Source: Paragemmobacter ruber (GTDB lineage Bacteria > Pseudomonadota > Alphaproteobacteria > Rhodobacterales > Rhodobacteraceae). From it: a DNA stretch of 64,000 bases. The stretch covers positions 1,364,001-1,428,000 of the forward strand of contig NZ_JAAATW010000001.1 in assembly GCF_009908315.1 (NCBI RefSeq), in the 5' to 3' direction. Positions 1-64,000 of the stretch are shown here, one piece after another; the first letter of the stretch is position 1; each line of letters opens with the position of its first letter. The notes beneath the pieces are model-generated. The model searched no databases, was not told the origin of the DNA, and saw only the letters and a program-made list of their open reading frames with translations. The translations under genes and the position numbers were made by a program.

Positions 1-152
1 GGGATGCGCGCGGGATCAAGCCGGACGGCGGCGGCGGTGACAGGGCCGGCGAGGGGGCCGCGGCCCACCTCATCCACGCCCACGACGACCGACAGGCCGC
101 GGGCTTGGGCGGCGGTCTCGAACGTGAAATCGGGGCGGGTTTTCGTGGCCAT
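1..152 (-). CDS. rnhB: Ribonuclease HII, N-terminal part (cut by window edge)
   Basis: The first 50 codons of a minus-strand gene begin at the ATG at 152-150 and run off the left edge. The translation contains [17 protein letters not shown], the conserved N-terminal block of RNase HII, whose first Asp (in GVDE) and following Glu are metal-binding active-site residues. The enzyme cleaves the RNA strand of RNA-DNA hybrids and removes ribonucleotides misincorporated in DNA; it is cytoplasmic. The rest of the gene, including the later catalytic Asp residues, is outside the window. Recognition is secure because the motif is nearly invariant. Confidence 0.9.
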
Positions 153-294
153 GACCTTGGCCTAGCGGAAGGGTTGGCCGCGGGAAAGCGGGAAAAAGGG
201 TGGGGATGGAGGCTGCTCACCCCTCCACCCCCGAAGTGGGCGCGGTCAGGGCAGACCGCCGCGCCCGAACGGGCCCCCTTGATCGCTACTGCGA

Positions 295-840
295 TCAGTA
301 GCGGGCGCCCGCCACCCGGAAGCCTGCATCGCGCAGGCATTGATCCGAGTAGATGCGATCATTGCGCCCGTAGATGCGGGCGGTGCGGGCGCAGTATTCC
401 GGCAGGCGGAAGTTGAAGCCCTGTTCGCGCAGGCAGCTTTCGCCATAGACGGTGGCAGTGCCGGAATTGCCCGCAATTTCAATGGCGCAGACCGAAGGCA
501 CGCGCGGGTGGCGCGTGGGTTGGGGTTGATGGTGGGGATAGGGATAGGGATCGTGATAGTGCTGCGCGCGGGCGCGTTCGCGTTCGCGTTTCTGCTTTGC
601 CTCGTTCGCGATGATGCCCACGATGGCCAAGGCGGCCAAGGCCTTGGCCAGATCATCGCCATCGGCCCGGGCCGGCACGGCGGTCGAGGCCAGAAGGCCC
701 AGCGCCGTGGCCCCGGCGGCGACGATGGCCACGAGGCGGCGGCTGATGCTGCGGGCGTCGCGCCCGCTGGCGCGGGGCAGGTTGCGGGTGATGACCATGG
801 TTTCGGCCAGTGTTTCAGAGCGGTGCCCGGTGCTTGGCAT
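295..840 (-). CDS. Secreted cysteine-containing protein, unknown function
   Basis: 181 codons, ATG at 840 preceded by a good AGGAGG site about 8 bases upstream. The N-terminus is polar and basic to about residue 36, then a hydrophobic segment (VAIVAAGATALGLLASTAV) ends near ARA-D, consistent with a signal peptide or a single anchor. A basic His/Pro/Tyr-rich linker follows (about 85-110, with a YHDPYPYPHHQPQ-like run). The C-terminal third holds four Cys in spaced positions (VC, SC, YC, QC) in a compact Tyr/Arg-rich domain, which suggests two disulphides in the periplasm. I do not recognise the family. An alternative start is the ATG at 798, but it has a weaker ribosome site. Confidence 0.75.
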   Translation of the reverse strand: MPSTGHRSETLAETMVITRNLPRASGRDARSISRRLVAIVAAGATALGLLASTAVPARADGDDLAKALAALAIVGIIANEAKQKRERERARAQHYHDPYPYPHHQPQPTRHPRVPSVCAIEIAGNSGTATVYGESCLREQGFNFRLPEYCARTARIYGRNDRIYSDQCLRDAGFRVAGARY

Positions 841-1084
841 GGTGGCCTCCTGTCAGGGTTTGGTCGCAGTCTTGGGTGTTTCTGCTGTGATTCTGTGGGG
901 TTGGCCGGGATGTGCATCCATGGCCCGTTCACTGCGGACAGGGTGCCAGGACGGGGGGTGGACAGGCAATAACGCGGGTTTGTTATCGGATATCAGCGCT
1001 TTCGCGCGGGGCGTCGGGGCCAATGTCATTGCCTAGCGCGCGGGGGGCGGGCAATGTGCGGGGCGTGAACGAAGGGGACATTCG

Positions 1085-1375
1085 ATGACACGCCTATTCC
1101 TTGCTGCGGCGCTGCTGCTGGCCCTGGGCGGGCAGGCCTTTGCCGAATGCTATGCCGATTACAAGGCGAAGCAGGACGATCCCCTGCGCCTGCATTATGG
1201 CGTGGCGCAGGTCAGCGATGCGGCCTGTGCGGGCGGGCCGGGGGCAGCGGCGGGCGAGTTGGCGCCGCGCCTTGCATCGGGCGGATGGACGCTGTTGAAC
1301 GTGCTTTCGGTGTTCGGGCCGGAGGGATTGGGCGAAAGGAGATCGAGTGCAGGAGAATACTTCCTCCGCTTCTGA
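1085..1375 (+). CDS. Small secreted protein, unknown function
   Basis: 96 codons with a clear signal peptide (MTRLFLAAALLLALGGQAFA, cleavage after AFA) and a mature part of about 76 residues that begins ECYADYKAKQDDPLRLHYG and holds two Cys (residues 22 and 48), so a single disulphide is likely. A GAAGGGG ribosome site lies just upstream of the ATG. The 3' end overlaps the next gene by 29 bases, so the two are probably translated together. The mature protein is predicted to be periplasmic. I do not know its function; the pairing with a membrane regulator-like protein may be meaningful. Confidence 0.75.
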   Translation: MTRLFLAAALLLALGGQAFAECYADYKAKQDDPLRLHYGVAQVSDAACAGGPGAAAGELAPRLASGGWTLLNVLSVFGPEGLGERRSSAGEYFLRF

Positions 1376-2051
1376 CAGCCTGAGGGCGGGCAACCGGGTG
1401 GTTGCCGGGGGGATCGCGGCCATCGTGCTGATCCTGCTGGCGGCGGCGGTGTTTCTGTTCGTGAACCTGCCGGATGCCAATGCGTTCAACGCCAAGGTGG
1501 AACGGCTGTTCGTCGAGAATGACGACCTGACCAGTTTCGCCGACATCAAGCTGTTGGAAATACTGGCACAATCGGGGACGGCCTTTTCCGAGGTGCTGGC
1601 GTCCTATCGCATGGTGATCTTTGTGCTGCTGGTGTTTGCGACGGCGCTTCTGCTGGCGGCGCTGGTGTTTCTGGTGACGATCATCGCGTTGAACCGGCGC
1701 ATTTCGGCGATCCAGCGGTCGGGGATACAGGTGGCGAGCCTGCTGATCAGCCGCGAGGGGCGGGCGGTGTATATCAACGACATGGAGTTCCAGCTGACCG
1801 AAGCCGCGCTGGAAACCATGGCGGTTCTGGCCGAGGCGCGGATGGATGACGAGGTGCTGACCGGCGCGCAGATCGAGGCGGTGATTTCGGGCCGGAACGA
1901 AGCCGATTGCGACGAAGCCGCCGGGGCGACGCGGGTGAAGCGGTTGCGCGATGCGCTGGGCAACCAGCTGGTGAGCGAATTGCTGGTCAAGACGATCGCG
2001 CGGCGGGGCTATGTGCTGGCGGTGGGCAAGGACAAGATCCGCATGGTCTAA
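1347..2051 (+). CDS. Membrane protein with C-terminal winged-helix-like domain
   Basis: 234 codons from a GTG start with AAGGAG six bases upstream, lying inside the end of the preceding gene. Two membrane segments are visible (about 18-40 and 88-115) enclosing a periplasmic loop of about 45 residues. The part after TM2 (137-228) resembles the OmpR/PhoB effector fold: a beta entry (AVYINDMEFQLTEAALE), helices, then RVKRLRDALG and TIARRGYVLAV, the latter like the wing of response-regulator DNA-binding domains. The topology would place the domain in the cytoplasm, the reverse of ToxR, which has it at the N-terminus. DNA binding is inference; the domain may have become a protein-protein module. 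Confidence 0.7.
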   Translation: MQENTSSASDSLRAGNRVVAGGIAAIVLILLAAAVFLFVNLPDANAFNAKVERLFVENDDLTSFADIKLLEILAQSGTAFSEVLASYRMVIFVLLVFATALLLAALVFLVTIIALNRRISAIQRSGIQVASLLISREGRAVYINDMEFQLTEAALETMAVLAEARMDDEVLTGAQIEAVISGRNEADCDEAAGATRVKRLRDALGNQLVSELLVKTIARRGYVLAVGKDKIRMV

Positions 2052-2136
2052 GTGCCTGAGGGCGCTGGATTTACTGTTGGTTTTTGGGGCGTGGAGGCGT
2101 GCAACAACGGGTGCAGCACGCCAGTGCAGCGCGGCG

Positions 2137-2154
2137 TGCATACGCGCGTATGCA
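2137..2154. repeat. Perfect 18-bp palindrome of alternating pyrimidine-purine
   Basis: TGCATACGCGCGTATGCA reads the same on both strands, and the alternation of pyrimidine and purine extends from 2135 to 2155. It lies between two convergent genes. It could be a regulator site, a cruciform or Z-DNA-prone element, or part of a terminator; no T-run follows on either strand. Confidence 0.6.
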
Positions 2155-2196
2155 TCATTGGGCGTTAACCACGATGTGGCGAATCGTTTCGGCCCG

Positions 2197-2661
2197 TCAG
2201 AGGAAGCCGATCCAGCGCCCGGCAAGAAGGGTGGACACCCACAGCAGCGCCGAGAGCGCGGCCATCAGGCGCAGCGCGGGGGTGGGGGCGCCGCCTGCCA
2301 TCACCTGCACCCAGGCGGCAGAGCGGGTGACGAGGGCCGCGTTCAGGAGGGCGGCGGCGAAGAGCGCCAGCTTGATGCGGAAGGCGGCGTTGCCTGCGTA
2401 TTCCGTGGGGTTGGCGGTGAAGAGGACAAGGCCCGTGGTCGCCGCCAGTGCCATGCCCGCCAGCGCCATGCCGCGCAGGATGGGCGCGATGGCGATGATG
2501 GGCGTGCGCGGGAAGGCCCCGGCAAGGCGCAGGTCGAGGGGCAGGATGGCCCCGATCAGAAGCGCGATGCCGAGGATATGGCTGGCATTGACCAGAAGGT
2601 AAGCCGTCCCCGATCCGCGTAGGAGCGCGGCAATCGGGGAAGCGGCCAGTGCATCGAGCAT
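2197..2661 (-). CDS. Four-helix membrane protein, DUF6644-like
   Basis: 154 codons, four hydrophobic segments (about 25-45, 55-80, 92-112, 128-150) with short loops and little soluble sequence. The ATG overlaps the stop of the upstream DUF6152 gene (TGATG), so the two are translationally coupled. In Rhodobacteraceae and related groups DUF6644 membrane proteins usually sit next to DUF6152 secreted proteins; the pairing here is what supports the name. Function is unknown. His and Asn near residue 25-28 (LLVNASHILG) sit inside the first membrane helix, which might bind a metal or haem, but that is speculation. Confidence 0.7.
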   Translation of the reverse strand: MLDALAASPIAALLRGSGTAYLLVNASHILGIALLIGAILPLDLRLAGAFPRTPIIAIAPILRGMALAGMALAATTGLVLFTANPTEYAGNAAFRIKLALFAAALLNAALVTRSAAWVQVMAGGAPTPALRLMAALSALLWVSTLLAGRWIGFL

Positions 2662-3056
2662 CAGGCGTCGATGCGTTCGGGGTAGAAGTCGTAATTCGTG
2701 CCGGCAAGCGTGATGCGGACGGCCTTCATCACCCGTTCCTCCGGGTTAAGCGAGCGGTTCCCGAGGATGGTGACGGCATCGCCCGGCTGCGCCGTGCCTT
2801 CGACAAAGCCCGCGCGGCTGGTGCGGCCGGGATTGCCCAGTTCGATCACCCATTCGCGGCCTTCGGCATCCGTGACGGTGAGTTCGGGGTGCGGAGGGTT
2901 GAGCGAGATGGCGGTGATGGTGGCTTCCATCACCACTTCCTCGGATTCCGCCCAGGACCAGCCGTGATGGGCCATGGCGGGCATGGCCAGCGTCACCGAC
3001 GAGGCGGCCAGCGCCGAGGTGAGGAGGAGAACGCGAAAGGATGCGGGTTTCTTCAT
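2661..3056 (-). CDS. DUF6152 family secreted protein
   Basis: 131 codons from the ATG at 3056, chosen because AGGAG lies upstream and the protein then begins MKKPASF, a normal signal peptide (cleaved after MAMA, leaving HHGWSW). The mature N-terminal His-His-Gly-Trp-Ser-Trp motif is typical of DUF6152 and could bind a metal such as copper. The rest is a small beta-rich OB-like domain (EATITAISLNPPHPELTVTD, GDAVTILGNRSLNP). It is coupled to the DUF6644-like membrane gene. Family recognition is good; the biochemical role is unknown. A longer frame to 3143 has no ribosome site. Confidence 0.8.
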   Translation of the reverse strand: MKKPASFRVLLLTSALAASSVTLAMPAMAHHGWSWAESEEVVMEATITAISLNPPHPELTVTDAEGREWVIELGNPGRTSRAGFVEGTAQPGDAVTILGNRSLNPEERVMKAVRITLAGTNYDFYPERIDA

Positions 3057-3214
3057 CGGAAAACTCCTGTCTTTGCAATCTTCATGGGCCACATGGTTGC
3101 CAAGGGGGGCGATGACAGGGAAATCACCGGGTGGTGAGCGCACCCTTTTGTTACCGCTTTGACATGATCCAACGCTAGGGCGTGGGCCGTGCAGACAGCG
3201 GGTACAGTCGGGGC

Positions 3215-3243
3215 TTGCGTGGGGGGGGGTATGCCCCTAAATA
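3215..3243 (+). promoter_or_regulatory. Possible promoter of the carboxynorspermidine operon
   Basis: TTGCGT and TAAATA are separated by 17 bases that include a run of nine G. They lie 40 bases before the nspC ATG. The match to the sigma-70 consensus is moderate only. Confidence 0.3.
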
Positions 3244-3282
3244 CGCGCGCTCTTGTTTCCCTTTGGCCCCGGGGGGTTTCGG

Positions 3283-4377
3283 ATGATCCAGACACCGTTC
3301 TATCTGATCGACCGCGCGAAGCTGGCGCGGAACATGGCCATCATGGATGAGCTGCGGGACGGGTCGGGGGCGAAGGTCCTGCTGGCGCTGAAATGCTTTG
3401 CGACCTGGCCCGTGTTCGACCAGATGCGGGCGCATATGGACGGGACGACGTCATCGTCCCTTTATGAATTGCGGCTGGGGCGCGAGAAGTTCGGCAAGGA
3501 GACGCACGCCTATTCGGTGGCCTGGGCCGAGAATGAGGTGGCCGAGGCGGTGGGCTATGCCGACAAGATCATCTTCAATTCCGTGGGCCAGTTGGAGCGG
3601 TTCGACAACCAGTCGGCCAGCATCGCGCGGGGGCTGCGGCTGAACCCGCGGTTTTCGACATCCGGCTTCGATCTGGCCGATCCGGCACGGCCGTTCTCGC
3701 GTCTGGGCGAATGGGATGCGGGCAAGATCGAGCGCGTGATGGACCGGGTGACTGGCTTCATGATCCATTACAATTGCGAGAACGGCGATTTCGATCTGTT
3801 CGACCGGCAGTTGACGCGGATCGAAGAGGAATTCGGCGGCCTGCTGGCGCGGCTGAAATGGGTGAGCCTTGGCGGCGGCATCCATTTCACGGGCGAGGGC
3901 TATCCGGTGGCGAAGCTGGCGGCGCGGCTGCGCGCGTTCTCGGACCGGTTCGGGGTGCAGGTCTATCTGGAACCGGGCGAGGCGGCGATCACGGGGGCGG
4001 CGTCGCTGGAGGTGACGGTGCTGGATGTGATGAACAACGGCAAGGATCTGGCGATCGTCGATTCCTCGGTCGAGGCGCATATGCTGGATCTGCTGATCTA
4101 CCGCATCTCAGGGAAGATGGAGGTGGCGGGGGATCATCCTTACATGATCTGCGGCAAGTCCTGCCTGGCCGGGGATGTGTTCGGCGAGTTCAACTTTCCC
4201 GCGCCGTTGAATGTGGGCGACCGGCTGAGCATCGCGGATGCGGCGGGTTACACGATGGTCAAGAAGAACTGGTTCAACGGGGTGAAGATGCCGAGCATCG
4301 TCATCAAGGAGTTGGACGGGTCGATGACCGTGGCGCGCGAATTCGGCTATACCGATTTCGCGGGGAACCTTGGCTGA
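3283..4377 (+). CDS. nspC: Carboxynorspermidine decarboxylase
   Basis: 364 codons from the ATG at 3283; an in-frame TTG at 3253 would add ten residues but has no ribosome site. The protein is a fold-type III PLP enzyme: VLLALKCFA carries the Schiff-base lysine (Lys37), SLGGGIHF and YLEPGEAA are the phosphate-binding and PLP-anchoring loops, and CLAGDVFG holds the conserved Cys-x-x-x-Asp of this decarboxylase group. It converts carboxyspermidine or carboxynorspermidine to spermidine or norspermidine. It is followed 42 bases later by the dehydrogenase that makes its substrate, so the two form the complete late part of this polyamine route. Confidence 0.93.
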   Translation: MIQTPFYLIDRAKLARNMAIMDELRDGSGAKVLLALKCFATWPVFDQMRAHMDGTTSSSLYELRLGREKFGKETHAYSVAWAENEVAEAVGYADKIIFNSVGQLERFDNQSASIARGLRLNPRFSTSGFDLADPARPFSRLGEWDAGKIERVMDRVTGFMIHYNCENGDFDLFDRQLTRIEEEFGGLLARLKWVSLGGGIHFTGEGYPVAKLAARLRAFSDRFGVQVYLEPGEAAITGAASLEVTVLDVMNNGKDLAIVDSSVEAHMLDLLIYRISGKMEVAGDHPYMICGKSCLAGDVFGEFNFPAPLNVGDRLSIADAAGYTMVKKNWFNGVKMPSIVIKELDGSMTVAREFGYTDFAGNLG

Positions 4378-4419
4378 TACTGCCGGATCATCCGGCCCTT
4401 TTGACGGGGGTGTTTTCGC

Positions 4420-5658
4420 ATGAAACGCAACGTGTTGATCATCGGCGCAGGCGGCGTGGCGCAGGTCGTGGCGCATAAATGCGCGCAGGCCAATGACCGG
4501 CTGGGCGATCTGCATATCGCGTCGCGGCGGGTGGAGAAGTGCGAGGCGATCATCGCATCGGTGCAAAAGAAGGGCGCGATGAAGGTGCCGGGCGTCTTTG
4601 CCGCCCATGCGGTGGATGCGATGGATACGGCCGCCGTGGCGGCGCTGATCCGCAAGCTGGGCGTGGAGATCGTCATCAACGTGGGATCTGCCTTCGTGAA
4701 CATGCCGGTGCTGGAGGCCTGTATCGAGACGGGCGTGGCCTATATGGACACGGCCATTCACGAAGACCCGGGCAAGATCTGCGAGACGCCGCCGTGGTAT
4801 GGCAATTACGAATGGAAGCGGCGGGAGCGGTGCAAGGCGGCGGGGGTCACGGCGATCCTTGGCGTGGGGTTTGATCCCGGTGTCGTCAACGCATGGGCGC
4901 GGGTGGCGGAGGAGGAGTTCCTCGACACGATCACGAGCATCGACATCGTGGACATCAATGCCGGGTCGCACGGCAAGTATTTTGCGACGAATTTCGATCC
5001 CGAGATCAATTTCCGCGAATTCACGGGGACGGTCTACAGCTGGCAGAACGGGGGCTGGCAGTCGAACAGGATGTTCGAGGTGGGCCAGACCTGGGATATG
5101 CCGGTGGTGGGGCCGCAGAAGGCCTATCTGACCGGGCATGACGAGGTGCATTCGCTGTCGGCGCGCTATCCCGGGGCGGATGTGCGGTTCTGGATGGGGT
5201 TTGGCGACCATTACATCAACGTGTTCACGGTGCTGAAGAACCTTGGTCTTCTGTCGGAGAAGCCCGTGCGGACGGCGGAGGGGCTGGAGGTGGTGCCGCT
5301 GAAGGTGGTGAAGGCGGTGCTGCCCGATCCGGCCTCGCTGGCGCCGGGGTATACGGGGAAGACCTGCATCGCGACGATCGCGCGGGGGGTGAAGGATGGC
5401 AAGCCTGCCGAGGTCATGCTGTATAACGTGGCCGATCACGCCGAGGCCTTTGCCGAGGTCGGGTCGCAGGGGATTTCCTATACCGCCGGGGTGCCCCCCG
5501 TTGCCGCCGCGCTGCTGGTGGCGGACGGGGTCTGGGATGTGGGGACGATGGTGAATGTCGAGGAGCTGGACCCCCGGCCCTTCATGAACCTGCTGAACGG
5601 GATGGGCCTGCCGAACCGGGTGAAGAACGCATCGGGCGACCGGGAACTGGCGTTCTGA
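4420..5658 (+). CDS. Carboxynorspermidine synthase (saccharopine dehydrogenase family)
   Basis: 412 codons, ATG preceded by GGGGGTG. The N-terminus has a Rossmann nucleotide-binding motif (VLIIGAGGVAQVVAHK). The overall sequence is that of the Lys9-like family in which carboxynorspermidine dehydrogenase (CANSDH) belongs. It condenses aspartate beta-semialdehyde with putrescine or diaminopropane, using NADPH, to form the carboxy-polyamine that NspC decarboxylates. The position immediately after nspC makes this assignment much more likely than saccharopine dehydrogenase. The C-terminal GMGLPNRVKNASGDRELAF end is intact and the length is normal. Confidence 0.9.
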   Translation: MKRNVLIIGAGGVAQVVAHKCAQANDRLGDLHIASRRVEKCEAIIASVQKKGAMKVPGVFAAHAVDAMDTAAVAALIRKLGVEIVINVGSAFVNMPVLEACIETGVAYMDTAIHEDPGKICETPPWYGNYEWKRRERCKAAGVTAILGVGFDPGVVNAWARVAEEEFLDTITSIDIVDINAGSHGKYFATNFDPEINFREFTGTVYSWQNGGWQSNRMFEVGQTWDMPVVGPQKAYLTGHDEVHSLSARYPGADVRFWMGFGDHYINVFTVLKNLGLLSEKPVRTAEGLEVVPLKVVKAVLPDPASLAPGYTGKTCIATIARGVKDGKPAEVMLYNVADHAEAFAEVGSQGISYTAGVPPVAAALLVADGVWDVGTMVNVEELDPRPFMNLLNGMGLPNRVKNASGDRELAF

Positions 5659-5673
5659 GAGGGGGACGCCCTG

Positions 5674-5703
5674 CGTAGGATGGGCAGGACTGCCCATCCT
5701 ACG
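5674..5703. repeat. Perfect 14-bp inverted repeat with 2-base loop
   Basis: Arms CGTAGGATGGGCAG and CTGCCCATCCTACG flank GA, 15 bases after the preceding stop codon. No T-run follows, so it is a weak intrinsic terminator candidate. It looks like the GTAGG-TGGGC-type palindromic repeats scattered between genes in many proteobacteria. Confidence 0.7.
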
Positions 5704-5740
5704 GGGTGCATCCTTACGGGCAGCGGGAAAGGGGCGGCGG

Positions 5741-6646
5741 GTGGTTGAGCGGTTGGCGGATGCCGAGGCGGCGTTCCGGCGCTATGAGGCGGTGCGGGCG
5801 CGGCTGCCTGCGGCGCGGTTTCCGGCGGCCCCGGTCTTTGCGCGCGATCTGGGCGAGGTGGCAGATCGCTGGGAGGGGTTCGTGCTGGATGCCTATGGCG
5901 TGCTGAACGTGGGCGAGACGCCCATTCCCGGCGCGGTGGCGCGGATGGCCGCGTTGCGCGCGCAGGGCAAGCGGCTGTGCGTGCTGACCAATGCGGCGAG
6001 CTATGGTCGGGCGGAGGCCCTGGCCAAGTATCGACGGCTGGGGTTCGATTTCACAGCAGAGGAGGTGGTGTCGAGCCGCGATGTTGCGATGGCGCGCATC
6101 GGGGCCTTGATGCCGGGGGCGCATTGGGCGGCGATCGCGGCGGCGGGCGACAGATTTGCCGATGTCCCCGGGCGGGCGGGGGATGCGGTGGCGGATCCCG
6201 GCCTGTTCGATGGGGCGGATGGGGTGTTGTTCCTGTCATCGCAGCGCTGGACGGCGGCCTTGCAGGCGCGGCTGATCGCGGCGCTGGCGCGGCGGCCCGT
6301 TCCGGTGGTGGTGGCCAATCCCGATCTGGTGGCGCCGGTCGAAGACGGGCTGTCGCAGGAGCCGGGGCTGTTTGCGCATGATCTGATGGATCAGGTCGGG
6401 GTGGCGGTGCATTGGTTCGGCAAGCCCTTTGGCGAAGGCTTTGCCGATGTCTGCGCGCGGATGGACATGGCGCCGGAGCAGTTGGCCATGGTGGGGGACA
6501 CGCTGCATACCGATGTGCTGGGGGGCCGGGCGGCGGGCATGGGGGCGGTGCTGGTGGCCGATCACGGGCTGTTCGCGGGGCGCGATGTGCGGGGCTATAT
6601 CGCGCGGTCGGGGATCGTGCCGGATGCGGTGGTGGCGACGACCTAG
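5741..6646 (+). CDS. HAD-superfamily class IIA hydrolase (TIGR01459-like)
   Basis: 301 codons from a GTG start with AAAGGGG upstream. Motif I is DAYGVL (residues about 47-52; the first Asp is the nucleophile in HAD enzymes), motif II is VLTNAA, and the C-terminal motif (GKPFGEGF then MVGDTLHTDVLGG) supplies the Lys and the acidic Mg-binding pair. The layout, with a cap between motifs II and III, is that of NagD-like phosphatases. TIGR01459 proteins are common in alphaproteobacteria but have no agreed substrate. It follows the carboxynorspermidine genes after a hairpin, so it is not clearly in the same operon. Confidence 0.85.
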   Translation: MVERLADAEAAFRRYEAVRARLPAARFPAAPVFARDLGEVADRWEGFVLDAYGVLNVGETPIPGAVARMAALRAQGKRLCVLTNAASYGRAEALAKYRRLGFDFTAEEVVSSRDVAMARIGALMPGAHWAAIAAAGDRFADVPGRAGDAVADPGLFDGADGVLFLSSQRWTAALQARLIAALARRPVPVVVANPDLVAPVEDGLSQEPGLFAHDLMDQVGVAVHWFGKPFGEGFADVCARMDMAPEQLAMVGDTLHTDVLGGRAAGMGAVLVADHGLFAGRDVRGYIARSGIVPDAVVATT

Positions 6647-6657
6647 CGCCCCCTTTC

Positions 6658-6816
6658 CTAGCGACCCTGCGTCAGAAGGTAGAGGATCGCCAGCGCGGCG
6701 CCCCCGGTCACGGCAGAGGAGCCGAGCCAGAAAGCGAGACCCACGAGCTTTGGCAAGAGCCGCAGCGCGACAAGCGCCGCGAAGAGAAGGGTGCCGATGC
6801 CGATCAGAAATCCCAT
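6658..6816 (-). CDS. Small two-helix membrane protein, unknown
   Basis: A 52-residue frame starts at the ATG at 6816 and ends in TAG at 6658. It reads as two hydrophobic helices (about 3-22 and 27-48) joined by a short LLPKL turn and ends LLTQGR. An AGAGGG-like ribosome site precedes the ATG. The composition (Leu, Ala, Gly, with one Lys and two Arg) is that of a real small inner-membrane protein. It is convergent with the HAD gene, with 11 bases between the stops. No family recognised. Confidence 0.6.
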   Translation of the reverse strand: MGFLIGIGTLLFAALVALRLLPKLVGLAFWLGSSAVTGGAALAILYLLTQGR

Positions 6817-6916
6817 GACCACCCTCTGCCCGATGCGGAGCGCCCTTGTCGAGGCGCGGGTCGCGTGGTGGCGGTGTTTTGCCGGGGTCGCGACGGGATG
6901 GGGGGGGAGGTGTGGG

Positions 6917-6992
6917 TGGTGAGCCGGACAGGATTCGAACCTGTGACCCGCTGATTAAAAGTCAGCTGCTCTACCAACTGAGCTACCGGCCC
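6917..6992 (-). tRNA. tRNA-Lys (TTT)
   Basis: The reverse complement folds as a full cloverleaf of 76 bases: acceptor GGGCCGG pairs with CCGGCTC (one G-T), D-arm GCTC-AGTTGGTA-GAGC, anticodon loop CTTTTAA with TTT, T-arm with GGTTCGAATCC. A73 and an encoded CCA end the gene at 6917. It is a single tRNA gene, divergent from dapF. Confidence 0.96.
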
Positions 6993-7088
6993 CACGAGCG
7001 CGGTGATTAGTGGCGACGCGCGGGGGGGTCAAGGGCAAAAAAAGCGCGGGTCTGGATAAATCCCTGCCCCGGGCGTATATGGGCAGGC

Positions 7089-7928
7089 ATGTTGGAAACG
7101 CGGCCCCCCGGTGGCCTGGCCTTCATGAAAATGCATGGGCTTGGCAATGACTTCGTCGTGATCGACTCGCGCGGGCGCGGGGCGGTGGTGACGCCTGCGC
7201 TGGCGCGGGCGCTGGGCGATCGGAACCGGGGTGTGGGATTCGATCAACTGGCAGAGATCCGCGATGCGGTGGGCGCGGATTTCGCGCTGGATTTCTGGAA
7301 CAGTGACGGGACGCAGGCCGGGGCCTGCGGCAATGCCACGCGCTGCGTGTCGGACTTTGTGATGCGCGAGACCGGGCGGCAGGCGGTGACGCTGGTCACG
7401 GCGCGGGGCGGGTTGGCGGCGGTGCGGCGCGGGGATGGGCTGGTGTCGGTGAACATGGGGCCGCCGGTGCTGGACTGGCGCGAGGTGCCGCTGGCGCGGG
7501 AGGTTGACCTGCTGCATCTGCCGCTGGCGGGCGATCCGGTGGCGGTGGGGATGGGCAACCCCCATGCGGTGTTCTTCGTGCCGGATGCGGACGCGGTGGA
7601 TGTGGCCGGATGGGGCGCGCGGGTGGAGCATGACCCGCTGTTCCCGGCGCGGACGAATGTGGAGTTTGCGTCGGTGGTTGGCCCCGACCATCTGCGGATG
7701 CGGGTGTGGGAGCGGGGGACGGGGATCACGCTGGCCTGCGGTTCGGGGGCCTGTGCCACGGCGGTGGCGGCGCATCAGCGGAGGCTGACGGGGCGGCGCA
7801 TGGTGATGGATGTGGATGGCGGGCGGCTGGAGCTGGACTGGCGCGACGACGGCGTGTGGATGACCGGGCCGGTGGCGCATGTGTTTGACGGCTGGCTAAG
7901 CCCGGATTTCGTGGCGGCTGCCCGATGA
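7089..7928 (+). CDS. dapF: Diaminopimelate epimerase
   Basis: 279 codons. DapF interconverts LL- and meso-diaminopimelate in the lysine and peptidoglycan pathway, in the cytoplasm. Both catalytic cysteines are present: Cys80 in GACGNATRC and Cys217 in [18 protein letters not shown] near the N-terminus and MGNPHAVFF in the middle are further signature blocks. The length is normal for the family. The stop codon overlaps the start of mtaB (ATGA), so the two genes are coupled, an arrangement common in Rhodobacteraceae. Confidence 0.96.
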
Positions 7929-9190
7929 ATGTGCCGGTCTTTGCCACGCTGGGCTGCCGTCTGAACGCCTATGAGACGGAAGCGATGAAGGAGCTTTCCG
8001 CCGCTGCGGGGGTGGAAAATGCGGTCATCGTGAACACCTGCGCCGTGACGGCAGAGGCGGTGCGCAAGGCCAAGCAGGAGATCCGCCGCCTGAGCCGGGA
8101 ACATCCGGGGGCCACGATCATCGTGACAGGCTGCGCCGCGCAGACGGAGCCCGAGACATTCGCCGCCATGCCGGAAGTGGCGCGGGTGATCGGCAACCAT
8201 GAGAAGATGCAGGCGGAAACGTGGCAGGGGTTGCGTGCCCCAATTCCCGGTGCGGACCTGATCGGTGTGACCGAGAAGGTACAGGTCGATGACATCATGT
8301 CCGTCAAGGAAACGGCGGGGCATCTGATCGACGGGTTCGGGCGGCATCGGGCCTATGTGCAGGTTCAGAACGGCTGTGATCACCGCTGCACCTTCTGCAT
8401 CATCCCCTATGGGCGGGGGAATTCGCGGTCGGTGCCGGCGGGCGTGGTGGTGGAGCAGATCAAGCGGCTGGTGGACAAGGGGTTCAACGAGGTGGTTCTC
8501 ACCGGGGTGGACCTGACGTCCTGGGGCGCGGACCTGCCCGCGCAGCCGCGACTGGGCGATCTGGTGATGCGGATACTGCGGCTGGTGCCGGATCTGCCGC
8601 GGTTGCGGATCAGTTCCATCGATTCGATCGAGGCGGATGAGGCGCTGATGGGGGCGATTGCCACCGAGCCGCGCCTGATGCCGCATCTGCATCTGAGCCT
8701 TCAGGCCGGGGATGACCTGATCCTGAAGCGGATGAAGCGGCGGCATCTGCGCGATGACGCGATCCGCTTCTGCGAAGAGGCGCGGCGGCTGCGGCCCGAC
8801 ATGGTGTTCGGGGCGGATATCATCGCGGGCTTCCCGACCGAGACGGAAGAGATGTTTCAGCAGTCCATCGATCTGGTGCGCGACTGCGGGCTGACCTTCC
8901 TGCATGTCTTCCCGTTTTCGCCCCGCAAGGGGACGCCTGCCGCGCGGATGCCGCAGGTGCGGGGGCCGGTGATCAAGGACCGCGCCGCGCGGCTGCGGGC
9001 GGCGGGAGAGGCGGCGCTGGCCGCGCATCTGGCGGCGCAGGTGGGCGTTGCCCATAGCGTGCTGATGGAAGGGCCGCGCATGGGGCGGACGGAGCAGTTC
9101 ACCGAGGTGCGGGTGGAGCGTGATTTGCCCGAGGGGCAGATCGTCGATCTGGTGATCCGGGGCGAGGATGGCGCCGCGCTTGTGGCGTGA
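7925..9190 (+). CDS. mtaB: tRNA t6A37 methylthiotransferase MtaB
   Basis: 421 codons, starting in the ATGA overlap with dapF. It is a methylthiotransferase that turns t6A at position 37 of tRNA into ms2t6A. The N-terminal domain has the three cysteines of the auxiliary 4Fe-4S cluster (Cys11 in LGCRLN, Cys39 in NTCAVT, Cys70 in TGCAAQ), and the radical-SAM domain has CDHRCTFC (Cys151, 155, 158). A C-terminal TRAM domain is represented by residues after about 365. Length and motif order fit MtaB rather than MiaB or RimO. Confidence 0.94.
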
Positions 9191-9286
9191 GGGTCACATA
9201 ACCCGGCGCGCGATCATTCGTTAACGGGATCCAAGTAAAAGAATCCGCCTTGTTCCGTTGTGCTGCGAAGGCTGACGGAGATTCAC

Positions 9287-10324
9287 ATGCGTGGAGCAGT
9301 GTTGAAGACGACGATCGACCAGATCTCGCGCAGGGTCGATTCGTTCGGGCGGATGAATGACAAGGTGGCGATGCAGTCGCATATCCTGGCCGTGAACTCG
9401 ATGATCGAGGCGGCCCGGGCGGGGCAGCACGGGCGCGGCTTTTCGGTCGTGGCGGCCGAGATGAAGCAACTGTCGGATCAGACCAAGGACCATGCCGACC
9501 AGTTCCGGCAGGATGTCATGGCCATTGTGACGCAGGCGACGGAGGCGACGTCGGACCTGCTGGGGGCGCTGGACCGGGCGGCGGCGGATGAGTTGACCGA
9601 GAAGGCCCAGACCCTTGTGCAGCTGATCGTGCGGAACCTGTTCGAGCGGACGGCGGATGTGCGGTGGTGGGCCACGGATGCGGCCTTCTGGCAGGCGCTG
9701 GAGGCAGGCGATCCCGCGCGGGCGGCCGAGGCGCATCTGCGGCTGGGGACGATCCACCGCTATTACACGGTCTATACCGATCTGGTGCTGCTGGACCTTG
9801 AGGGGCGGATCGTCGCATCGGCGGTGGACGGGGTGCCGCGCATGGCGACCAGCCTGCCGGATGAGGGATCGGGCTGGTTCGGGCAGGCGGCGCGGTTGGC
9901 ATCGGGGCATGACTATGTGGTGTCGGATGTCTATCGCAGCGGGCTGCATCAGGATCGCCGGGTGATCGTCTATGCCACGGCGGTGCGCGAGGGCGGCGCG
10001 GCAGAGGGCCGGGCGCTGGGCGTGCTGGCGGTGTATTTCGACTGGGAAAAGGAGGCGCGCACCATCGTGCGCGACGAGGCGGGGTTTTCACCCGCGCAAT
10101 GGGAAACGCGGCGGGTGCTGTTGCTGGACAAGGACCGGCGGATCATCGCGGCGTCGGATGATGCGGGGTTCCTTGAGGCCTTTGCGGAAGGGCAGTTTTC
10201 CGCCGCGCGGGGCTGCGAGGCGCGGCCGGATGGCACGCGGATCGGCTATGCGCGGACGCTGGGTTATCAGGACTATGACGGGCTGGGCTGGTACGGGGTG
10301 GTTGTGGATCGGGCGGCACGGTGA
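9287..10324 (+). CDS. Soluble chemoreceptor-like protein: MCP tip followed by Cache domain
   Basis: 345 codons from the ATG at 9287, which has GGAG six bases upstream. Residues about 20-75 match the hairpin tip of methyl-accepting chemotaxis proteins (HILAVNSMIEAARAGQHGRGF), the part that contacts CheA and CheW. From about 115 to the end the sequence is a Cache-like sensor (LVLLDLEGRIVASAVDG, YVVSDVYRSG, LGVLAVYFDWE). There is no membrane segment and no long methylation helix, so it would be a cytoplasmic sensor with the signalling part in front of the sensor. It stands alone, with four bases to the convergent repressor gene. Ligand unknown. Confidence 0.8.
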   Translation: MRGAVLKTTIDQISRRVDSFGRMNDKVAMQSHILAVNSMIEAARAGQHGRGFSVVAAEMKQLSDQTKDHADQFRQDVMAIVTQATEATSDLLGALDRAAADELTEKAQTLVQLIVRNLFERTADVRWWATDAAFWQALEAGDPARAAEAHLRLGTIHRYYTVYTDLVLLDLEGRIVASAVDGVPRMATSLPDEGSGWFGQAARLASGHDYVVSDVYRSGLHQDRRVIVYATAVREGGAAEGRALGVLAVYFDWEKEARTIVRDEAGFSPAQWETRRVLLLDKDRRIIAASDDAGFLEAFAEGQFSAARGCEARPDGTRIGYARTLGYQDYDGLGWYGVVVDRAAR

Positions 10325-10327
10325 CCG

Positions 10328-11359
10328 TCAGCTGCCGCGGATCGTATCGCCCGGTTGCAGGGTGGGGAAAAGTTCGATCACCTCGCCGCCGATCACGCCT
10401 TCATGCTGGCCTGCGATGATTTCGGCCGCGCGGCGGCCGATCTGCAGGCGGCAGGCATCCATGGTGGCAAGGCGGCGGGGGAGGCCATCCAGCAATTCGA
10501 CGCCGTTGAAACCGGCAAGTCCGATCCGGCCCGGCACGTCGATCCCCTTGTCGAGGCAGTAGAGCAGGCCCCCTGCCCCGATCATGTCGTTCGAGTAATA
10601 CAGGAAATCGACATCGGGGGTGCGCTGGAGGACGGCCTCGGTCATTTCGCGCCCCTTCAGGAGGGCGGAGCCGCCGGAATAGAACTCGCGGTCGGCCAGC
10701 GTGAGGCCCGCCTTGGCGAGCGCCTCTTCGAAGCCTTCGAGCCGTTTCTTCGCGCGGTGGTCATAGGGCATCATCGTGCCGCAGAAGGCGATGCGGCGGT
10801 AGCCTGCGGCGATGATCGCCTCGGCCATCTGGCGCCCGGCGCGGCGGTGCGAGATGCCGACGGCGCTGTCCACCGGCGTGCCGTCGATATCCATGATCTC
10901 GACGATGGGGATGCCCGCCTGCGCCAGCATGGCGCGGGATGCATCGGAATGTTCCAGACCGGCGACGATCATGCCCGACGGACGCCAGGACAGCATTTCG
11001 TAGATCACCGTCTCTTCGCGTTCGGGCGAATAGTTGGTGACGCCGACGACGGGTTGCAGGCCCGTGTTTTCCAGCGTGTCGGAGATGCCGGTCAGCACCT
11101 CGGGGAAGACCATGTTGGAGAGCGAGGGAATCACCACGCCGACAAGGTTGACGCGCTGCGAGGCAAGGGCGCCCGCGATCTTGTTCGGGACATAGCCCAG
11201 CGCGCGGGCAGCCTCGAGCACGCGTTCGCGGGTGGCGTCAGACACGTCGCCCCGGTTGCGCAAGACGCGGCTGACGGTCATTTCGCTGACGCCCGAGGCT
11301 TCGGACACATCGCGAAGCGTCAGGGTGCGGCGGGGATCGAAACCGGGGGGTTTTGTCAC
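10328..11359 (-). CDS. LacI-family repressor, GntR (gluconate)-like
   Basis: 343 codons if the GTG at 11359 is used; a TTG at 11407 with AGAGGG upstream would add 16 residues. The N-terminus is a LacI helix-turn-helix (LRDVSEASGVSEMTVSRVL) with the hinge-helix region NKIAGALASQR, then a periplasmic-binding-protein-like effector domain (VNLVGVVIPSLSNMVFPEVL). The sequence follows E. coli GntR closely (SLSNxVF, MLSWxxxG, GIPVVE). Gluconate or a related sugar acid is therefore the probable effector. A TGTTA-N4-TAACA operator lies upstream, which points to autoregulation. No gluconate genes lie nearby. Confidence 0.88.
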   Translation of the reverse strand: MTKPPGFDPRRTLTLRDVSEASGVSEMTVSRVLRNRGDVSDATRERVLEAARALGYVPNKIAGALASQRVNLVGVVIPSLSNMVFPEVLTGISDTLENTGLQPVVGVTNYSPEREETVIYEMLSWRPSGMIVAGLEHSDASRAMLAQAGIPIVEIMDIDGTPVDSAVGISHRRAGRQMAEAIIAAGYRRIAFCGTMMPYDHRAKKRLEGFEEALAKAGLTLADREFYSGGSALLKGREMTEAVLQRTPDVDFLYYSNDMIGAGGLLYCLDKGIDVPGRIGLAGFNGVELLDGLPRRLATMDACRLQIGRRAAEIIAGQHEGVIGGEVIELFPTLQPGDTIRGS

Positions 11360-11416
11360 GGGTCGGGGCGTCCTGCAATCACGCGTTGCGTTTCTTCTTT
11401 GACACAAACAACCCTC

Positions 11417-11455
11417 TTGTCCAAGGGCGGATCGTAAGGTATGTTACCGCTAACA
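11417..11455 (+). promoter_or_regulatory. GntR-type operator inside a plus-strand promoter
   Basis: TGTTACCGCTAACA (11442-11455) is a perfect TGTTA-N4-TAACA palindrome and closely resembles the E. coli GntR operator (ATGTTACC...TAACA). On the plus strand, TTGTCC (11417-11422) and TATGTT (11440-11445) are 17 bases apart, so the operator covers the -10 and start point. It also lies upstream of the minus-strand repressor gene. Confidence 0.6.
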
Positions 11456-11574
11456 GCCAGAGTCGGACTGACCCTGCTGGCGATATCCTGCGCGTCCTGC
11501 AAGCTCTCAACCCAGACGCAACGGACCCGAGGGGGGAGTGGTGGGCCAAAAATTCACTTCCCCCTTTTTCTTTT
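11452..11574 (+). ncRNA. Candidate small RNA under GntR-like control
   Basis: A transcript starting about 11452 from the promoter just upstream would run about 120 bases to a strong intrinsic terminator (11531-11574) with no convincing gene in it. An ATG at 11441 opens a frame but lies before the likely start point and reads through the terminator. The promoter, operator and terminator are seen in the sequence; that an RNA is made is inference. Confidence 0.35.
11531..11574 (+). terminator. Strong intrinsic terminator
   Basis: GGGGGGAGTG (11531-11540) pairs with CACTTCCCCC (11555-11564), ten pairs including one G-T, with a 14-base loop, followed by TTTTTCTTTT. It works on the plus strand only, although no recognised plus-strand gene precedes it. 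Confidence 0.75.
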
Positions 11575-11581
11575 CCAGAGG

Positions 11582-11851
11582 TCAATAGTGATAGCGGAGT
11601 TGGCAGAGTTCCAGCGCCTGAGACCCGGCCTTTCCAGTCACGCGGTAGACCATGCGATGTTCGTCGGTGATGCGGCGGGACCACCAGCCGGACAGATCGC
11701 CCTTCAACGGTTCTGGTTTGCCGATACCGGCAAAGGGTGAGCGGGCGGTTTCCTTGATCAGCGTGTTGATGCGGTCAAGCGTCTTTCGGTCGGCCTGCGA
11801 CTGCCAGAACAGATAGTCCTCCCACGCCTCATCCGAGAAGACGAGCCGCAT
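11582..11851 (-). CDS. yoeB: YoeB-family mRNA interferase toxin
   Basis: 89 codons. The whole protein matches YoeB/Txe: [19 protein letters not shown] at the start, [19 protein letters not shown] in the middle (the family PLKxxxxGxWSR block), [13 protein letters not shown] and the C-terminal CQLRYHY, which supplies catalytic and substrate-binding His and Tyr. YoeB binds the ribosome and cleaves mRNA at the A site. It starts three bases after the antitoxin stop, the usual antitoxin-first order. The catalytic residues look intact, so the toxin should be active. Confidence 0.94.
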
Positions 11852-11854
11852 CGG

Positions 11855-12109
11855 TCAGTCTTCGATGAGGGTGCGTTCGGTTCCCTTGCCTGCGTCAAGC
11901 TGCGCGATGGAGCGGCGCAGGCGGGCGGCATTCTTCGGGCTTTGCAGGAGGTGGAGGGTTTCGGAAATCGCATTCCATTCATCGAGGGACACGACCACGA
12001 CCGCCTCGCCCTTGCGGCGGGTGACGATCACCTCGCTGCGGTCCTGAATGACGCGATCCATCACGTCTTTCAGGTTGGCGCGGGCATCGGTGTAGGTGAT
12101 GACATCCAT
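11855..12109 (-). CDS. yefM: YefM-family antitoxin
   Basis: 84 codons from the ATG at 12109, which has GAGGAG six bases upstream; an in-frame ATG at 12130 lies in the promoter's -10 and is unlikely. The N-terminal domain (MDVITYTDARANLKDVMDRV) is the YefM/Phd DNA-binding fold; VIVTRRKGEAVVVVSLDEWNAI is the family signature. The C-terminal acidic tail wraps and neutralises YoeB. The promoter carries the paired TGTACA-type sites bound by the YefM-YoeB complex, so the pair represses itself. Confidence 0.93.
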   Translation of the reverse strand: MDVITYTDARANLKDVMDRVIQDRSEVIVTRRKGEAVVVVSLDEWNAISETLHLLQSPKNAARLRRSIAQLDAGKGTERTLIED

Positions 12110-12128
12110 CGGGGGCTCCTCTATGGCC

Positions 12129-12158
12129 AAGATATGTACAGGAAGTTGTGCATGTCAA
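12129..12158 (-). promoter_or_regulatory. yefM-yoeB promoter with paired operator
   Basis: On the minus strand TTGACA (12158-12153) and TATCTT (12134-12129) are 18 bases apart. Between them lie TGTACA (12135-12140) and TGTGCA (12147-12152), centres 12 bp apart. E. coli yefM has the same geometry: long and short repeats with TGTACA cores at 12 bp. Confidence 0.75.
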
Positions 12159-12220
12159 GGCGGCGGCGGGGATGGTAGAGGTTGCGCGCCTTCGCGTTTT
12201 CGCGCATCAAGGCGGCGTGT

Positions 12221-12296
12221 GGTCTCGTAGCTCAACGGATAGAGCGTCCCCCTCCTAAGGGGAAGGTTGCAGGTTCAAGTCCTGCCGGGATCACCA
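12221..12296 (+). tRNA. tRNA-Arg (CCT)
   Basis: A 76-base cloverleaf: acceptor GGTCTCG with CGGGATC (two G-T pairs), D-arm GCTC-AACGGATA-GAGC, anticodon loop CTCCTAA with anticodon CCT, T-arm GCAGGTTCAAGTCCTGC. A73 and an encoded CCA finish at 12296. It reads AGG codons, which are rare in GC-rich genomes. It sits between the toxin-antitoxin promoter and gyrB's 3' end, a place where integrating elements can land, but no attachment repeat was seen. Confidence 0.96.
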
Positions 12297-12327
12297 GTTT
12301 CCAGCAGACGTTTCCAGCAGACAAGGA

Positions 12328-14836
<2,509 letters not shown>

Positions 14837-14860
14837 GCCTTGGGCACAAGATATTGGGGC

Positions 14861-15481
14861 TCAGGTGAAGGGAATGACGAGCCCGACGAGGATCAGAAGG
14901 ATGCCCGAGCCGATGTTCATCCGGCGGATGGCGGCAGGGCTGGAAAGCAGGCGGCGCGCGCGGTCGAGGAACCACGCAAGGCCGAGATTGCCGAGCATCG
15001 GGACGAAGGCCGAGATGGCGAGGATGGCGAGGATGTCGGGGGCGGTGAGGGCGCCGAGATCGAAGAAGCCGGGCAGCGCGCCCATGTAGAAGAGGATGGC
15101 CTTGGGGTTGCCGATCACCGCGGCAAGGCCCACCGAGAAGCCCGCCCAGAGGCCGGGGCGGGTAAGGCGCGAGTCTGCGTCCAGCGTGGCGGCGGGTTTG
15201 CGGATCAGCAGCACGCCCATGGCGATGAAGATCGCGGCGGCGACCCAGCGCATGAGGGCGAGGTAATCGCCCCACGCGCTTTCGATCCATGTCAGGCCGA
15301 GGATGGCCATGAGCGGCCAGACCAGATCGCCCAGCGCCACGCCCACGGCCAGGGGCCAGGCCCCCGCCATGCCGCCCGACAGCGCGCGGGCAGTGAGCGC
15401 CACCCAGACGGGGCCGGGCACGGCCCAGAGCGCCGCCATGCCGCCTGCGTAGAGAAGAAGCTGATAGGCGGTGACGGTCAT
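14861..15481 (-). CDS. LysE/RhtB-family exporter
   Basis: 206 codons from the ATG at 15481, which overlaps the stop of the VOC gene (ATGA). Six hydrophobic segments fill the protein. The N-terminal PGPVWVALTARALSGGMAGAWPLAVG block and the mid-protein GLAAVIGNPKAILFYMGALPGFF (Asn-Pro-Lys in a membrane helix) are the signature of LysE-type amino-acid exporters. The exported compound cannot be read from sequence. It lies between recF and gyrB together with the VOC gene, separated from gyrB by gyrB's own promoter. Confidence 0.88.
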   Translation of the reverse strand: MTVTAYQLLLYAGGMAALWAVPGPVWVALTARALSGGMAGAWPLAVGVALGDLVWPLMAILGLTWIESAWGDYLALMRWVAAAIFIAMGVLLIRKPAATLDADSRLTRPGLWAGFSVGLAAVIGNPKAILFYMGALPGFFDLGALTAPDILAILAISAFVPMLGNLGLAWFLDRARRLLSSPAAIRRMNIGSGILLILVGLVIPFT

Positions 15482-15912
15482 TTCGGATCCGGAAGCGTGA
15501 GGGTGCCGTCGGGAGCGAGCGGCCAGAAGGGATTCATCGCCACTTCCCAGACATGGCCATCGGGGTCGGCCCAATAGCCGGAATAGCCGCCCCAGAACAC
15601 CTTTTCGGGTGCCTTCAGTGCGGTTGCGCCTGCGGCAAGGGCGGCGGCGAAGGCGGCGTCCACCTCGGCCTCGGTGGCGAAGTTCTGGGCCAGCGTGGTG
15701 GCGCCGGTGCCAAGGGGGGCGCCGGGGCGGCCCTGATCGGCGGCAAGGTCGGACAGGCCGAACAGCGCCAGCGCCATGCCGTGCAACTGGAAGAAGGCGA
15801 CGCCGGGCTGGCTTTCGGGATGTTCCTGCCAGCCGAGACGGGCATAGAAGGCGCGGGCGGCGGTCAGGTCAGCGACGCCGAGCGTGAGGAGGGTGATCCG
15901 CTGGGGTGTCAT
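15478..15912 (-). CDS. VOC-family (glyoxalase/dioxygenase fold) protein
   Basis: 144 codons. Two beta-alpha-beta-beta-beta modules are visible: the first starts ITLLTLGVADLTAARAFYARLGW, the second ends GYSGYWADPDGHVWEVAMNPFW. The DPDGHxWE motif is the hallmark of the vicinal-oxygen-chelate fold and its Glu is a usual metal ligand. Substrate unknown; small VOC proteins are often glyoxalase-like or drug-binding. It overlaps recF upstream by four bases and lysE downstream by four, so the three are one translation unit. Confidence 0.88.
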   Translation of the reverse strand: MTPQRITLLTLGVADLTAARAFYARLGWQEHPESQPGVAFFQLHGMALALFGLSDLAADQGRPGAPLGTGATTLAQNFATEAEVDAAFAAALAAGATALKAPEKVFWGGYSGYWADPDGHVWEVAMNPFWPLAPDGTLTLPDPK

Positions 15913-17012
15913 GTTTCGCTGACCCTGGACATGCCGCCGTGATCGACGACGGTGATGTTCTGCGCCCGGTTTCCCAGACTGTCAAACAGCCCCGGTTCGG
16001 TGCCGGTCATCAGGGCCTGCGCGCCCAGCGCGCAGATTTCATCATAAAGCGCGGCGCGGCGGTTCTGGTCGAGATGGGCCGCCACCTCATCCAGCAGAAG
16101 GATGGGGGGGGAGCCGAGGTCGGCCGCCAGCGCGCGGGCGTTGGACAGGATAAGCGAGATCAGGAGCGCCTTCTGTTCGCCGGTGGAGCATTGATCGGCG
16201 GGCGCGCCCTTGGCGGTGTAGATCGCGGCAAGATCGGCGCGGTGCGGGCCGATCAGGGTGCGGCCTGCCGCCATGTCGCGGCGGCGGTTGGCGGCCAGTG
16301 CGGGGGCGAGGTCATCGGGCAGTTCCCCGCCATCGGGCATGGTCAGCGACAGGTCGGCGGCGGGAAAGGCGGTTTCGGCGCCCGCCTGCGCGGCGGCGAT
16401 GCGGGCCAGCGCGTGCTGGCGGTTGGCGGTGATCTGGGATGCGGCCTCGGCCATCTGGGTTTCGAGGGCCGTATACCAATGCGCGTCCTGCACCATGTCC
16501 TTGAGCAGGCGGTTGCGGTCGCGCATGGCCTTTTCATAGGCGAGCGTCACCTCGGCATGGTCGGGGGCAAAGCTCATCGTCATGCGGTCGAGGAAGCGGC
16601 GGCGGCCTTCGGCGGCCTCGATCCAGAGCCTGTCCATCGCGGGGACGAGCCAGAGGATGCGCAAGATGCGGCCGAGGGCGGTCTGCGGCGCGGCCTTGCC
16701 GTCGATGCGGGTCTGGCGCGTGTCGGTGCCTTCGGCGAAGGTTTCGAGATCGTGGAAGGGGTTGGCGGTTTCGGCCCGGATCTTCCAGCCGATGGCATCG
16801 GGTTTGCGGGCCAGTTCATCCGCACCAGCGCGGCGCAGGCCGCGACCGGGGGACAGAAGGGAGACGGCCTCCAATATATTGGTCTTGCCCGCGCCATTGG
16901 GGCCGGAAATGGCCACGGGCCGCCCGTCCAGTTCCAGCCGCGCGGCGCGGTGGCTGCGGAAGTGGGACAGGGTGAGTGTCGAGATGGTCAGGCCACCCAC
17001 CCCATGCTCCAT
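15909..17012 (-). CDS. recF: DNA replication and repair protein RecF
   Basis: 367 codons. RecF is an SMC-like ATPase that loads RecA at gaps through RecFOR. Walker A is GPNGAGKT (37-44) preceded by LTLSHFRSHRAARLEL, the RecF N-terminal block; the C-terminal half has the signature STGEQKALLISLIL and Walker B PPILLLDEVAAHLD. The length is normal. It starts 27 bases after the dnaN stop, the classic dnaN-recF order. Confidence 0.95.
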   Translation of the reverse strand: MEHGVGGLTISTLTLSHFRSHRAARLELDGRPVAISGPNGAGKTNILEAVSLLSPGRGLRRAGADELARKPDAIGWKIRAETANPFHDLETFAEGTDTRQTRIDGKAAPQTALGRILRILWLVPAMDRLWIEAAEGRRRFLDRMTMSFAPDHAEVTLAYEKAMRDRNRLLKDMVQDAHWYTALETQMAEAASQITANRQHALARIAAAQAGAETAFPAADLSLTMPDGGELPDDLAPALAANRRRDMAAGRTLIGPHRADLAAIYTAKGAPADQCSTGEQKALLISLILSNARALAADLGSPPILLLDEVAAHLDQNRRAALYDEICALGAQALMTGTEPGLFDSLGNRAQNITVVDHGGMSRVSET

Positions 17013-17039
17013 TCTTGATTGTCTTTGGATGGTCGGACG

Positions 17040-18158
17040 TTACACCCGCATCGGCATCACGACATAGACTGCGCTGGTGTCATTGCCTTCGCGCATCAGC
17101 GTCGGGTCGCCGCTGCTGTTGAACAGGAACACCGCATTCTCGCGGTCAACCTGGCTGGCGATTTCCAGCAGATATTTGGCGTTGAAGCCGATCTCGAGCC
17201 GTTCATCGCCATAGGCGACGGCAAGCTCTTCCTCGGCGGCGCCGCTATCGGGCGCGTTGACCGACAGGATCAGGCGGTCTTCGTCGAGGCTGAGCTTCAC
17301 GGCGCGCGAGCGTTCGGAGGAAACGGTGGCCACGCGATCCACGGCCTTGGCGAATTCGGTGGCGTCCACTTCCAGACGGCGGGTGTTGCCCGTGGGGATG
17401 ACGCGGGTGTAATCGGGGAAGGTGCCGTCGATCACCTTGGATGTCAGGGTGATGGCCGGGGTGGCAAAGCGCACCTTGGTTTCCGAGACAGAGACGGCGA
17501 TGGCGGCATCGTCATCATCCAGAAGCTTGCGCAACTCGCCCACCGTCTTGCGCGGGACGATCACGCCCGCCATGCCCTGCGCGCCGTCGGGAAGGGCGGC
17601 GTCGATCCGGGCGAGGCGGTGGCCATCGGTCGCCACGCAGCGCAGGACGGGGCCATCTTCGCCGGTGGCGGTGTGCATGTAGACACCGTTCAGGTAGTAG
17701 CGCGTCTCTTCGGTCGAGATGGCGAATTTCGCTTTGTCAAAGAGGCGGCGCAGCACCCCGGCGGGGGCCGAGAAATTGGTGCTGTATTCGGATGAGGCCA
17801 TCACGGGGAAATCCTCGCGCGGCAGGGTGGCGAGGCTGAAGGTGGAGCGGCCTGCGGTGATCGTCAGGCGGCCGGAGGCGGCATCTTCGGACAGGTTCAC
17901 CAGCGCGCCATCGGGCAGTTTGCGCACGATTTCATGCAGCATGACGGCGGAAACCGTGGTGGCGCCGCTGCGTTCCACCATCGCGGGGGCGCGGTCCACG
18001 ACTTCGATATCCAGATCGGTGGCGCGGAAGCTGACTTGCGCGCCGTCGGCTTCGATCAGCACATTGGCAAGGATCGGGATGGTGTTGCGGCGTTCGACAA
18101 CGGATTGCGCCTGTGCCAGCGCCTTGAGCAGCGTGCCGCGTTCGATCGAGAGTTTCAT
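17040..18158 (-). CDS. dnaN: DNA polymerase III sliding clamp (beta subunit)
   Basis: 372 codons from the ATG at 18158; the protein then begins MKLSIERGTLLKALAQAQSVVERRNTIPIL, the standard beta-clamp N-terminus. Longer in-frame extension to 18272 is not supported. Three clamp domains follow, and the C-terminal NPTLM-like and YVVMPMRV end make the peptide-binding pocket that holds polymerase. It is the processivity ring. dnaA does not lie upstream here, which is unusual. Confidence 0.96.
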   Translation of the reverse strand: MKLSIERGTLLKALAQAQSVVERRNTIPILANVLIEADGAQVSFRATDLDIEVVDRAPAMVERSGATTVSAVMLHEIVRKLPDGALVNLSEDAASGRLTITAGRSTFSLATLPREDFPVMASSEYSTNFSAPAGVLRRLFDKAKFAISTEETRYYLNGVYMHTATGEDGPVLRCVATDGHRLARIDAALPDGAQGMAGVIVPRKTVGELRKLLDDDDAAIAVSVSETKVRFATPAITLTSKVIDGTFPDYTRVIPTGNTRRLEVDATEFAKAVDRVATVSSERSRAVKLSLDEDRLILSVNAPDSGAAEEELAVAYGDERLEIGFNAKYLLEIASQVDRENAVFLFNSSGDPTLMREGNDTSAVYVVMPMRV

Positions 18159-18210
18159 CACACCCATCCCGTTGATCTTGCCCGGCGCAATCCAGCGCCC
18201 GGGGAGGCAG

Positions 18211-18238
18211 AAAGTAGCCAATTCCGGGCGGTTCACAA
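18211..18238 (-). promoter_or_regulatory. Possible dnaN promoter
   Basis: On the minus strand TTGTGA (18238-18233) and TACTTT (18216-18211) are 16 bases apart, giving a leader of about 45 bases. No TTATCCACA-like DnaA box was seen between 18159 and 18381. Confidence 0.35.
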
Positions 18239-18336
18239 GCGGTTTGCCGCCCCGTGGCGCTGGTTTTTGCACAGGCGCGGCATGGATGTCTTGCGAAAAG
18301 CCATGGATGGCGCGCCTTGGGCCATGATCGCAGGCA

Positions 18337-18381
18337 TCCGGGGGCCTGCGGGCCCCCGGACGATTTTTCGGAGGAAAATCG
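18337..18381 (-). terminator. Paired hairpins after the secretion operon
   Basis: Immediately after the HlyD stop codon the minus strand forms CGATTTT-N7-AAAATCG (18381-18361) and then TCCGGGGGCC-N4-GGCCCCCGGA (18360-18337). The first is a weak AT stem, the second a very stable 10-bp GC stem. Neither is followed by a long T-run, so termination is likely but not certain. This also isolates dnaN. Confidence 0.5.
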
Positions 18382-19557
18382 CTAGCGTTCGCGCAACGCT
18401 TCGGATCCGCGCCAGAGCGGTTTGGTCAGGTAGGTGAGGATGGTCTTGCCGCCGGTCTGGAACTCTACCTCGGCCTGCATGCCGGGGCGGATGGCGAGGG
18501 AGCGCTGCCGGTCGGTCAGCGCGTCCTGTTCCACCCGCAGCGTGACGCGGTAATGCGGCTCGGTGTCGCGGCTGCGTTCATCGCGGAAGGTGTCGGCCGA
18601 GACGAAGGTGACGGTGGCGGGCAGCGTGCCCCAGATGGCGTAATCATAGGCCGACAGCTTGATCGTGGCCTTCTGCCCTTCGCGCAGGGGGGCGATATCG
18701 GCGGGTTTCACCTTGGCTTCGACAAAAAGCCCGGTGTCGAGCGGGATGATCTGCAGGATTTCCTCGCCCGGGCGGACGACGCCGCCGATGGTGGTGACGG
18801 CGATGCGGTTGACGATGCCGCGCATGGGCGCGGTGAGGGTGGTGCGCGCCAGTTGATCCTGCGACAGTTTCAGGCGCTGGCGGAGGGAGGCGAGTTCGCC
18901 CTGCGTTTTGGCATAGTCATCGGCGCGGCTGAGATCAGCCTGCGTGGCGATCTCTTCCAGCCGCGCGCGGGCATCGGCAAGCGCCTTTTCGGCGCGGGTC
19001 AGTTCGATTTCCGGGGCAAGGCCACGATCCGCCATGCGGCGGATCATGTCTTCCTCCTGCGCGGCCTGATCCAGCACGGCACGCGCGCCGGACAGGCGGG
19101 AGGCAAGGTCGGTGCGGCGGGCGGTGAGCAGGGCCTGTTCAGAGGCCACGATATCTGGCACGCGGGCGGCCAGATCGGGCGGGGCGGTGAAACTGGCGGC
19201 ATCGGCCTGTTCGGATTCGAGCCTGAGACGGCGGATTTCGAGGGCGGCGATCTGATCGGCCAGATCATCGACGGTGGATTGGTATTGCGTGCCGGAGAGA
19301 CGGGCGAGCACCTGCCCCGCCTCGACGGTATCGCCCTCGGCCACGTTCAACTCGGCCAATATGCCGCCTTCGAGGTTCTGGATGATCTGCGGGCGCGAGG
19401 AGGGGACGATCTGGCCGGGGGCGCGGACGATTTCCTCGACCCATGCAAAGGCGGCCCAGATCAGGAAGGCGGCCACGGTGGCGGCGATCAGGCGCACGGT
19501 CCAGGACGGGTGGCGGGCGCGGCGGTCGAGGGGCGCGTCGAAGGTGGCCATGGTCAT
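18382..19557 (-). CDS. Type I secretion membrane-fusion protein (HlyD family)
   Basis: 391 codons from the ATG at 19557, in an ATGA overlap with the ABC gene. One membrane helix near the N-terminus (about 22-42, VRLIAATVAAFLIWAAFAWV), then the lipoyl half-motifs (APGQIVPSSRPQIIQNLEGGILAELNV and LTAPMRGIVNRI) flanking a long coiled coil (about 95-235), then beta-barrel domains. This is the HlyD/LapC-type adaptor that joins the inner-membrane ABC pump to TolC across the periplasm. It is last in the adhesin-secretion operon. Confidence 0.93.
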   Translation of the reverse strand: MTMATFDAPLDRRARHPSWTVRLIAATVAAFLIWAAFAWVEEIVRAPGQIVPSSRPQIIQNLEGGILAELNVAEGDTVEAGQVLARLSGTQYQSTVDDLADQIAALEIRRLRLESEQADAASFTAPPDLAARVPDIVASEQALLTARRTDLASRLSGARAVLDQAAQEEDMIRRMADRGLAPEIELTRAEKALADARARLEEIATQADLSRADDYAKTQGELASLRQRLKLSQDQLARTTLTAPMRGIVNRIAVTTIGGVVRPGEEILQIIPLDTGLFVEAKVKPADIAPLREGQKATIKLSAYDYAIWGTLPATVTFVSADTFRDERSRDTEPHYRVTLRVEQDALTDRQRSLAIRPGMQAEVEFQTGGKTILTYLTKPLWRGSEALRER

Positions 19558-21779
19558 CTGGCGGCCTTGGCGAGATGGGCCAGCACGGCATTGCGGGGGC
19601 CATCCACGGCGAGGCGGCCGTTCTGCAGGATCAGCGTGCGGGTGGTGAGTTGCAGGATCGGCACGCGGTGGGTGGCGATGATGGCGGTGCGGCCATGAAG
19701 CCAATGCGACAGGCGCGAGACGAGGGTCGCCTCCAGCGTCTGGTCCAGCGCGGCGGTGGGTTCATCCAAAAGCACGATGCGCGGGTTCTGCAACCAGAGC
19801 CGCGCCCAGCCGAGCGATTGGCGTTGGCCCACCGACAGGCCTTCGCCCATTTCGCGAATCTCCAGATCCAGCCCGCGCGGGTGGCCGCGCACGAATTGGC
19901 CCAGACCGGCGAAATCCAGCGCGGCGAGAAGGCGGTCATCGTCGCGTTCCAGATCGGACATGGTGAGGTTGTCGCGCAGCGTGCCGGAGAAGAGCCGCAC
20001 CTCCTGGCCCAGATAGCCGATATGGCGGCGCAGGTCGCGGGGGTGGATCTGCGACAGATCCACCCCATCGAGCATGATGCGCCCTGCCCCGGGCTCGTAG
20101 AGACCGGCAAGCAGTTTCAGAAGCGTGGATTTGCCCGATCCGTTGGCCCCCAGAATGGCGGCGTGCTGACCCGCGGGGATGGCCAGCGCCGGGACATCGA
20201 CGGTGGGCGCGGCGTCGGGGCTGTAGCGGAAGGTGACCTCGCGCAGGTCGAACTGGCCTGAGATGGTTTCGCGGCGCAGGTAGCGGCGGGCGGGGTCTTC
20301 GGCCTGTTGCGATGCGGCGATCGCCTCCAGCCCCGTGAGCGCGGCCTTGACCTGCGACCAGCGGGCTAGGGTGGCGGACAACTGGGTGAGGGGCGCGAGG
20401 GTGCGGGCGGTGAGCATGGAGACGGCGATGATGGTGCCCACGGTGAAGTTGCCCGCGAAGACCATGTAGGTGCCGATCAGGATGACGGCGATATAGGTAG
20501 CCTGTTGCACCGATTGCGCCCACGATCCCAGAAGCGTGGTGAGGTGGCGCTGGTCTGACGCGCGCAGGGCCGAGAGGGCGACGAGTTCCCCCCAGAGACG
20601 GCGCACGCGATCCTGCCCGCGCTGGGTGGTGAGGGTTTCGTGTTCGAAGACCGCCTCATACAGCAGTTTCGCGGCCTTGGTGTTCGCGCCTTGGGTGGAG
20701 TTCGTGAGCGCGACCATGCGGGATTGCAGCAGGAAGCCGGGGGCGACCATGACGATGCCGCCGAGGATGAGGACCCAGACAAGGTTGCCCCCGATCATCG
20801 CGACAAGGGCGAGGAAGATGATCAGAAAGGGCAGATCGGCCAGCGTGCCGATGGTGGAGGCGGTGAAAAACTCGCGCACCGATCCGAAATCGCGCATCGC
20901 GGCGAAAACCTGCGACGGCTGGCGTTCACCCGGGGCGGCCCGCATGCCGAGCAGGCGCTGCATCAGCCTGTCTTGCACGGCCAGTTCAATCTTGCGCCCC
21001 GTGTTGTCCATCAGCGCGGCGCGGGCGATGCGGAGGGCACCATCGAACAGGATGGCCAGAAGCGCACCGAGGGTGAGCACCCAGAGTGTGGGTTCGGATT
21101 GGTTGGGGATCACCCGGTCGTAGATCTGCAGCGCATAGAGGGCGATGGCGGTGGCGAGGATATTGGCGGTGAGAGAGGCGGCGGCGACCTCGATCATCGG
21201 GCGGCGGTGGTGGCGGAATTCGGACCAGAACCAGTGGGGCGCGGCCTCAGGCTCGGCGTGGCGGGCCTCTACTTCCGCAAAGGGGAGGCGGACACGGAGC
21301 ACCCAGCCGCTGTGATGGGCGGCGAATTCCGACAGGGGGACGTCGGCGCTGCGGTCATCGGTGGTGGGATCGTAGATCGACAGGCTATCGCTGTTGCGCG
21401 ACAGGATCAGGACGATCTGGCCCGTGGCCATTTCGGCCAGCGCGGGCAGCGCGCCCAGCGCGGGATCGTGGTCGAGTGCCACGGAATAGCCCGCGCGGCG
21501 GAAGGCGGCGGAGAGGTGATCGAGCCCGGGGCGGTCCGGCGCGCCGGTGGTGGTGAGCAGATCGACGACATCCGAGGTCAGAAGCCGACCGCCCAAGCGC
21601 GACGACAGCATGGCGGCCAGTTCGGCGCGGGCGCGCAGGGGGGCGGGGGCCGGGGCGGGCTGCACGGGCGCGAAGGGCGCGGCGGGGGGCTGGGCCGCGC
21701 GGGCGGGGTGCATGTCGAAGGAGATGACCCTTGGCGCAGAGGGGGGCGGCGTTACAGGCTTTGTCACGGGTTCCGTCAC
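19554..21779 (-). CDS. Type I secretion ABC transporter (LapB-like)
   Basis: 741 codons. A Pro-rich N-terminus (1-50) precedes a C39-peptidase-like domain (about 55-165) without the catalytic Cys, so it binds rather than cuts the substrate, as in LapB/HlyB-type pumps. Six membrane helices follow (about 195-480). The ATPase domain has Walker A GANGSGKST (about 544-552), signature LSVGQ (about 648), Walker B IVLLDEP and the H-loop THR. It energises export of the adhesin encoded upstream. Its start overlaps the TolC gene by four bases and its stop overlaps HlyD by four. Confidence 0.94.
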   Translation of the reverse strand: MTEPVTKPVTPPPSAPRVISFDMHPARAAQPPAAPFAPVQPAPAPAPLRARAELAAMLSSRLGGRLLTSDVVDLLTTTGAPDRPGLDHLSAAFRRAGYSVALDHDPALGALPALAEMATGQIVLILSRNSDSLSIYDPTTDDRSADVPLSEFAAHHSGWVLRVRLPFAEVEARHAEPEAAPHWFWSEFRHHRRPMIEVAAASLTANILATAIALYALQIYDRVIPNQSEPTLWVLTLGALLAILFDGALRIARAALMDNTGRKIELAVQDRLMQRLLGMRAAPGERQPSQVFAAMRDFGSVREFFTASTIGTLADLPFLIIFLALVAMIGGNLVWVLILGGIVMVAPGFLLQSRMVALTNSTQGANTKAAKLLYEAVFEHETLTTQRGQDRVRRLWGELVALSALRASDQRHLTTLLGSWAQSVQQATYIAVILIGTYMVFAGNFTVGTIIAVSMLTARTLAPLTQLSATLARWSQVKAALTGLEAIAASQQAEDPARRYLRRETISGQFDLREVTFRYSPDAAPTVDVPALAIPAGQHAAILGANGSGKSTLLKLLAGLYEPGAGRIMLDGVDLSQIHPRDLRRHIGYLGQEVRLFSGTLRDNLTMSDLERDDDRLLAALDFAGLGQFVRGHPRGLDLEIREMGEGLSVGQRQSLGWARLWLQNPRIVLLDEPTAALDQTLEATLVSRLSHWLHGRTAIIATHRVPILQLTTRTLILQNGRLAVDGPRNAVLAHLAKAAR

Positions 21780-23137
21780 AGGCGGCCCCCGTCGACCAGG
21801 GCGCCTGCGTCGCGGGCCAGTTCCAGCTCCAGCCGGGCGATTTCATAGGGGAAGGCGGCCTGATCGCGTTCCAGCCGTGCGGCGGCGGCGGTCTGGGCGG
21901 TGAGGTCGGTCAGGCTGCGGCGGCCGATGCTGTATTGTTCGACATAGAGTTCGAGGTTGTCGAGCGTCTGACGCAGGACGGCGGCGCCTTCCAAATGGCG
22001 GGTGCGCAACTGGGCGATGCGGCCCTGCAGTTCGGTCGCGCGGCGGGCGGCGGTCTGCTGCGCCTCGGCCGTCTGGCGGGCGACGAGATCGGGGGTGGCA
22101 TCGGCAGCGGCCAGCGTGGCAGGGCTGCCAAGGCCAAGGCGCACGCCGCCAAGGCCAAGGCCGGGGGTGAGGCCATCGTCGGACACCGTGGCATTGGCGG
22201 ACAGGCCGGGCAGGGCATTGGCGCGGGAGATGCGCGCCTCGGCCAGCGCCTTGGCGCCTTTGGCGCGGGCGGCGAGGACGGCGAGCGGTTCGCTGGCCGG
22301 GGGGGCGGGCAGCGGAGTGGTTCCGGTCAGATCCGGCGGCAGGGCGTTGCCGGTGAGCGCGGCGAGATCGGCCAAGGCCTGCGCGCGGGTCTGGGTATCG
22401 GCGGCGAGGGTGGCCTGCATCTCGGCCATGGTCTGGGCGATGATCTGGGCTTCGCTGCGGTCGGACAGGCCGCCCTGGATACGGGCCTGCACGATATCGT
22501 GCAGGTTGGACAGGCGCGTGGCGGCGCGGGCGGCGACGGCGCCCTGCGCGCGGGCCTGTTCGGCGGTGAGGTAATGGGACAGGCCTTCGTGGATGCGGGC
22601 GTTGCGGCGGGTGGCAAGGGTGACGGCGGCGGCGTCCACCTCGGCCGCGGCGCGCGCGCGTTCGGCGGCGCGGCGGCCATGGTCGAGGAGCGGCTGGTCG
22701 ATCACCAGTTGCGCGGCCAGCCCGGCGAGGCTGTCAAGCGTGAGGGCGGGGGTGAGGGTCGGCCAGCGGTTGCTGGCCGCCGCCTCGGCCCGCAGGCGGG
22801 CGAGGCCCAGTTCGGCGGCGTCCGCCCCGGGATCGGCGGCAAGCACCGCATCGGCCACCCGGGCGAAGGGCGTGCCGAGGGCCAGCACCGATGGGCGGGC
22901 GGCCAGATCGGCGATCAGGGGGGAGGCGGCGGTGCCGCTTTCAGGGGCAAGACGCTGGCGCAGGGCGGGATCGGCGGGCGATTGCCCGCGCCCGATGGCC
23001 AGCATCGCGGGCGGCTGCAACCCGCCCTGACAGCCCGAAAGCAGCACCGCCACGGCCAGAAGCGCCCCGAAAGACAGGCGGGGTAAGGTGAGCGGTGCCG
23101 CTCTGGCCGATGGGATGGGATGGCGGGCGGGAACCAT
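21776..23137 (-). CDS. TolC-family outer-membrane channel (lipoprotein)
   Basis: 453 codons. A hydrophobic N-terminus ends in the lipobox LSGC (Cys36), so it is a lipid-anchored outer-membrane protein. The body is Ala/Arg/Gln-rich coiled coil with the internal repeat typical of TolC (AEARISRANALPGLSANA, and the tail TLDNLELYVEQYSIGRRSLTDLTAQTAAAARLERDQAAFPYEIARLEL). It forms the exit duct of the type I system. It starts 11 bases after the adhesin stop codon. Confidence 0.9.
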   Translation of the reverse strand: MVPARHPIPSARAAPLTLPRLSFGALLAVAVLLSGCQGGLQPPAMLAIGRGQSPADPALRQRLAPESGTAASPLIADLAARPSVLALGTPFARVADAVLAADPGADAAELGLARLRAEAAASNRWPTLTPALTLDSLAGLAAQLVIDQPLLDHGRRAAERARAAAEVDAAAVTLATRRNARIHEGLSHYLTAEQARAQGAVAARAATRLSNLHDIVQARIQGGLSDRSEAQIIAQTMAEMQATLAADTQTRAQALADLAALTGNALPPDLTGTTPLPAPPASEPLAVLAARAKGAKALAEARISRANALPGLSANATVSDDGLTPGLGLGGVRLGLGSPATLAAADATPDLVARQTAEAQQTAARRATELQGRIAQLRTRHLEGAAVLRQTLDNLELYVEQYSIGRRSLTDLTAQTAAAARLERDQAAFPYEIARLELELARDAGALVDGGRL

Positions 23138-23148
23138 TACGCCTGCCT

Positions 23149-25122
23149 TCAGATCACCGTTCGCGTCAGATCATCCTCGAGCAGCACCTGCGCGCCCGAA
23201 GAGCCGAGGGTGTAGATGTCGTAGACCGCGCCGTTGACGGTGACGTTCTGCTGCACGCCCGTCACATTGGCGAGGGTGACCTGATCCGTCGCTTCGCCCT
23301 TGATCACCAGCGTCTGGTCCGGGCCGGTGAGGGCGCGGAGCTGGTCTTCGGTGATCGAGAGGCGGGCATCGGGCGCGCGGGTGAGGTCGATCGCCGTAAG
23401 GTCGAAGGCATCGAGCCCGTCGCGGTTAAGATCGACCGACACGCCGGTGGCGGTGTTCTTGATGAAGAGGGTGTTCGCCTCGTTCCCGGCCGCGTCGCGG
23501 GTGTTGATGACAAGGTAGCTGCCATCGGGGACCGTCTGGCCGTTCTGGAAGCGGAAGAGATCCTCGTTCCAGACCGGATCATGGGTTTCGGTCGCCGTCA
23601 GGGCGATGGCGGGGCCGGTCGCATCGACGCGGTGGAAGCTGTAGCTGTCATCGCTGGCCGCGGTGGTCAGGCCGCGCATCGCGCCCGCCACATCCTGCGT
23701 TTCGATCACGGTGGGCGTGCCGGGGGCGACGGTATCCACCCCATAAGTCACGGTGAAGGGGCCGCTGGTGTTGCCTGCCGTATCGGTGGCAGTGACCGAG
23801 ACGGGGATGTTGCTGCGTTCGCCGGTGGGCACCTGATCGGGGGTAAAGGTCAACGACCATTGCCCGGTGTCGCCCACCAGCGCGGTGCGGGTGTGGCCGT
23901 TCATGGTGACGGTGACGGTGGACCCGGCTTCGCCCTGACCCGAGACGGGGAGGCCTGCGCCATGTTCGGTGGCGTTCAGGATGTTGTCCGTGCCGGTGCC
24001 GAGGCGGATGCTGGAGGCGTTGAAATCGGCAACGACCGTGTCGATTGCGATGGTCTGGCTTTGCGGGGGGGCGGTGTTGCCCAGCGCATCGGTCGCGGTG
24101 GCGGTGATCGTGGCGCTGGCGGCGGCGCCCTGCGGCAGGGCGTCGGCCGGCAGGGTGACGCGCCATGTGCCGCCTGCCGTCTGATCAGCGGGGATCGTGG
24201 TCGTCCAGCCGGTTTCGGCCACGGTGATGCGGACGGTGGCGCCGGGTTCCACGGTGCCTTGGGCGATGATACCCGCGTTGCGTTCCACCGCGTTCAGGAC
24301 AGACGGGTCGCGCGGGCCGTCATTGACTGTGCCGGACAGATCGGGGGCGGCGAAGGTGAAGCTGCCGACGGTGGTATCGACGGTGAAGCTGCGGGTTTCG
24401 GTCGCGCTGCGGTTTCCGGCGGTGTCGATGGAATAGGCGGTAAGCGTGCCGCCCTGCGCATCGGTCAGGCCCGCAAGCGCGGCGGGGGTGAAGGTGTAGG
24501 ACCACAGCCCGTTCGCATCGGCGGTGATGGGGCCATGGGCCGTGCCGTTGAGCGCCAGATAGACGGCGGCGCCAGGTTCCGCCGTGCCGTCGAGGGTGAA
24601 GCCCGCGCTACGTTCGGCACCCGACAAGATGCCGTCGGCCCCCACGGGCTGCGGCTCTACCGTGATCGCGGTTTCAAGGTCGATGCGGATGGGGCGCGTA
24701 GCGGTTTCGCTGTTGCCTGCCGCATCCCATGCCGTGACGGTGATCGTGCTGTCGCGGGTGATGCTGCCCGCCGCGCCTGCGGGGAACTGGATGGACCATG
24801 TGCCATCGCCGTTCAGCGTGGCGGGGATGGGTTGGCCGTTCCACTGCACCTCGACCCGCGTGGCATCGGCGGCGGCGGTGCCGCTGAGCGTGAGGGTGCC
24901 GCCCGCCTCGGCCAGGTTCACCACGTTGTCGGTGGCGAAGGGGGCGGGGTTGATGGCGACCGACATTTCCGTGTCGATGTTGATCGTGCGGGTGACGGTG
25001 GTGGGGTTTTCCGCCGCGTCCATCGTGGTGGCGGTGACCGTGCGGGTATAGGTGCCCGGCGGGAAGGTGCCTGCGGGCAGGCTGTGGGACCAGTTGCCGT
25101 TGGCATCCGCCGTCACAGTCAC
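23149..25122 (-). CDS. C-terminal portion of the adhesin (Ig-like repeats and secretion signal)
   Basis: This part downstream of the internal stop stays open in the same frame and could be called separately from a GTG at 25122. It holds six or seven Ig-like repeats of roughly 95 residues, each with the IDT(x)3-8 linker, GTAEPGA core and a D(A/S)xGN ending, then a tail (SITEDQLRALTGPDQTLVIKGE, VTVNGAVYDIYTLGSSGAQVLLEDD) typical of large type I secreted proteins. There is no ribosome site at 25122, so independent translation is doubtful. It is listed because it is intact and under no visible decay. Confidence 0.45.
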   Translation of the reverse strand: MTVTADANGNWSHSLPAGTFPPGTYTRTVTATTMDAAENPTTVTRTINIDTEMSVAINPAPFATDNVVNLAEAGGTLTLSGTAAADATRVEVQWNGQPIPATLNGDGTWSIQFPAGAAGSITRDSTITVTAWDAAGNSETATRPIRIDLETAITVEPQPVGADGILSGAERSAGFTLDGTAEPGAAVYLALNGTAHGPITADANGLWSYTFTPAALAGLTDAQGGTLTAYSIDTAGNRSATETRSFTVDTTVGSFTFAAPDLSGTVNDGPRDPSVLNAVERNAGIIAQGTVEPGATVRITVAETGWTTTIPADQTAGGTWRVTLPADALPQGAAASATITATATDALGNTAPPQSQTIAIDTVVADFNASSIRLGTGTDNILNATEHGAGLPVSGQGEAGSTVTVTMNGHTRTALVGDTGQWSLTFTPDQVPTGERSNIPVSVTATDTAGNTSGPFTVTYGVDTVAPGTPTVIETQDVAGAMRGLTTAASDDSYSFHRVDATGPAIALTATETHDPVWNEDLFRFQNGQTVPDGSYLVINTRDAAGNEANTLFIKNTATGVSVDLNRDGLDAFDLTAIDLTRAPDARLSITEDQLRALTGPDQTLVIKGEATDQVTLANVTGVQQNVTVNGAVYDIYTLGSSGAQVLLEDDLTRTVI

Positions 25123-25383
25123 GGTTCCGGCGATGCCTTCGATGGCCAGCGTGACGGTGGTGTTGGCGGTCGCCGTGCCGCCGATGGTGAGGGCGGACTG
25201 GCTTTCCGTTCGGTTGATGAGGTTGTCGCCCGCGATGGCATTGACCGCGAGCGGCGGGGCGATGGTATCGAGGACGATGGTTTCGGTGATGCTGCGCGTG
25301 TTGCCGAGCGGGTCGGTCGCGACAATGGTGACGGTCTGGCTACGCTCGCCGCCCGCGATTTCCTGCGGGGTGAGGGTGAGGGT

Positions 25384-26421
25384 TCATGTGCCATCGGCAT
25401 CGACCGTGGCAGGGCGGGTGATGGCGTCGGGCGTGCCGGGGGTGCCAAGCGTGACATTGACCGTGGCGCCCGGTTCGGTGGTGCCGCCGATCGTGACGCC
25501 ATCGGCGTATTCAGCAAGGTTTTCGACATCGCCCGAGGATTGCACGCCATCGGTGGCGGCCACGGGGGGTGGCGTCATGTCGATGACGAAGGCGCCGCCT
25601 GTCAGCGTGGCGGTGGTCCCGTTGCCGGTGAAGACGGCGGTGGCGGTGTGGGTGCCGTCGGCGGGCAGGGTGGGGCCAGAGAAGCCCGCCGTCCATGTGC
25701 CATCGGCGGCAACCGTGACGGTCTGGGTCTGGGTGCCGATGGTGACGGCGACGCTGTCGCCCGGCTGGCCGGTGCCGGTGACGGTGATCGCGGGCGTGTC
25801 TGTGTTCGTGGTGATGGTGGTGGTGGTGCCATTGCCATCAATGCTGCGGGTATAGGTGGGGCCGCCGCCGCCACCACCGCCACCACCACCACCACCACCG
25901 CCACCGATGATGACCCCGCCGCCCACGATCGCGGCCCCGGCCAGACCGGCGCCGCCCCAGCCCAGCAGGGCGGGGGCGAAGATGCCCATGCCGGCGGGAT
26001 CTTCTTCGCCCGTGCCGGCGAGGGTGACGACGGGATCGCCATCGTCGAAGCGCAGATCGTCGAGCGGGCTCCACTTCTCGGCCCCGGCGGCGAGCGAGAA
26101 GTTCGCTGCCAGCACGCCGTTTCCGGCATCGGAGAGCTGCACCTCGGTCACCATGCCATCGCTGGAGAGGTAGAGGCGGTTGGGGTTATCGGCGGGGGCG
26201 TCGAACCAGTCGGCCACGGTGATGGTGCGCCCGTCGGACAGTTCGATCAGCAGGTCGTTGCCCTGCCGGGTATAGCCGATCACGCTTTGCGGCGTGAGGT
26301 TCAGCGACAGGCTGTCGCCCAGGCCTGACTGAATGAAGCTGCTTTCGCCTGCGCCTGCCACATGGCCGTAGGTCGTGCCGCCCGCAGCCGTGCGGACGGC
26401 GAAATCAATCGCCGAACTCAT
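25384..26421 (-). CDS. N-terminal portion of the adhesin (translated up to the TGA)
   Basis: 345 sense codons from the ATG at 26421. The first 120 residues form a BapA-prefix-like beta domain (SVIGYTRQGNDLLIELSDGRTITVADWF), followed by an acidic linker, a hydrophobic Gly/Ala segment (GIFAPALLGWGGAGLAGAAIVGGG) and 15 consecutive Gly, then the first two Ig-like repeats. LAAG at residues 110-113 resembles the AAG sites cut by LapG-type proteases, at about the right distance from the N-terminus. Ends at the premature TGA. Confidence 0.6.
   Translation of the reverse strand: MSSAIDFAVRTAAGGTTYGHVAGAGESSFIQSGLGDSLSLNLTPQSVIGYTRQGNDLLIELSDGRTITVADWFDAPADNPNRLYLSSDGMVTEVQLSDAGNGVLAANFSLAAGAEKWSPLDDLRFDDGDPVVTLAGTGEEDPAGMGIFAPALLGWGGAGLAGAAIVGGGVIIGGGGGGGGGGGGGGGPTYTRSIDGNGTTTTITTNTDTPAITVTGTGQPGDSVAVTIGTQTQTVTVAADGTWTAGFSGPTLPADGTHTATAVFTGNGTTATLTGGAFVIDMTPPPVAATDGVQSSGDVENLAEYADGVTIGGTTEPGATVNVTLGTPGTPDAITRPATVDADGT
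25861..25905. repeat. Trinucleotide repeat encoding 15 glycines
   Basis: Fifteen GCC/ACC triplets on the plus strand (GGC/GGT codons on the minus) encode the poly-Gly linker of the adhesin. Length changes would stay in frame, so it could vary linker length but not switch the gene off. Confidence 0.85.
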
Positions 26422-26629
26422 TACATCTTCTCCGCCTCAACCGCCGGAAAATGTGCCGGCGCACCGCTCTTGATTGGCCCTATTTGTGGGCCTTGCAAAA
26501 ACGCATAGCCTTAAACCGGCCACATTTCCAGCACTTTTCGAACATGTTCCCGGGAAGGTTGCGGCCTGCGGGTTGGCTATGGCGAAAATGACTCAGTCTG
26601 CGACGGGATGGGCCGCGACGGGACGGGGA

Positions 26630-27628
<999 letters not shown>

Positions 27629-27639
27629 GGATAACCCCT

Positions 27640-28668
27640 TTACAGTTTGACGGGCTGGCCGGACCGAACGCTTTCGTCGGCGGCAAGGCAGATGGCGAGG
27701 GATTGGACCGCGTCTTCCATGTGGCGGGTGAGATCGAGGTCTTCGGTGATGGCGCGGGCCATATAGGCCTGTTCGCGTTCGCAGAGGTCCTGATGGCCGG
27801 GTTCGTCAGCCATGGATAGATCCTCATCCGGCTGGCCCACGCGGTGGACGCGGATGGTGGCGGTTTTGGTGTGGGTGTCATGGTCATCCGACCGCGCGCT
27901 TTCCGGCATGCGGATGGAGACGGCGCCGTTCGGGCTGACCACATCCTTCACGAAGAAGGCGGTATCCGACATCATGGGGCCCCAGCCTGCCTCATACCAG
28001 CCCACCGACCCATCGGCGAACAGCACCTGGAAATGGCCGTAATTGTACATGTCGGGCGCGATTTCGTTCGACAGGCGCAGGCCCATCCCCCGCACCTCGA
28101 CCGGTTTGGCATCGGTGATCTGGCACATGACATCGACATAATGGACGCCGCAATCGACGATGGGCGATGTGGTCTGCATCAGGGTCTTGTGCACCTCCCA
28201 TGTGGGACCTGAGGATTGCTGGTTCAGGTTCAGGCGAAAGACGTAAGGCCCGCCCAGGGCGCGCGCCTCGGAAATCAAGCGCATCCATGACGGGTGGTGG
28301 CGCAGGATGTAGCCCACGACGAGCTTGCGCTTGTTGGCCCGGGCGCAATCGACCACGCGGCGGGCATCAGCGACGGTGGTCGCCAGCGGCTTTTCGACGA
28401 AGACATGCGCCCCCTGTTCCATCGCCATGCAGGCGTAATCGGCATGGCTGTCGGAATAGGTGGAGATGTTGACGAGATCGGGTTTCAGCCTTGTTAGAGC
28501 CTGTTTGTAATCCGGTTCGATGGTGTAGCCGTCCATCGACGGATCGAGCTTTGGCGTGGACCGGTTCACCAGACCGACCAGATCGAAGGCCGGATTGCGG
28601 TGATAGGCCAGCGCGTGGCTGCGGCCCATGGTGCCAAGGCCTGCGACAAGCGTGCGGATGGGGGTCAT
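27640..28668 (-). CDS. Gfo/Idh/MocA-family oxidoreductase
   Basis: 342 codons. A Rossmann NAD(P) motif ([20 protein letters not shown]) and the family EKPLATT motif (about 93-99, whose Lys is catalytic) are followed by an alpha/beta substrate domain with [12 protein letters not shown] (a conserved His of the family). Such enzymes oxidise or epimerise sugars and sugar derivatives. Its place in the amino-sugar uptake operon suggests it acts on the imported sugar or a modified form. Substrate not readable. Start overlaps the permease stop by four bases. Confidence 0.88.
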
Positions 28669-29504
28669 TTGACGGCTCCGGCGGTGATGCCGCGGATCAG
28701 CTGGCGCGAGAAGATGAGGTACAGCACCAGCACCGGGACGATGGCGAGGGAGAGGGCGGCGAGGACGGCGTTCCAGTTGGTGACAAACTGGCCGATGAAG
28801 ACCTGTGACCCAAGGGTGATGGTCTTCGTTCCCTCGCTTGGCGCAAGGATCAGGGGGAACCAGAGGTCGTTCCAGATCGGGATCATGGTGAAGACGGCGA
28901 CGGTTGCCATGGCGGGGCGGACCAGCGGCAGGACGAGGGTGAAGAAGATGCGGTATTCCGACAGGCCGTCGATGCGGCCTGCATTCTTCAGGTCATCCGA
29001 CACCGACCGCATGAACTCCGACAGGATGAAGACGGCAAGCGGCAGCCCTTGGGCGGTGTAGACGAGGATGAGGGCGGTCAGGGTATTCACCAGACCGGCC
29101 GAAACCATCATTTCGAGGATCGCCACGGTTCCGAGGCGGATGGGGATCATGATGCCCAGCGCGAGGTAAAGGCCCATCAGCAGGTTGCCGCGGAAGCGGT
29201 ATTCCGACAGGGCAAAGGCCGCCATCGCGCCAAAGAGCAGCACGAAGAACAGGCTCGCGACCGTGACGATCATGGAATTCTGGAAATACAGGAAGAAATC
29301 CCCCTGCTTCAGCACCGTCTGATAGCCCACCAGATCCCAGTTGCCGGGCAGGGGCGGCATCAGCGGTTCGGCAAAGATGGCCCGGCGGGATTTGAAGCTG
29401 TTGATGACGATCACGAAGACCGGGAAAAGCGCGATCAGCGTATAGGTGATCAGGATCGCATGGGCGGCGATGCTGCGTCCGGCGTGGCTGCGGGTCTTGG
29501 CCAT
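28665..29504 (-). CDS. Carbohydrate ABC permease (MalG-like)
   Basis: 279 codons, AGGGGGC upstream of the ATG. Six membrane segments; the EAA-type loop that contacts the ATPase is DDLKNAGRIDGLSEYRIFFTLVLPLVRPA. The N-terminal SRRAIFAEPLMPP stretch is typical of the second permease of CUT1 sugar transporters. It works as a heterodimer with the permease encoded nine bases upstream. Confidence 0.92.
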   Translation of the reverse strand: MAKTRSHAGRSIAAHAILITYTLIALFPVFVIVINSFKSRRAIFAEPLMPPLPGNWDLVGYQTVLKQGDFFLYFQNSMIVTVASLFFVLLFGAMAAFALSEYRFRGNLLMGLYLALGIMIPIRLGTVAILEMMVSAGLVNTLTALILVYTAQGLPLAVFILSEFMRSVSDDLKNAGRIDGLSEYRIFFTLVLPLVRPAMATVAVFTMIPIWNDLWFPLILAPSEGTKTITLGSQVFIGQFVTNWNAVLAALSLAIVPVLVLYLIFSRQLIRGITAGAVK

Positions 29505-29513
29505 GATCGCCCC

Positions 29514-30431
29514 CTAGAATTGATAGCGGCGCAGCCGCGTCTGGATGCCGAAGAGGTAAAGGCAGACCCCGACAAGGATGATCGCGAACATGGCGGTGGC
29601 GATGGTCGCGCCCATATGCGGGTCGCCCAGTTGAAGCTGGAAGCCAAAGAAGGTGCGGTAGAGGAAGGTGCCAAGGATATCCGTGCTGAAATCCGGCCCG
29701 GCCAGCGCCCCCTGCGAGACATAGATCAGGTCGAAGGCGTTGAAATTGCCGACAAAGGTGAGGATAGAGATGATCCCGATCGACGGCAGGATCAGGGGCA
29801 GCTTGATCTTCCAGAACTGGCTCAGGCCGGTGAGCCCGTCCATTTCCGCCGCCTCGATCACGTCATCGGGGATCGACAGCAGCGCGGCGTAGATCAGCAT
29901 CATGGGGATGCCGACGAACTGCCAGACGGAGATGAGGGCGAGGGTGGTTAGCGCATATTCCTCGCGCCCCAGCCAGGGCGCGAACAGGGATTTGAGCCCG
30001 ACCGCATCCAGCATCCCGGGCGCGATGCCCCAGATGGGCGACAGGATCAGCTTCCACACGAAGCCCACGATCACGAAGGACAGGATGGTGGGGATGAAGA
30101 TCGCGGTGCGGTAGAAGGCCGCCATGCGCAGGCGGGGGGAGGAGAGCAGCGCCGCCAGCAGGATGCCGATGGGGTTCTGGATGGCCATGTGGACAAGGAA
30201 GAACCAGCAATTGTTCCACAGCGCGTTCCAGAAGGCATCCGACCAACGCGGATCGCCGAAAAGCGTGGCGAAATTCGCCAGCCCCACGAAGATGCGGTTC
30301 TGCCCTTCCAGATTGTAAAGCGACAGGTTGAGCGTCCCGAAAAGCGGGATGATCATGATGGCGGTATAGACCAGCACGGCGGGCGCAAGGAATACGCCGA
30401 TATGCCAGCGGAAAGGCTTGCGTGAAGCCAT
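29514..30431 (-). CDS. Carbohydrate ABC permease (MalF-like)
   Basis: 305 codons from the ATG at 30431, which has AAGGAGG ten bases upstream; an ATG at 30467 in frame would add 12 residues but lacks that site. Six membrane helices and the EAA loop EAAEMDGLTGLSQFWKIKLPLILPS. It is the first permease of the CUT1 importer and forms the membrane channel with the MalG-like partner. A stable hairpin separates it from the binding-protein gene. Confidence 0.92.
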   Translation of the reverse strand: MASRKPFRWHIGVFLAPAVLVYTAIMIIPLFGTLNLSLYNLEGQNRIFVGLANFATLFGDPRWSDAFWNALWNNCWFFLVHMAIQNPIGILLAALLSSPRLRMAAFYRTAIFIPTILSFVIVGFVWKLILSPIWGIAPGMLDAVGLKSLFAPWLGREEYALTTLALISVWQFVGIPMMLIYAALLSIPDDVIEAAEMDGLTGLSQFWKIKLPLILPSIGIISILTFVGNFNAFDLIYVSQGALAGPDFSTDILGTFLYRTFFGFQLQLGDPHMGATIATAMFAIILVGVCLYLFGIQTRLRRYQF

Positions 30432-30518
30432 CGGCCTGCCTCCTTCATCTTGGCGAAAAATACCCATGCCAGCCTCCCCGATCCGCGATGCGGCCTGAGG
30501 GTGAGGGATGGGGGGGGT

Positions 30519-30543
30519 CCGGGGGGCCGATGCGGCCCCCCGG
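30519..30543 (-). terminator. GC hairpin after the binding-protein gene
   Basis: CCGGGGGGCC and GGCCCCCCGG form a 10-bp stem with a 5-base loop just past the binding-protein stop. With no T-run it more likely protects the upstream message or attenuates, giving more binding protein than permease, as in many sugar ABC operons. Confidence 0.5.
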
Positions 30544-30553
30544 CGCTGCGGGT

Positions 30554-31804
30554 TTACTGCTGCGGGGCGTACCAGCTGGCCAGCCCGTCCTGCAGGCGCT
30601 TGGCCGCGTCTGCCGGGGTTTCGCTGCCGCGGATCACGTTGGCCGAGGCGTTCCACGTCTCGTTCTCAAGGTTCGGCGTGCCGCGCGACAGGATCTGATA
30701 GGTGGAGCGGATCGTCGGTTGGCACTTGCCGCGCCACGACACGAATTCCTGCGCCAGCGGGTCCTGCATTTCCACCGGGGTGGAGTTCAGGCTGAAGAAG
30801 CCCGGCAGGGCGTTGGCATAGAGCGTGGCAAATTCGGCGCTGCCCACCCATTCCAGGAACTTGGTCGCGGCCTCGGCATTGGGCGACTTGGCGTTCAGGC
30901 CGATGGCGATGTCGGTGTGATCCGAGATGTAGCAGGTATCGCCTGCCGCGGCGACCGGGGGCGGGAAGGCGCCCATCTTGAAGCCCGCCTGCGCGTTGAA
31001 GCCCGAGATTTCCCACGAACCGGCCGGGTAGATGGCGGCACGGCCAAGGGTGAAGAGGTTCTGGCTGTCGGGGTAGGTCTGGGCCTCGAACCCGTCACCC
31101 AGATAGTCCTTCCAGCGGGCCAGCTCTTCGAACGGGGCAACCCATTGCGGATCGGTCAGGCTCTGTTCGCCCGCGATCAGGGCGAGGCGGCCTTCTTCGC
31201 CCTTCCAGTAGTTCGGGCCGATGTTGTTGTACCCCATCGTGGCGGCTTCCCACTGGTCGTTGGTGCCCATCGCCATGGGGATGTAGGTGCCGTCGGCCTT
31301 GATCGCGTCGAGCACGGCGAAGAATTCGTCGCGCGTGGTGGGAACCGACAGGCCCAGTTCGGCGAAGGCATCGGCGTTGTAGATGAAGCCGTGGATGACC
31401 GAGGCCATGGGCACGCAGAAGGTGGCGCTGCCGTCATCCGTCTGCCAGGCGGATTTCGCGACGGGCGAGAAGTTGGCCATCGCGGCCAGACCCGAGAGAT
31501 CTGTCAGGTGGCCCTGATTGTACAGTTCCAGCGAAGCATCGAAGGGGCGGCAGGTGATCAAGTCACCGGCGCTGCCTGCGGCGAGCTTGGAGTTGAGCGC
31601 GGCGTTGTATTCGGCGGGCGCGGTGGGCGCGAAGACGACCTTGATGCCGGGGTTCTGCGCCTCGAACGCGGGGATCAGCGTGTCCTGCCAGATGGTCAGG
31701 TCATCGTTGCGCCAGCTTTCGATCGTCAGCGTCACATCCTGCGCCGAGGCCGCCCCGCCCAGAAGCGTGGAGGCGAGAAGCGCGAAGCGGAATGTTCTGG
31801 TCAT
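30554..31804 (-). CDS. Extracellular sugar-binding protein of CUT1 importer
   Basis: 416 codons from the ATG at 31804, GGGAG upstream, overlapping the murQ stop (ATGA). Signal peptide MTRTFRFALLASTLLGGAASAQ, cleaved before DVTLTIESWRNDD. The mature protein is a type 1 extracellular solute-binding protein (GLxVPTTRDEFFAVLDAIKADG, AAIYPAGSWEISGF, EAATKFLEWVGS). It captures the sugar in the periplasm. Its pairing with murQ points to a MurNAc- or GlcNAc-containing compound. Confidence 0.92.
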   Translation of the reverse strand: MTRTFRFALLASTLLGGAASAQDVTLTIESWRNDDLTIWQDTLIPAFEAQNPGIKVVFAPTAPAEYNAALNSKLAAGSAGDLITCRPFDASLELYNQGHLTDLSGLAAMANFSPVAKSAWQTDDGSATFCVPMASVIHGFIYNADAFAELGLSVPTTRDEFFAVLDAIKADGTYIPMAMGTNDQWEAATMGYNNIGPNYWKGEEGRLALIAGEQSLTDPQWVAPFEELARWKDYLGDGFEAQTYPDSQNLFTLGRAAIYPAGSWEISGFNAQAGFKMGAFPPPVAAAGDTCYISDHTDIAIGLNAKSPNAEAATKFLEWVGSAEFATLYANALPGFFSLNSTPVEMQDPLAQEFVSWRGKCQPTIRSTYQILSRGTPNLENETWNASANVIRGSETPADAAKRLQDGLASWYAPQQ

Positions 31805-32721
31805 TGAGATACTCCCTGTTGGTGGCCTTGTGTTGTGCAAGCGGCGAGAGCCGGGCCGATGGCCCCGTCGCTGTTCTTCAGGTGGGCCGCGGCCTGTGCG
31901 GCCGTGGCCCCGGCGGCGATCAGGATCGCCGGTTTTACCGCGCCGCCCGTCTGGGCCAGCGCGGCCTGCGCGGCGGCCATGTCGCAACGGGCGATCCCCG
32001 CCACGATACGCGCCGCGCGCTGGGCAAGCTTGGCGTTATCCGCCACGACGTTGACCATATAGCCATCATGGACATGGCCAAGCAGAATCCCCACGCGCAC
32101 CGACAGCATGTTCAGCGCCACCTTCTGCGCCGTCGCCGCCCCCATGCGGGTGGAGCCGTTCACGACTTCGGGCCCGGTGTCGAGAAGGATGGAAATGTGG
32201 CTCTGTTGAAGCAGGATCGACCCTGCGACATTGGCAAGACCGACCACCGTCAGCCCGGCATCGCGCGCCATTTTGGCAAGGGCGCAGGTGTAGGGCGTGC
32301 CGCCAGAGGCAGAGAGGCAAAGCATCGTGTCGCCCCGCGACAGGCCAGCGCGTTGGAAATCGGCCCCGGCCAGAGCGGGATCATCCTCGACCGCGCCGGT
32401 CATGTGCAGCAGCGCGGCGGCGCCCCCTGCGAAAAGGGTTGGCGTGCGGTCGGGCGGGATGCCGAAGGTGCCCGCCAGTTCCAGCGCATCGGCCAGTGCC
32501 ATGAGGCCAGAGGACCCAGCCCCGGCATAGGCCAGTTTTCCGCCTGCGCGCAGGCTGGCGGCGGCGGCGGTGGCCGCCTGGTCGATCATGGGGATGGCAG
32601 GCCGCACCATGGCCAGCGCGGCCAGCTGCGCATCCAGTAGATGGGACAGCGCCGCCGCGCCCGGCAGGGCGTGGATGCCTGCGGATTTCGGATGACGGGC
32701 CTCTGTCGGGCGGTCTGCCAT
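31801..32721 (-). CDS. murQ: N-acetylmuramic acid 6-phosphate etherase
   Basis: 306 codons from the ATG at 32721 with GGAAGGG upstream; a much longer open extension upstream is antisense to other genes. The N-terminal TEARHPKSAGI, the SIS core KLAYAGAGSSGLMALADALEL, GAVEDDPALAG and LNGSTRM-like TGPEVVNGSTRMGAATAQKVALN are MurQ motifs. The enzyme removes lactate from MurNAc-6-phosphate to give GlcNAc-6-phosphate, which the divergent nagA product deacetylates. It leads the importer operon. No phosphotransferase or anhydroMurNAc kinase gene is nearby, so the BadF-type kinase opposite probably makes its substrate. Confidence 0.9.
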   Translation of the reverse strand: MADRPTEARHPKSAGIHALPGAAALSHLLDAQLAALAMVRPAIPMIDQAATAAAASLRAGGKLAYAGAGSSGLMALADALELAGTFGIPPDRTPTLFAGGAAALLHMTGAVEDDPALAGADFQRAGLSRGDTMLCLSASGGTPYTCALAKMARDAGLTVVGLANVAGSILLQQSHISILLDTGPEVVNGSTRMGAATAQKVALNMLSVRVGILLGHVHDGYMVNVVADNAKLAQRAARIVAGIARCDMAAAQAALAQTGGAVKPAILIAAGATAAQAAAHLKNSDGAIGPALAACTTQGHQQGVSQ

Positions 32722-32744
32722 GTGATTCCCTTCCTGTTTGTCTG

Positions 32745-32773
32745 ATAATGCCAAACTAATACCAATTAGTAAA
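32745..32773 (-). promoter_or_regulatory. murQ operon promoter with two TTGG(T/C)AT repeats
   Basis: On the minus strand TTTACT (32773-32768) and CATTAT (32750-32745) are 17 bases apart. Inside the spacer are TTGGTAT (32765-32759) and TTGGCAT (32754-32748), direct repeats 11 bp apart. ACTAAT-ACCA-ATTAGT (32755-32770) is also a perfect inverted repeat. A regulator bound here would block the promoter. Confidence 0.55.
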
Positions 32774-32818
32774 GCATCTTCTGATTTCACGCGGAAATGG
32801 CCCGGTTCTCTGCCAGTT

Positions 32819-32855
32819 TTGCAAAGGTTCTTTCCATTTGGTATTGTTTTGGTAT
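32819..32855 (+). promoter_or_regulatory. Kinase-nagA operon promoter with two TTGGTAT repeats
   Basis: TTGCAA (32819-32824) and TATTGT (32842-32847) are 17 bases apart on the plus strand. TTGGTAT occurs at 32838-32844, overlapping the -10, and again at 32849-32855, 11 bp on. The arrangement mirrors the murQ promoter and is the likely site of the GntR/HutC regulator encoded in this operon. Confidence 0.55.
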
Positions 32856-32878
32856 CTTGTGGGTGAAGAGGATTCGCC

Positions 32879-33706
32879 ATGCAACTTTTTCTGGGAATTG
32901 ACGGGGGCGGCACGGGGTGCCGCGCGGCTGTGGCGGATGCTGCGGGCGTGATCCGTGGCCGTGCGGCGGTGGGGCCTGCCAATATCGCATCCGATCCTGT
33001 CGGGGCGGCGGCGAACATCATGGCAGCGGCAGAGGCGGCGCTGGCAGCAGCGGGCGGCGGCGTGGTGGTCGCGGCGGGGCTGGGGCTGGCCGGGGCCAAT
33101 GCGGCCGGGGCGCCGGAACGGTTGCGCGCGGTTCTGCCATGGTCGCGGATGGCGGTTGTGACGGATGCGATCACAGCGGTGAAGGGTGCGCTGGGCGATG
33201 GCGATGGCGTCGTGGCGGCGTTGGGGACCGGGTCGGTCTTTGCGGTGCAGCGGGCGGGAGCGATCCGGCAGATCGGCGGGCGCGGGCTGGTGCTAGGGGA
33301 TGAGGCGAGCGGGGCCTGGATCGGGCGGGCGATGCTGACGGCCGCCCTGCGCGCGGTGGACGGGTTCACGGCGATGACGCCCCTGCTGGCGGGACTGGTG
33401 GACGAAATGGGGGGGCCGGATGGCGTGGTGGCCTTTTCCCTGCGCGCCCGGCCTGCGGATTTCGCGGCGCTGGCGCCAAGGGTGGTGGAAAGCGATGATC
33501 CGGCCGCCGTTGCGGTGATGGACCGGGCCGAGGCGGATGTGGCCGAGGCGGTGGCAGTGCTGCGCGGGGCGCAGGATCTGCCGGTCGTGTTTTTGGGCGG
33601 TTTAGGGACTGTTTTCGCCCAGCGCATGGCAGGACGGTTCCCGATCCGGGCGCCGGCGGGGACGGCGCTGCACGGGGCGCTTCTGCTCGCGCGGGAGGTG
33701 GCGTGA
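32879..33706 (+). CDS. BadF/BcrA-type sugar kinase (probable GlcNAc/MurNAc kinase)
   Basis: 275 codons. The N-terminal phosphate-1 motif LGIDGGGTGCRAAV and later ALGTGSVF and GGRGLVLGDEASGAW match the BadF/BadG/BcrA ATPase group, which includes N-acetylglucosamine kinases. In this operon it would phosphorylate sugar brought in by the non-PTS ABC transporter, before MurQ, NagA and the deaminase. It is the first gene of the plus-strand operon and its stop overlaps the next start (TGATG). Substrate is inference from context. Confidence 0.88.
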   Translation: MQLFLGIDGGGTGCRAAVADAAGVIRGRAAVGPANIASDPVGAAANIMAAAEAALAAAGGGVVVAAGLGLAGANAAGAPERLRAVLPWSRMAVVTDAITAVKGALGDGDGVVAALGTGSVFAVQRAGAIRQIGGRGLVLGDEASGAWIGRAMLTAALRAVDGFTAMTPLLAGLVDEMGGPDGVVAFSLRARPADFAALAPRVVESDDPAAVAVMDRAEADVAEAVAVLRGAQDLPVVFLGGLGTVFAQRMAGRFPIRAPAGTALHGALLLAREVA

Positions 33707-34476
33707 TGGAGCAGCTGTTCTCGTCCGCCGGGTTTGAGGACGTGGGAGGCGGGCCGCTTTACCTGCAACTGCAGCGGCGGATCGGCGAAGCCATCGCGGC
33801 AGGCCGGTTGAAGCCCGGCGACAGCCTGCCGCCCGAGCGGGACATGGCGGCGATGACGGGGCTTTCGCGGGTGACTGTGCGCAAGGCCGTGGAAGGGTTG
33901 GTCGGATCCGGCCAACTGGTGCAGAAGCGGGGATCGGGCACCTTTGTCGCGCAGCGGGTGGAGCGGCTGGAGCAGGCGCTGAGCCTGCTGACAAGCTTTA
34001 CCGAAGATATGGCGCGGCGGGGCAAGAACGTGGAATCGGTCTGGCTGACGCGCGGGCTGCACGCGCCTGCGCCGGAAGAGGTGATGGCGCTGGGTCTGGG
34101 CGCCGGGGACCGGGTGGCGCGGCTGGAACGGGTGCGGCGGTCGGACGGGGTGCCGCTGGCGATCGAACGCGCCTCGCTTTCCGCGGCGGTGCTGCCGGAG
34201 CCGGAAGGGGTAGAGGCGTCGCTTTATGCGGTGCTGGAGGCGCGGGGGATGCGGCCCGTGCGGGCGGTGCAGCGCATTTCAGCGGCCAATCTGGGCGCGC
34301 GGGATGCGGAACTGCTGCATGTGCCACCGGGGGCGGCAGGGCTGCGGATCGAACGGATCGGATACCTGCCGGATGGGCGGGTGGTGGAATTCACGCGGTC
34401 GCTCTACCGGGGCGACGCCTATGATTTTGCGGTGGAGCTGAAGCTGGCACCGGATACGGAAAGGAAAGATCCATGA
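33706..34476 (+). CDS. GntR/HutC-family regulator of amino-sugar use
   Basis: 256 codons from the ATG at 33706 (GGGAGG upstream); a GTG one codon earlier is also possible. An N-terminal winged helix (PLYLQLQRRIGEAIAAGRLKPGDSLPPERDMAAMTGLSRVTVRKA) joins a UTRA effector domain (about 90-250: RLERVRRSDGVPLAIERASL, GLRIERIGYLPDGRVVEFTRSLYRGDAYDF). NagR/YvoA and NagQ-type regulators have this form and respond to GlcNAc-6-P or GlcN-6-P. It is embedded in the operon it probably controls. Confidence 0.9.
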   Translation: MEQLFSSAGFEDVGGGPLYLQLQRRIGEAIAAGRLKPGDSLPPERDMAAMTGLSRVTVRKAVEGLVGSGQLVQKRGSGTFVAQRVERLEQALSLLTSFTEDMARRGKNVESVWLTRGLHAPAPEEVMALGLGAGDRVARLERVRRSDGVPLAIERASLSAAVLPEPEGVEASLYAVLEARGMRPVRAVQRISAANLGARDAELLHVPPGAAGLRIERIGYLPDGRVVEFTRSLYRGDAYDFAVELKLAPDTERKDP

Positions 34477-35495
34477 CGAGCCATATGCTGCGCGAAGTGC
34501 AGGAGATTCCGCAGGTTTCGAGACGATTTCTGATGGAATCGCAGGGGGCGCTGATGGCGGCGGCAGCGGCGATGCGGGCCGCCGATCCGGGGCTGATCGT
34601 GACGGTGGCGCGGGGGTCTTCGGACCATGCGGCGACCTATCTGAAGTATGCGGTGGAATTGCTGGCGGGGGTGCCGGTGGCATCGGTCGGGCCATCGGTG
34701 GCGTCGGTCTATGGGCGGCCCTTGCGCCTGAATGGGGCGGCTTGCGTGGGGATTTCCCAGTCGGGCCGCAGCCCGGACATCGTGGAGATGATGCGGGCGG
34801 CGGGGGTCGGGGGTGCGCTGTCGGTGGCGATCACGAATTTCGATGACAGCCCGATGGCGGCGGCGTCTGCCCATTGCCTGCCGCTGCGGGCGGGGGTGGA
34901 GCAGTCGGTGGCGGCGACCAAGACTTTTGTGACATCGGTTCTGGCCGCGCTGGCGCTGGTGGCGGAATGGCAGGAGGATGCGGCGCTTCGGGCCGCAATA
35001 GAGACGATTCCCGAGGCGTTTCAGGCGGCGCTTGCGCTGGACTGGTCGCCCCTTGCCGCGCGGATGGCGCGGGCGCAGCAGGGTTATGTGCTGGGGCGTG
35101 GCCCGGCCTTTGCGATTGCCTGCGAAGCGGCGCTGAAGCTTAAGGAAACCTGCGGTCTGCATGCAGAGGCCTATTCGGCGGCGGAAGTGCTGCATGGGCC
35201 GAGCGCGATCGTGCAGGCGCAGTTCCCCGTTCTGGCGCTGGCGGTGGAGGATGCGGCACAGGCGGGCGTGGTCCAGACCTGCGAAAGGCTGGCGGCGCAG
35301 GGGGCGGATGTCTTTGTCACCGGGGCGGAAGCGGCGGGCTGCGAAATGCTGCCGTCGGTCGGCGGGCTGCACCCGCTGGTGGCGCCTTTGGTGCTGGCGG
35401 TGGGTTTCTACGGGTTTGTCGAGGCGCTGGCCCGGCGGCGGGGGTTTGACCCCGACACGCCGCCGCATCTTCGCAAGGTGACGGAGACGGTGTGA
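34473..35495 (+). CDS. SIS-domain glucosamine-6-phosphate deaminase (NagB-II type)
   Basis: 340 codons, ATGA overlap with the regulator. Two SIS domains are visible: the first with IVTVARGSSDHAATYLKY and GISQSGRSPDIVEMM, the second with YVLGRGPAFAIACEAALKLKETCG and HAEAYSAAEVLHGP. It resembles GlmS without the glutaminase domain, as in NagB-II enzymes that turn GlcN-6-P into fructose-6-P and ammonia. It takes the product of the nagA enzyme encoded next. The alternative, an isomerase or frlB-like role, is less likely here. Confidence 0.88.
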   Translation: MTSHMLREVQEIPQVSRRFLMESQGALMAAAAAMRAADPGLIVTVARGSSDHAATYLKYAVELLAGVPVASVGPSVASVYGRPLRLNGAACVGISQSGRSPDIVEMMRAAGVGGALSVAITNFDDSPMAAASAHCLPLRAGVEQSVAATKTFVTSVLAALALVAEWQEDAALRAAIETIPEAFQAALALDWSPLAARMARAQQGYVLGRGPAFAIACEAALKLKETCGLHAEAYSAAEVLHGPSAIVQAQFPVLALAVEDAAQAGVVQTCERLAAQGADVFVTGAEAAGCEMLPSVGGLHPLVAPLVLAVGFYGFVEALARRRGFDPDTPPHLRKVTETV

Positions 35496-36613
35496 TGGCG
35501 CGGACTTCATACACCGGGGCGCGGGTCTTTGACGGGGCGCAGTTCCGGGACGGCGCGCTGATCGTGGAAGATGGCATGGTCGCGGGGATCGGCACGCCGG
35601 AGGGGCGGGTGGTGGACCTTGGCGGCGGGGTGCTGGCGCCGGGCTTTGTGGACCTGCAGATCAACGGGGCGGGCGGGTTCGCGGTGGATGAAGCTACCGA
35701 TCTGACCGTGTTAGAGACGATTTGCGCGGTTCAGGCGCAGTTGGGGGCAACGGGATGCCTGCCCACGCTGATCACCGATACCTATACCGCGACCGCGCGG
35801 GTGGTGGAGGCGGGGATCGCGGCGACCAAGGCGCAGGTGCCGGGCTTTCTGGGCCTGCATCTGGAGGGGCCGCATCTGGATGTGCGGCGCAAGGGGGCGC
35901 ATGACGCGGGCCTGATCCGGCTGATGGAGGCGCGCGATCTGGCGCTGGTCATCGAGGCGGCGGCGGAATTGCCGGCGCTGATGGTGACGGTGTCGCCCGA
36001 AAGCGTGACGGCGGACCAAATCGCCGCGATGGCGGCGGCGGGGGTGATCGTGTCGCTGGGACATACGGATTGCCGCGCGGCAGAGGCGCAGGCGGCGATG
36101 GCGGCGGGCGCGCGCTGTGCCACCCATCTGTTCAACGCCATGAGCCAGCTGGGCAACCGCGAGGCGGGGTTGGTGGGGGCGGTGCTGGCCGGCGATGGTT
36201 TCGCCGGGCTGATCGCGGATGGCATCCATGTGGACCCAGTGACGATGAAGGTGGCGCTGGCGGCAAAGCGGGAGGGCGTCTTCCTTGTGTCGGACTGCAT
36301 GGCGCTGGCCGGAACGACGGCGACGGAGTTCCATCTAGGCGGGCGGCGGATTCTGCGGTCGCAGGGTCGATTGACGCTGGAAGATGGCACGCTGGCGGGG
36401 GCGGATCTGACCCTGCCGCGGGCGGTGCAGGTGTTGGTCGATGCGGTGGGGATCGCGGCACAGCGGGCGCTTGCCATGGCATCGGCAATCCCTGCGGCGG
36501 TGATCGGGCGGGGCGATCTGGGGCATCTGCGGCCCGGCGCGCGAGCCGATATGGTGCATCTGGGGCCGGACTGGGCCTTGCGCGGCGTGTGGCGCGGGGG
36601 CGTGGCCGTCTAG
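35495..36613 (+). CDS. nagA: N-acetylglucosamine-6-phosphate deacetylase
   Basis: 372 codons from the ATG at 35495 (TGATG overlap). An amidohydrolase: LAPGFVDLQINGAGG replaces the first His-x-His with Gln-x-Asn as in E. coli NagA; GLHLEGPHLD gives the metal Glu; LGHTDC the next His; THLFNAM the following; LVSDCMALAG the catalytic Asp. It removes acetate from GlcNAc-6-P. It ends the operon and overlaps the convergent corA stop by four bases. Confidence 0.94.
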   Translation: MARTSYTGARVFDGAQFRDGALIVEDGMVAGIGTPEGRVVDLGGGVLAPGFVDLQINGAGGFAVDEATDLTVLETICAVQAQLGATGCLPTLITDTYTATARVVEAGIAATKAQVPGFLGLHLEGPHLDVRRKGAHDAGLIRLMEARDLALVIEAAAELPALMVTVSPESVTADQIAAMAAAGVIVSLGHTDCRAAEAQAAMAAGARCATHLFNAMSQLGNREAGLVGAVLAGDGFAGLIADGIHVDPVTMKVALAAKREGVFLVSDCMALAGTTATEFHLGGRRILRSQGRLTLEDGTLAGADLTLPRAVQVLVDAVGIAAQRALAMASAIPAAVIGRGDLGHLRPGARADMVHLGPDWALRGVWRGGVAV

Positions 36614-37572
36614 AGCCAGTTCTTCCAGCGGAAATAGAGATAGGCGATGAGCGAGGCCGCGAGCATGGACAGGAGCGCGGCGGGATAGCCCCAAGGCTGT
36701 TGCAGTTCCGGCATCACGTCGAAGTTCATCCCGTAGATCGAGGCGATGAGCGTGGGGGGCGAGAAGAGCACCGCCACGACCGAAACGATGCGGACGGTGG
36801 AGTTCTGTTGCAGGTTGATCATGCCAAGCGTGGCATCGGAGGCGAGGCCCACGCGTTGCGACAGGAAATCGGTATGCACCTCGAGCGCGTCCATATCGCG
36901 CATGAGGTTGGCGACAGATGCGGAAAGCCCTTCGTCGCCGATGCGTTCGCGGGCGGTCTGGGTGTAAAAGCCCAGCGCGCGGTTCAGGGTCAGAAGGGCA
37001 AGGCGGATATTGCCGAGCAGTTCCGCCTCGCGCCCGATCTGGCGCAGCGCGACTTCGAGCCGTTTCTGGTTCTGGCCGCGCTTGCCGGGGACATAGACGG
37101 TGCGCGAGACGTGATCGAGACTGCGGCCCGAGGATTCCAGCAGATCGGCGAGGCGGCCGACGATTTCTTCGATCAGCGACAGGAAGATGCCATTGGCATT
37201 GGTGCAGCCGGGACCGACCTTGTCGGCGCGGGTGGGGTAGGTTTCGAAGGGGCGGCTGTCGTGGTGGCGGACGGTGACCAGGCGGCTGGACGAGAGGATG
37301 AAGGTGACGGGGCCGGAGATGGGGCCATGTGTTTCGGAATGGCCCGTCAGTTGGACCGTGAGGTAATCGGTGCCGCCTTCGCGATAGAGGCGGTTGGAGA
37401 TTTCGATTTCCTCCATGTCGTCAAGGGTGGGGACATCGAGGCCGAGGGCGGTGACGGCGGCGGCTTCGTCATCGGTGGGGCGGAGGAGGTCGATCCAGAC
37501 CGCGGTGGAAAGCGGTGCCTCAGGGGCGAGGCGGATCAGGCGGCCTTCGACTTCACGATAGGCGGTGAGCAT
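36610..37572 (-). CDS. CorA/ZntB-family divalent cation transporter
   Basis: 320 codons from the ATG at 37572. A long cytoplasmic N-terminal domain is followed by two membrane helices at the C-terminus, joined by the signature YGMNFDVMPE (GMN at 281-283). The tail ends FRWKNWL. CorA-type proteins form pentamers that pass Mg, and ZntB relatives pass Zn. The ISNRLYREGGTDYLTVQL and TRADKVGPGC blocks look ZntB-like, so zinc or magnesium are both possible. Confidence 0.9.
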   Translation of the reverse strand: MLTAYREVEGRLIRLAPEAPLSTAVWIDLLRPTDDEAAAVTALGLDVPTLDDMEEIEISNRLYREGGTDYLTVQLTGHSETHGPISGPVTFILSSSRLVTVRHHDSRPFETYPTRADKVGPGCTNANGIFLSLIEEIVGRLADLLESSGRSLDHVSRTVYVPGKRGQNQKRLEVALRQIGREAELLGNIRLALLTLNRALGFYTQTARERIGDEGLSASVANLMRDMDALEVHTDFLSQRVGLASDATLGMINLQQNSTVRIVSVVAVLFSPPTLIASIYGMNFDVMPELQQPWGYPAALLSMLAASLIAYLYFRWKNWL

Positions 37573-37640
37573 GGCGGGCCCCTTCCCCTGTCTTTGCGCG
37601 CGGAAGGTAGGCGGGCCGTGCCCGGGCCGCAAGGCGGCAG

Positions 37641-38270
37641 CTAGGCGGTGAAGCCGTGGCGGGCATGGAAGCGCGCGAGTTCGCGGGGGCCGGGCGCGGC
37701 ATCGGTGAAGAGTTCGACGTAAGAGGGGATACGGGCCATGCGGGTGGCGAGGGATTCGGTGACCTGCATGGAGATGTAGCCGATCTGCGTGAGATAGACG
37801 GCGCGGGCGCGGGTGTCGGCGTCCACCCCGGTGATGCCCCAACGGTGGTAGAGCGCGGTGAGGGCGGCGATGCGCGTGTCATCCTCGGCATGGAGGCGGG
37901 CGGTGATGGCGGGATCCTGCAACGCCCAGGCGCGGACGGCATGTTCGAGGCCGCTGTCGAAGGCGGTGTCGTCGAGAAAGCAGGAGATGACGTTCAGCAT
38001 CGCCTCGGCCCGGCTTTCGGCATAGGCGGCGCAGGCGGCGACAAGGCCGGTGGTGGTGCGGGCGACCCAAGCCTCGGCCATGGCGGAGAGCAGGGTGTCG
38101 CGGTCGGTGAAGTGCCAGTAAAAGCTGGTGCGCGCGATCTTCAGCCGTTTGGCAAGGGGCTGGATGCGGACGGCGTCGATCCCACCTTCGACGAGCAGGG
38201 CGAGGGCGGCGTCGAGCCAGACCTCGGGCGAGCCGCGCCATCCGGTTTCGGGTTGAGTGTCCTGCGTCAT
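37641..38270 (-). CDS. TetR-family regulator
   Basis: 209 codons from the ATG at 38270. A helix-turn-helix (AVRIQPLAKRLKIARTSFYWHF) and a C-terminal ligand domain (YTQIGYISMQVTESLATRMARI). It is divergent from the flavin oxidoreductase gene, and the 122-base gap holds an 11-bp inverted repeat at 38308-38350. It probably represses both genes in the absence of a substrate. Ligand unknown. Confidence 0.88.
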   Translation of the reverse strand: MTQDTQPETGWRGSPEVWLDAALALLVEGGIDAVRIQPLAKRLKIARTSFYWHFTDRDTLLSAMAEAWVARTTTGLVAACAAYAESRAEAMLNVISCFLDDTAFDSGLEHAVRAWALQDPAITARLHAEDDTRIAALTALYHRWGITGVDADTRARAVYLTQIGYISMQVTESLATRMARIPSYVELFTDAAPGPRELARFHARHGFTA

Positions 38271-38307
38271 GGGGGAAGGGTAGCGGCTGGGGGATGCGGT
38301 CGCAAGG

Positions 38308-38350
38308 AAATGTTCACAGGTGATTGCAAACTTGACAGGTGTGAACATTT
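38308..38350. promoter_or_regulatory. Inverted repeat operator between tetR and the oxidoreductase
   Basis: AAATGTTCACA (38308-38318) and TGTGAACATTT (38340-38350) are perfect 11-base arms 21 bases apart. TTGACA (38332-38337), a good -35 for the oxidoreductase gene, lies between them. The likely binding site of the divergent TetR protein. Confidence 0.65.
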
Positions 38351-38392
38351 TGCAGGATGCTGCCCTGATGCCACGCCCGGAGGCCGCGCCCC

Positions 38393-40429
38393 ATGTCGAA
38401 CGATCCCCTGTTGCAGCCCTATCGGTTGAAGCATCTGACCCTGCGCAACCGGATCATGACGACGAGCCATGAGCCCGCCTATACCGAGGACGGGATGCCG
38501 AAGGATCGCTATCGGCTGTATCATCTGGAGCGGGCGAAGGCGGGCGTTGCCATGGTGATGACGGCGGGGTCGGCCAGCGTCAGCCGCGACAGCCCGCCTG
38601 CCTTTGGCAATGTGCTGGTCTGGAAGGATGAGGTGGTGCCGTGGATGCGGCGGCTGGCCGATGACTGCCACGCGGCGGGCGCGGCGGTGATGATCCAGAT
38701 CAGCCATCTGGGGCGGCGGACGCGCTGGGACAAGGGCGACTGGCTGCCGGTGGTGGCGCCGGGGAAATCGCGGGAACCGGCGCATCGGGCCTTCCCCAAG
38801 ATCATCGAGGATTGGGATATCGCGCGGATCATCCGCGACTATGCCGATGCGGCGGAGCGGATGAAGGCAGCAGGTCTGGATGGGGTGGAGTTCGAATGTT
38901 ACGGCCATCTGATGGACCAGTTCATCAGCCCGCTGACCGCGGCGGCGGATGGGCCTTATGCGGGCACTCTGGACAACCGGTTGCGCTTTGCGATGGAGGT
39001 GCTGGCCGCCTGCCGCGAGAGGGTGGGGCCGGAGTTCCTGCTGGGGGTGCGCTATGTGGCGGATGAGGATGAGCCGGGCGGCATCCCCCCGGAAGAGGGG
39101 ATCGAGATGGCGCGGCGGTTCCGGGATTCGGGGCTGGTAGATTTCCTGAACATCATCCGGGGGCGGATCCATACCGATGCCGCGCTGACGGATGTGATCC
39201 CGGTGCAGGGGATGCGCGCCTCGCCCCATCTGGATTTTGCGGGGCGCGTGCGGGCCGAGGTGGGGCTACCCACCTTCCACGCGGCGCGCATCCCCGATGT
39301 GGCGACCGCGCGGCATGCGGTGGCGACCGGGCAGTTGGACATGGTGGGGATGACGCGGGCGCATATGGCGGACCCGCATATCGTGCGGAAGGTGATCGAG
39401 GGGCGGGAAGAGGATATCCGCCCCTGCGTGGGGGCGACCTATTGCCTTGACCGCATCTATCAGGGCGGCATGGCGCTGTGCATCCACAACCCGGCGACGG
39501 GGCGGGAAGAGACGATGCCGCATGTCATCACGCGGGCCGCAGGGGCGCGGAAGGTGGTGGTCGTGGGCGCGGGGCCGGCGGGGCTGGAAGCCGCGCGGGT
39601 GGCGGCGGAACGGGGGCACCGCGTGGTGGTGTTCGAGGCGGCGGATCAGCCTGGCGGGCAGGTGCGGCTGACGGCGCAATCGAAGCGGCGGGCCGAGATG
39701 ATCGGGATCATCGACTGGCGCATGGCGCAATGCGCGGCCCGGGATGTGGAGTTTCGGTTCAACACATGGGCCGAGGCCGCGGATGTGCTGGCCGAGCGGC
39801 CGGATGTGGTGATCGTTGCTACGGGCGGGATGCCCGAGACCGAGGTGCTGGAGGCGGGCAACGAGCTGGTGATCAGCGCGTGGGATATCCTGTCGGGCGA
39901 TGTGAAGCCGGGGGCGAATGTGCTGCTTTATGATGATGCGGGCGACCATACGGCGATGCAGGCGGCGCAGCTTCTGGCGGAAAGCGGGGCGGTGGTGGAG
40001 GTGATGACACCCGACCGCACCTTCGCGCCCGAGGTGATGGGGATGAACCTTGTTCCTTATATGCGGGCGATGCAGGACAAGGCGGTGACCTTCACCGTGA
40101 CCTACCGGCTGCTGGCCGTGGCGCGGGATGGCAACCGCCTGAAAGCGGTGATCGGGTCGGATTACCGGCGCGACCTGCGGCAGGAGCGGACGTTCGACCA
40201 GATCGTGGTGAATCACGGGACGCAGCCCTTGGCGCAGATCTATTTCGATCTGAAACCGCTGTCGGTGAACCTTGGCGCGGTGGATTACGAGGCGCTGATC
40301 GAGGGGCGCCCGCAGGAGATGACGGGCGGGCCGTCGGGGTTCCAGCTGTTCCGCATCGGGGATGCGGTCGAGGCGCGCAACACCCATGCGGCCATATATG
40401 ATGCGCTGCGGCTGGTGAAGGATCTGTAA
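38393..40429 (+). CDS. NADH:flavin oxidoreductase, DgcA/StcD-type demethylase
   Basis: 678 codons. An old-yellow-enzyme barrel (1 to about 345) is followed by a Fe-S segment and a Rossmann flavin/NAD domain (KVVVVGAGPAGLEAARVA). The Fe-S segment reads PCVGATYC...ALCIHNP, so one cysteine of the CxxCxxC pattern seen in trimethylamine dehydrogenase is Ala. DgcA and StcD, which N-demethylate dimethylglycine or N-methylproline, have this architecture. The exact substrate is not readable. It is under the divergent TetR. Confidence 0.85.
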   Translation: MSNDPLLQPYRLKHLTLRNRIMTTSHEPAYTEDGMPKDRYRLYHLERAKAGVAMVMTAGSASVSRDSPPAFGNVLVWKDEVVPWMRRLADDCHAAGAAVMIQISHLGRRTRWDKGDWLPVVAPGKSREPAHRAFPKIIEDWDIARIIRDYADAAERMKAAGLDGVEFECYGHLMDQFISPLTAAADGPYAGTLDNRLRFAMEVLAACRERVGPEFLLGVRYVADEDEPGGIPPEEGIEMARRFRDSGLVDFLNIIRGRIHTDAALTDVIPVQGMRASPHLDFAGRVRAEVGLPTFHAARIPDVATARHAVATGQLDMVGMTRAHMADPHIVRKVIEGREEDIRPCVGATYCLDRIYQGGMALCIHNPATGREETMPHVITRAAGARKVVVVGAGPAGLEAARVAAERGHRVVVFEAADQPGGQVRLTAQSKRRAEMIGIIDWRMAQCAARDVEFRFNTWAEAADVLAERPDVVIVATGGMPETEVLEAGNELVISAWDILSGDVKPGANVLLYDDAGDHTAMQAAQLLAESGAVVEVMTPDRTFAPEVMGMNLVPYMRAMQDKAVTFTVTYRLLAVARDGNRLKAVIGSDYRRDLRQERTFDQIVVNHGTQPLAQIYFDLKPLSVNLGAVDYEALIEGRPQEMTGGPSGFQLFRIGDAVEARNTHAAIYDALRLVKDL

Positions 40430-40471
40430 CGCCGGCCCCTGGCTTTTCCGGACGAACGCCCCCCTCCCCGG

Positions 40472-40497
40472 CCCCTCCCCCGCCAGCGGGGGAGGGG
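40472..40497. repeat. 12-bp GC inverted repeat
   Basis: CCCCTCCCCCGC and GCGGGGGAGGGG with a 2-base loop sit between convergent genes, inside a longer CCCC/GGGG-rich stretch with a second stem (CGCC-TTCA-GGCG). Such C-rich palindromes recur between genes in this family of bacteria and may end transcription both ways. Confidence 0.65.
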
Positions 40498-40567
40498 AGG
40501 ACGCCTTCAGGCGGCCGGGGTGGGGGTGGTGCGGGTGGAATTGGGTATTTGGGCCAAGATGAAGCGG

Positions 40568-41185
40568 CTAGCCTTTGGCCAGAAGCTCGGCCACGGGGGC
40601 ATTCTGGCGGGCGGTCGCGGCATGGAGGGCGGACAATGTCATCGCCTCATCCTTTACGAATTCGGTGAACATCTGATTGAGGTTGTTGAACAGAAGCTGG
40701 CCCACCGCCTGCGCATCCACATCGGCGCGGGCATAGCCGCGGCGCTGCAATTCGTGGATCAGGTCGCAGACCTGTGCGGCCAACTGGCCATCGAGTTCGG
40801 TGTAGCGGGCGGAGAAGGGGGTTCCCGGCGCTTCGATCGAGATGGCCATGGCGGTGCGCCACATCTCTTTCGACAGATAGTAGAGGGAATGGTCGAAATA
40901 GATGCCGAGCAGCGCGCCCAGCGTGCGGGCGATGTCATCTTGCGGATCGGCCACGATCGCCTTGCCAGCCTCGAGGACCTCTTCCACCTCCATCGACACG
41001 ATGGCGAGGAGGAGATCGCCCTTGTTGGTGAAGTAGTTGTAGAGCGTGCCGACCGACACCTCGGCCGCCTGGGCGATATCCTCGATCCGGATGGCGCCAT
41101 AGCCGTGGTCGCGGAACAGCCGCGCGGCCGCCTCGATGATGCGGCGGGTGCGGTCGGCCTTCTGTCTTTCACGCAGTCCAGTCAT
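40568..41185 (-). CDS. TetR-family regulator of the polyamine-type operon
   Basis: 205 codons. Helix-turn-helix (AIRIEDIAQAAEVSVGTLYNYFTNKGDLLLAIV) near residues 30-60 and a helical ligand domain. It is divergent from the ABC binding-protein gene; the gap contains AATTTTGA-N8-TCAAAATT. It is the likely local repressor of the transport and hydrolase operon. Confidence 0.9.
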   Translation of the reverse strand: MTGLRERQKADRTRRIIEAAARLFRDHGYGAIRIEDIAQAAEVSVGTLYNYFTNKGDLLLAIVSMEVEEVLEAGKAIVADPQDDIARTLGALLGIYFDHSLYYLSKEMWRTAMAISIEAPGTPFSARYTELDGQLAAQVCDLIHELQRRGYARADVDAQAVGQLLFNNLNQMFTEFVKDEAMTLSALHAATARQNAPVAELLAKG

Positions 41186-41208
41186 CGTTGCCGTTCGTAA
41201 ATTGCCCG

Positions 41209-41232
41209 AATTTTGACATTGACTTCAAAATT
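41209..41232. promoter_or_regulatory. Inverted repeat operator of the second TetR
   Basis: AATTTTGA (41209-41216) and TCAAAATT (41225-41232) are perfect 8-base arms around CATTGACT. TTGACA and TTGACT -35-like elements overlap it. A second smaller repeat, TTGA-N6-TCAA, follows at 41231-41244. Confidence 0.55.
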
Positions 41233-41303
41233 GAACGAACTCAATTCTTTTTCGTGATCGCGCCGCAGAGAAGCGCTGCACGGACCCCGACATGGAGAGA
41301 GAC

Positions 41304-42356
41304 ATGGCCCAGATTTCGACCCTTCCGCTGACTGCGGTCGCCTTGCTTGCGGTGGCGAGCCCGTCCTTTGCACAGGAACTGAACGCGCTGGTGTGGTGTG
41401 ACCATACCGATCCGGCGCTGATCGAGCCGTTCGAAGAGAAGTTCGGCGTGACGGTGAACCTGAAGGAATATGAGGGCACGGCGGCGGGTCTGGCGATCCT
41501 GGAGCAGTCGCAGCCCGGGGATTGGGATGTGCTGGTGATCGACGCGGTGGATGTGGGCCGCGCGGTGGAGGCGGGGTATCTGGCAGAACTGCCGGCGGAT
41601 CAGTTGCCGACGGCGGATTTCTTTCCCGAAGTGGTAATGGCCGAGAACAATACCGTGGACGGCAAGACCTATGCCGTGACGGAGAAGTTCGGCTACAACA
41701 CGATCTCTTTCGACAAGACCAAGGTCGATCCTGCCGACATGGAGGACATGGCCGCGCTGACGAGCGGCAAGTATGACGGGCGGATCGGGATCTATGACTA
41801 TTACCTGCCGGTGCTGGGCCTTGTGGCGCTGGGTCAGGGGATCAACACCGCCGATATCACGGCAGAGAACCTGCCCAGCCTGCGCGACCCGCTGATGGCG
41901 CTGCGGGCGGCGTCGAAGCAGGTGTCGGATGTGGTATCGGCGCAGACGGCGCTGGCCACGGGCGAGGTGGATATCGTCGTGGGCGGGGGCGAATGGCTGA
42001 CGGCGGTGCTGGCGGCGGACAATCCCAACCTTGACTGGACGATCCCGAAGCAGGGCGGCCTCCGCTGGGCGCAGTCGATCGGGGTGGTCGCCGGGTCGAC
42101 CCAGCCGGATCTGGCGCTGGAATTCGTGAAATACATCGTGTCGCCCCAAGGTCAGGCGAGGCTGGCAACGTCGTCCTGTTATTGGGGGATGCCTGCCAAT
42201 GCCAAGACGGGCGACGCCCTGACAATGGAAGAGCGGGCGGTGCTGCGCTGGAACGAGCAGACGGAGTATCTGCAGCGGGCGCAGCTTTACCCGATCCCGG
42301 ATGCGGCGCTGGATACGGCGATGCAGGATCTGTGGACCGAAATGCTGAACCAGTGA
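41304..42356 (+). CDS. Polyamine/guanidino-type ABC binding protein
   Basis: 350 codons from the ATG at 41304 (GGAGAGA upstream); an ATG at 41292 in frame is less good. Signal peptide MAQISTLPLTAVALLAVASPSFA; mature protein begins QELNALVWCDHTDPALIEPFEEKFGVTVNLKEYEG, the start of a PotD/PotF-like binding protein. It should capture a cationic compound in the periplasm. Its partner hydrolase is a ureohydrolase, so a guanidino compound is likely. Confidence 0.88.
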   Translation: MAQISTLPLTAVALLAVASPSFAQELNALVWCDHTDPALIEPFEEKFGVTVNLKEYEGTAAGLAILEQSQPGDWDVLVIDAVDVGRAVEAGYLAELPADQLPTADFFPEVVMAENNTVDGKTYAVTEKFGYNTISFDKTKVDPADMEDMAALTSGKYDGRIGIYDYYLPVLGLVALGQGINTADITAENLPSLRDPLMALRAASKQVSDVVSAQTALATGEVDIVVGGGEWLTAVLAADNPNLDWTIPKQGGLRWAQSIGVVAGSTQPDLALEFVKYIVSPQGQARLATSSCYWGMPANAKTGDALTMEERAVLRWNEQTEYLQRAQLYPIPDAALDTAMQDLWTEMLNQ

Positions 42357-42360
42357 CGCC

Positions 42361-43215
42361 GTGACGCTGGCAGCACGGGAAAGGCGGATGGGTTGGGGCC
42401 TTGTGGCCCCTGCCCTGCTTTGGACGGCGGCGTTCTTCGTGCTGCCCTTCGCCGCCATGGTCGCGCTGTCCTTCGCCCACATGGAGGGGCGCGAGGTGGT
42501 GCGGGGGTTCGACCCCGGCAATTACATCCGCATCTTCACCGACTGGACGATGCTGAAGGCGTTGATCAACAGCCTTGAGATCACGGTGGTGGTGACGGTG
42601 GTATCGGTCGTGCTGGCCTATCCGCTGGCCGCGATCATCGCGTTCCGGGTGCCTGCGCGGTGGCAGCGGCTGGCGCTGCTGCTGGCGGTGCTGCCGTTCT
42701 GGACGTCTTATGTGGTGCGGTCCTATGCGTGGCTGTTGGTGCTGGGCCAGAACGGGGTGGTGAACAAGGCGCTCTTGTCGCTGGGTCTGATTACGGAACC
42801 GTTGGAGATTGCGGCGACGCGCACGGCGACGGTGATCGGGTTTGTCCATTTCTTCGTGATGCTGCTGACGCTGACGATCTATGCGAACCTGATCCAGTTG
42901 TCGCCCAACTATGCGCGGGCGGCGGCGGATCTGGGGGCGGGGCGGTGGCAGACCTTCCGCCATGTGATCCTGCCCCTGACGCTGCCGGGGGTGGTGACGG
43001 GGGCGTTTCTGACCTTCGTGCTGTGCATCGGGGATTATATCACGCCGCAGATTCTGGGCGGCAATGCAGAGCTGACGCTGCCGCAGTTGATCATGCTGCA
43101 ATTGGGGCGGAGCGGGAATTTCCCGCTGGCTTCGGCCCTTTCGGTGGTGCTGATGGCGGTTGTGACGCTGGCCTATTTCGCCAGTAGCCGCTGGCTGCGG
43201 CTGGATCGGGTGTAG
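42361..43215 (+). CDS. ABC permease (PotB-like)
   Basis: 284 codons from a GTG; an ATG at 42388 is an alternative start. Six membrane helices and the EAA loop RAAADLGAGRWQTFRHVILPLTLPG. It is the first permease of the polyamine-type importer and lies four bases after the binding-protein stop. Confidence 0.9.
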   Translation: MTLAARERRMGWGLVAPALLWTAAFFVLPFAAMVALSFAHMEGREVVRGFDPGNYIRIFTDWTMLKALINSLEITVVVTVVSVVLAYPLAAIIAFRVPARWQRLALLLAVLPFWTSYVVRSYAWLLVLGQNGVVNKALLSLGLITEPLEIAATRTATVIGFVHFFVMLLTLTIYANLIQLSPNYARAAADLGAGRWQTFRHVILPLTLPGVVTGAFLTFVLCIGDYITPQILGGNAELTLPQLIMLQLGRSGNFPLASALSVVLMAVVTLAYFASSRWLRLDRV

Positions 43216-43218
43216 ATC

Positions 43219-43986
43219 ATGCGCGCGTTGTCATGGGCCTATCTGGCGGTGGCTTATGCCTTTGTATTCCTGCCGGTGGTGGTGCTGGTGGCCTTTTCCT
43301 TTCAGGATGGCCGCCTGCCGGTGCCGCCCTTTCAGGGGTTTACGCTGGACTGGTACGGGCGCGTGCTGGGCGAGCGGGACCTGATGGAGGCCTTGGTGAA
43401 TTCGGCGCTGGTGGCGGCGGTTTCGTCCCTGATCGCGCTGATCTTGGGGTTTCTGGCGGCCCATGCGCTGGCGCGGGTGCGGCTGCCGGGATCGGTGCTG
43501 ATGCGCGGGGTGCTGATCGCGCCGATGACGGTGAGCTATCTGATCATCGCGCTGGGTCTGCTGACGCTGTTCAATCAGGCGGGGGTGCGGCTGTCGCTGT
43601 GGACGGCGGGGGTGGGGCATGTGGTGATCAACCTGCCCCTGTGTTTCGCCATCACCTATGCGGCGATGGGCGACCAGCAGCGGAACGCCGAACGCGCGGC
43701 GCGCGATCTGGGCGCGCCGGAGTGGAAGGTCTTGGCCTTGGTCTCGGCGCCGATGCTGGCGGCGCCGTTGGCGGCGGCCTTTTTCCTGTCGGTCACCTTC
43801 AGTTGGGATGAGTTCATCATCGCCTTCCTGCTGACGCGGTTCGACGTGACCTTGCCGGTGGAGATCTGGTCGATGCTGCGGTCGGGGATTTCGCCTGCGA
43901 CCAATGCGGTGGGGTCGCTGGTGTTCCTTGTATCCGTGACGCTGGTGATCCTGCTGGAGGTTTTCGTGTTTCGGAGGGCGAAATGA
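43219..43986 (+). CDS. ABC permease (PotC-like)
   Basis: 255 codons. Membrane permease with EAA loop NAERAARDLGAPEWKVLALVSAPML. It pairs with the upstream permease, and its stop overlaps the ATPase start (ATGA). Confidence 0.9.
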   Translation: MRALSWAYLAVAYAFVFLPVVVLVAFSFQDGRLPVPPFQGFTLDWYGRVLGERDLMEALVNSALVAAVSSLIALILGFLAAHALARVRLPGSVLMRGVLIAPMTVSYLIIALGLLTLFNQAGVRLSLWTAGVGHVVINLPLCFAITYAAMGDQQRNAERAARDLGAPEWKVLALVSAPMLAAPLAAAFFLSVTFSWDEFIIAFLLTRFDVTLPVEIWSMLRSGISPATNAVGSLVFLVSVTLVILLEVFVFRRAK

Positions 43987-44981
43987 CGGCCGGTGTATCC
44001 ATCCGCGCGGTGACGCAGCGCTATGGCAGCGCGCTGGCGCTGGATGCCGTCGATCTGGAGATCGCGGCGGGGGAGTTCGTGGTGCTGCTGGGGCCTTCGG
44101 GATGCGGCAAGACCACGCTGTTGAACATCATCGGCGGGTTTGCCGAGCCGACTTCGGGCAGCGTGCTGATCGGCGGGCGGGATATGGCGGGGGTTGCGCC
44201 CAAGGATCGGCCCACGACGACGGTGTTTCAGGATTACGCCCTGTTTCCCCACATGACGCTGGCCGAGAATGTGGGGTTCGGGCTGCGGATGCGGGGGGTT
44301 TCGCGCGCAGCGCGCGACGCCAAGGCCGAGGAGATGCTGGCGCTGGTGGGGCTGGAGGGGCGCGCGGCGCGGCGGCCGCATGAGTTGTCGGGCGGGCAGC
44401 GGCAGCGGGTGGCGCTGGCGCGGGCCTTGGCGGTGGAGCCGGATGTGCTGCTGTTGGATGAGCCGCTGGGGGCGCTGGATCTGAAGCTGCGGCGGGCGAT
44501 GCAGGATGAGTTGAAGGCGATCCAGCGGCGGGTGGGAACGACATTCGTGCATGTCACGCATGATCAGGAAGAGGCGATGGCGATTGCCGATCGGATCGTG
44601 GTGATGAATGGCGGACGGATTGCCGATGTCGGCCCCCCGCGCGAGCTGTATCTGCGCCCGAAAAGCCTGTTTTCGGCAGGGTTCATGGGTGAGGTGAACA
44701 AGGTTCCCGTAAAGGGCGGCGCGGCGGCCTTTGGCCCGGTGGCGGTGCCGGACGGGGTGCTGTGCATCCGGCCCGAGGCGATATCAGAAGGGGGCCGCTT
44801 GCGGATCGGCCCCTGCCGCGTGGTGGAGACGGTGTTCTTTGGCACCTATCTGCGCGCCCATGTGGCGCCTTTGGCCGCGCCGGACCTGCGGCTGGTGGTG
44901 CATCTGCCGCAGGGGGCAGAGGTGGCGGCGGGGGCCGTGATGGACCTTGGCGCGCAGGATTTCACGGTGCTGGAGGCGTGA
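43983..44981 (+). CDS. ABC ATP-binding protein (PotA-like)
   Basis: 332 codons. Walker A GPSGCGKTT, Q-loop VFQDYALFPHMT, signature [15 protein letters not shown], Walker B LLLDEPLGALD, H-loop VTHDQEEAM, and a TOBE-like C-terminus (LCIRPEAI). This is the ATPase for the polyamine-type permeases. The stop overlaps the next gene's start (TGATG). Confidence 0.93.
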   Translation: MTAGVSIRAVTQRYGSALALDAVDLEIAAGEFVVLLGPSGCGKTTLLNIIGGFAEPTSGSVLIGGRDMAGVAPKDRPTTTVFQDYALFPHMTLAENVGFGLRMRGVSRAARDAKAEEMLALVGLEGRAARRPHELSGGQRQRVALARALAVEPDVLLLDEPLGALDLKLRRAMQDELKAIQRRVGTTFVHVTHDQEEAMAIADRIVVMNGGRIADVGPPRELYLRPKSLFSAGFMGEVNKVPVKGGAAAFGPVAVPDGVLCIRPEAISEGGRLRIGPCRVVETVFFGTYLRAHVAPLAAPDLRLVVHLPQGAEVAAGAVMDLGAQDFTVLEA

Positions 44982-45712
44982 TGGAGCGGGCAGGACCGGG
45001 GGATTGGTGGCGCGTGCGGCGGCTGGAGGACGGGGTGACCTGGATCGACGAGCCGCATATCCGCGAATTCTATCGCTGCAATGTCTGGCATGTGCGCGGG
45101 CGGGATGGCGACATGCTGGTGGATAGCGGGATGGGCGTGGTCTCTTTGCGCGACTGGGTGCCGCTGGTGACGGAGCGGCCCGTGCAGGCGGTGGCAAGCC
45201 ATACGCATTTCGACCATATCGGGTGCCATCATGAGTTTGACTGCCGCCTCTGCCATGGCGCGGAGGCCGAGATGATGCGGAACCCGACGCGGGCGGCGAC
45301 GCTGGCCGATCCCTATGTGACGGACGAGATTTTCACGGCGATGCCGCCCTTGCCCTATGCTTCGGTCACCTATCAGGTGAAGGCGGCGCCTGCGACGCGG
45401 CTGCTTTGGGATGGGGATGTGGTCGATCTGGGCGACCGGCAGTTCGAGGTGATCCACACGCCCGGCCATTCGCCGGGGGGGATCGCGCTGTGGGAGGCGG
45501 CGACGGGCATCCTGTTTTCGGGCGATATCGTCTATGATGGCGAATTGATCGAGGACACCTATCACGCCAATGCCGCCGATTATCACCGCAGCATGGTGCG
45601 GCTGTACGATCTGCCGGTGCGGGTGGTGCATGGTGGCCATTTCCCGAGTTACGGGCGCGCGCGGCATCGGCAGATCATCGGCGACTGGCTGAAGGCGAAG
45701 GAAAAGGCATGA
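44981..45712 (+). CDS. Metallo-beta-lactamase-fold hydrolase
   Basis: 243 codons from the ATG at 44981 overlapping the ATPase stop; an earlier in-frame start lies inside that gene. HTHFDH (residues 74-79 with Ser before) is the HxHxDH zinc motif; HTPGHSPGG and SGDIVYDG are the other metal loops and HGGHF the last His. The fold is shared by many hydrolases. Being inside the transport-ureohydrolase operon suggests a role in breaking down the imported compound or its product. Substrate unknown. Confidence 0.85.
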   Translation: MERAGPGDWWRVRRLEDGVTWIDEPHIREFYRCNVWHVRGRDGDMLVDSGMGVVSLRDWVPLVTERPVQAVASHTHFDHIGCHHEFDCRLCHGAEAEMMRNPTRAATLADPYVTDEIFTAMPPLPYASVTYQVKAAPATRLLWDGDVVDLGDRQFEVIHTPGHSPGGIALWEAATGILFSGDIVYDGELIEDTYHANAADYHRSMVRLYDLPVRVVHGGHFPSYGRARHRQIIGDWLKAKEKA

Positions 45713-46683
45713 AGACGTTCAACCAACCGCTGGGCGGGAACGAGATGGCACGCTTTGGCGGGCCTGCAACGATGATGCGCCTGCCGGCGGCGGCATCGCC
45801 CGAGGGGCTGGATGTGGCCTTCATCGGGATACCGATGGATCATGGCACGTCGAACCGCTCCGGCACGCGGCTTGGCCCGCGGCAGATCCGGGATGAAAGC
45901 CGGATGCTGCGGCCCTATAACATGGCGACGGGGGCGGCGCCGTTCGATCATTTGCAGGTGGCCGATCTGGGCGATGTGCCGATCAACACCTTTGATCTGA
46001 AAAAGACGGTGGACATCATCACCGACCATTACCGGGGGGTGCTGGCGGCGGGGGTGATCCCCTTGACGCTGGGGGGCGACCATACGCTGACATGGCCGAT
46101 CCTGCGGGCGATGAAGGAGAAGTACGGGCCGGTCGCGTTGATCCATATCGACGCCCATGCCGATATCAACGAACACATGTTCGGTGAGACGGTGGCGCAT
46201 GGCTGCCCGTTCCGCCGGGCGTGGGAGGATGGCTGCCTGATCAATGATCGCGTGTTCCAGATTGGGCTGCGCGGCACGGGCTATGCGGCGGATGATTTCG
46301 ACTGGGCGCGCGGGCAGGGCTGGACCGTGGTGCAGGCCGAGGAGTGCTGGGGCAAATCGCTGGTGCGCCTGATGGAGATCGTGCGCGAGAGGGTGGGCGA
46401 GATGCCGGTCTATATCAGCTATGACATCGACAGTCTGGACCCCGCCTTTGCACCGGGGACGGGGACGGTGGAGCCGGGCGGCCTGTCCACCTGGCAGGCG
46501 CTGGAGATCATCCGGGGCTGCGCGGGGCTGAACATCGTGGGGGGCGATCTGGTGGAGGTGTCGCCGCCCTATGATCCGTCGGGCAATACGGCGCTGATCG
46601 GGGCGAACCTGCTGTACGAGATGCTGTGCGTGCTGCCCGGCGTGCCGCAGCGGCCGTCGCGGTTTTCGGGGCTGACGTTCTAA
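45709..46683 (+). CDS. Ureohydrolase (agmatinase/guanidinopropionase family)
   Basis: 324 codons, ATGA overlap with the metallohydrolase gene. All manganese ligands are present: His125 in GGDHT, Asp148, His150 and Asp152 in HIDAHAD, Asp239 and Asp241 in SYDIDSLDPAFAPGT. The enzyme cuts a guanidino group to release urea. Agmatinase, guanidinopropionase and guanidinobutyrase share this form, and the ABC operon cannot tell them apart. It ends the operon before a bidirectional terminator. Confidence 0.9.
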   Translation: MKTFNQPLGGNEMARFGGPATMMRLPAAASPEGLDVAFIGIPMDHGTSNRSGTRLGPRQIRDESRMLRPYNMATGAAPFDHLQVADLGDVPINTFDLKKTVDIITDHYRGVLAAGVIPLTLGGDHTLTWPILRAMKEKYGPVALIHIDAHADINEHMFGETVAHGCPFRRAWEDGCLINDRVFQIGLRGTGYAADDFDWARGQGWTVVQAEECWGKSLVRLMEIVRERVGEMPVYISYDIDSLDPAFAPGTGTVEPGGLSTWQALEIIRGCAGLNIVGGDLVEVSPPYDPSGNTALIGANLLYEMLCVLPGVPQRPSRFSGLTF

Positions 46684-46709
46684 CCAGCGGTGCGCACGCC
46701 CGTAGCAAA

Positions 46710-46743
46710 AAGGCCCGGCGCTTGGCCGGGCCTTATTGGTTTT
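46710..46743. terminator. Bidirectional intrinsic terminator
   Basis: AAGGCCCGGC and GCCGGGCCTT form a 10-bp stem with a 5-base loop; TTATTGGTTTT follows on the plus strand and TTTTTGC on the minus. It ends both the ureohydrolase operon and the converging RND efflux operon. Confidence 0.85.
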
Positions 46744-46750
46744 AGGATAA

Positions 46751-49700
46751 TCACTCGGCCACGTGGAGCGTGGGCGTAGGACGGGGGGGCGGGCGGTCGT
46801 CGAGCCGCGCCTCGATCGCGTTGATCCGTTCGGCAAGGACGCTGGCAGGCGGTTCTTCCGGCTCATCCTCCTTGGGGCCGATGACGCGGCTGAACAGGCG
46901 GGTGAGGAGGCGCGACAGATCATCCATGATCAGGAAGAAGGCCGGCACGATCACCAGCGACAGGATGGTGGACACGATGATGCCGCCGATCACCGCCGTC
47001 GCCATGGGCGCGCGGAAGGATCCGCCTTCGCCCACGCCCAGCGCCGAGGGCAGCATCCCCGCCGACATGGCGATGGAGGTCATGACGATGGGGCGGGCGC
47101 GTTTGTGCCCGGCCTCGATCACCGCTTCGAACCGCGACATGCCCTGATTGCGCATCTCGATCGCGAAGTCGATCAGCAGGATGGCGTTCTTTGTCACGAT
47201 GCCCATCAGCATCAGGATGCCGATCAGCACGGGCATGGAGACGGCAGAGTTCGTCAGGATCAGCGCCGCCGCCACGCCCCCGATGGCGAGGGGGAGGGAG
47301 AAGAGGATGGTGAAAGGCTGGATCACCGATTTGAACAGAAGGATCAGCACCGTCAGCACCAGCATCAGGCCAAGGATCATGGCATTGCCGAAGGCGGCGG
47401 TCAGTTCCTGCTGCACCTCGGCATCGCCCGCCTCTTGCACGCGGACGCCCGGCGGCAGGTCAACGCTGGCGATCACCTCGTTGAAGCGGGCGGCGGCGGT
47501 GCCCAAGGCCACGCCCACGGGAAGGTTCGCGCCGATGGTGGCGCGGCGTTCACGGTTGAGGCGGTCAACCATCGACGGGCCTTCGGCGATGGCGATATCG
47601 GCCACAGCCGACAGCGGCACGGTCGCGCCGGTGGCGGTGGTCAGCTTAAGCGCGCCGATGCGGCCCAGATCTTCGCGGCTGGCATCGTTCAGGCGGACAC
47701 GGACGGGGATCAGCCGGTTGTCGATGGACAGTTTGGCCAGCGCCGCATCCACATCGCCGATGGTCGCCACGCGGACAACCTCGGCGATCTGGGCGGTGGT
47801 GATGCCCAGACGCGCGGCCTCGTTCGCGCGCGGGGTGATCTGGATTTCCGGGCGCGGCAGGGCGCCTTCGGAGGCCACGTTGGCCAGCAGGGGATCGCCC
47901 GACAGCGCCTCTTCCAGCGTCGCGACGGCGGTGTTCAGGTCGGCCTCGTTATCGGCGAGGATCGAGAAGGACAGGTCACGTTCGCCCCGGTCGTTCAGCT
48001 TGAAGGCGCGGATGTCGGGGACGGCGGCGAGACGTTCGAAAATCTCGGCCTCGACCTGGTTCTGCGGGATGCTGCGGCCGGTGTTTTCCACATCGGGGAC
48101 GATCAGGCCGACGACGGGGATGGCATTGGCGATCTGCGACAGTTTCAGCAGCAGCGAATGATCCAGACGCTGCAGCAGGACGGTGACAGAGGCGCGGCGG
48201 ATGTCGCGGTCCCCCGTGGGGGACGAGCCGCCGAGGACGAAGACATTCTCGACCCCTTCCACATCGCGGATGACGTTGACCATGGCCTGCGTGGTGCGGT
48301 CGGTTTCTTCCAGCGTGGTACCGGGCGGCAATTCGACCGAGATCGGGATACGGCTGACGTCTTCGGGCGGGATGAAGCTGCCGGGGATCCGGATCATGAA
48401 GAAGACGGACACGGCCAGCACGGCGATGGCGCCGACAAGCGTGAGATAGCGGGCCGGAATCTTGAGGAAGTGGCCAGAGGTGGTGGCACTGACGACCTTG
48501 AGATAGCCCTTCATCACAGGGCCGTCTTCGGCATGTTCCTCTTCGGCGTCCTTGGCGCGCATCAGGTAGGCGGCCATCATCGGTGTGATCAGGCGGGCCA
48601 CGATCAGCGAGAAGATCACCGCGATGGCGACGGTCAGGCCGAATTGCCGGAAATACTGCCCCGGGATGCCGGGCATAAAGGACACCGGCACGAAGACCGC
48701 CACGATGGTGAAGGAGGTGGCGATGACGGCAAGACCGATTTCATCGGCGGCGTCGATGGCGGCGCGATAGGGTGTCTTGCCCATGCGGATATGCCGGGCG
48801 ATGTTTTCCACCTCGACGATTGCGTCATCGACAAGGATCCCGGTGGCCAGCGTGATGGCGAGGAAGCTGACAAGGTTCAGCGAGAAGCCCAGAAGATCCA
48901 TCACGAAGAAGGTGGGGATGGCCGAAAGCGGCAGGGCCACAGCAGAGATCAGCGTCGCGCGCCAGTTCTTGAGGAAGGCCAGCACGACGAGAACGGCAAG
49001 GATCGCGCCTTCGATCAGGGTGTGTAGCGCGGCTTCGTAGTTGCCATAGGTGTAGAAGACGGTTTCATCGACCAGTTCGATCTGCACCTCGGGGTTGTCG
49101 GTGCGCAGGATGGCAAGCTGTTCGTTCACCACCTCGGCCACCGACACCTCGGACGCGCCCTTGGCGCGGAACACGGCGAAGGTGACGACCTGTTCACCGT
49201 TCAGCCGCGAGAAGGAGCGGAGCTCTTCATAGGTGTCGTTGATCTGGCCCAGTTCCGACAGGCGCACATGGCGCCCGGAGGGCAGGGCGATGGTGGTGTT
49301 GGCAAGGTTTTCCACCGTCTGGGCATCGCCCAGCGTGCGGATCGCCTGTTCGCCCGCGCCCAGTTCCGAACGGCCGGAGCCGAGATTGGCGTTGGTGGCG
49401 CGCAGTTGCGCGTTCACGGCGCTGGCGGTGATGCCGTAACTGTCAAGCTTGACGGGATCAAGCTCGATACGGATTTCGCGGTCGGCGCCGCCATAGCGAT
49501 CCACGCGCCCGATGCCGGGGCGGCCCTGTAGGCTGCGGATGATCGTGTCATCGACGAACCATGACAGTTCCTCGATCGTCATGTCGGGCGCGCTGACGGC
49601 GAAGGTCATGATCGCCTGACCTTCGACGTCGATCCGGGTGACGACGGGCGCCTCGATGGAGCCGGGCAGATCGCCGCGGATCTGGTCGATGGCATCCTTG

Positions 49701-50023
49701 GTATCCTGCACCGCCTTGTCGGTGGGCACTTCCATGCGGAATTCGACCACGGTGGTGGAGACGCCGTCGGTGACGGTGGAGACCACATTCTTGACGCCGG
49801 TGATGCCCGCGACGGCATCCTCGATTTCCTTGGTGATCTGGGTTTCCATCTCGGCGGGGGCGGCGCCGGACTGGTTCACCGTGACCGCGACAAGGGGAAC
49901 GTCGATATTCGGGAAGCGGGTGATTGGCAGGCTGTTGAAGCTTTGCCAGCCGAGGATCAAGAGCAGGACAAAGGCCAGAAGCGGCGCGACCGGGTTACGG
50001 ATGGACCAGGCGGAGAAGTTCAT
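46751..50023 (-). CDS. RND efflux pump inner-membrane protein (AcrB/MexB type)
   Basis: 1090 codons from the ATG at 50023 (MNFSAWSIRNP); an extension to 50077 has no support. Twelve membrane helices, large periplasmic loops (PxxxxP-like ITRFPNIDVPLVAVT) and proton-relay segment LATGILVDDAIVEVENIARH (two Asp in TM4) are diagnostic of the HAE1 family. It expels hydrophobic or amphiphilic compounds using proton force. It is transcribed after the membrane-fusion gene, 13 bases away, under the TetR repressor. Confidence 0.93.
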   Translation of the reverse strand: MNFSAWSIRNPVAPLLAFVLLLILGWQSFNSLPITRFPNIDVPLVAVTVNQSGAAPAEMETQITKEIEDAVAGITGVKNVVSTVTDGVSTTVVEFRMEVPTDKAVQDTKDAIDQIRGDLPGSIEAPVVTRIDVEGQAIMTFAVSAPDMTIEELSWFVDDTIIRSLQGRPGIGRVDRYGGADREIRIELDPVKLDSYGITASAVNAQLRATNANLGSGRSELGAGEQAIRTLGDAQTVENLANTTIALPSGRHVRLSELGQINDTYEELRSFSRLNGEQVVTFAVFRAKGASEVSVAEVVNEQLAILRTDNPEVQIELVDETVFYTYGNYEAALHTLIEGAILAVLVVLAFLKNWRATLISAVALPLSAIPTFFVMDLLGFSLNLVSFLAITLATGILVDDAIVEVENIARHIRMGKTPYRAAIDAADEIGLAVIATSFTIVAVFVPVSFMPGIPGQYFRQFGLTVAIAVIFSLIVARLITPMMAAYLMRAKDAEEEHAEDGPVMKGYLKVVSATTSGHFLKIPARYLTLVGAIAVLAVSVFFMIRIPGSFIPPEDVSRIPISVELPPGTTLEETDRTTQAMVNVIRDVEGVENVFVLGGSSPTGDRDIRRASVTVLLQRLDHSLLLKLSQIANAIPVVGLIVPDVENTGRSIPQNQVEAEIFERLAAVPDIRAFKLNDRGERDLSFSILADNEADLNTAVATLEEALSGDPLLANVASEGALPRPEIQITPRANEAARLGITTAQIAEVVRVATIGDVDAALAKLSIDNRLIPVRVRLNDASREDLGRIGALKLTTATGATVPLSAVADIAIAEGPSMVDRLNRERRATIGANLPVGVALGTAAARFNEVIASVDLPPGVRVQEAGDAEVQQELTAAFGNAMILGLMLVLTVLILLFKSVIQPFTILFSLPLAIGGVAAALILTNSAVSMPVLIGILMLMGIVTKNAILLIDFAIEMRNQGMSRFEAVIEAGHKRARPIVMTSIAMSAGMLPSALGVGEGGSFRAPMATAVIGGIIVSTILSLVIVPAFFLIMDDLSRLLTRLFSRVIGPKEDEPEEPPASVLAERINAIEARLDDRPPPRPTPTLHVAE

Positions 50024-50036
50024 CTGTGATCCCCGA

Positions 50037-51206
50037 TCAGTTGGTCGCAGCGGCGACAGGGTTGATGCGGTCGCCATCGCGGACGAAGGCGCCTGCCTTC
50101 GTCACCACGGTATCGCCCGCGCTGATGCCTTCGATGATTTCGACCCAGCCACCGTCGCGGATGCCTGTCTTGACGACGACACGGCTCACCTCGCCCTCGG
50201 TGACCTTCATCACGGTGCTGCCCGCGGGGGACGAACCCACAGCGGTGACCGGCACGGCGATGGTTTCGCGTTCCGCCGCCAGAACCTCGCCATCCATGAA
50301 CATGCCCGCGCGCACGCCTTCGGGCGTGTCGATGGTGATGCGGGCGCGGCCAAGGCGGGTGGTGGTGTCGATGGTGGGTTCGACAAGCCGGATGGTGCCG
50401 GTCAGCCGTTCGGGCGCGCCGACGGCGATCATGCTGACGGTCTGGCCAGGGGCAAGGCGCATCAGGTCGATCTCGGCGACATCGGCGGACAGTTCCAGCG
50501 CGCCGTCGCGGATCATGGTGAACATGGGTTGGCCGGCAGCCGAGGCGATGGCGCCGATGACGGCGTTGCGGTGGGTGATTTCGCCGGCGACGGGGGCTTT
50601 CACCTCGGTCCGGGCGAGTTGCAGATCGACATTGGCGAGCTGCGCCTCGACCAGCGCGACCTGTGCGCGCGCAGCCTCGAGCGATTGCTGGGCAACCGTG
50701 ACGCGGGCGGTGGCGGCAATGGCGTTGGCGCTGGCCTGATCGGCGGCGGCCTGCGAGGCGGTGCCTTGTTCGCGCAGCGCGGCGGTGCGTTCGTTCACGC
50801 GGGCGGCCTCATCCGCGGCGGCCTGCGCCTCGAGCAGCTGGGCCTCGGCCTGCGCGATGGTGGCGCGGGCGGAGGCGAGCGAGGCGGTATACTGGCTGCG
50901 CTGCAACTCCAGCGTCGTCTTGGACAGGGTGGCCAGAACCTGCCCCGCTTCGACCCGATCGCCCACATCGGCGAGTAGGGTTTCGATGGGCTGGCCTTCG
51001 ATCAGGGGAGCGACCTGCACCTGTTCCACAGGATTGACCAGACCGGAGACGATCACCCGGTCGCGCAGAAGGCGCGTTTCGGCGGGAGTTACGGTTATGG
51101 CGGGCAGCGTGGGGGCGGCAGGTTCGGCGGGGGCCTCGTCCTGCGCGTGCACCGGGGCCGCGAGTGCGAGGGAAATCAGGGCAGGCAGGAGCAGGGCGGC
51201 ACGCAT
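50037..51206 (-). CDS. RND efflux periplasmic adaptor
   Basis: 389 codons. Signal peptide (MRAALLLPALISLALAAPVHA) then lipoyl half-motifs (VQVAPLIEGQPIETLLADVGDRVEAGQVLATLS and VKAPVAGEITHRNAVIG) flanking a coiled coil (about 90-180) and beta-barrel and membrane-proximal domains. It joins the RND pump to an outer-membrane TolC. No TolC gene is in this operon; the type I secretion TolC is the only one in the window. No lipobox is visible. Confidence 0.92.
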   Translation of the reverse strand: MRAALLLPALISLALAAPVHAQDEAPAEPAAPTLPAITVTPAETRLLRDRVIVSGLVNPVEQVQVAPLIEGQPIETLLADVGDRVEAGQVLATLSKTTLELQRSQYTASLASARATIAQAEAQLLEAQAAADEAARVNERTAALREQGTASQAAADQASANAIAATARVTVAQQSLEAARAQVALVEAQLANVDLQLARTEVKAPVAGEITHRNAVIGAIASAAGQPMFTMIRDGALELSADVAEIDLMRLAPGQTVSMIAVGAPERLTGTIRLVEPTIDTTTRLGRARITIDTPEGVRAGMFMDGEVLAAERETIAVPVTAVGSSPAGSTVMKVTEGEVSRVVVKTGIRDGGWVEIIEGISAGDTVVTKAGAFVRDGDRINPVAAATN

Positions 51207-51220
51207 GATCTTACCTTCAT

Positions 51221-51841
51221 CTAACCTTTCAGATCATCGGTTTCGATTTCATCCAGAACGCGGTTCAGTGTACGCGTCAGCAGCGCATGCAGTTCACTCT
51301 GCGCTTGCGGGTTTTCGGGGCGGTGCATGGCGCTGGCCTTGATCATCATCACGATCAGGCTGGCATGGGCGGCAAAGCGGTGGCGGGCCTCTTCGGCATC
51401 AATGCCGCGCACCTGAGCGAAGACGATGGTCAGGTAACGCGACACCTCCGCTTCCATCTGGCGGGTGAGGTCGGCGATTTCCGGTTTGCGCAACGCGGCG
51501 GCCATCATTTCGGCCCAAAGAAGGCCGTCATTGGCGCAGGAATCTTCGCGGATGCGAAAAGCGAGGGCAGCGCGCAGGGTAGCCATGGGATCATCGCTTT
51601 CGATGATCTGGCTGAATTCATGCCCCACTTCCGCCAGATCGCGGGTGACCAGCGCGGCGACGATGGCGGCCTTGGACGGAAAGTAGCGGTAGAAGTTCCC
51701 CACGCTCATGCCGCAGGCGCGGGCAAGATCCTGCATCGAGGCGCCGTCGAACCCCTTTTCGGCAAAGGCCATCCGAACGCCTTCGAGGATCTCGACAGCG
51801 CGGTGTTCGGCCTGGGGTGGCGTGCGGTCAGGCTGGTTCAC
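51221..51841 (-). CDS. TetR-family repressor of the efflux operon
   Basis: 206 codons if the GTG at 51841 is used. The ATG at 51895 is often the first choice, but it lies before the likely transcription start, inside a 16-bp palindrome. The helix-turn-helix is ASMQDLARACGMSVGNFYRYFPSKAAIVAALV; a ligand domain follows. It is first in the operon, 14 bases before the adaptor, as in AcrR-type self-regulated efflux units. Confidence 0.85.
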   Translation of the reverse strand: MNQPDRTPPQAEHRAVEILEGVRMAFAEKGFDGASMQDLARACGMSVGNFYRYFPSKAAIVAALVTRDLAEVGHEFSQIIESDDPMATLRAALAFRIREDSCANDGLLWAEMMAAALRKPEIADLTRQMEAEVSRYLTIVFAQVRGIDAEEARHRFAAHASLIVMMIKASAMHRPENPQAQSELHALLTRTLNRVLDEIETDDLKG

Positions 51842-51881
51842 GGGGAGGAGTTCCAATAAGCAACGCCGCAGTGCGGCACGA

Positions 51882-51926
51882 GAATGAACGTTCATTCACA
51901 CATACCGCAGGGTGGAACCTCGTCAA
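51882..51926 (-). promoter_or_regulatory. Efflux operon promoter with palindromic operator
   Basis: On the minus strand TTGACG (51926-51921) and TATGTG (51904-51899) are 16 bases apart. GAATGAACGTTCATTC (51882-51897) is a perfect 16-bp palindrome at the start point, the probable TetR site. Confidence 0.7.
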
Positions 51927-52324
51927 GCGGAATGTGGGTGACATTGCAAAAGAGATGGCATTTCGGGCCGAGGCGGGCGCAAAGTGATGCCTGCGGTGCA
52001 CGGGGCCGTGGCATCGTGATGCGCGCGGACGGCGCCGGGGGCCATCGGCGGGTGCGGCTGACCGGGGGGGCGGGCTGCAGTGACGCGCGGCCTGCAGGCG
52101 GCCGATCATCGGAACTTGTTGTTTTTCATATACTTGTGGGCGATCTGGCCAGACAAGACGGACATTCCGACAGTTGAATTTGATTCGTTTCCGAAGGCGA
52201 TTTCGATTGTTTTTTGCCAGTCAACGACGAACAACCCAAGCGTGTGCATTTTGGCCGTCAACTACCCCCGGGCGTGAAATGCGGCGGAAAATGGGGCGGA
52301 AGCGGACGAAAAAACGGCAAAAAT
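51927..52324. other. Gene-free stretch upstream of the secreted paralogs
   Basis: No credible gene is seen. The region between about 52110 and 52260 is poorer in GC than its surroundings. GCCTGCAGGC (52090-52099) is a small palindrome. The stretch may hold upstream regulatory sites for the first secreted paralog. Confidence 0.5.
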
Positions 52325-52353
52325 TTGACCATTAACAACAGGGTGCGTTAACG
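52325..52353 (+). promoter_or_regulatory. Promoter region of secreted paralog A
   Basis: TTGACC (52325-52330) lies 78 bases before the ATG and GTTAACG (52347-52353) 56 bases before it. The same two motifs occur before paralog B at similar distances, so they are conserved features. Confidence 0.45.
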
Positions 52354-52402
52354 AAGGTTAATGCAATCCAGCTTTTCTGGATGCGTTTTGTCCAGGAGTA
52401 GG

Positions 52403-52843
<441 letters not shown>

Positions 52844-53093
52844 CGCGGACGGAATCGCACGCCTGACGAAGCGTTCCGAAATCACGGTCATCGCGCGCTG
52901 CACCGCGCGCGGTGACCCCCCGGATGCGAAAATCAGTGAAGGATGGCCGTCGTTGCGATCCATGGCAGGCGGCTGTAGCTGTGCCTTTTCCAAAGGCGCG
53001 CAACCCGCGGATAGGAACGCACGCGGTAAATCAATCGCGGGATGCGAAATGTGGCCTAAAGACGACAGAAGATGGCGTCATTGGGGCGTAAAA
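52844..53093. other. Spacer between the two secreted paralogs
   Basis: No gene seen. The 3' part (from about 53035) shows GCGAAATG-GGCC-like similarity to the sequence before paralog A (GTGAAATGCGGC), which suggests that the gene was duplicated together with its upstream region. Confidence 0.45.
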
Positions 53094-53131
53094 TTGACCT
53101 TGGGGACGAGAAGCAGTAATAAAAGTTAACG
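53094..53131 (+). promoter_or_regulatory. Promoter region of secreted paralog B
   Basis: TTGACC (53094-53099), then 17 bases, then TAATAA (53117-53122), with GTTAACG at 53125-53131. TTGACC lies 82 bases before the ATG, as in paralog A. Confidence 0.5.
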
Positions 53132-53175
53132 CGCTGAGGCCATGAGGCCCGGCGGCGTCATGTGGAGTGTTCATA

Positions 53176-53634
53176 ATGAACCATCGCCTTTCACACCTGC
53201 CTCTGCGTTCGGGCGCCTGCCTTGGCGCCGCGCTGGCGGTTCTTTCTTCGATTGCAACGACGGGTGACGCGGTCGCACAGACCCGCGTCATCAACCTGCC
53301 CGGCGACATGTGCAACGTGCTATCGGAAGCGCCGGTGAACGAGCGCATCCTTTCGGATGTGCGCGCGCGCGCCAATTTCGGCGACATCCTTGCCTATGTC
53401 GAAGCGAATTGCGGCGACCTGGCAACCCTTCTGATCGGGCCGACGGGATCTATCGCGGCGCCGGGCGGCGGCAGCCCCGGCGAGGGCGACCCGGATTTCG
53501 GTGGCGACCCGGATGATGGCGGCGAGGGGGACGGCGATGGTGGCGACGATGTTGATACGCCCCCGGATCGCCCTGATGATCTGGGGGAAACCCCGGTCGA
53601 TCCCGGTGATTTCCCGGATATCGACAACTTCTGA
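53176..53634 (+). CDS. Secreted two-Cys protein with acidic Gly-Asp tail (paralog B)
   Basis: 152 codons from the ATG at 53176 with GGAG eight bases upstream. Signal peptide to about residue 35 (AVA-QTRVINLPG). Cys46 and Cys79 have the same 33-residue spacing as paralog A, in DMCNVLSEA and YVEANCGDLATLLIGPTGSI. The tail (about 95-152) is rich in Gly, Asp and Pro and has no Lys; it resembles calcium-binding or linker sequence. Function unknown. The gene ends before a strong terminator. Confidence 0.78.
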   Translation: MNHRLSHLPLRSGACLGAALAVLSSIATTGDAVAQTRVINLPGDMCNVLSEAPVNERILSDVRARANFGDILAYVEANCGDLATLLIGPTGSIAAPGGGSPGEGDPDFGGDPDDGGEGDGDGGDDVDTPPDRPDDLGETPVDPGDFPDIDNF

Positions 53635-53680
53635 TACACGGGCGGCGTGATCCGCCTGATCGGAACGGTGAGACATGCAG

Positions 53681-53708
53681 AAAGCCCGCGCTGTGACGCG
53701 GGCTTTTT
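53681..53708 (+). terminator. Intrinsic terminator after paralog B
   Basis: AAAGCCCGCG and CGCGGGCTTT pair over 10 bases around CTGTGA, followed by further T. Plus-strand termination is strong, and it may also serve the converging protease gene. Confidence 0.85.
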
Positions 53709-53729
53709 CATGCGTACGTCTGGGATGCG

Positions 53730-54371
53730 TCAGGAACCGCTGCCGCCCATGATCCCGCCGGCAAGGACGGATACCCAGCGTGTGGGCTGGCGCGGGTCCT
53801 GCATCCGCAGGAAGGTGTAGCCGGTCTTGTTCCACGGCACGATGCGGCTGGTCAGATTGTCGAGCACCAGATCCTGCGCCCCGGTGCGCAGCACCAGAAC
53901 GGCATGGGATTGGCGCTTGCGGTCCAGCACGGTGGCGATCAGCAACTGTTCGGGCGGGAAGCCCGCCTTGATCAGTTCAAGCTTCTTGTAGATCGCGTAA
54001 TCCTCGCAATCGCCGCCGCGCGCCGTGGGCAGGGCCCAGCGTTCAGCAACCCGGTATTGCTGCATGTCGCTGATGGAACGGACGCTGCGATTGGCGCGCG
54101 CGTTGATGGCGCGGACAACATCCATCGCTGCGGCGTCGATCGCCATCCGGCGCCCGGTGCTGGCGCAGGCCCAGTCGAGCGTCTGGCACAGGTGGCTGGC
54201 ACCCGCAGGCGCGGCGGCCGCGCCGCGGATCGGCACCATCGCCGCATCGGGGCGGCGCGCATCCACGGCGCCCGCGGGCGGTGTGGCGGCAAGAACCCCC
54301 GCCAGAGCAAGCGAGGCAACGCCAAGGCGGCGCGCAAGCCCGTGGCGAAGGCGAACTCCGTCTCTTTGCAT
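53730..54371 (-). CDS. Transglutaminase-like cysteine protease (LapG/BTLCP family)
   Basis: 213 codons. A signal peptide (about 13-36, ending AGA-V) precedes a BTLCP domain with the full triad: Cys122 in GGDCEDYA, His156 in QSHAVL and Asp171 in LDNL. In LapG the same fold cuts a large type I secreted adhesin near its N-terminus in the periplasm. The window contains such an adhesin 28 kb away with an LAAG sequence at residues 110-113. Whether this enzyme cuts it is inference. Confidence 0.85.
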   Translation of the reverse strand: MQRDGVRLRHGLARRLGVASLALAGVLAATPPAGAVDARRPDAAMVPIRGAAAAPAGASHLCQTLDWACASTGRRMAIDAAAMDVVRAINARANRSVRSISDMQQYRVAERWALPTARGGDCEDYAIYKKLELIKAGFPPEQLLIATVLDRKRQSHAVLVLRTGAQDLVLDNLTSRIVPWNKTGYTFLRMQDPRQPTRWVSVLAGGIMGGSGS

Positions 54372-54526
54372 GCTGTTCCCCCAAAGATCAGCGATCAGAC
54401 TGAGAGTGAAAGAAACAGCCAGTGTTGTTCAGGATTGGGCCGAAGCAGGGCATTTTTGGGCAAGCCGCCCCGCAACCGCCATGATCGGGGCAGATATCCG
54501 CCCTGCCCGCCGCTTCAGTTTTCCGG

Positions 54527-56428
54527 TCAGTTGCGCCGGTCGCTGCGGATCGGATCGGCGAGCAGGCGCAGGCCGTTCAGCACCACCAGAAGCGTGCCGC
54601 CTTCATGGCCGATCACGGCCAGCGGAAGGGGAAGATCAAAGAAGGCGCCGCCGATCACAAGCACCAGCATCGCGCCCAGCGCGAAGAACAGGTTCTGGCG
54701 GATGATCCGCACCGTGCGCCGGGCCAGACGGTGGGCGGCGGCAAGCCGTTCCATATTGTCCGACAGAAGCGCCACCTCGGCCGCCTGAAGCGCGACCTCG
54801 CTGCCCGCAACGCCCATGGCGATGCCCACATCAGCGCGGGCCAGCGCGGCGGCGTCATTCACGCCATCGCCCACAAAGGCCACGCGCCCGTCGCGCGACA
54901 GGGCATCGACAAGGCGCACCTTATCGCCCGGCAGAAGATCGGCGTGGATGTCCTCTGTGCGCAGGCCAAGACGCTGGCCCACGGCCAGCGCCACGGGGCG
55001 GCGGTCGCCCGTCATCATCACCAGCCGTGCGATACCCGCGCCGCGCAGCGCATCGAGCCCCGCGCGCGAGGTTTCGCGCGGCTGGTCGGCGACCGTGATC
55101 GCGCCCAGAAGCCGCGCGCCGCGGCCCAGATAGACCACCGTCGCCGCGCCGTCGCGGAGGTCAGAGAGCGACCCGAGTGAGATATCGGCCCCCATGCGCG
55201 CGGCCATGCGCGGATTTCCGGCCCAGACCTCACCCTCTGCGTCATGGCCGGTGATCCCCTCGCTGGGGTGGGCCGTGACATCGGCAATGGCGCGGGGCGT
55301 GCAGCTACGTTCGGCGGCGGCGCTGCGGATGGCGGCGGCGATGGGGTGTTCGGACTGCGCCTCGATCCCGGCGGCGAGGGAGAGAAGCGCCTCTTCATCG
55401 CCCTCGACGGGGCGGATGGCGGTCACCACGGCCTTGCCGGTGGTGAGCGTTCCGGTCTTGTCGAAGGCGAAGGCGCGCACATCGGCCAGCGTTTCGAGCG
55501 CGGCGCCACCCTTGAACAGAACGCCACCCCGCGCGGCGGCGGACAAGCCGGACAGGATGGCAGCCGGAACCGAGATGACCACTGCGCAGGGGCTGGCCGC
55601 GACAAGGACGGTGGCCGCGCGGTAGAGCGCATCATCAATCGTCCAGCCAAGGCGGATGAAGAGAAGGAACAGCAGCACCGAACCCAGCAGCACGGCGACG
55701 GTGTAGCGCTGGCCGAACCAAGCGGAAAACCGTTCCGAGGGGGCCTTCATCGACTGTGCCTCGGTCACCAGCGCGATCATCCGGGCGACGGTGGATTCGG
55801 CGATCCCCCGCTCCACCCGCAGGGCGAGGACGGCGTTCAGGTTCACCGTCGCCTCGCTGAGCGGAGCGCCGGGGCCTTTTCGGACGGGCAGGGATTCGCC
55901 GGTGATGGAGGATTCGTCCACCGCGCCTTCGCCTTCGATTAGGGTGCCGTCCACCGGCACGCGGGCGCCGGGGCGCAGGATCACCACATCGCCCGGGGAC
56001 AGGGCGGCGATCGCCACCTCTTCGGTGCTGCCATCGGCCAGGCGGCGGATGGCGCTTTCGGGGCGCAGTTCCATCAGCGCCTCAACCGCGCGGCGGGCCT
56101 TTCCCATGGCGCGATGTTCCAGCGTGGAGGACAGCGAAAACAGCGTGAGCAGCACCGCCCCTTCCAGCGCCGCGCCCACGGCAGCGGCGGCCAGCGCGGC
56201 AACCACCATGAGCAGGTCGATATCAAGGATGCGCTCGCGCCAGAGCGCGCGCAGGGCAGAGATCGCGGCGGGCACGCCACCCGCCAGATAAACGGCGCCC
56301 AGCGCCACCGCCCCCGCAGGCGGCGGCAGCGGCAGAAGGAACGCATCCACCACTGCCGTCGCCATCCCCACAAGGGTGACTGCGGTCAGCGTGGCATCGA
56401 GGCGGTCAGACGACACATGATCGGACAT
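54527..56428 (-). CDS. P1B-4-type heavy-metal ATPase
   Basis: 633 codons. The ion motif is SPC (279-281), the phosphorylation site DKTGTLT (Asp323), and GDGVNDAAAL lies near the C-terminus. HEGGTLLVVLNGLRLL (from residue 608) is the last membrane-helix motif that marks P1B-4 pumps, which export cobalt, zinc, iron or nickel. There is no N-terminal metal-binding domain, as usual in this group. It is divergent from the sensory kinase gene. Confidence 0.92.
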   Translation of the reverse strand: MSDHVSSDRLDATLTAVTLVGMATAVVDAFLLPLPPPAGAVALGAVYLAGGVPAAISALRALWRERILDIDLLMVVAALAAAAVGAALEGAVLLTLFSLSSTLEHRAMGKARRAVEALMELRPESAIRRLADGSTEEVAIAALSPGDVVILRPGARVPVDGTLIEGEGAVDESSITGESLPVRKGPGAPLSEATVNLNAVLALRVERGIAESTVARMIALVTEAQSMKAPSERFSAWFGQRYTVAVLLGSVLLFLLFIRLGWTIDDALYRAATVLVAASPCAVVISVPAAILSGLSAAARGGVLFKGGAALETLADVRAFAFDKTGTLTTGKAVVTAIRPVEGDEEALLSLAAGIEAQSEHPIAAAIRSAAAERSCTPRAIADVTAHPSEGITGHDAEGEVWAGNPRMAARMGADISLGSLSDLRDGAATVVYLGRGARLLGAITVADQPRETSRAGLDALRGAGIARLVMMTGDRRPVALAVGQRLGLRTEDIHADLLPGDKVRLVDALSRDGRVAFVGDGVNDAAALARADVGIAMGVAGSEVALQAAEVALLSDNMERLAAAHRLARRTVRIIRQNLFFALGAMLVLVIGGAFFDLPLPLAVIGHEGGTLLVVLNGLRLLADPIRSDRRN

Positions 56429-56595
56429 GGGGCAACCATATCGGCTTTGCGGCAGGCTACAAGAATGGCCCCATCACCGCCCAACCTTTGCCCCATAGAA
56501 CCATGAAGACATTGTGCTTGTGGGTTTGTTAAGGAATATGAGCGATAGGGGTGAAGCGGTCGGTGCTCCTCCGTCTGTGTCGCGGGAGGTGATGT

Positions 56596-59500
56596 TTGCC
56601 CGACGAAATCTCGATCGTTCGGATGCTCAACGAGCTGGTGCGAACGCCCCTGTCCGAGCTTGACCAGGCGGTGACGCGCATGATCGGCAGTCTGTGCACC
56701 CATATCGGCGCGGGGTGGAGCGCGCTGTTCCGTCTGGACGGGCAGATCCTTGCGGCGACGCATCATTTCACCCGGCCGGACCTGCCGCCGCTGACCTGCC
56801 GCGCGGATTATGCGCTGGGCGCGGGACGGGCGGTGCTGGAGCGGAATCAGCCGCTGCTGATCCCCGATCTTTCGGTTCTGCCTGCGGATTCGCCCCTGCG
56901 GGCCGAACCTTGGGCCAAGGCCCTGCTGGCCGTGCCGGTGAATGGCGATGGTGGCCTGATCGGGGTTTTGGCCTTTGCCTTTCCGACCGAACAGCATGAT
57001 CTGGACGCGGAAACACAAGACCGGGTGAAGGCGGCGGCCGAGGTTCTGGAAACCGTCATCGCGCGCCGCGAGATCGAGCGTCAGCATCTGGATACCGCCC
57101 GCCGCCTTGAGGCGACGCTGTCCGCCCTGCCCGACCTGCTGTTCGAGGTGACGCCCGACGGACATTTCGCGGAATTCGCGGCAGGGCCCGTTGATCTGAT
57201 GGCGGCGCCGCCCGAAAGCCTGCGAGGGCAGCACTTTTCGGCGTTTCTGCCGCCCGACGTGAACCGTGTGGTGGATCAAGCGCTGCGAACCGCGCTGGAA
57301 AACGGGCGGGTGGAAGGGGTGCGCTATCGGCTTGATCTGCCGGATGGGCCGCACTGGTTTGAACTGACCGGCGCGATGAAACCTGCGCCACTGGTCGAGC
57401 AGCAACCCAACGTGATCTTTCTTGTCCGCGATGTGACCGCCGACATGCGGATGCGCGATGAACTGGTCCAGTTGGGCAAGATCGTCGAGGCGATGTCGAA
57501 CCTCGTCTGCATCACCGATCTGGAAGAGAACGTGGTCTGGTGCAACGCGGCCTTCGAACGGCAGACCGGCTGGAAGCTGGACGAAATCCGCGGCCGCTAT
57601 CTGGGCGATGTGGTCCGCATCCCGGGGCATGATCGCGGCAACCAATCCGCCGTGGCCGAGGCGATCCGCCAGCGTAAGGCCTATAGCGGGCAGACCATGA
57701 ACCAGGATCGCCATGGCAGGCGCTACTGGATTGATTTCAACGTCCTGCCCCTGCACGATGCCGCGGGGGAACTAGCCGGCTTTGTTACGATCGAGACCGA
57801 CGTGACCAAGCTGAAGGAGCAGGAGGCCACGCTGGCCCAGCTGGCCCAGACCGCGACGGACGCGCGGGAGCGGCTTGAAAACGCGATCGACGCCCTGCCG
57901 GATGGTGTGATCATCCTTGATGATGCCGACAAGATCGTGGTGGCGAACCGCGCCTATTACGACCTGTTCCCCGAGATGCGGGCCTTCGTCCAGCCCGGCG
58001 AACGGCTGGGCGCGATTCTGGCCAAGGGGGTGGAGCTGGGGGTCTATGGCCCGACCGACGGCAAGACCACGGCCGCGGAATGGGTTGCTGGTCGCCTGCG
58101 GACCTATCGCGAGGCGTTCGATATCGATGAGGTGCCCCTGCCGGACGGGCGCTGGTTGAAGCGCATCCATACCCGTACGACGGATGGCGGGATCGTCGCC
58201 CTGGCGATTGACGTCACGGCGCGGCACAACCAGCTTGCCGCGCTGGATGCCGCCAACCGCGAGCTTTCGGCCGCATTGGCCGAACGTGACCGCGCCGAGC
58301 GTCGCCTGCGCGGCATCATGGAAGGCGCGGATGTCGGCACATGGGAACTGGACCTGCGCAACAACACCCTGCATGTGGGCGGGCGCTGGGCGGATATGCT
58401 GGGCCGTCCGGATGGGGCGCCCGCGGATTTCGCGTTTTCCGATTTCCTCGACCTCGTGCATCCCGACGACCAGTCCAAGCTGGGCGATCCCCGCAAGGTC
58501 AGTGCCGAGATGGGCGACACCTTCAGCGAAATCGAATTCCGCATGCGCCATGATGAGGGGCATTACATCTGGATCCTGTCGCGGTCGCGCGTCACGGAAC
58601 GGGGGCCGGACGGCACGCCCCATGTCATGGCCGGGGTGCATCTGGACCTGACGGATCGCAAACGGCTGGAACGCCAGTTGCAGGCCGGGCGGGCCTATCT
58701 GTCAGAGGTGATGGACACATCCATCGCCGCCCTGACCGTTCTGAACGAGGTGGGCGAGATCACCTATGCCAATCAGGAAGCCGAGCGCATCCTGCGGCTG
58801 GAGCGCAGCAATCTGCGCGGCCGCACCTATAACGACGCGAACTGGAGGGTTCAGCGGATTGATGGCTCGCCCCTGCCGGATGAAGACCTGCCATTCCGGC
58901 AGGCGCTGGCGAAGGGCGGCATCGTGCGGGATATCCGCTTTGCCCTGCATCTGGCCGATGGATCACGCCGGGTGCTTTCCGCCAATGCCGTGCCGTTGAT
59001 GCCTGCGGATGGCGAACAGCATGTGGTGGTTTCCTTCTCGGACATCACCGATGAACTGGCCACGACCATCCGTCTGGAAGAGGCCCGCGCCAAGGCCGAA
59101 GAGATGAGCCGCGCGAAATCCATCTTCCTCGCGAACATGAGCCACGAGATCCGCACGCCGCTGAACGGGGTGCTGGGCATGGCGGAAATCCTGCAGGGGC
59201 TGGTGAGCACGCCCGAAAAGCAGCGCATGGTGGCCACCATCCGGCAATCGGGGGAAACCCTACTGACGGTGCTGAACTCCATCCTCGACATGTCGAAGAT
59301 CGAGGCCGGCAAGATGGAACTGGAGAGCGTGCCCTTCGTTCTGGCCGATGTGCTGGGTCAGGTAGAGGCCCTGCATCGCGTGAAGGCCGAGGAAAAGGGG
59401 CTGGAGCTTTCGGTGCTGGTGAGTGCCGGGGCGGATCTGCCCCGCGTGGGGGATCCCCACCGCCTGACACAGATCCTGAACAACGTGTTGAGCAACGCCA

Positions 59501-60240
59501 TCAAGTTCACCGAGGCGGGCAGCATCCGGCTGAAGCTGTCCTGTCGGCCGGGCAAGCCGGTAACGATCGACATCCGCGATACCGGGGTCGGGATGACCGA
59601 GGCGCAGCTTTCGCGCGTGTTCGAAAGCTTTGAACAGGCCGACGGGTCGATGACGCGGCGCTTTGGTGGCACAGGGCTGGGCCTGTCGATCGTGCGGCAG
59701 CTGGTGCTGCTGATGGGGGGCATGATCACGATGCAAAGCCGCCCCGGCGAAGGCACCGAGGTGCGGCTGATCCTGCCCCTGCCAGAGGCAGACCCCGCGC
59801 TGCTGGCGCCCCCCGAACCCGAAGCCGTGCTGGACGTATCCGCGCTGGCGGGCCGCCGCCTTCTGATCGCCGATGACAATCTGACCAACCGGCTTGTCCT
59901 GTCAGAAATGCTGGCCCGGACGGATGTGAACATCACCATGGTGGAGAACGGGCAGGAGGCGATCGACGCCTGGGAAGCCGCCCTGAGGGATGGATCGCCT
60001 TTTGACCTGCTGCTTCTGGACATCACCATGCCGGTGCTGGACGGGATGCGTGCACTTTCGACGATTCGCAGCCGCGAGGCCGAGCGGAAGCTGCCCCCCG
60101 TGCCCGCCATCGCGGTAACCGCGAATGCCATGCCCAATCAGGTGGCCGACTACATCATCGGCGGCTATGACACGCATCTGGCCAAACCTTTCAAGAGAAA
60201 GGAATTGCTTCACGCGCTGAAGACCCTGCTGCGGGGATGA
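56596..60240 (+). CDS. Hybrid histidine kinase with GAF and multiple PAS domains
   Basis: 1214 codons from a TTG start with a near-perfect GGGAGGTGATG ribosome site six bases upstream. Domain order: GAF (about 20-160), five PAS-like domains (about 165-815), HisKA with MSHEIRTPLNG (His850), HATPase (DTGVGM, GGTGLGLSIV) and a receiver (LLLDITMP, Asp1142). There are no membrane segments, so it senses an internal cue. It lacks an Hpt domain; the Hpt protein encoded at 62860 could take the phosphate on. Confidence 0.9.
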   Translation: MPDEISIVRMLNELVRTPLSELDQAVTRMIGSLCTHIGAGWSALFRLDGQILAATHHFTRPDLPPLTCRADYALGAGRAVLERNQPLLIPDLSVLPADSPLRAEPWAKALLAVPVNGDGGLIGVLAFAFPTEQHDLDAETQDRVKAAAEVLETVIARREIERQHLDTARRLEATLSALPDLLFEVTPDGHFAEFAAGPVDLMAAPPESLRGQHFSAFLPPDVNRVVDQALRTALENGRVEGVRYRLDLPDGPHWFELTGAMKPAPLVEQQPNVIFLVRDVTADMRMRDELVQLGKIVEAMSNLVCITDLEENVVWCNAAFERQTGWKLDEIRGRYLGDVVRIPGHDRGNQSAVAEAIRQRKAYSGQTMNQDRHGRRYWIDFNVLPLHDAAGELAGFVTIETDVTKLKEQEATLAQLAQTATDARERLENAIDALPDGVIILDDADKIVVANRAYYDLFPEMRAFVQPGERLGAILAKGVELGVYGPTDGKTTAAEWVAGRLRTYREAFDIDEVPLPDGRWLKRIHTRTTDGGIVALAIDVTARHNQLAALDAANRELSAALAERDRAERRLRGIMEGADVGTWELDLRNNTLHVGGRWADMLGRPDGAPADFAFSDFLDLVHPDDQSKLGDPRKVSAEMGDTFSEIEFRMRHDEGHYIWILSRSRVTERGPDGTPHVMAGVHLDLTDRKRLERQLQAGRAYLSEVMDTSIAALTVLNEVGEITYANQEAERILRLERSNLRGRTYNDANWRVQRIDGSPLPDEDLPFRQALAKGGIVRDIRFALHLADGSRRVLSANAVPLMPADGEQHVVVSFSDITDELATTIRLEEARAKAEEMSRAKSIFLANMSHEIRTPLNGVLGMAEILQGLVSTPEKQRMVATIRQSGETLLTVLNSILDMSKIEAGKMELESVPFVLADVLGQVEALHRVKAEEKGLELSVLVSAGADLPRVGDPHRLTQILNNVLSNAIKFTEAGSIRLKLSCRPGKPVTIDIRDTGVGMTEAQLSRVFESFEQADGSMTRRFGGTGLGLSIVRQLVLLMGGMITMQSRPGEGTEVRLILPLPEADPALLAPPEPEAVLDVSALAGRRLLIADDNLTNRLVLSEMLARTDVNITMVENGQEAIDAWEAALRDGSPFDLLLLDITMPVLDGMRALSTIRSREAERKLPPVPAIAVTANAMPNQVADYIIGGYDTHLAKPFKRKELLHALKTLLRG

Positions 60241-60252
60241 AGGACCGGGCGT

Positions 60253-60282
60253 AGAATCCCGCTTGAACGACGCGGGGATTCT
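60253..60282. repeat. Inverted repeat between kinase and receiver genes
   Basis: AGAATCCC (60253-60260) and GGGATTCT (60275-60282), perfect 8-base arms. Not followed by a clear T-run, so terminator function is uncertain. Confidence 0.4.
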
Positions 60283-60384
60283 GCTTCATCCTTAGTAAAC
60301 ATTTCTATCCCAGTTTTCACCATATTCTCGCCCATGAGTCGTGGTGCTTTCCAGATGTGCGAGAAATCGCGGTAGGGTTTGTAG

Positions 60385-60780
60385 ATGAACGCAGGCGGAC
60401 AACAGCAGAAGTATCGCGTCCTTCTTGCCGAGGATGACGAGATCAATCAGCAGATCGTCATGGCGTTCCTGTCGGGGGCGACGCATATCGAATTGACCGT
60501 GGTCGGCGATGGGCGTAGCGCGCTGGAGGCGGCGCTTGGTTCGAAATACGATCTGATGCTGTTTGATCACAACATGCCGCATATCACCGGCGACCGCGTG
60601 ATCCGTTACCTTCGTTCGGGGAATTCCAGCAACGCGACGACGCCGGTCATCCGCTTTACCGCCGATGCAGACCGCGCCGACATTCGCACCACGGGTGGGC
60701 TGATTGATGCGACGCTGCCCAAACCGCTCAAGGCGGAAACATTCCTGTCCACAATCAACTCCATCCTGCAGGGCGAATAG
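60385..60780 (+). CDS. Single-domain receiver protein (CheY-like)
   Basis: 131 codons. A lone receiver domain: acidic pair at LLAEDDEIN, phosphate-accepting Asp61 in LMLFDHNMP, Thr/Lys switch region at IRFTADA and PKPLKAE. No output domain, so it relays phosphate or binds a partner. It lies 144 bases after one hybrid kinase and 30 bases before another. Confidence 0.9.
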   Translation: MNAGGQQQKYRVLLAEDDEINQQIVMAFLSGATHIELTVVGDGRSALEAALGSKYDLMLFDHNMPHITGDRVIRYLRSGNSSNATTPVIRFTADADRADIRTTGGLIDATLPKPLKAETFLSTINSILQGE

Positions 60781-60810
60781 CCGCGACCAGATATCGGTTG
60801 GGGAGGGCGG

Positions 60811-62850
60811 ATGACGGAACAGCGAAAGACGGATATCCGCGACGGGATTGATCCCGGGGTCGCCGTCGTGACACCCGAAGCGCTGCTTCTGGCCGAGCGG
60901 CGGTTGCGCGATGTGATCGAAGGCGCGCAGGTCGGCACGTGGACGTGGGATTTCGATGCCGTCGGCCAGATCGTGAATGATGTCTGGGCGGCGATGCTGG
61001 GCTATGAGCTGTCTGAGATGTCCACGATCACCTATGACACGTGGAGCACGCTGATCCATCCCGACGACAAGGATTGGGTTGAAGAAGAATTGCGCCGCTG
61101 CACATCAGGGCTGGATGACGGCTATGAGGCAGAATACCGGATGCGGCACCGGGCCGGGCATTGGATCTGGGTGCTGGATCGGGCCCGGGTCGTGCGGCGA
61201 AAGGCGGATGGATCGCCCAAGGTGATGGCGGGCATCCAGATCGAGATATCGGAACTGAAATCGCGCGAGGCCGCGCTGATCCGCGCGAAGGCCGAACTGG
61301 AAAAGGCGCTGGCCCTGCGGGCGAGTGCCGAGCGGCGGTTTTCCGACATTGCCGCCGTCACCGACGGCTGGCTGTGGGAACAGGATCAGGACCTGCGGTT
61401 TACTTACCTGTCGGGCACCGAACATGTGGAACAGCTGGGCCTGACGAGCAACAATGTCCTTGGCAAGACCCGCACGGAATGGCTTTCAGAGCATCCCGAG
61501 GTCTTGATCAGCGCCGATTGGGACATCGTTCTGAATGCCCAGCGCGACCGTCTGCCCTTTCGCAACTTTGTCTATCGCGCGCCGCATGCGCGCGACGGCG
61601 TGGAACGATGGTTCCGGATTTCGGGCCAGCCTGTGTTCAACGATGCGGGGGAGTTCCTCGGTTATCGCGGGGTGGGGTCCGATGTGACCGAGCTTTACCT
61701 CGCCAAGGCCCGCGCCGAAGAGGCGAGCCGAACGAAATCCATGTTCCTTGCCAATATGAGCCATGAGATCCGCACCCCGATGAATGGCGTGCTGGGGATG
61801 GCCGAGGTGCTGGAGGCGGCGCTGACCGACCCCGAGCACAAGCGCATGATCGGCACGATCCGCAAATCGGGCGAAACGCTGATGAACATCCTGAACGACA
61901 TCCTCGACATGTCGAAGATCGAGGCCGGCAAGATGGAGCTGGAGGATGTGGCCTTCAGCCCTGTCGAACTGGCGGAACGGGTGGAGGATCTGCACCGGCT
62001 GATGGCCGATGAGAAGGGGCTGGATTTCGAGGTTCTGGTCTCGACCGGCGCGGATGCGCGGCGGCGGGGCGATCCGTTCCGCGTGCAGCAGATCCTGCAC
62101 AACCTCGTATCAAACGCGATCAAGTTCACCGATCACGGCGAGGTGACGGTCGAAGTGTCCGGCCGCCCCGGCAAACCGCTGACGATCGAAGTGCGCGACA
62201 CCGGCATCGGCATGTCCGCGCAAGAGATCGAGCGTCTGCATGAAGAGTTCCGGCAGGCCGACAGTTCGGTGACGCGGCGCTTTGGCGGCACGGGCCTTGG
62301 GATGGCGATCACCCGCACGCTGGTGCATCGGATGGGGGGCGAGATCGCCGTGAAATCGGCCCCCGGCAAAGGCACCACCGTCCGCGTGAGCCTGCCACTT
62401 CAGGTGACGGAGGAAACATCGGAAGCCCCGCGCAGCCAGCCGCAGACGGCCGATGAGGGGCGGCTCGATGGCCTGCGGATCCTTGCCGCGGATGACAACG
62501 GCACCAACAGATCCGTTCTGGAACTGATGCTGACGCGCTGCGGCGCAGAAGTGACAACCGTGGATGACGGCCTGAAGGCCGTGAACGCCTGGGCGCCGGG
62601 CCGGTTCGATGCGATCCTGCTGGACATCGCCATGCCCGTGATGGACGGGAAGGCCGCGCTGCAGGCCATCCGCGAGATGGAGGAAAGGACCGGCACGCGC
62701 CGGGTGCCGATCATCGCGGTGACCGCGAACGCCATGTCACATCAGATCGTCGAATATCTGATGTGGGGGTTTGACAGCTGCGTGTCGAAGCCGCTGACGA
62801 TGAGCGATGTCACAAAGGCCATCCGCACCATGGTGCAAGGCGCGGGCTGA
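60811..62850 (+). CDS. Hybrid histidine kinase with PAS domains
   Basis: 679 codons, GGGGAGGG upstream. Two PAS domains (about 25-145 and 175-300), HisKA with MSHEIRTPMNG (His318), HATPase (DTGIGM, GGTGLGMAITR) and a receiver (ILLDIAMP, Asp605). No membrane segment. The catalytic core is similar to that of the neighbouring 1214-codon kinase (MSHEIRTPxNGVLGMAE, ILDMSKIEAGKMELE), so the two are paralogs. Confidence 0.93.
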   Translation: MTEQRKTDIRDGIDPGVAVVTPEALLLAERRLRDVIEGAQVGTWTWDFDAVGQIVNDVWAAMLGYELSEMSTITYDTWSTLIHPDDKDWVEEELRRCTSGLDDGYEAEYRMRHRAGHWIWVLDRARVVRRKADGSPKVMAGIQIEISELKSREAALIRAKAELEKALALRASAERRFSDIAAVTDGWLWEQDQDLRFTYLSGTEHVEQLGLTSNNVLGKTRTEWLSEHPEVLISADWDIVLNAQRDRLPFRNFVYRAPHARDGVERWFRISGQPVFNDAGEFLGYRGVGSDVTELYLAKARAEEASRTKSMFLANMSHEIRTPMNGVLGMAEVLEAALTDPEHKRMIGTIRKSGETLMNILNDILDMSKIEAGKMELEDVAFSPVELAERVEDLHRLMADEKGLDFEVLVSTGADARRRGDPFRVQQILHNLVSNAIKFTDHGEVTVEVSGRPGKPLTIEVRDTGIGMSAQEIERLHEEFRQADSSVTRRFGGTGLGMAITRTLVHRMGGEIAVKSAPGKGTTVRVSLPLQVTEETSEAPRSQPQTADEGRLDGLRILAADDNGTNRSVLELMLTRCGAEVTTVDDGLKAVNAWAPGRFDAILLDIAMPVMDGKAALQAIREMEERTGTRRVPIIAVTANAMSHQIVEYLMWGFDSCVSKPLTMSDVTKAIRTMVQGAG

Positions 62851-62859
62851 AGAAGCGGT

Positions 62860-63192
62860 CTAATCGTCCAGAAGCTCGGCCAGACCCGCGATCAGCGGGC
62901 GCAGGGCGCGCAGGACATCGGATTTCCCGGCCCCTTCGATGGACAGGCGTTCCACCTCGGCCGCCTGATGCCCCAGGCCTGCATGGCCGAGCGAGGCCGC
63001 CGTTCCGGCAATCTTGTGCGCGACATTGCGGATATCTTCCATCGCCTCGCGGATGTTCTGCCCGCTGTCGAGCCGGACCCACGCACTGCTCAGCGTATCC
63101 AGCCGCTCCACCGCCATGGTGCGGAACAGCCGTTCGGCACGGGCCAGCGGATGTTCGGGCTGGTGGCCCGCCCATGTATCCATCGCCGTCAT
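62860..63192 (-). CDS. Hpt phosphotransfer protein
   Basis: 110 codons; start overlaps the stop of the response-regulator gene (ATGA). Helical bundle with the Hpt motif VAHKIAGTAASLGH, His59 being the phosphate acceptor. It would link the hybrid kinases to a downstream receiver. It converges with the hybrid kinase gene, with nine bases between them. Confidence 0.9.
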   Translation of the reverse strand: MTAMDTWAGHQPEHPLARAERLFRTMAVERLDTLSSAWVRLDSGQNIREAMEDIRNVAHKIAGTAASLGHAGLGHQAAEVERLSIEGAGKSDVLRALRPLIAGLAELLDD

Positions 63193-64000
63193 GCCACCAT
63201 TTGCCCGTTCTTCGACCGCTTCTCGGGCGGGGTATTGGCGGATTGGATCGCGCGTTCAAGGATCCGGGTGGGTTTGGTGGGCGACAGGAAGGCGCTGCGC
63301 GCCGCTTCCCCCACGCGGACCTGCGGCACGGGCAGCCGGTCGGCGGCGTAGATGGTTTCGAAATCCATCAGGCCGATGTTGATGAGGATTTCCAGATCGT
63401 CGGGCGATTGGCCAAGGTCGCGTTCCGTCATGCAGACGAAGGTGCCGCTGCCGGCATAGGCGATCATCACGTCTTCGGTCTTGAGCGCATCCACGATCTG
63501 CGCGCCCACATCGCCCAGCATCTGCACATAGGTGGCACCGGATGCCTTGTTGAAGATGATGGCCGCGTTCTTCACATGGATGGCGAAGGCGGATGTGGAA
63601 TACATCCGCTTCACGCCCAGCGTCAGAAGATAGTTCTCCATCGCCAGAAACTCGATCCCGCGCTCGAAACCCGGGATCAGGATAGGCGTCTCGAACTCGG
63701 CCTTGATTTCGGTCGCGGCGGCGCGCTGGCCCACGAGGCGGGCGAATTCCGCCAGACGGCGGCGTTCGGCCAGCAGGCGATCGACCATGCCGATCCGGGC
63801 GCGCAACTCGATGATGTCGAGCGGTTTGGTGATGTAATCGGTCGCCCCTGCGGCAAAGGCATCATCCACGGTGTTCTTGCCCGACATGGCGGTGATCATC
63901 AGGATGGGCGTCTGGCGATAGGCCGTGCGCTGGCGGATGGCGGCGGTCAGGGCGGCGCCGTTCATGTCGGGCATCTGCATGTCGGACAGGATGCAGTCAT
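63189..64000 (-). CDS. Response regulator with degenerate GGDEF-like output (cut by window edge)
   Basis: At least 270 codons; the gene continues past the right edge. The visible part begins in a receiver at DCILSDMQMPDMNG (the first Asp after SD-I... region being the phosphate acceptor), with ITKPLD as the conserved Lys-Pro. A linker helix (ARIGMVDRLLAERRRLAEFARLVGQ) leads to a C-terminal domain resembling GGDEF in layout (DALKTEDVMIAYAGSGTFVCMTE) but without the GGDEF signature, so it probably does not make cyclic-di-GMP. It is co-transcribed with the Hpt gene. Confidence 0.8.
   Translation of the reverse strand, partial: DCILSDMQMPDMNGAALTAAIRQRTAYRQTPILMITAMSGKNTVDDAFAAGATDYITKPLDIIELRARIGMVDRLLAERRRLAEFARLVGQRAAATEIKAEFETPILIPGFERGIEFLAMENYLLTLGVKRMYSTSAFAIHVKNAAIIFNKASGATYVQMLGDVGAQIVDALKTEDVMIAYAGSGTFVCMTERDLGQSPDDLEILINIGLMDFETIYAADRLPVPQVRVGEAARSAFLSPTKPTRILERAIQSANTPPEKRSKNGQMVA

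Follow-up and report, generated by a model that had tools for sequence, protein, structure and literature searches.

The window, that is, the whole 64,000-nucleotide stretch of Paragemmobacter ruber DNA that was analyzed, contains a long adhesin frame crossed by a single in-frame TGA, which raises the question of whether the gene was recently inactivated in the sequenced strain, is still expressed through or beyond the stop, or is intact in the organism and misrepresented in the assembly. Minus-strand translation of positions 26421–23149 gave 345 codons, a TGA, 744 codons and a second TGA, with zero additional in-frame stops in the 744 codons 3' of the internal one (Table 1). The locus probably represents a BapA-like type I secretion operon whose adhesin gene was, in the sequenced strain, recently hit by a nonsense mutation.

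Table 1. Features of the adhesin locus, in window coordinates.
Feature	Position	Strand	Evidence
Complete adhesin frame (1,091 codons, counting the internal and the terminal TGA)	23149..26421	-	
In-frame TGA, codon 346	25384..25386	-	TGG in 17/17 orthologues with the column (19 fetched)
Shine-Dalgarno-like GGAG, 8 bases 5' of the ATG at 26421-26419	26430..26433	-	Sequence reading
N-terminal piece before the stop, 345 aa	25384..26421	-	Pfam and NCBIfam profiles
Post-stop frame, 744 codons and final TGA	23149..25383	-	Ca2+-stabilised Ig-like repeats, conserved C-terminus
Outer-membrane efflux (TolC-like) protein	21776..23137	-	Pfam OEP, E 3.2e-09; syntenic orthologues
Type I secretion ABC transporter, LssB-like	19554..21779	-	TIGR03375, E 9.8e-201; syntenic orthologues
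HlyD-type periplasmic adaptor	18382..19704	-	TIGR01843, E 2.1e-93, above cut-off

The piece preceding the stop consisted of a BapA prefix-like domain, a poly-glycine linker, the first Ig-like repeat and part of the second. The prefix domain was recognized by Pfam BapA_N (E = 8.9e-08, 32.3 bits, above the cut-off of 27) and, slightly below the cut-off of 35, by NCBIfam biofilm_BapA_N (34.2 bits); Big_13 and Big_6 (Pfam) and Ca_tandemer (NCBIfam) were all below cut-off in this piece. The linker 3' of the prefix domain comprises 15 Gly (25861–25905, minus strand), and the longest Gly run in the listed orthologues ranged from 4 to 22. In the first-pass annotation, the frame was described as open on either side of the TGA, and this was borne out: repeat profiles matched on both sides, orthologues aligned through the stop, and repeat homology was not lost after it, the post-stop Ig-like repeats matching strongly to Ca_tandemer (NCBIfam; E = 3e-79, 261.5 bits, cut-off 50), Big_13 (Pfam; E = 8.9e-34, 116.5 bits, cut-off 27) and Ig_like_ice (NCBIfam; E = 1.6e-33). 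The best-matching solved structures for alignment profile A1 were the MpAFP_RII tetra-tandemer (4p99; E = 1.4e-48) and the RTX-adhesin 5irb (E = 1.1e-20), the likeness to both being confined to the repeats in this profile comparison; the RTX nonapeptide family was absent among the Pfam and NCBIfam profile matches of the adhesin. A 1,077-aa open frame also runs antisense to the adhesin (23095–26328, plus strand) and looks like a mirror of the G+C-rich coding sequence rather than a gene.

Trp was present at the equivalent motif position in six other repeats (residues 243, 444, 542, 640, 753 and 855, picked by eye from the Trp list of the window protein), in agreement with the earlier statement that every comparable repeat carries Trp there. 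When the orthologous L051 segment was modelled from a four-sequence alignment (mean pLDDT 68.8, about 81 near the site), the equivalent Trp (residue 145) lay in the strand 144–149, after three strands of the domain. Consequently, the truncated product is predicted to end in the middle of a beta-sandwich domain.

An adhesin match was found in 18 of the 19 genomes of the genus, the own genome counted, and not in G004 (1.5 Mb); among these 18 genomes, only the own genome had a stop inside the match. The comparison of orthologous loci proposed in the first-pass annotation covered 19 fetched orthologues, 17 from the same genus and two from the same family, and since the closest was 81% identical, it extends over other species alone. 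Seventeen of the orthologues have the column of codon 346, every one with TGG. A TGG-to-TGA change as the interrupting lesion thus holds against all comparable orthologous codons, and a single G-to-A transition, as had been supposed, is the simplest change that accounts for it. The two orthologues with a gap at this column, those of G003 (L047) and G013 (L048), are about 900 aa long and are missing the repeat concerned, which indicates that repeat number varies across the genus.

A second broken copy was found in G012, an 87%-complete draft, where a frameshift at six consecutive C in the TPP motif near residue 285 (about 1885–1895 in L039) divides the orthologue (L039); slippage at this run or an assembly error could account for it. 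Runs of six to eight C are present at the equivalent TPP motif in the window, G014, G005 and G017. Overall, two of the 18 genomes of the genus in which the adhesin was matched have a broken copy, by different lesions (the TGA here and the frameshift in G012).

The TolC-like gene begins shortly after the final stop of the adhesin and is followed by the ABC transporter and HlyD genes. The ABC transporter scored 668.6 bits with TIGR03375, below the cut-off of 693.1, and the listed TTG start of the HlyD gene is probably too early, because matches in relatives start at residues 28–52. The export genes had been regarded as intact, and in fact all three have open frames, with syntenic orthologues in G001, G018 and G006 that are 82–96% identical (in G001, the HlyD gene lies beyond the contig end and is outside this comparison). 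All three were matched in the same order beside the adhesin in 15 of the 17 same-genus loci; the exceptions, G001 without an HlyD match and G009 without an ABC or HlyD match, are both at contig ends. In the two same-family loci, the ABC and HlyD genes were matched, and the outer-membrane protein gene was not at E = 1e-15. On the other flank, a sugar-transport ATPase gene (26630–27628) was found in 14 of the 17 same-genus loci at an identity of at least 80%, and was not shown in G015, G009 and G016.

This layout resembles that of the biofilm adhesin system of Paracoccus denitrificans, of which the published description (PMC5588039) states that the adhesin gene bapA lies directly upstream of three type I secretion genes, encoding an ABC transporter (bapB), a fusion protein (bapC) and an outer-membrane protein (bapD); that BapA, a protein of 2,211 aa with 891 Asp-Ala repeats, is type I secreted and required for normal biofilm formation; and that biofilm formation is severely impaired in mutants lacking bapA or bapBCD. 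The likeness, which concerns an adhesin gene followed by three export genes, was drawn from such descriptions; in P. ruber, by contrast, the middle part of the protein is Ig-like, the gene order is outer-membrane protein, ABC and HlyD, and the adhesin is interrupted. The locus has the BapA prefix-like domain, the tandem Ca2+-stabilised Ig-like repeats and the adjacent type I secretion genes of such operons, whereas a full-length adhesin frame is absent from the own genome; it is an interrupted member of the BapA-like adhesin operons, not a working one. Among publications on adhesin pseudogenes or nonsense mutations and on Paragemmobacter, no title referring to this locus was found in a non-exhaustive search at the title level.

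Adhesins controlled by the LapA/LapG/LapD system likewise combine a repeat adhesin with type I export genes, and a LapG-like protease may act on an adhesin of such a type. Two C93 (LapG-like) cysteine proteases were detected in the genome, one within the window (53730–54371, minus strand) and the other at G000:C1:512020-512484.

With a single lesion, an otherwise conserved frame and open orthologues, the adhesin has the features of a pseudogene formed by a recent nonsense mutation. Under neutrality, the post-stop frame would acquire an additional stop with 95% probability after 0.075–0.086 substitutions per site, and dS on the window branch was about 0.31; since no additional stop is present, the lesion is estimated to have arisen within about the last quarter of the branch. 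In the two triples that gave the main figures (G017 as outgroup), downstream dN/dS on the window branch was 0.22 (0.15–0.32) and 0.28 (0.20–0.43), against 0.25 and 0.28 on the sister branches, values equally compatible with a very young lesion and with continued translation of the frame. Before the stop, dN/dS was slightly higher in the window (0.18 and 0.16) than in the sisters (0.10 and 0.11), with overlapping intervals. The least favourable number came from a third triple (G001, G018), with a downstream dN/dS of 0.33 in the window versus 0.08 in the sister; this triple was not used for polarity because the tree places the window outside the G001/G018 pair. At the 472 columns invariant in seven relatives, the window differed at 2 of 166 upstream and 10 of 305 downstream positions; the same treatment gave 5 of 169 and 16 of 311 for G017, and 2 of 166 and 3 of 298 for G001. 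Thus, the mutation is either of recent date or lies in a frame that remains in use, and the first alternative is the simpler.

Three further possibilities were considered and rejected. Against four relatives, changes unique to the window at codons 342, 348 and 350 seemed to cluster around the stop at codon 346 (three further changes at most 4 codons away, p about 0.001; a cluster of this kind anywhere in the gene, p about 0.02); when seven relatives were used and invariant columns alone were counted, a single other change remained within 5 codons of the stop (p = 0.07), and a mutation cluster was no longer assumed. Gene conversion from elsewhere was dismissed, as the post-stop 15-mer is single-copy in the genome and no donor was seen. 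A second adhesin of this type was not accepted, the own genome yielding one match with E = 0.001.

An artefact, in which the TGA would stem from faulty base calling, misassembly or the consensus of a mixed population while the organism itself has an intact gene, is unlikely, though by no means negligibly so. One base alone is at odds with the remainder of the frame, which is open, and the genome is a draft of 23 contigs; six of the 11 named loci are metagenome-assembled, including L051 and L052 from the closest relatives, so the own genome may be metagenome-assembled too. However, the site of the TGA lies outside any homopolymer, and a survey of 400 kb (about a tenth of the genome) against G006 brought up no further convincing case of an internal stop or frameshift among 252 conserved genes, these being the frames out of 331 chosen from G006 that passed at an identity of at least 60% and a coverage of at least 80%, stops being counted from 10% to 92% of the length. 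If errors are taken to occur at 1e-5 per base, about 4 would be expected in 400 kb; <2% of them would create a stop in sequence of this kind, hence <0.1 expected. The raw listing of the survey contained 10 internal stops in nine frames and five frame splits, the adhesin stop being one of the entries. The others were set aside: g53 is a MutM-like gene with a false upstream extension, and g207 and g265 have false 5' extensions (all by eye); g153 and g154 lie opposite or upstream of open genes with Pfam matches; and g24, g75, g87, g196, g299 and g317 have low identity at one or both sides of the stop, as judged from the survey listing alone. In the reverse comparison of 258 own frames with G006, the raw listing contained 18 internal stops and one split, figures that are not taken as a background rate for G006. 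Genome-wide low quality is thus unsupported by the survey, and the presence of a sole convincing stop among 252 genes makes poor sequence quality improbable. In our judgement, a real mutation is considerably to be preferred over an artefact. Of the three readings offered by the first-pass annotation, recent loss was therefore retained, in keeping with the lack of a second stop, the sister-like dN/dS and the operon context, and sequencing error became less likely.

The remaining reading of that annotation, a read-through switch, gained no support and is considered very unlikely. According to it, UGA read-through would supply a small amount of full-length adhesin, or the population would switch between TGA and TGG alleles. 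UGA is the leakiest stop in bacteria, and the downstream frame is open and under about the same constraint as in relatives; on the other hand, TGG at every comparable orthologous codon means that there is no conserved recoding site, and no unusual structure is predicted for the 100 nt that follow the stop, whose fold is slightly less stable than that of shuffles (z = +0.97). RF2 is present, above cut-off. The one tRNA-Trp found has the anticodon CCA (8 of 28 anticodon-arm pattern matches examined); no SelB was above cut-off (best 98.1 bits versus 242.25); and two tRNA-Sec matches above cut-off, from a model that also fires in 14 of 14 control genomes, were tRNA-Ser by ARAGORN (8 of 12 matches examined). 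In this partial survey (8 of 28 anticodon-arm and 8 of 12 tRNA-Sec-model matches), neither a UGA-reading tRNA nor selenocysteine machinery was found. It is equally improbable that a population alternating between adhesive and free-living states tolerates the TGA, a leaky UGA or frequent reversion leaving it with full-length adhesin in low or variable amounts, and that the gene is a recurrent target of loss in this genus, where G012 shows a different lesion.

A split gene, whose downstream part would have its own start and encode a shorter, exported adhesin lacking the N-terminal prefix domain, is scarcely credible: an in-frame GTG at codon 434 would yield 657 aa (25122–23149) with the C-terminus kept, but the first in-frame start is 88 codons beyond the stop, Shine-Dalgarno matches are weak at the six in-frame starts from codon 347 to codon 520 (the best, 4 of 6, lying 13 bases before the codon-434 GTG), and no sigma-70-like promoter was found in 22900–26700, which is weak evidence with 0.3 expected by chance.

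If the adhesin gene has been interrupted by a recent nonsense mutation, translation would stop after residue 345, within the second Ig-like domain, and the short product would retain the N-terminal prefix domain and lose the C-terminal end. Type I substrates carry their export signal at the C-terminal end; because this end is lost, the truncated product is probably not exported. No surface adhesin would then be expected from the gene, and the strain would attach poorly by means of this adhesin. In addition, 2.2 kb of untranslated message may lower the expression of the exporter genes through Rho-dependent polarity. The loss of a surface adhesin through a point mutation is a familiar event, and the present case is otherwise an ordinary one. 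If real, it provides a clean example of a biofilm-type adhesin that has just been broken and whose exporter genes are still present, and the sequenced strain may adhere differently from its relatives.
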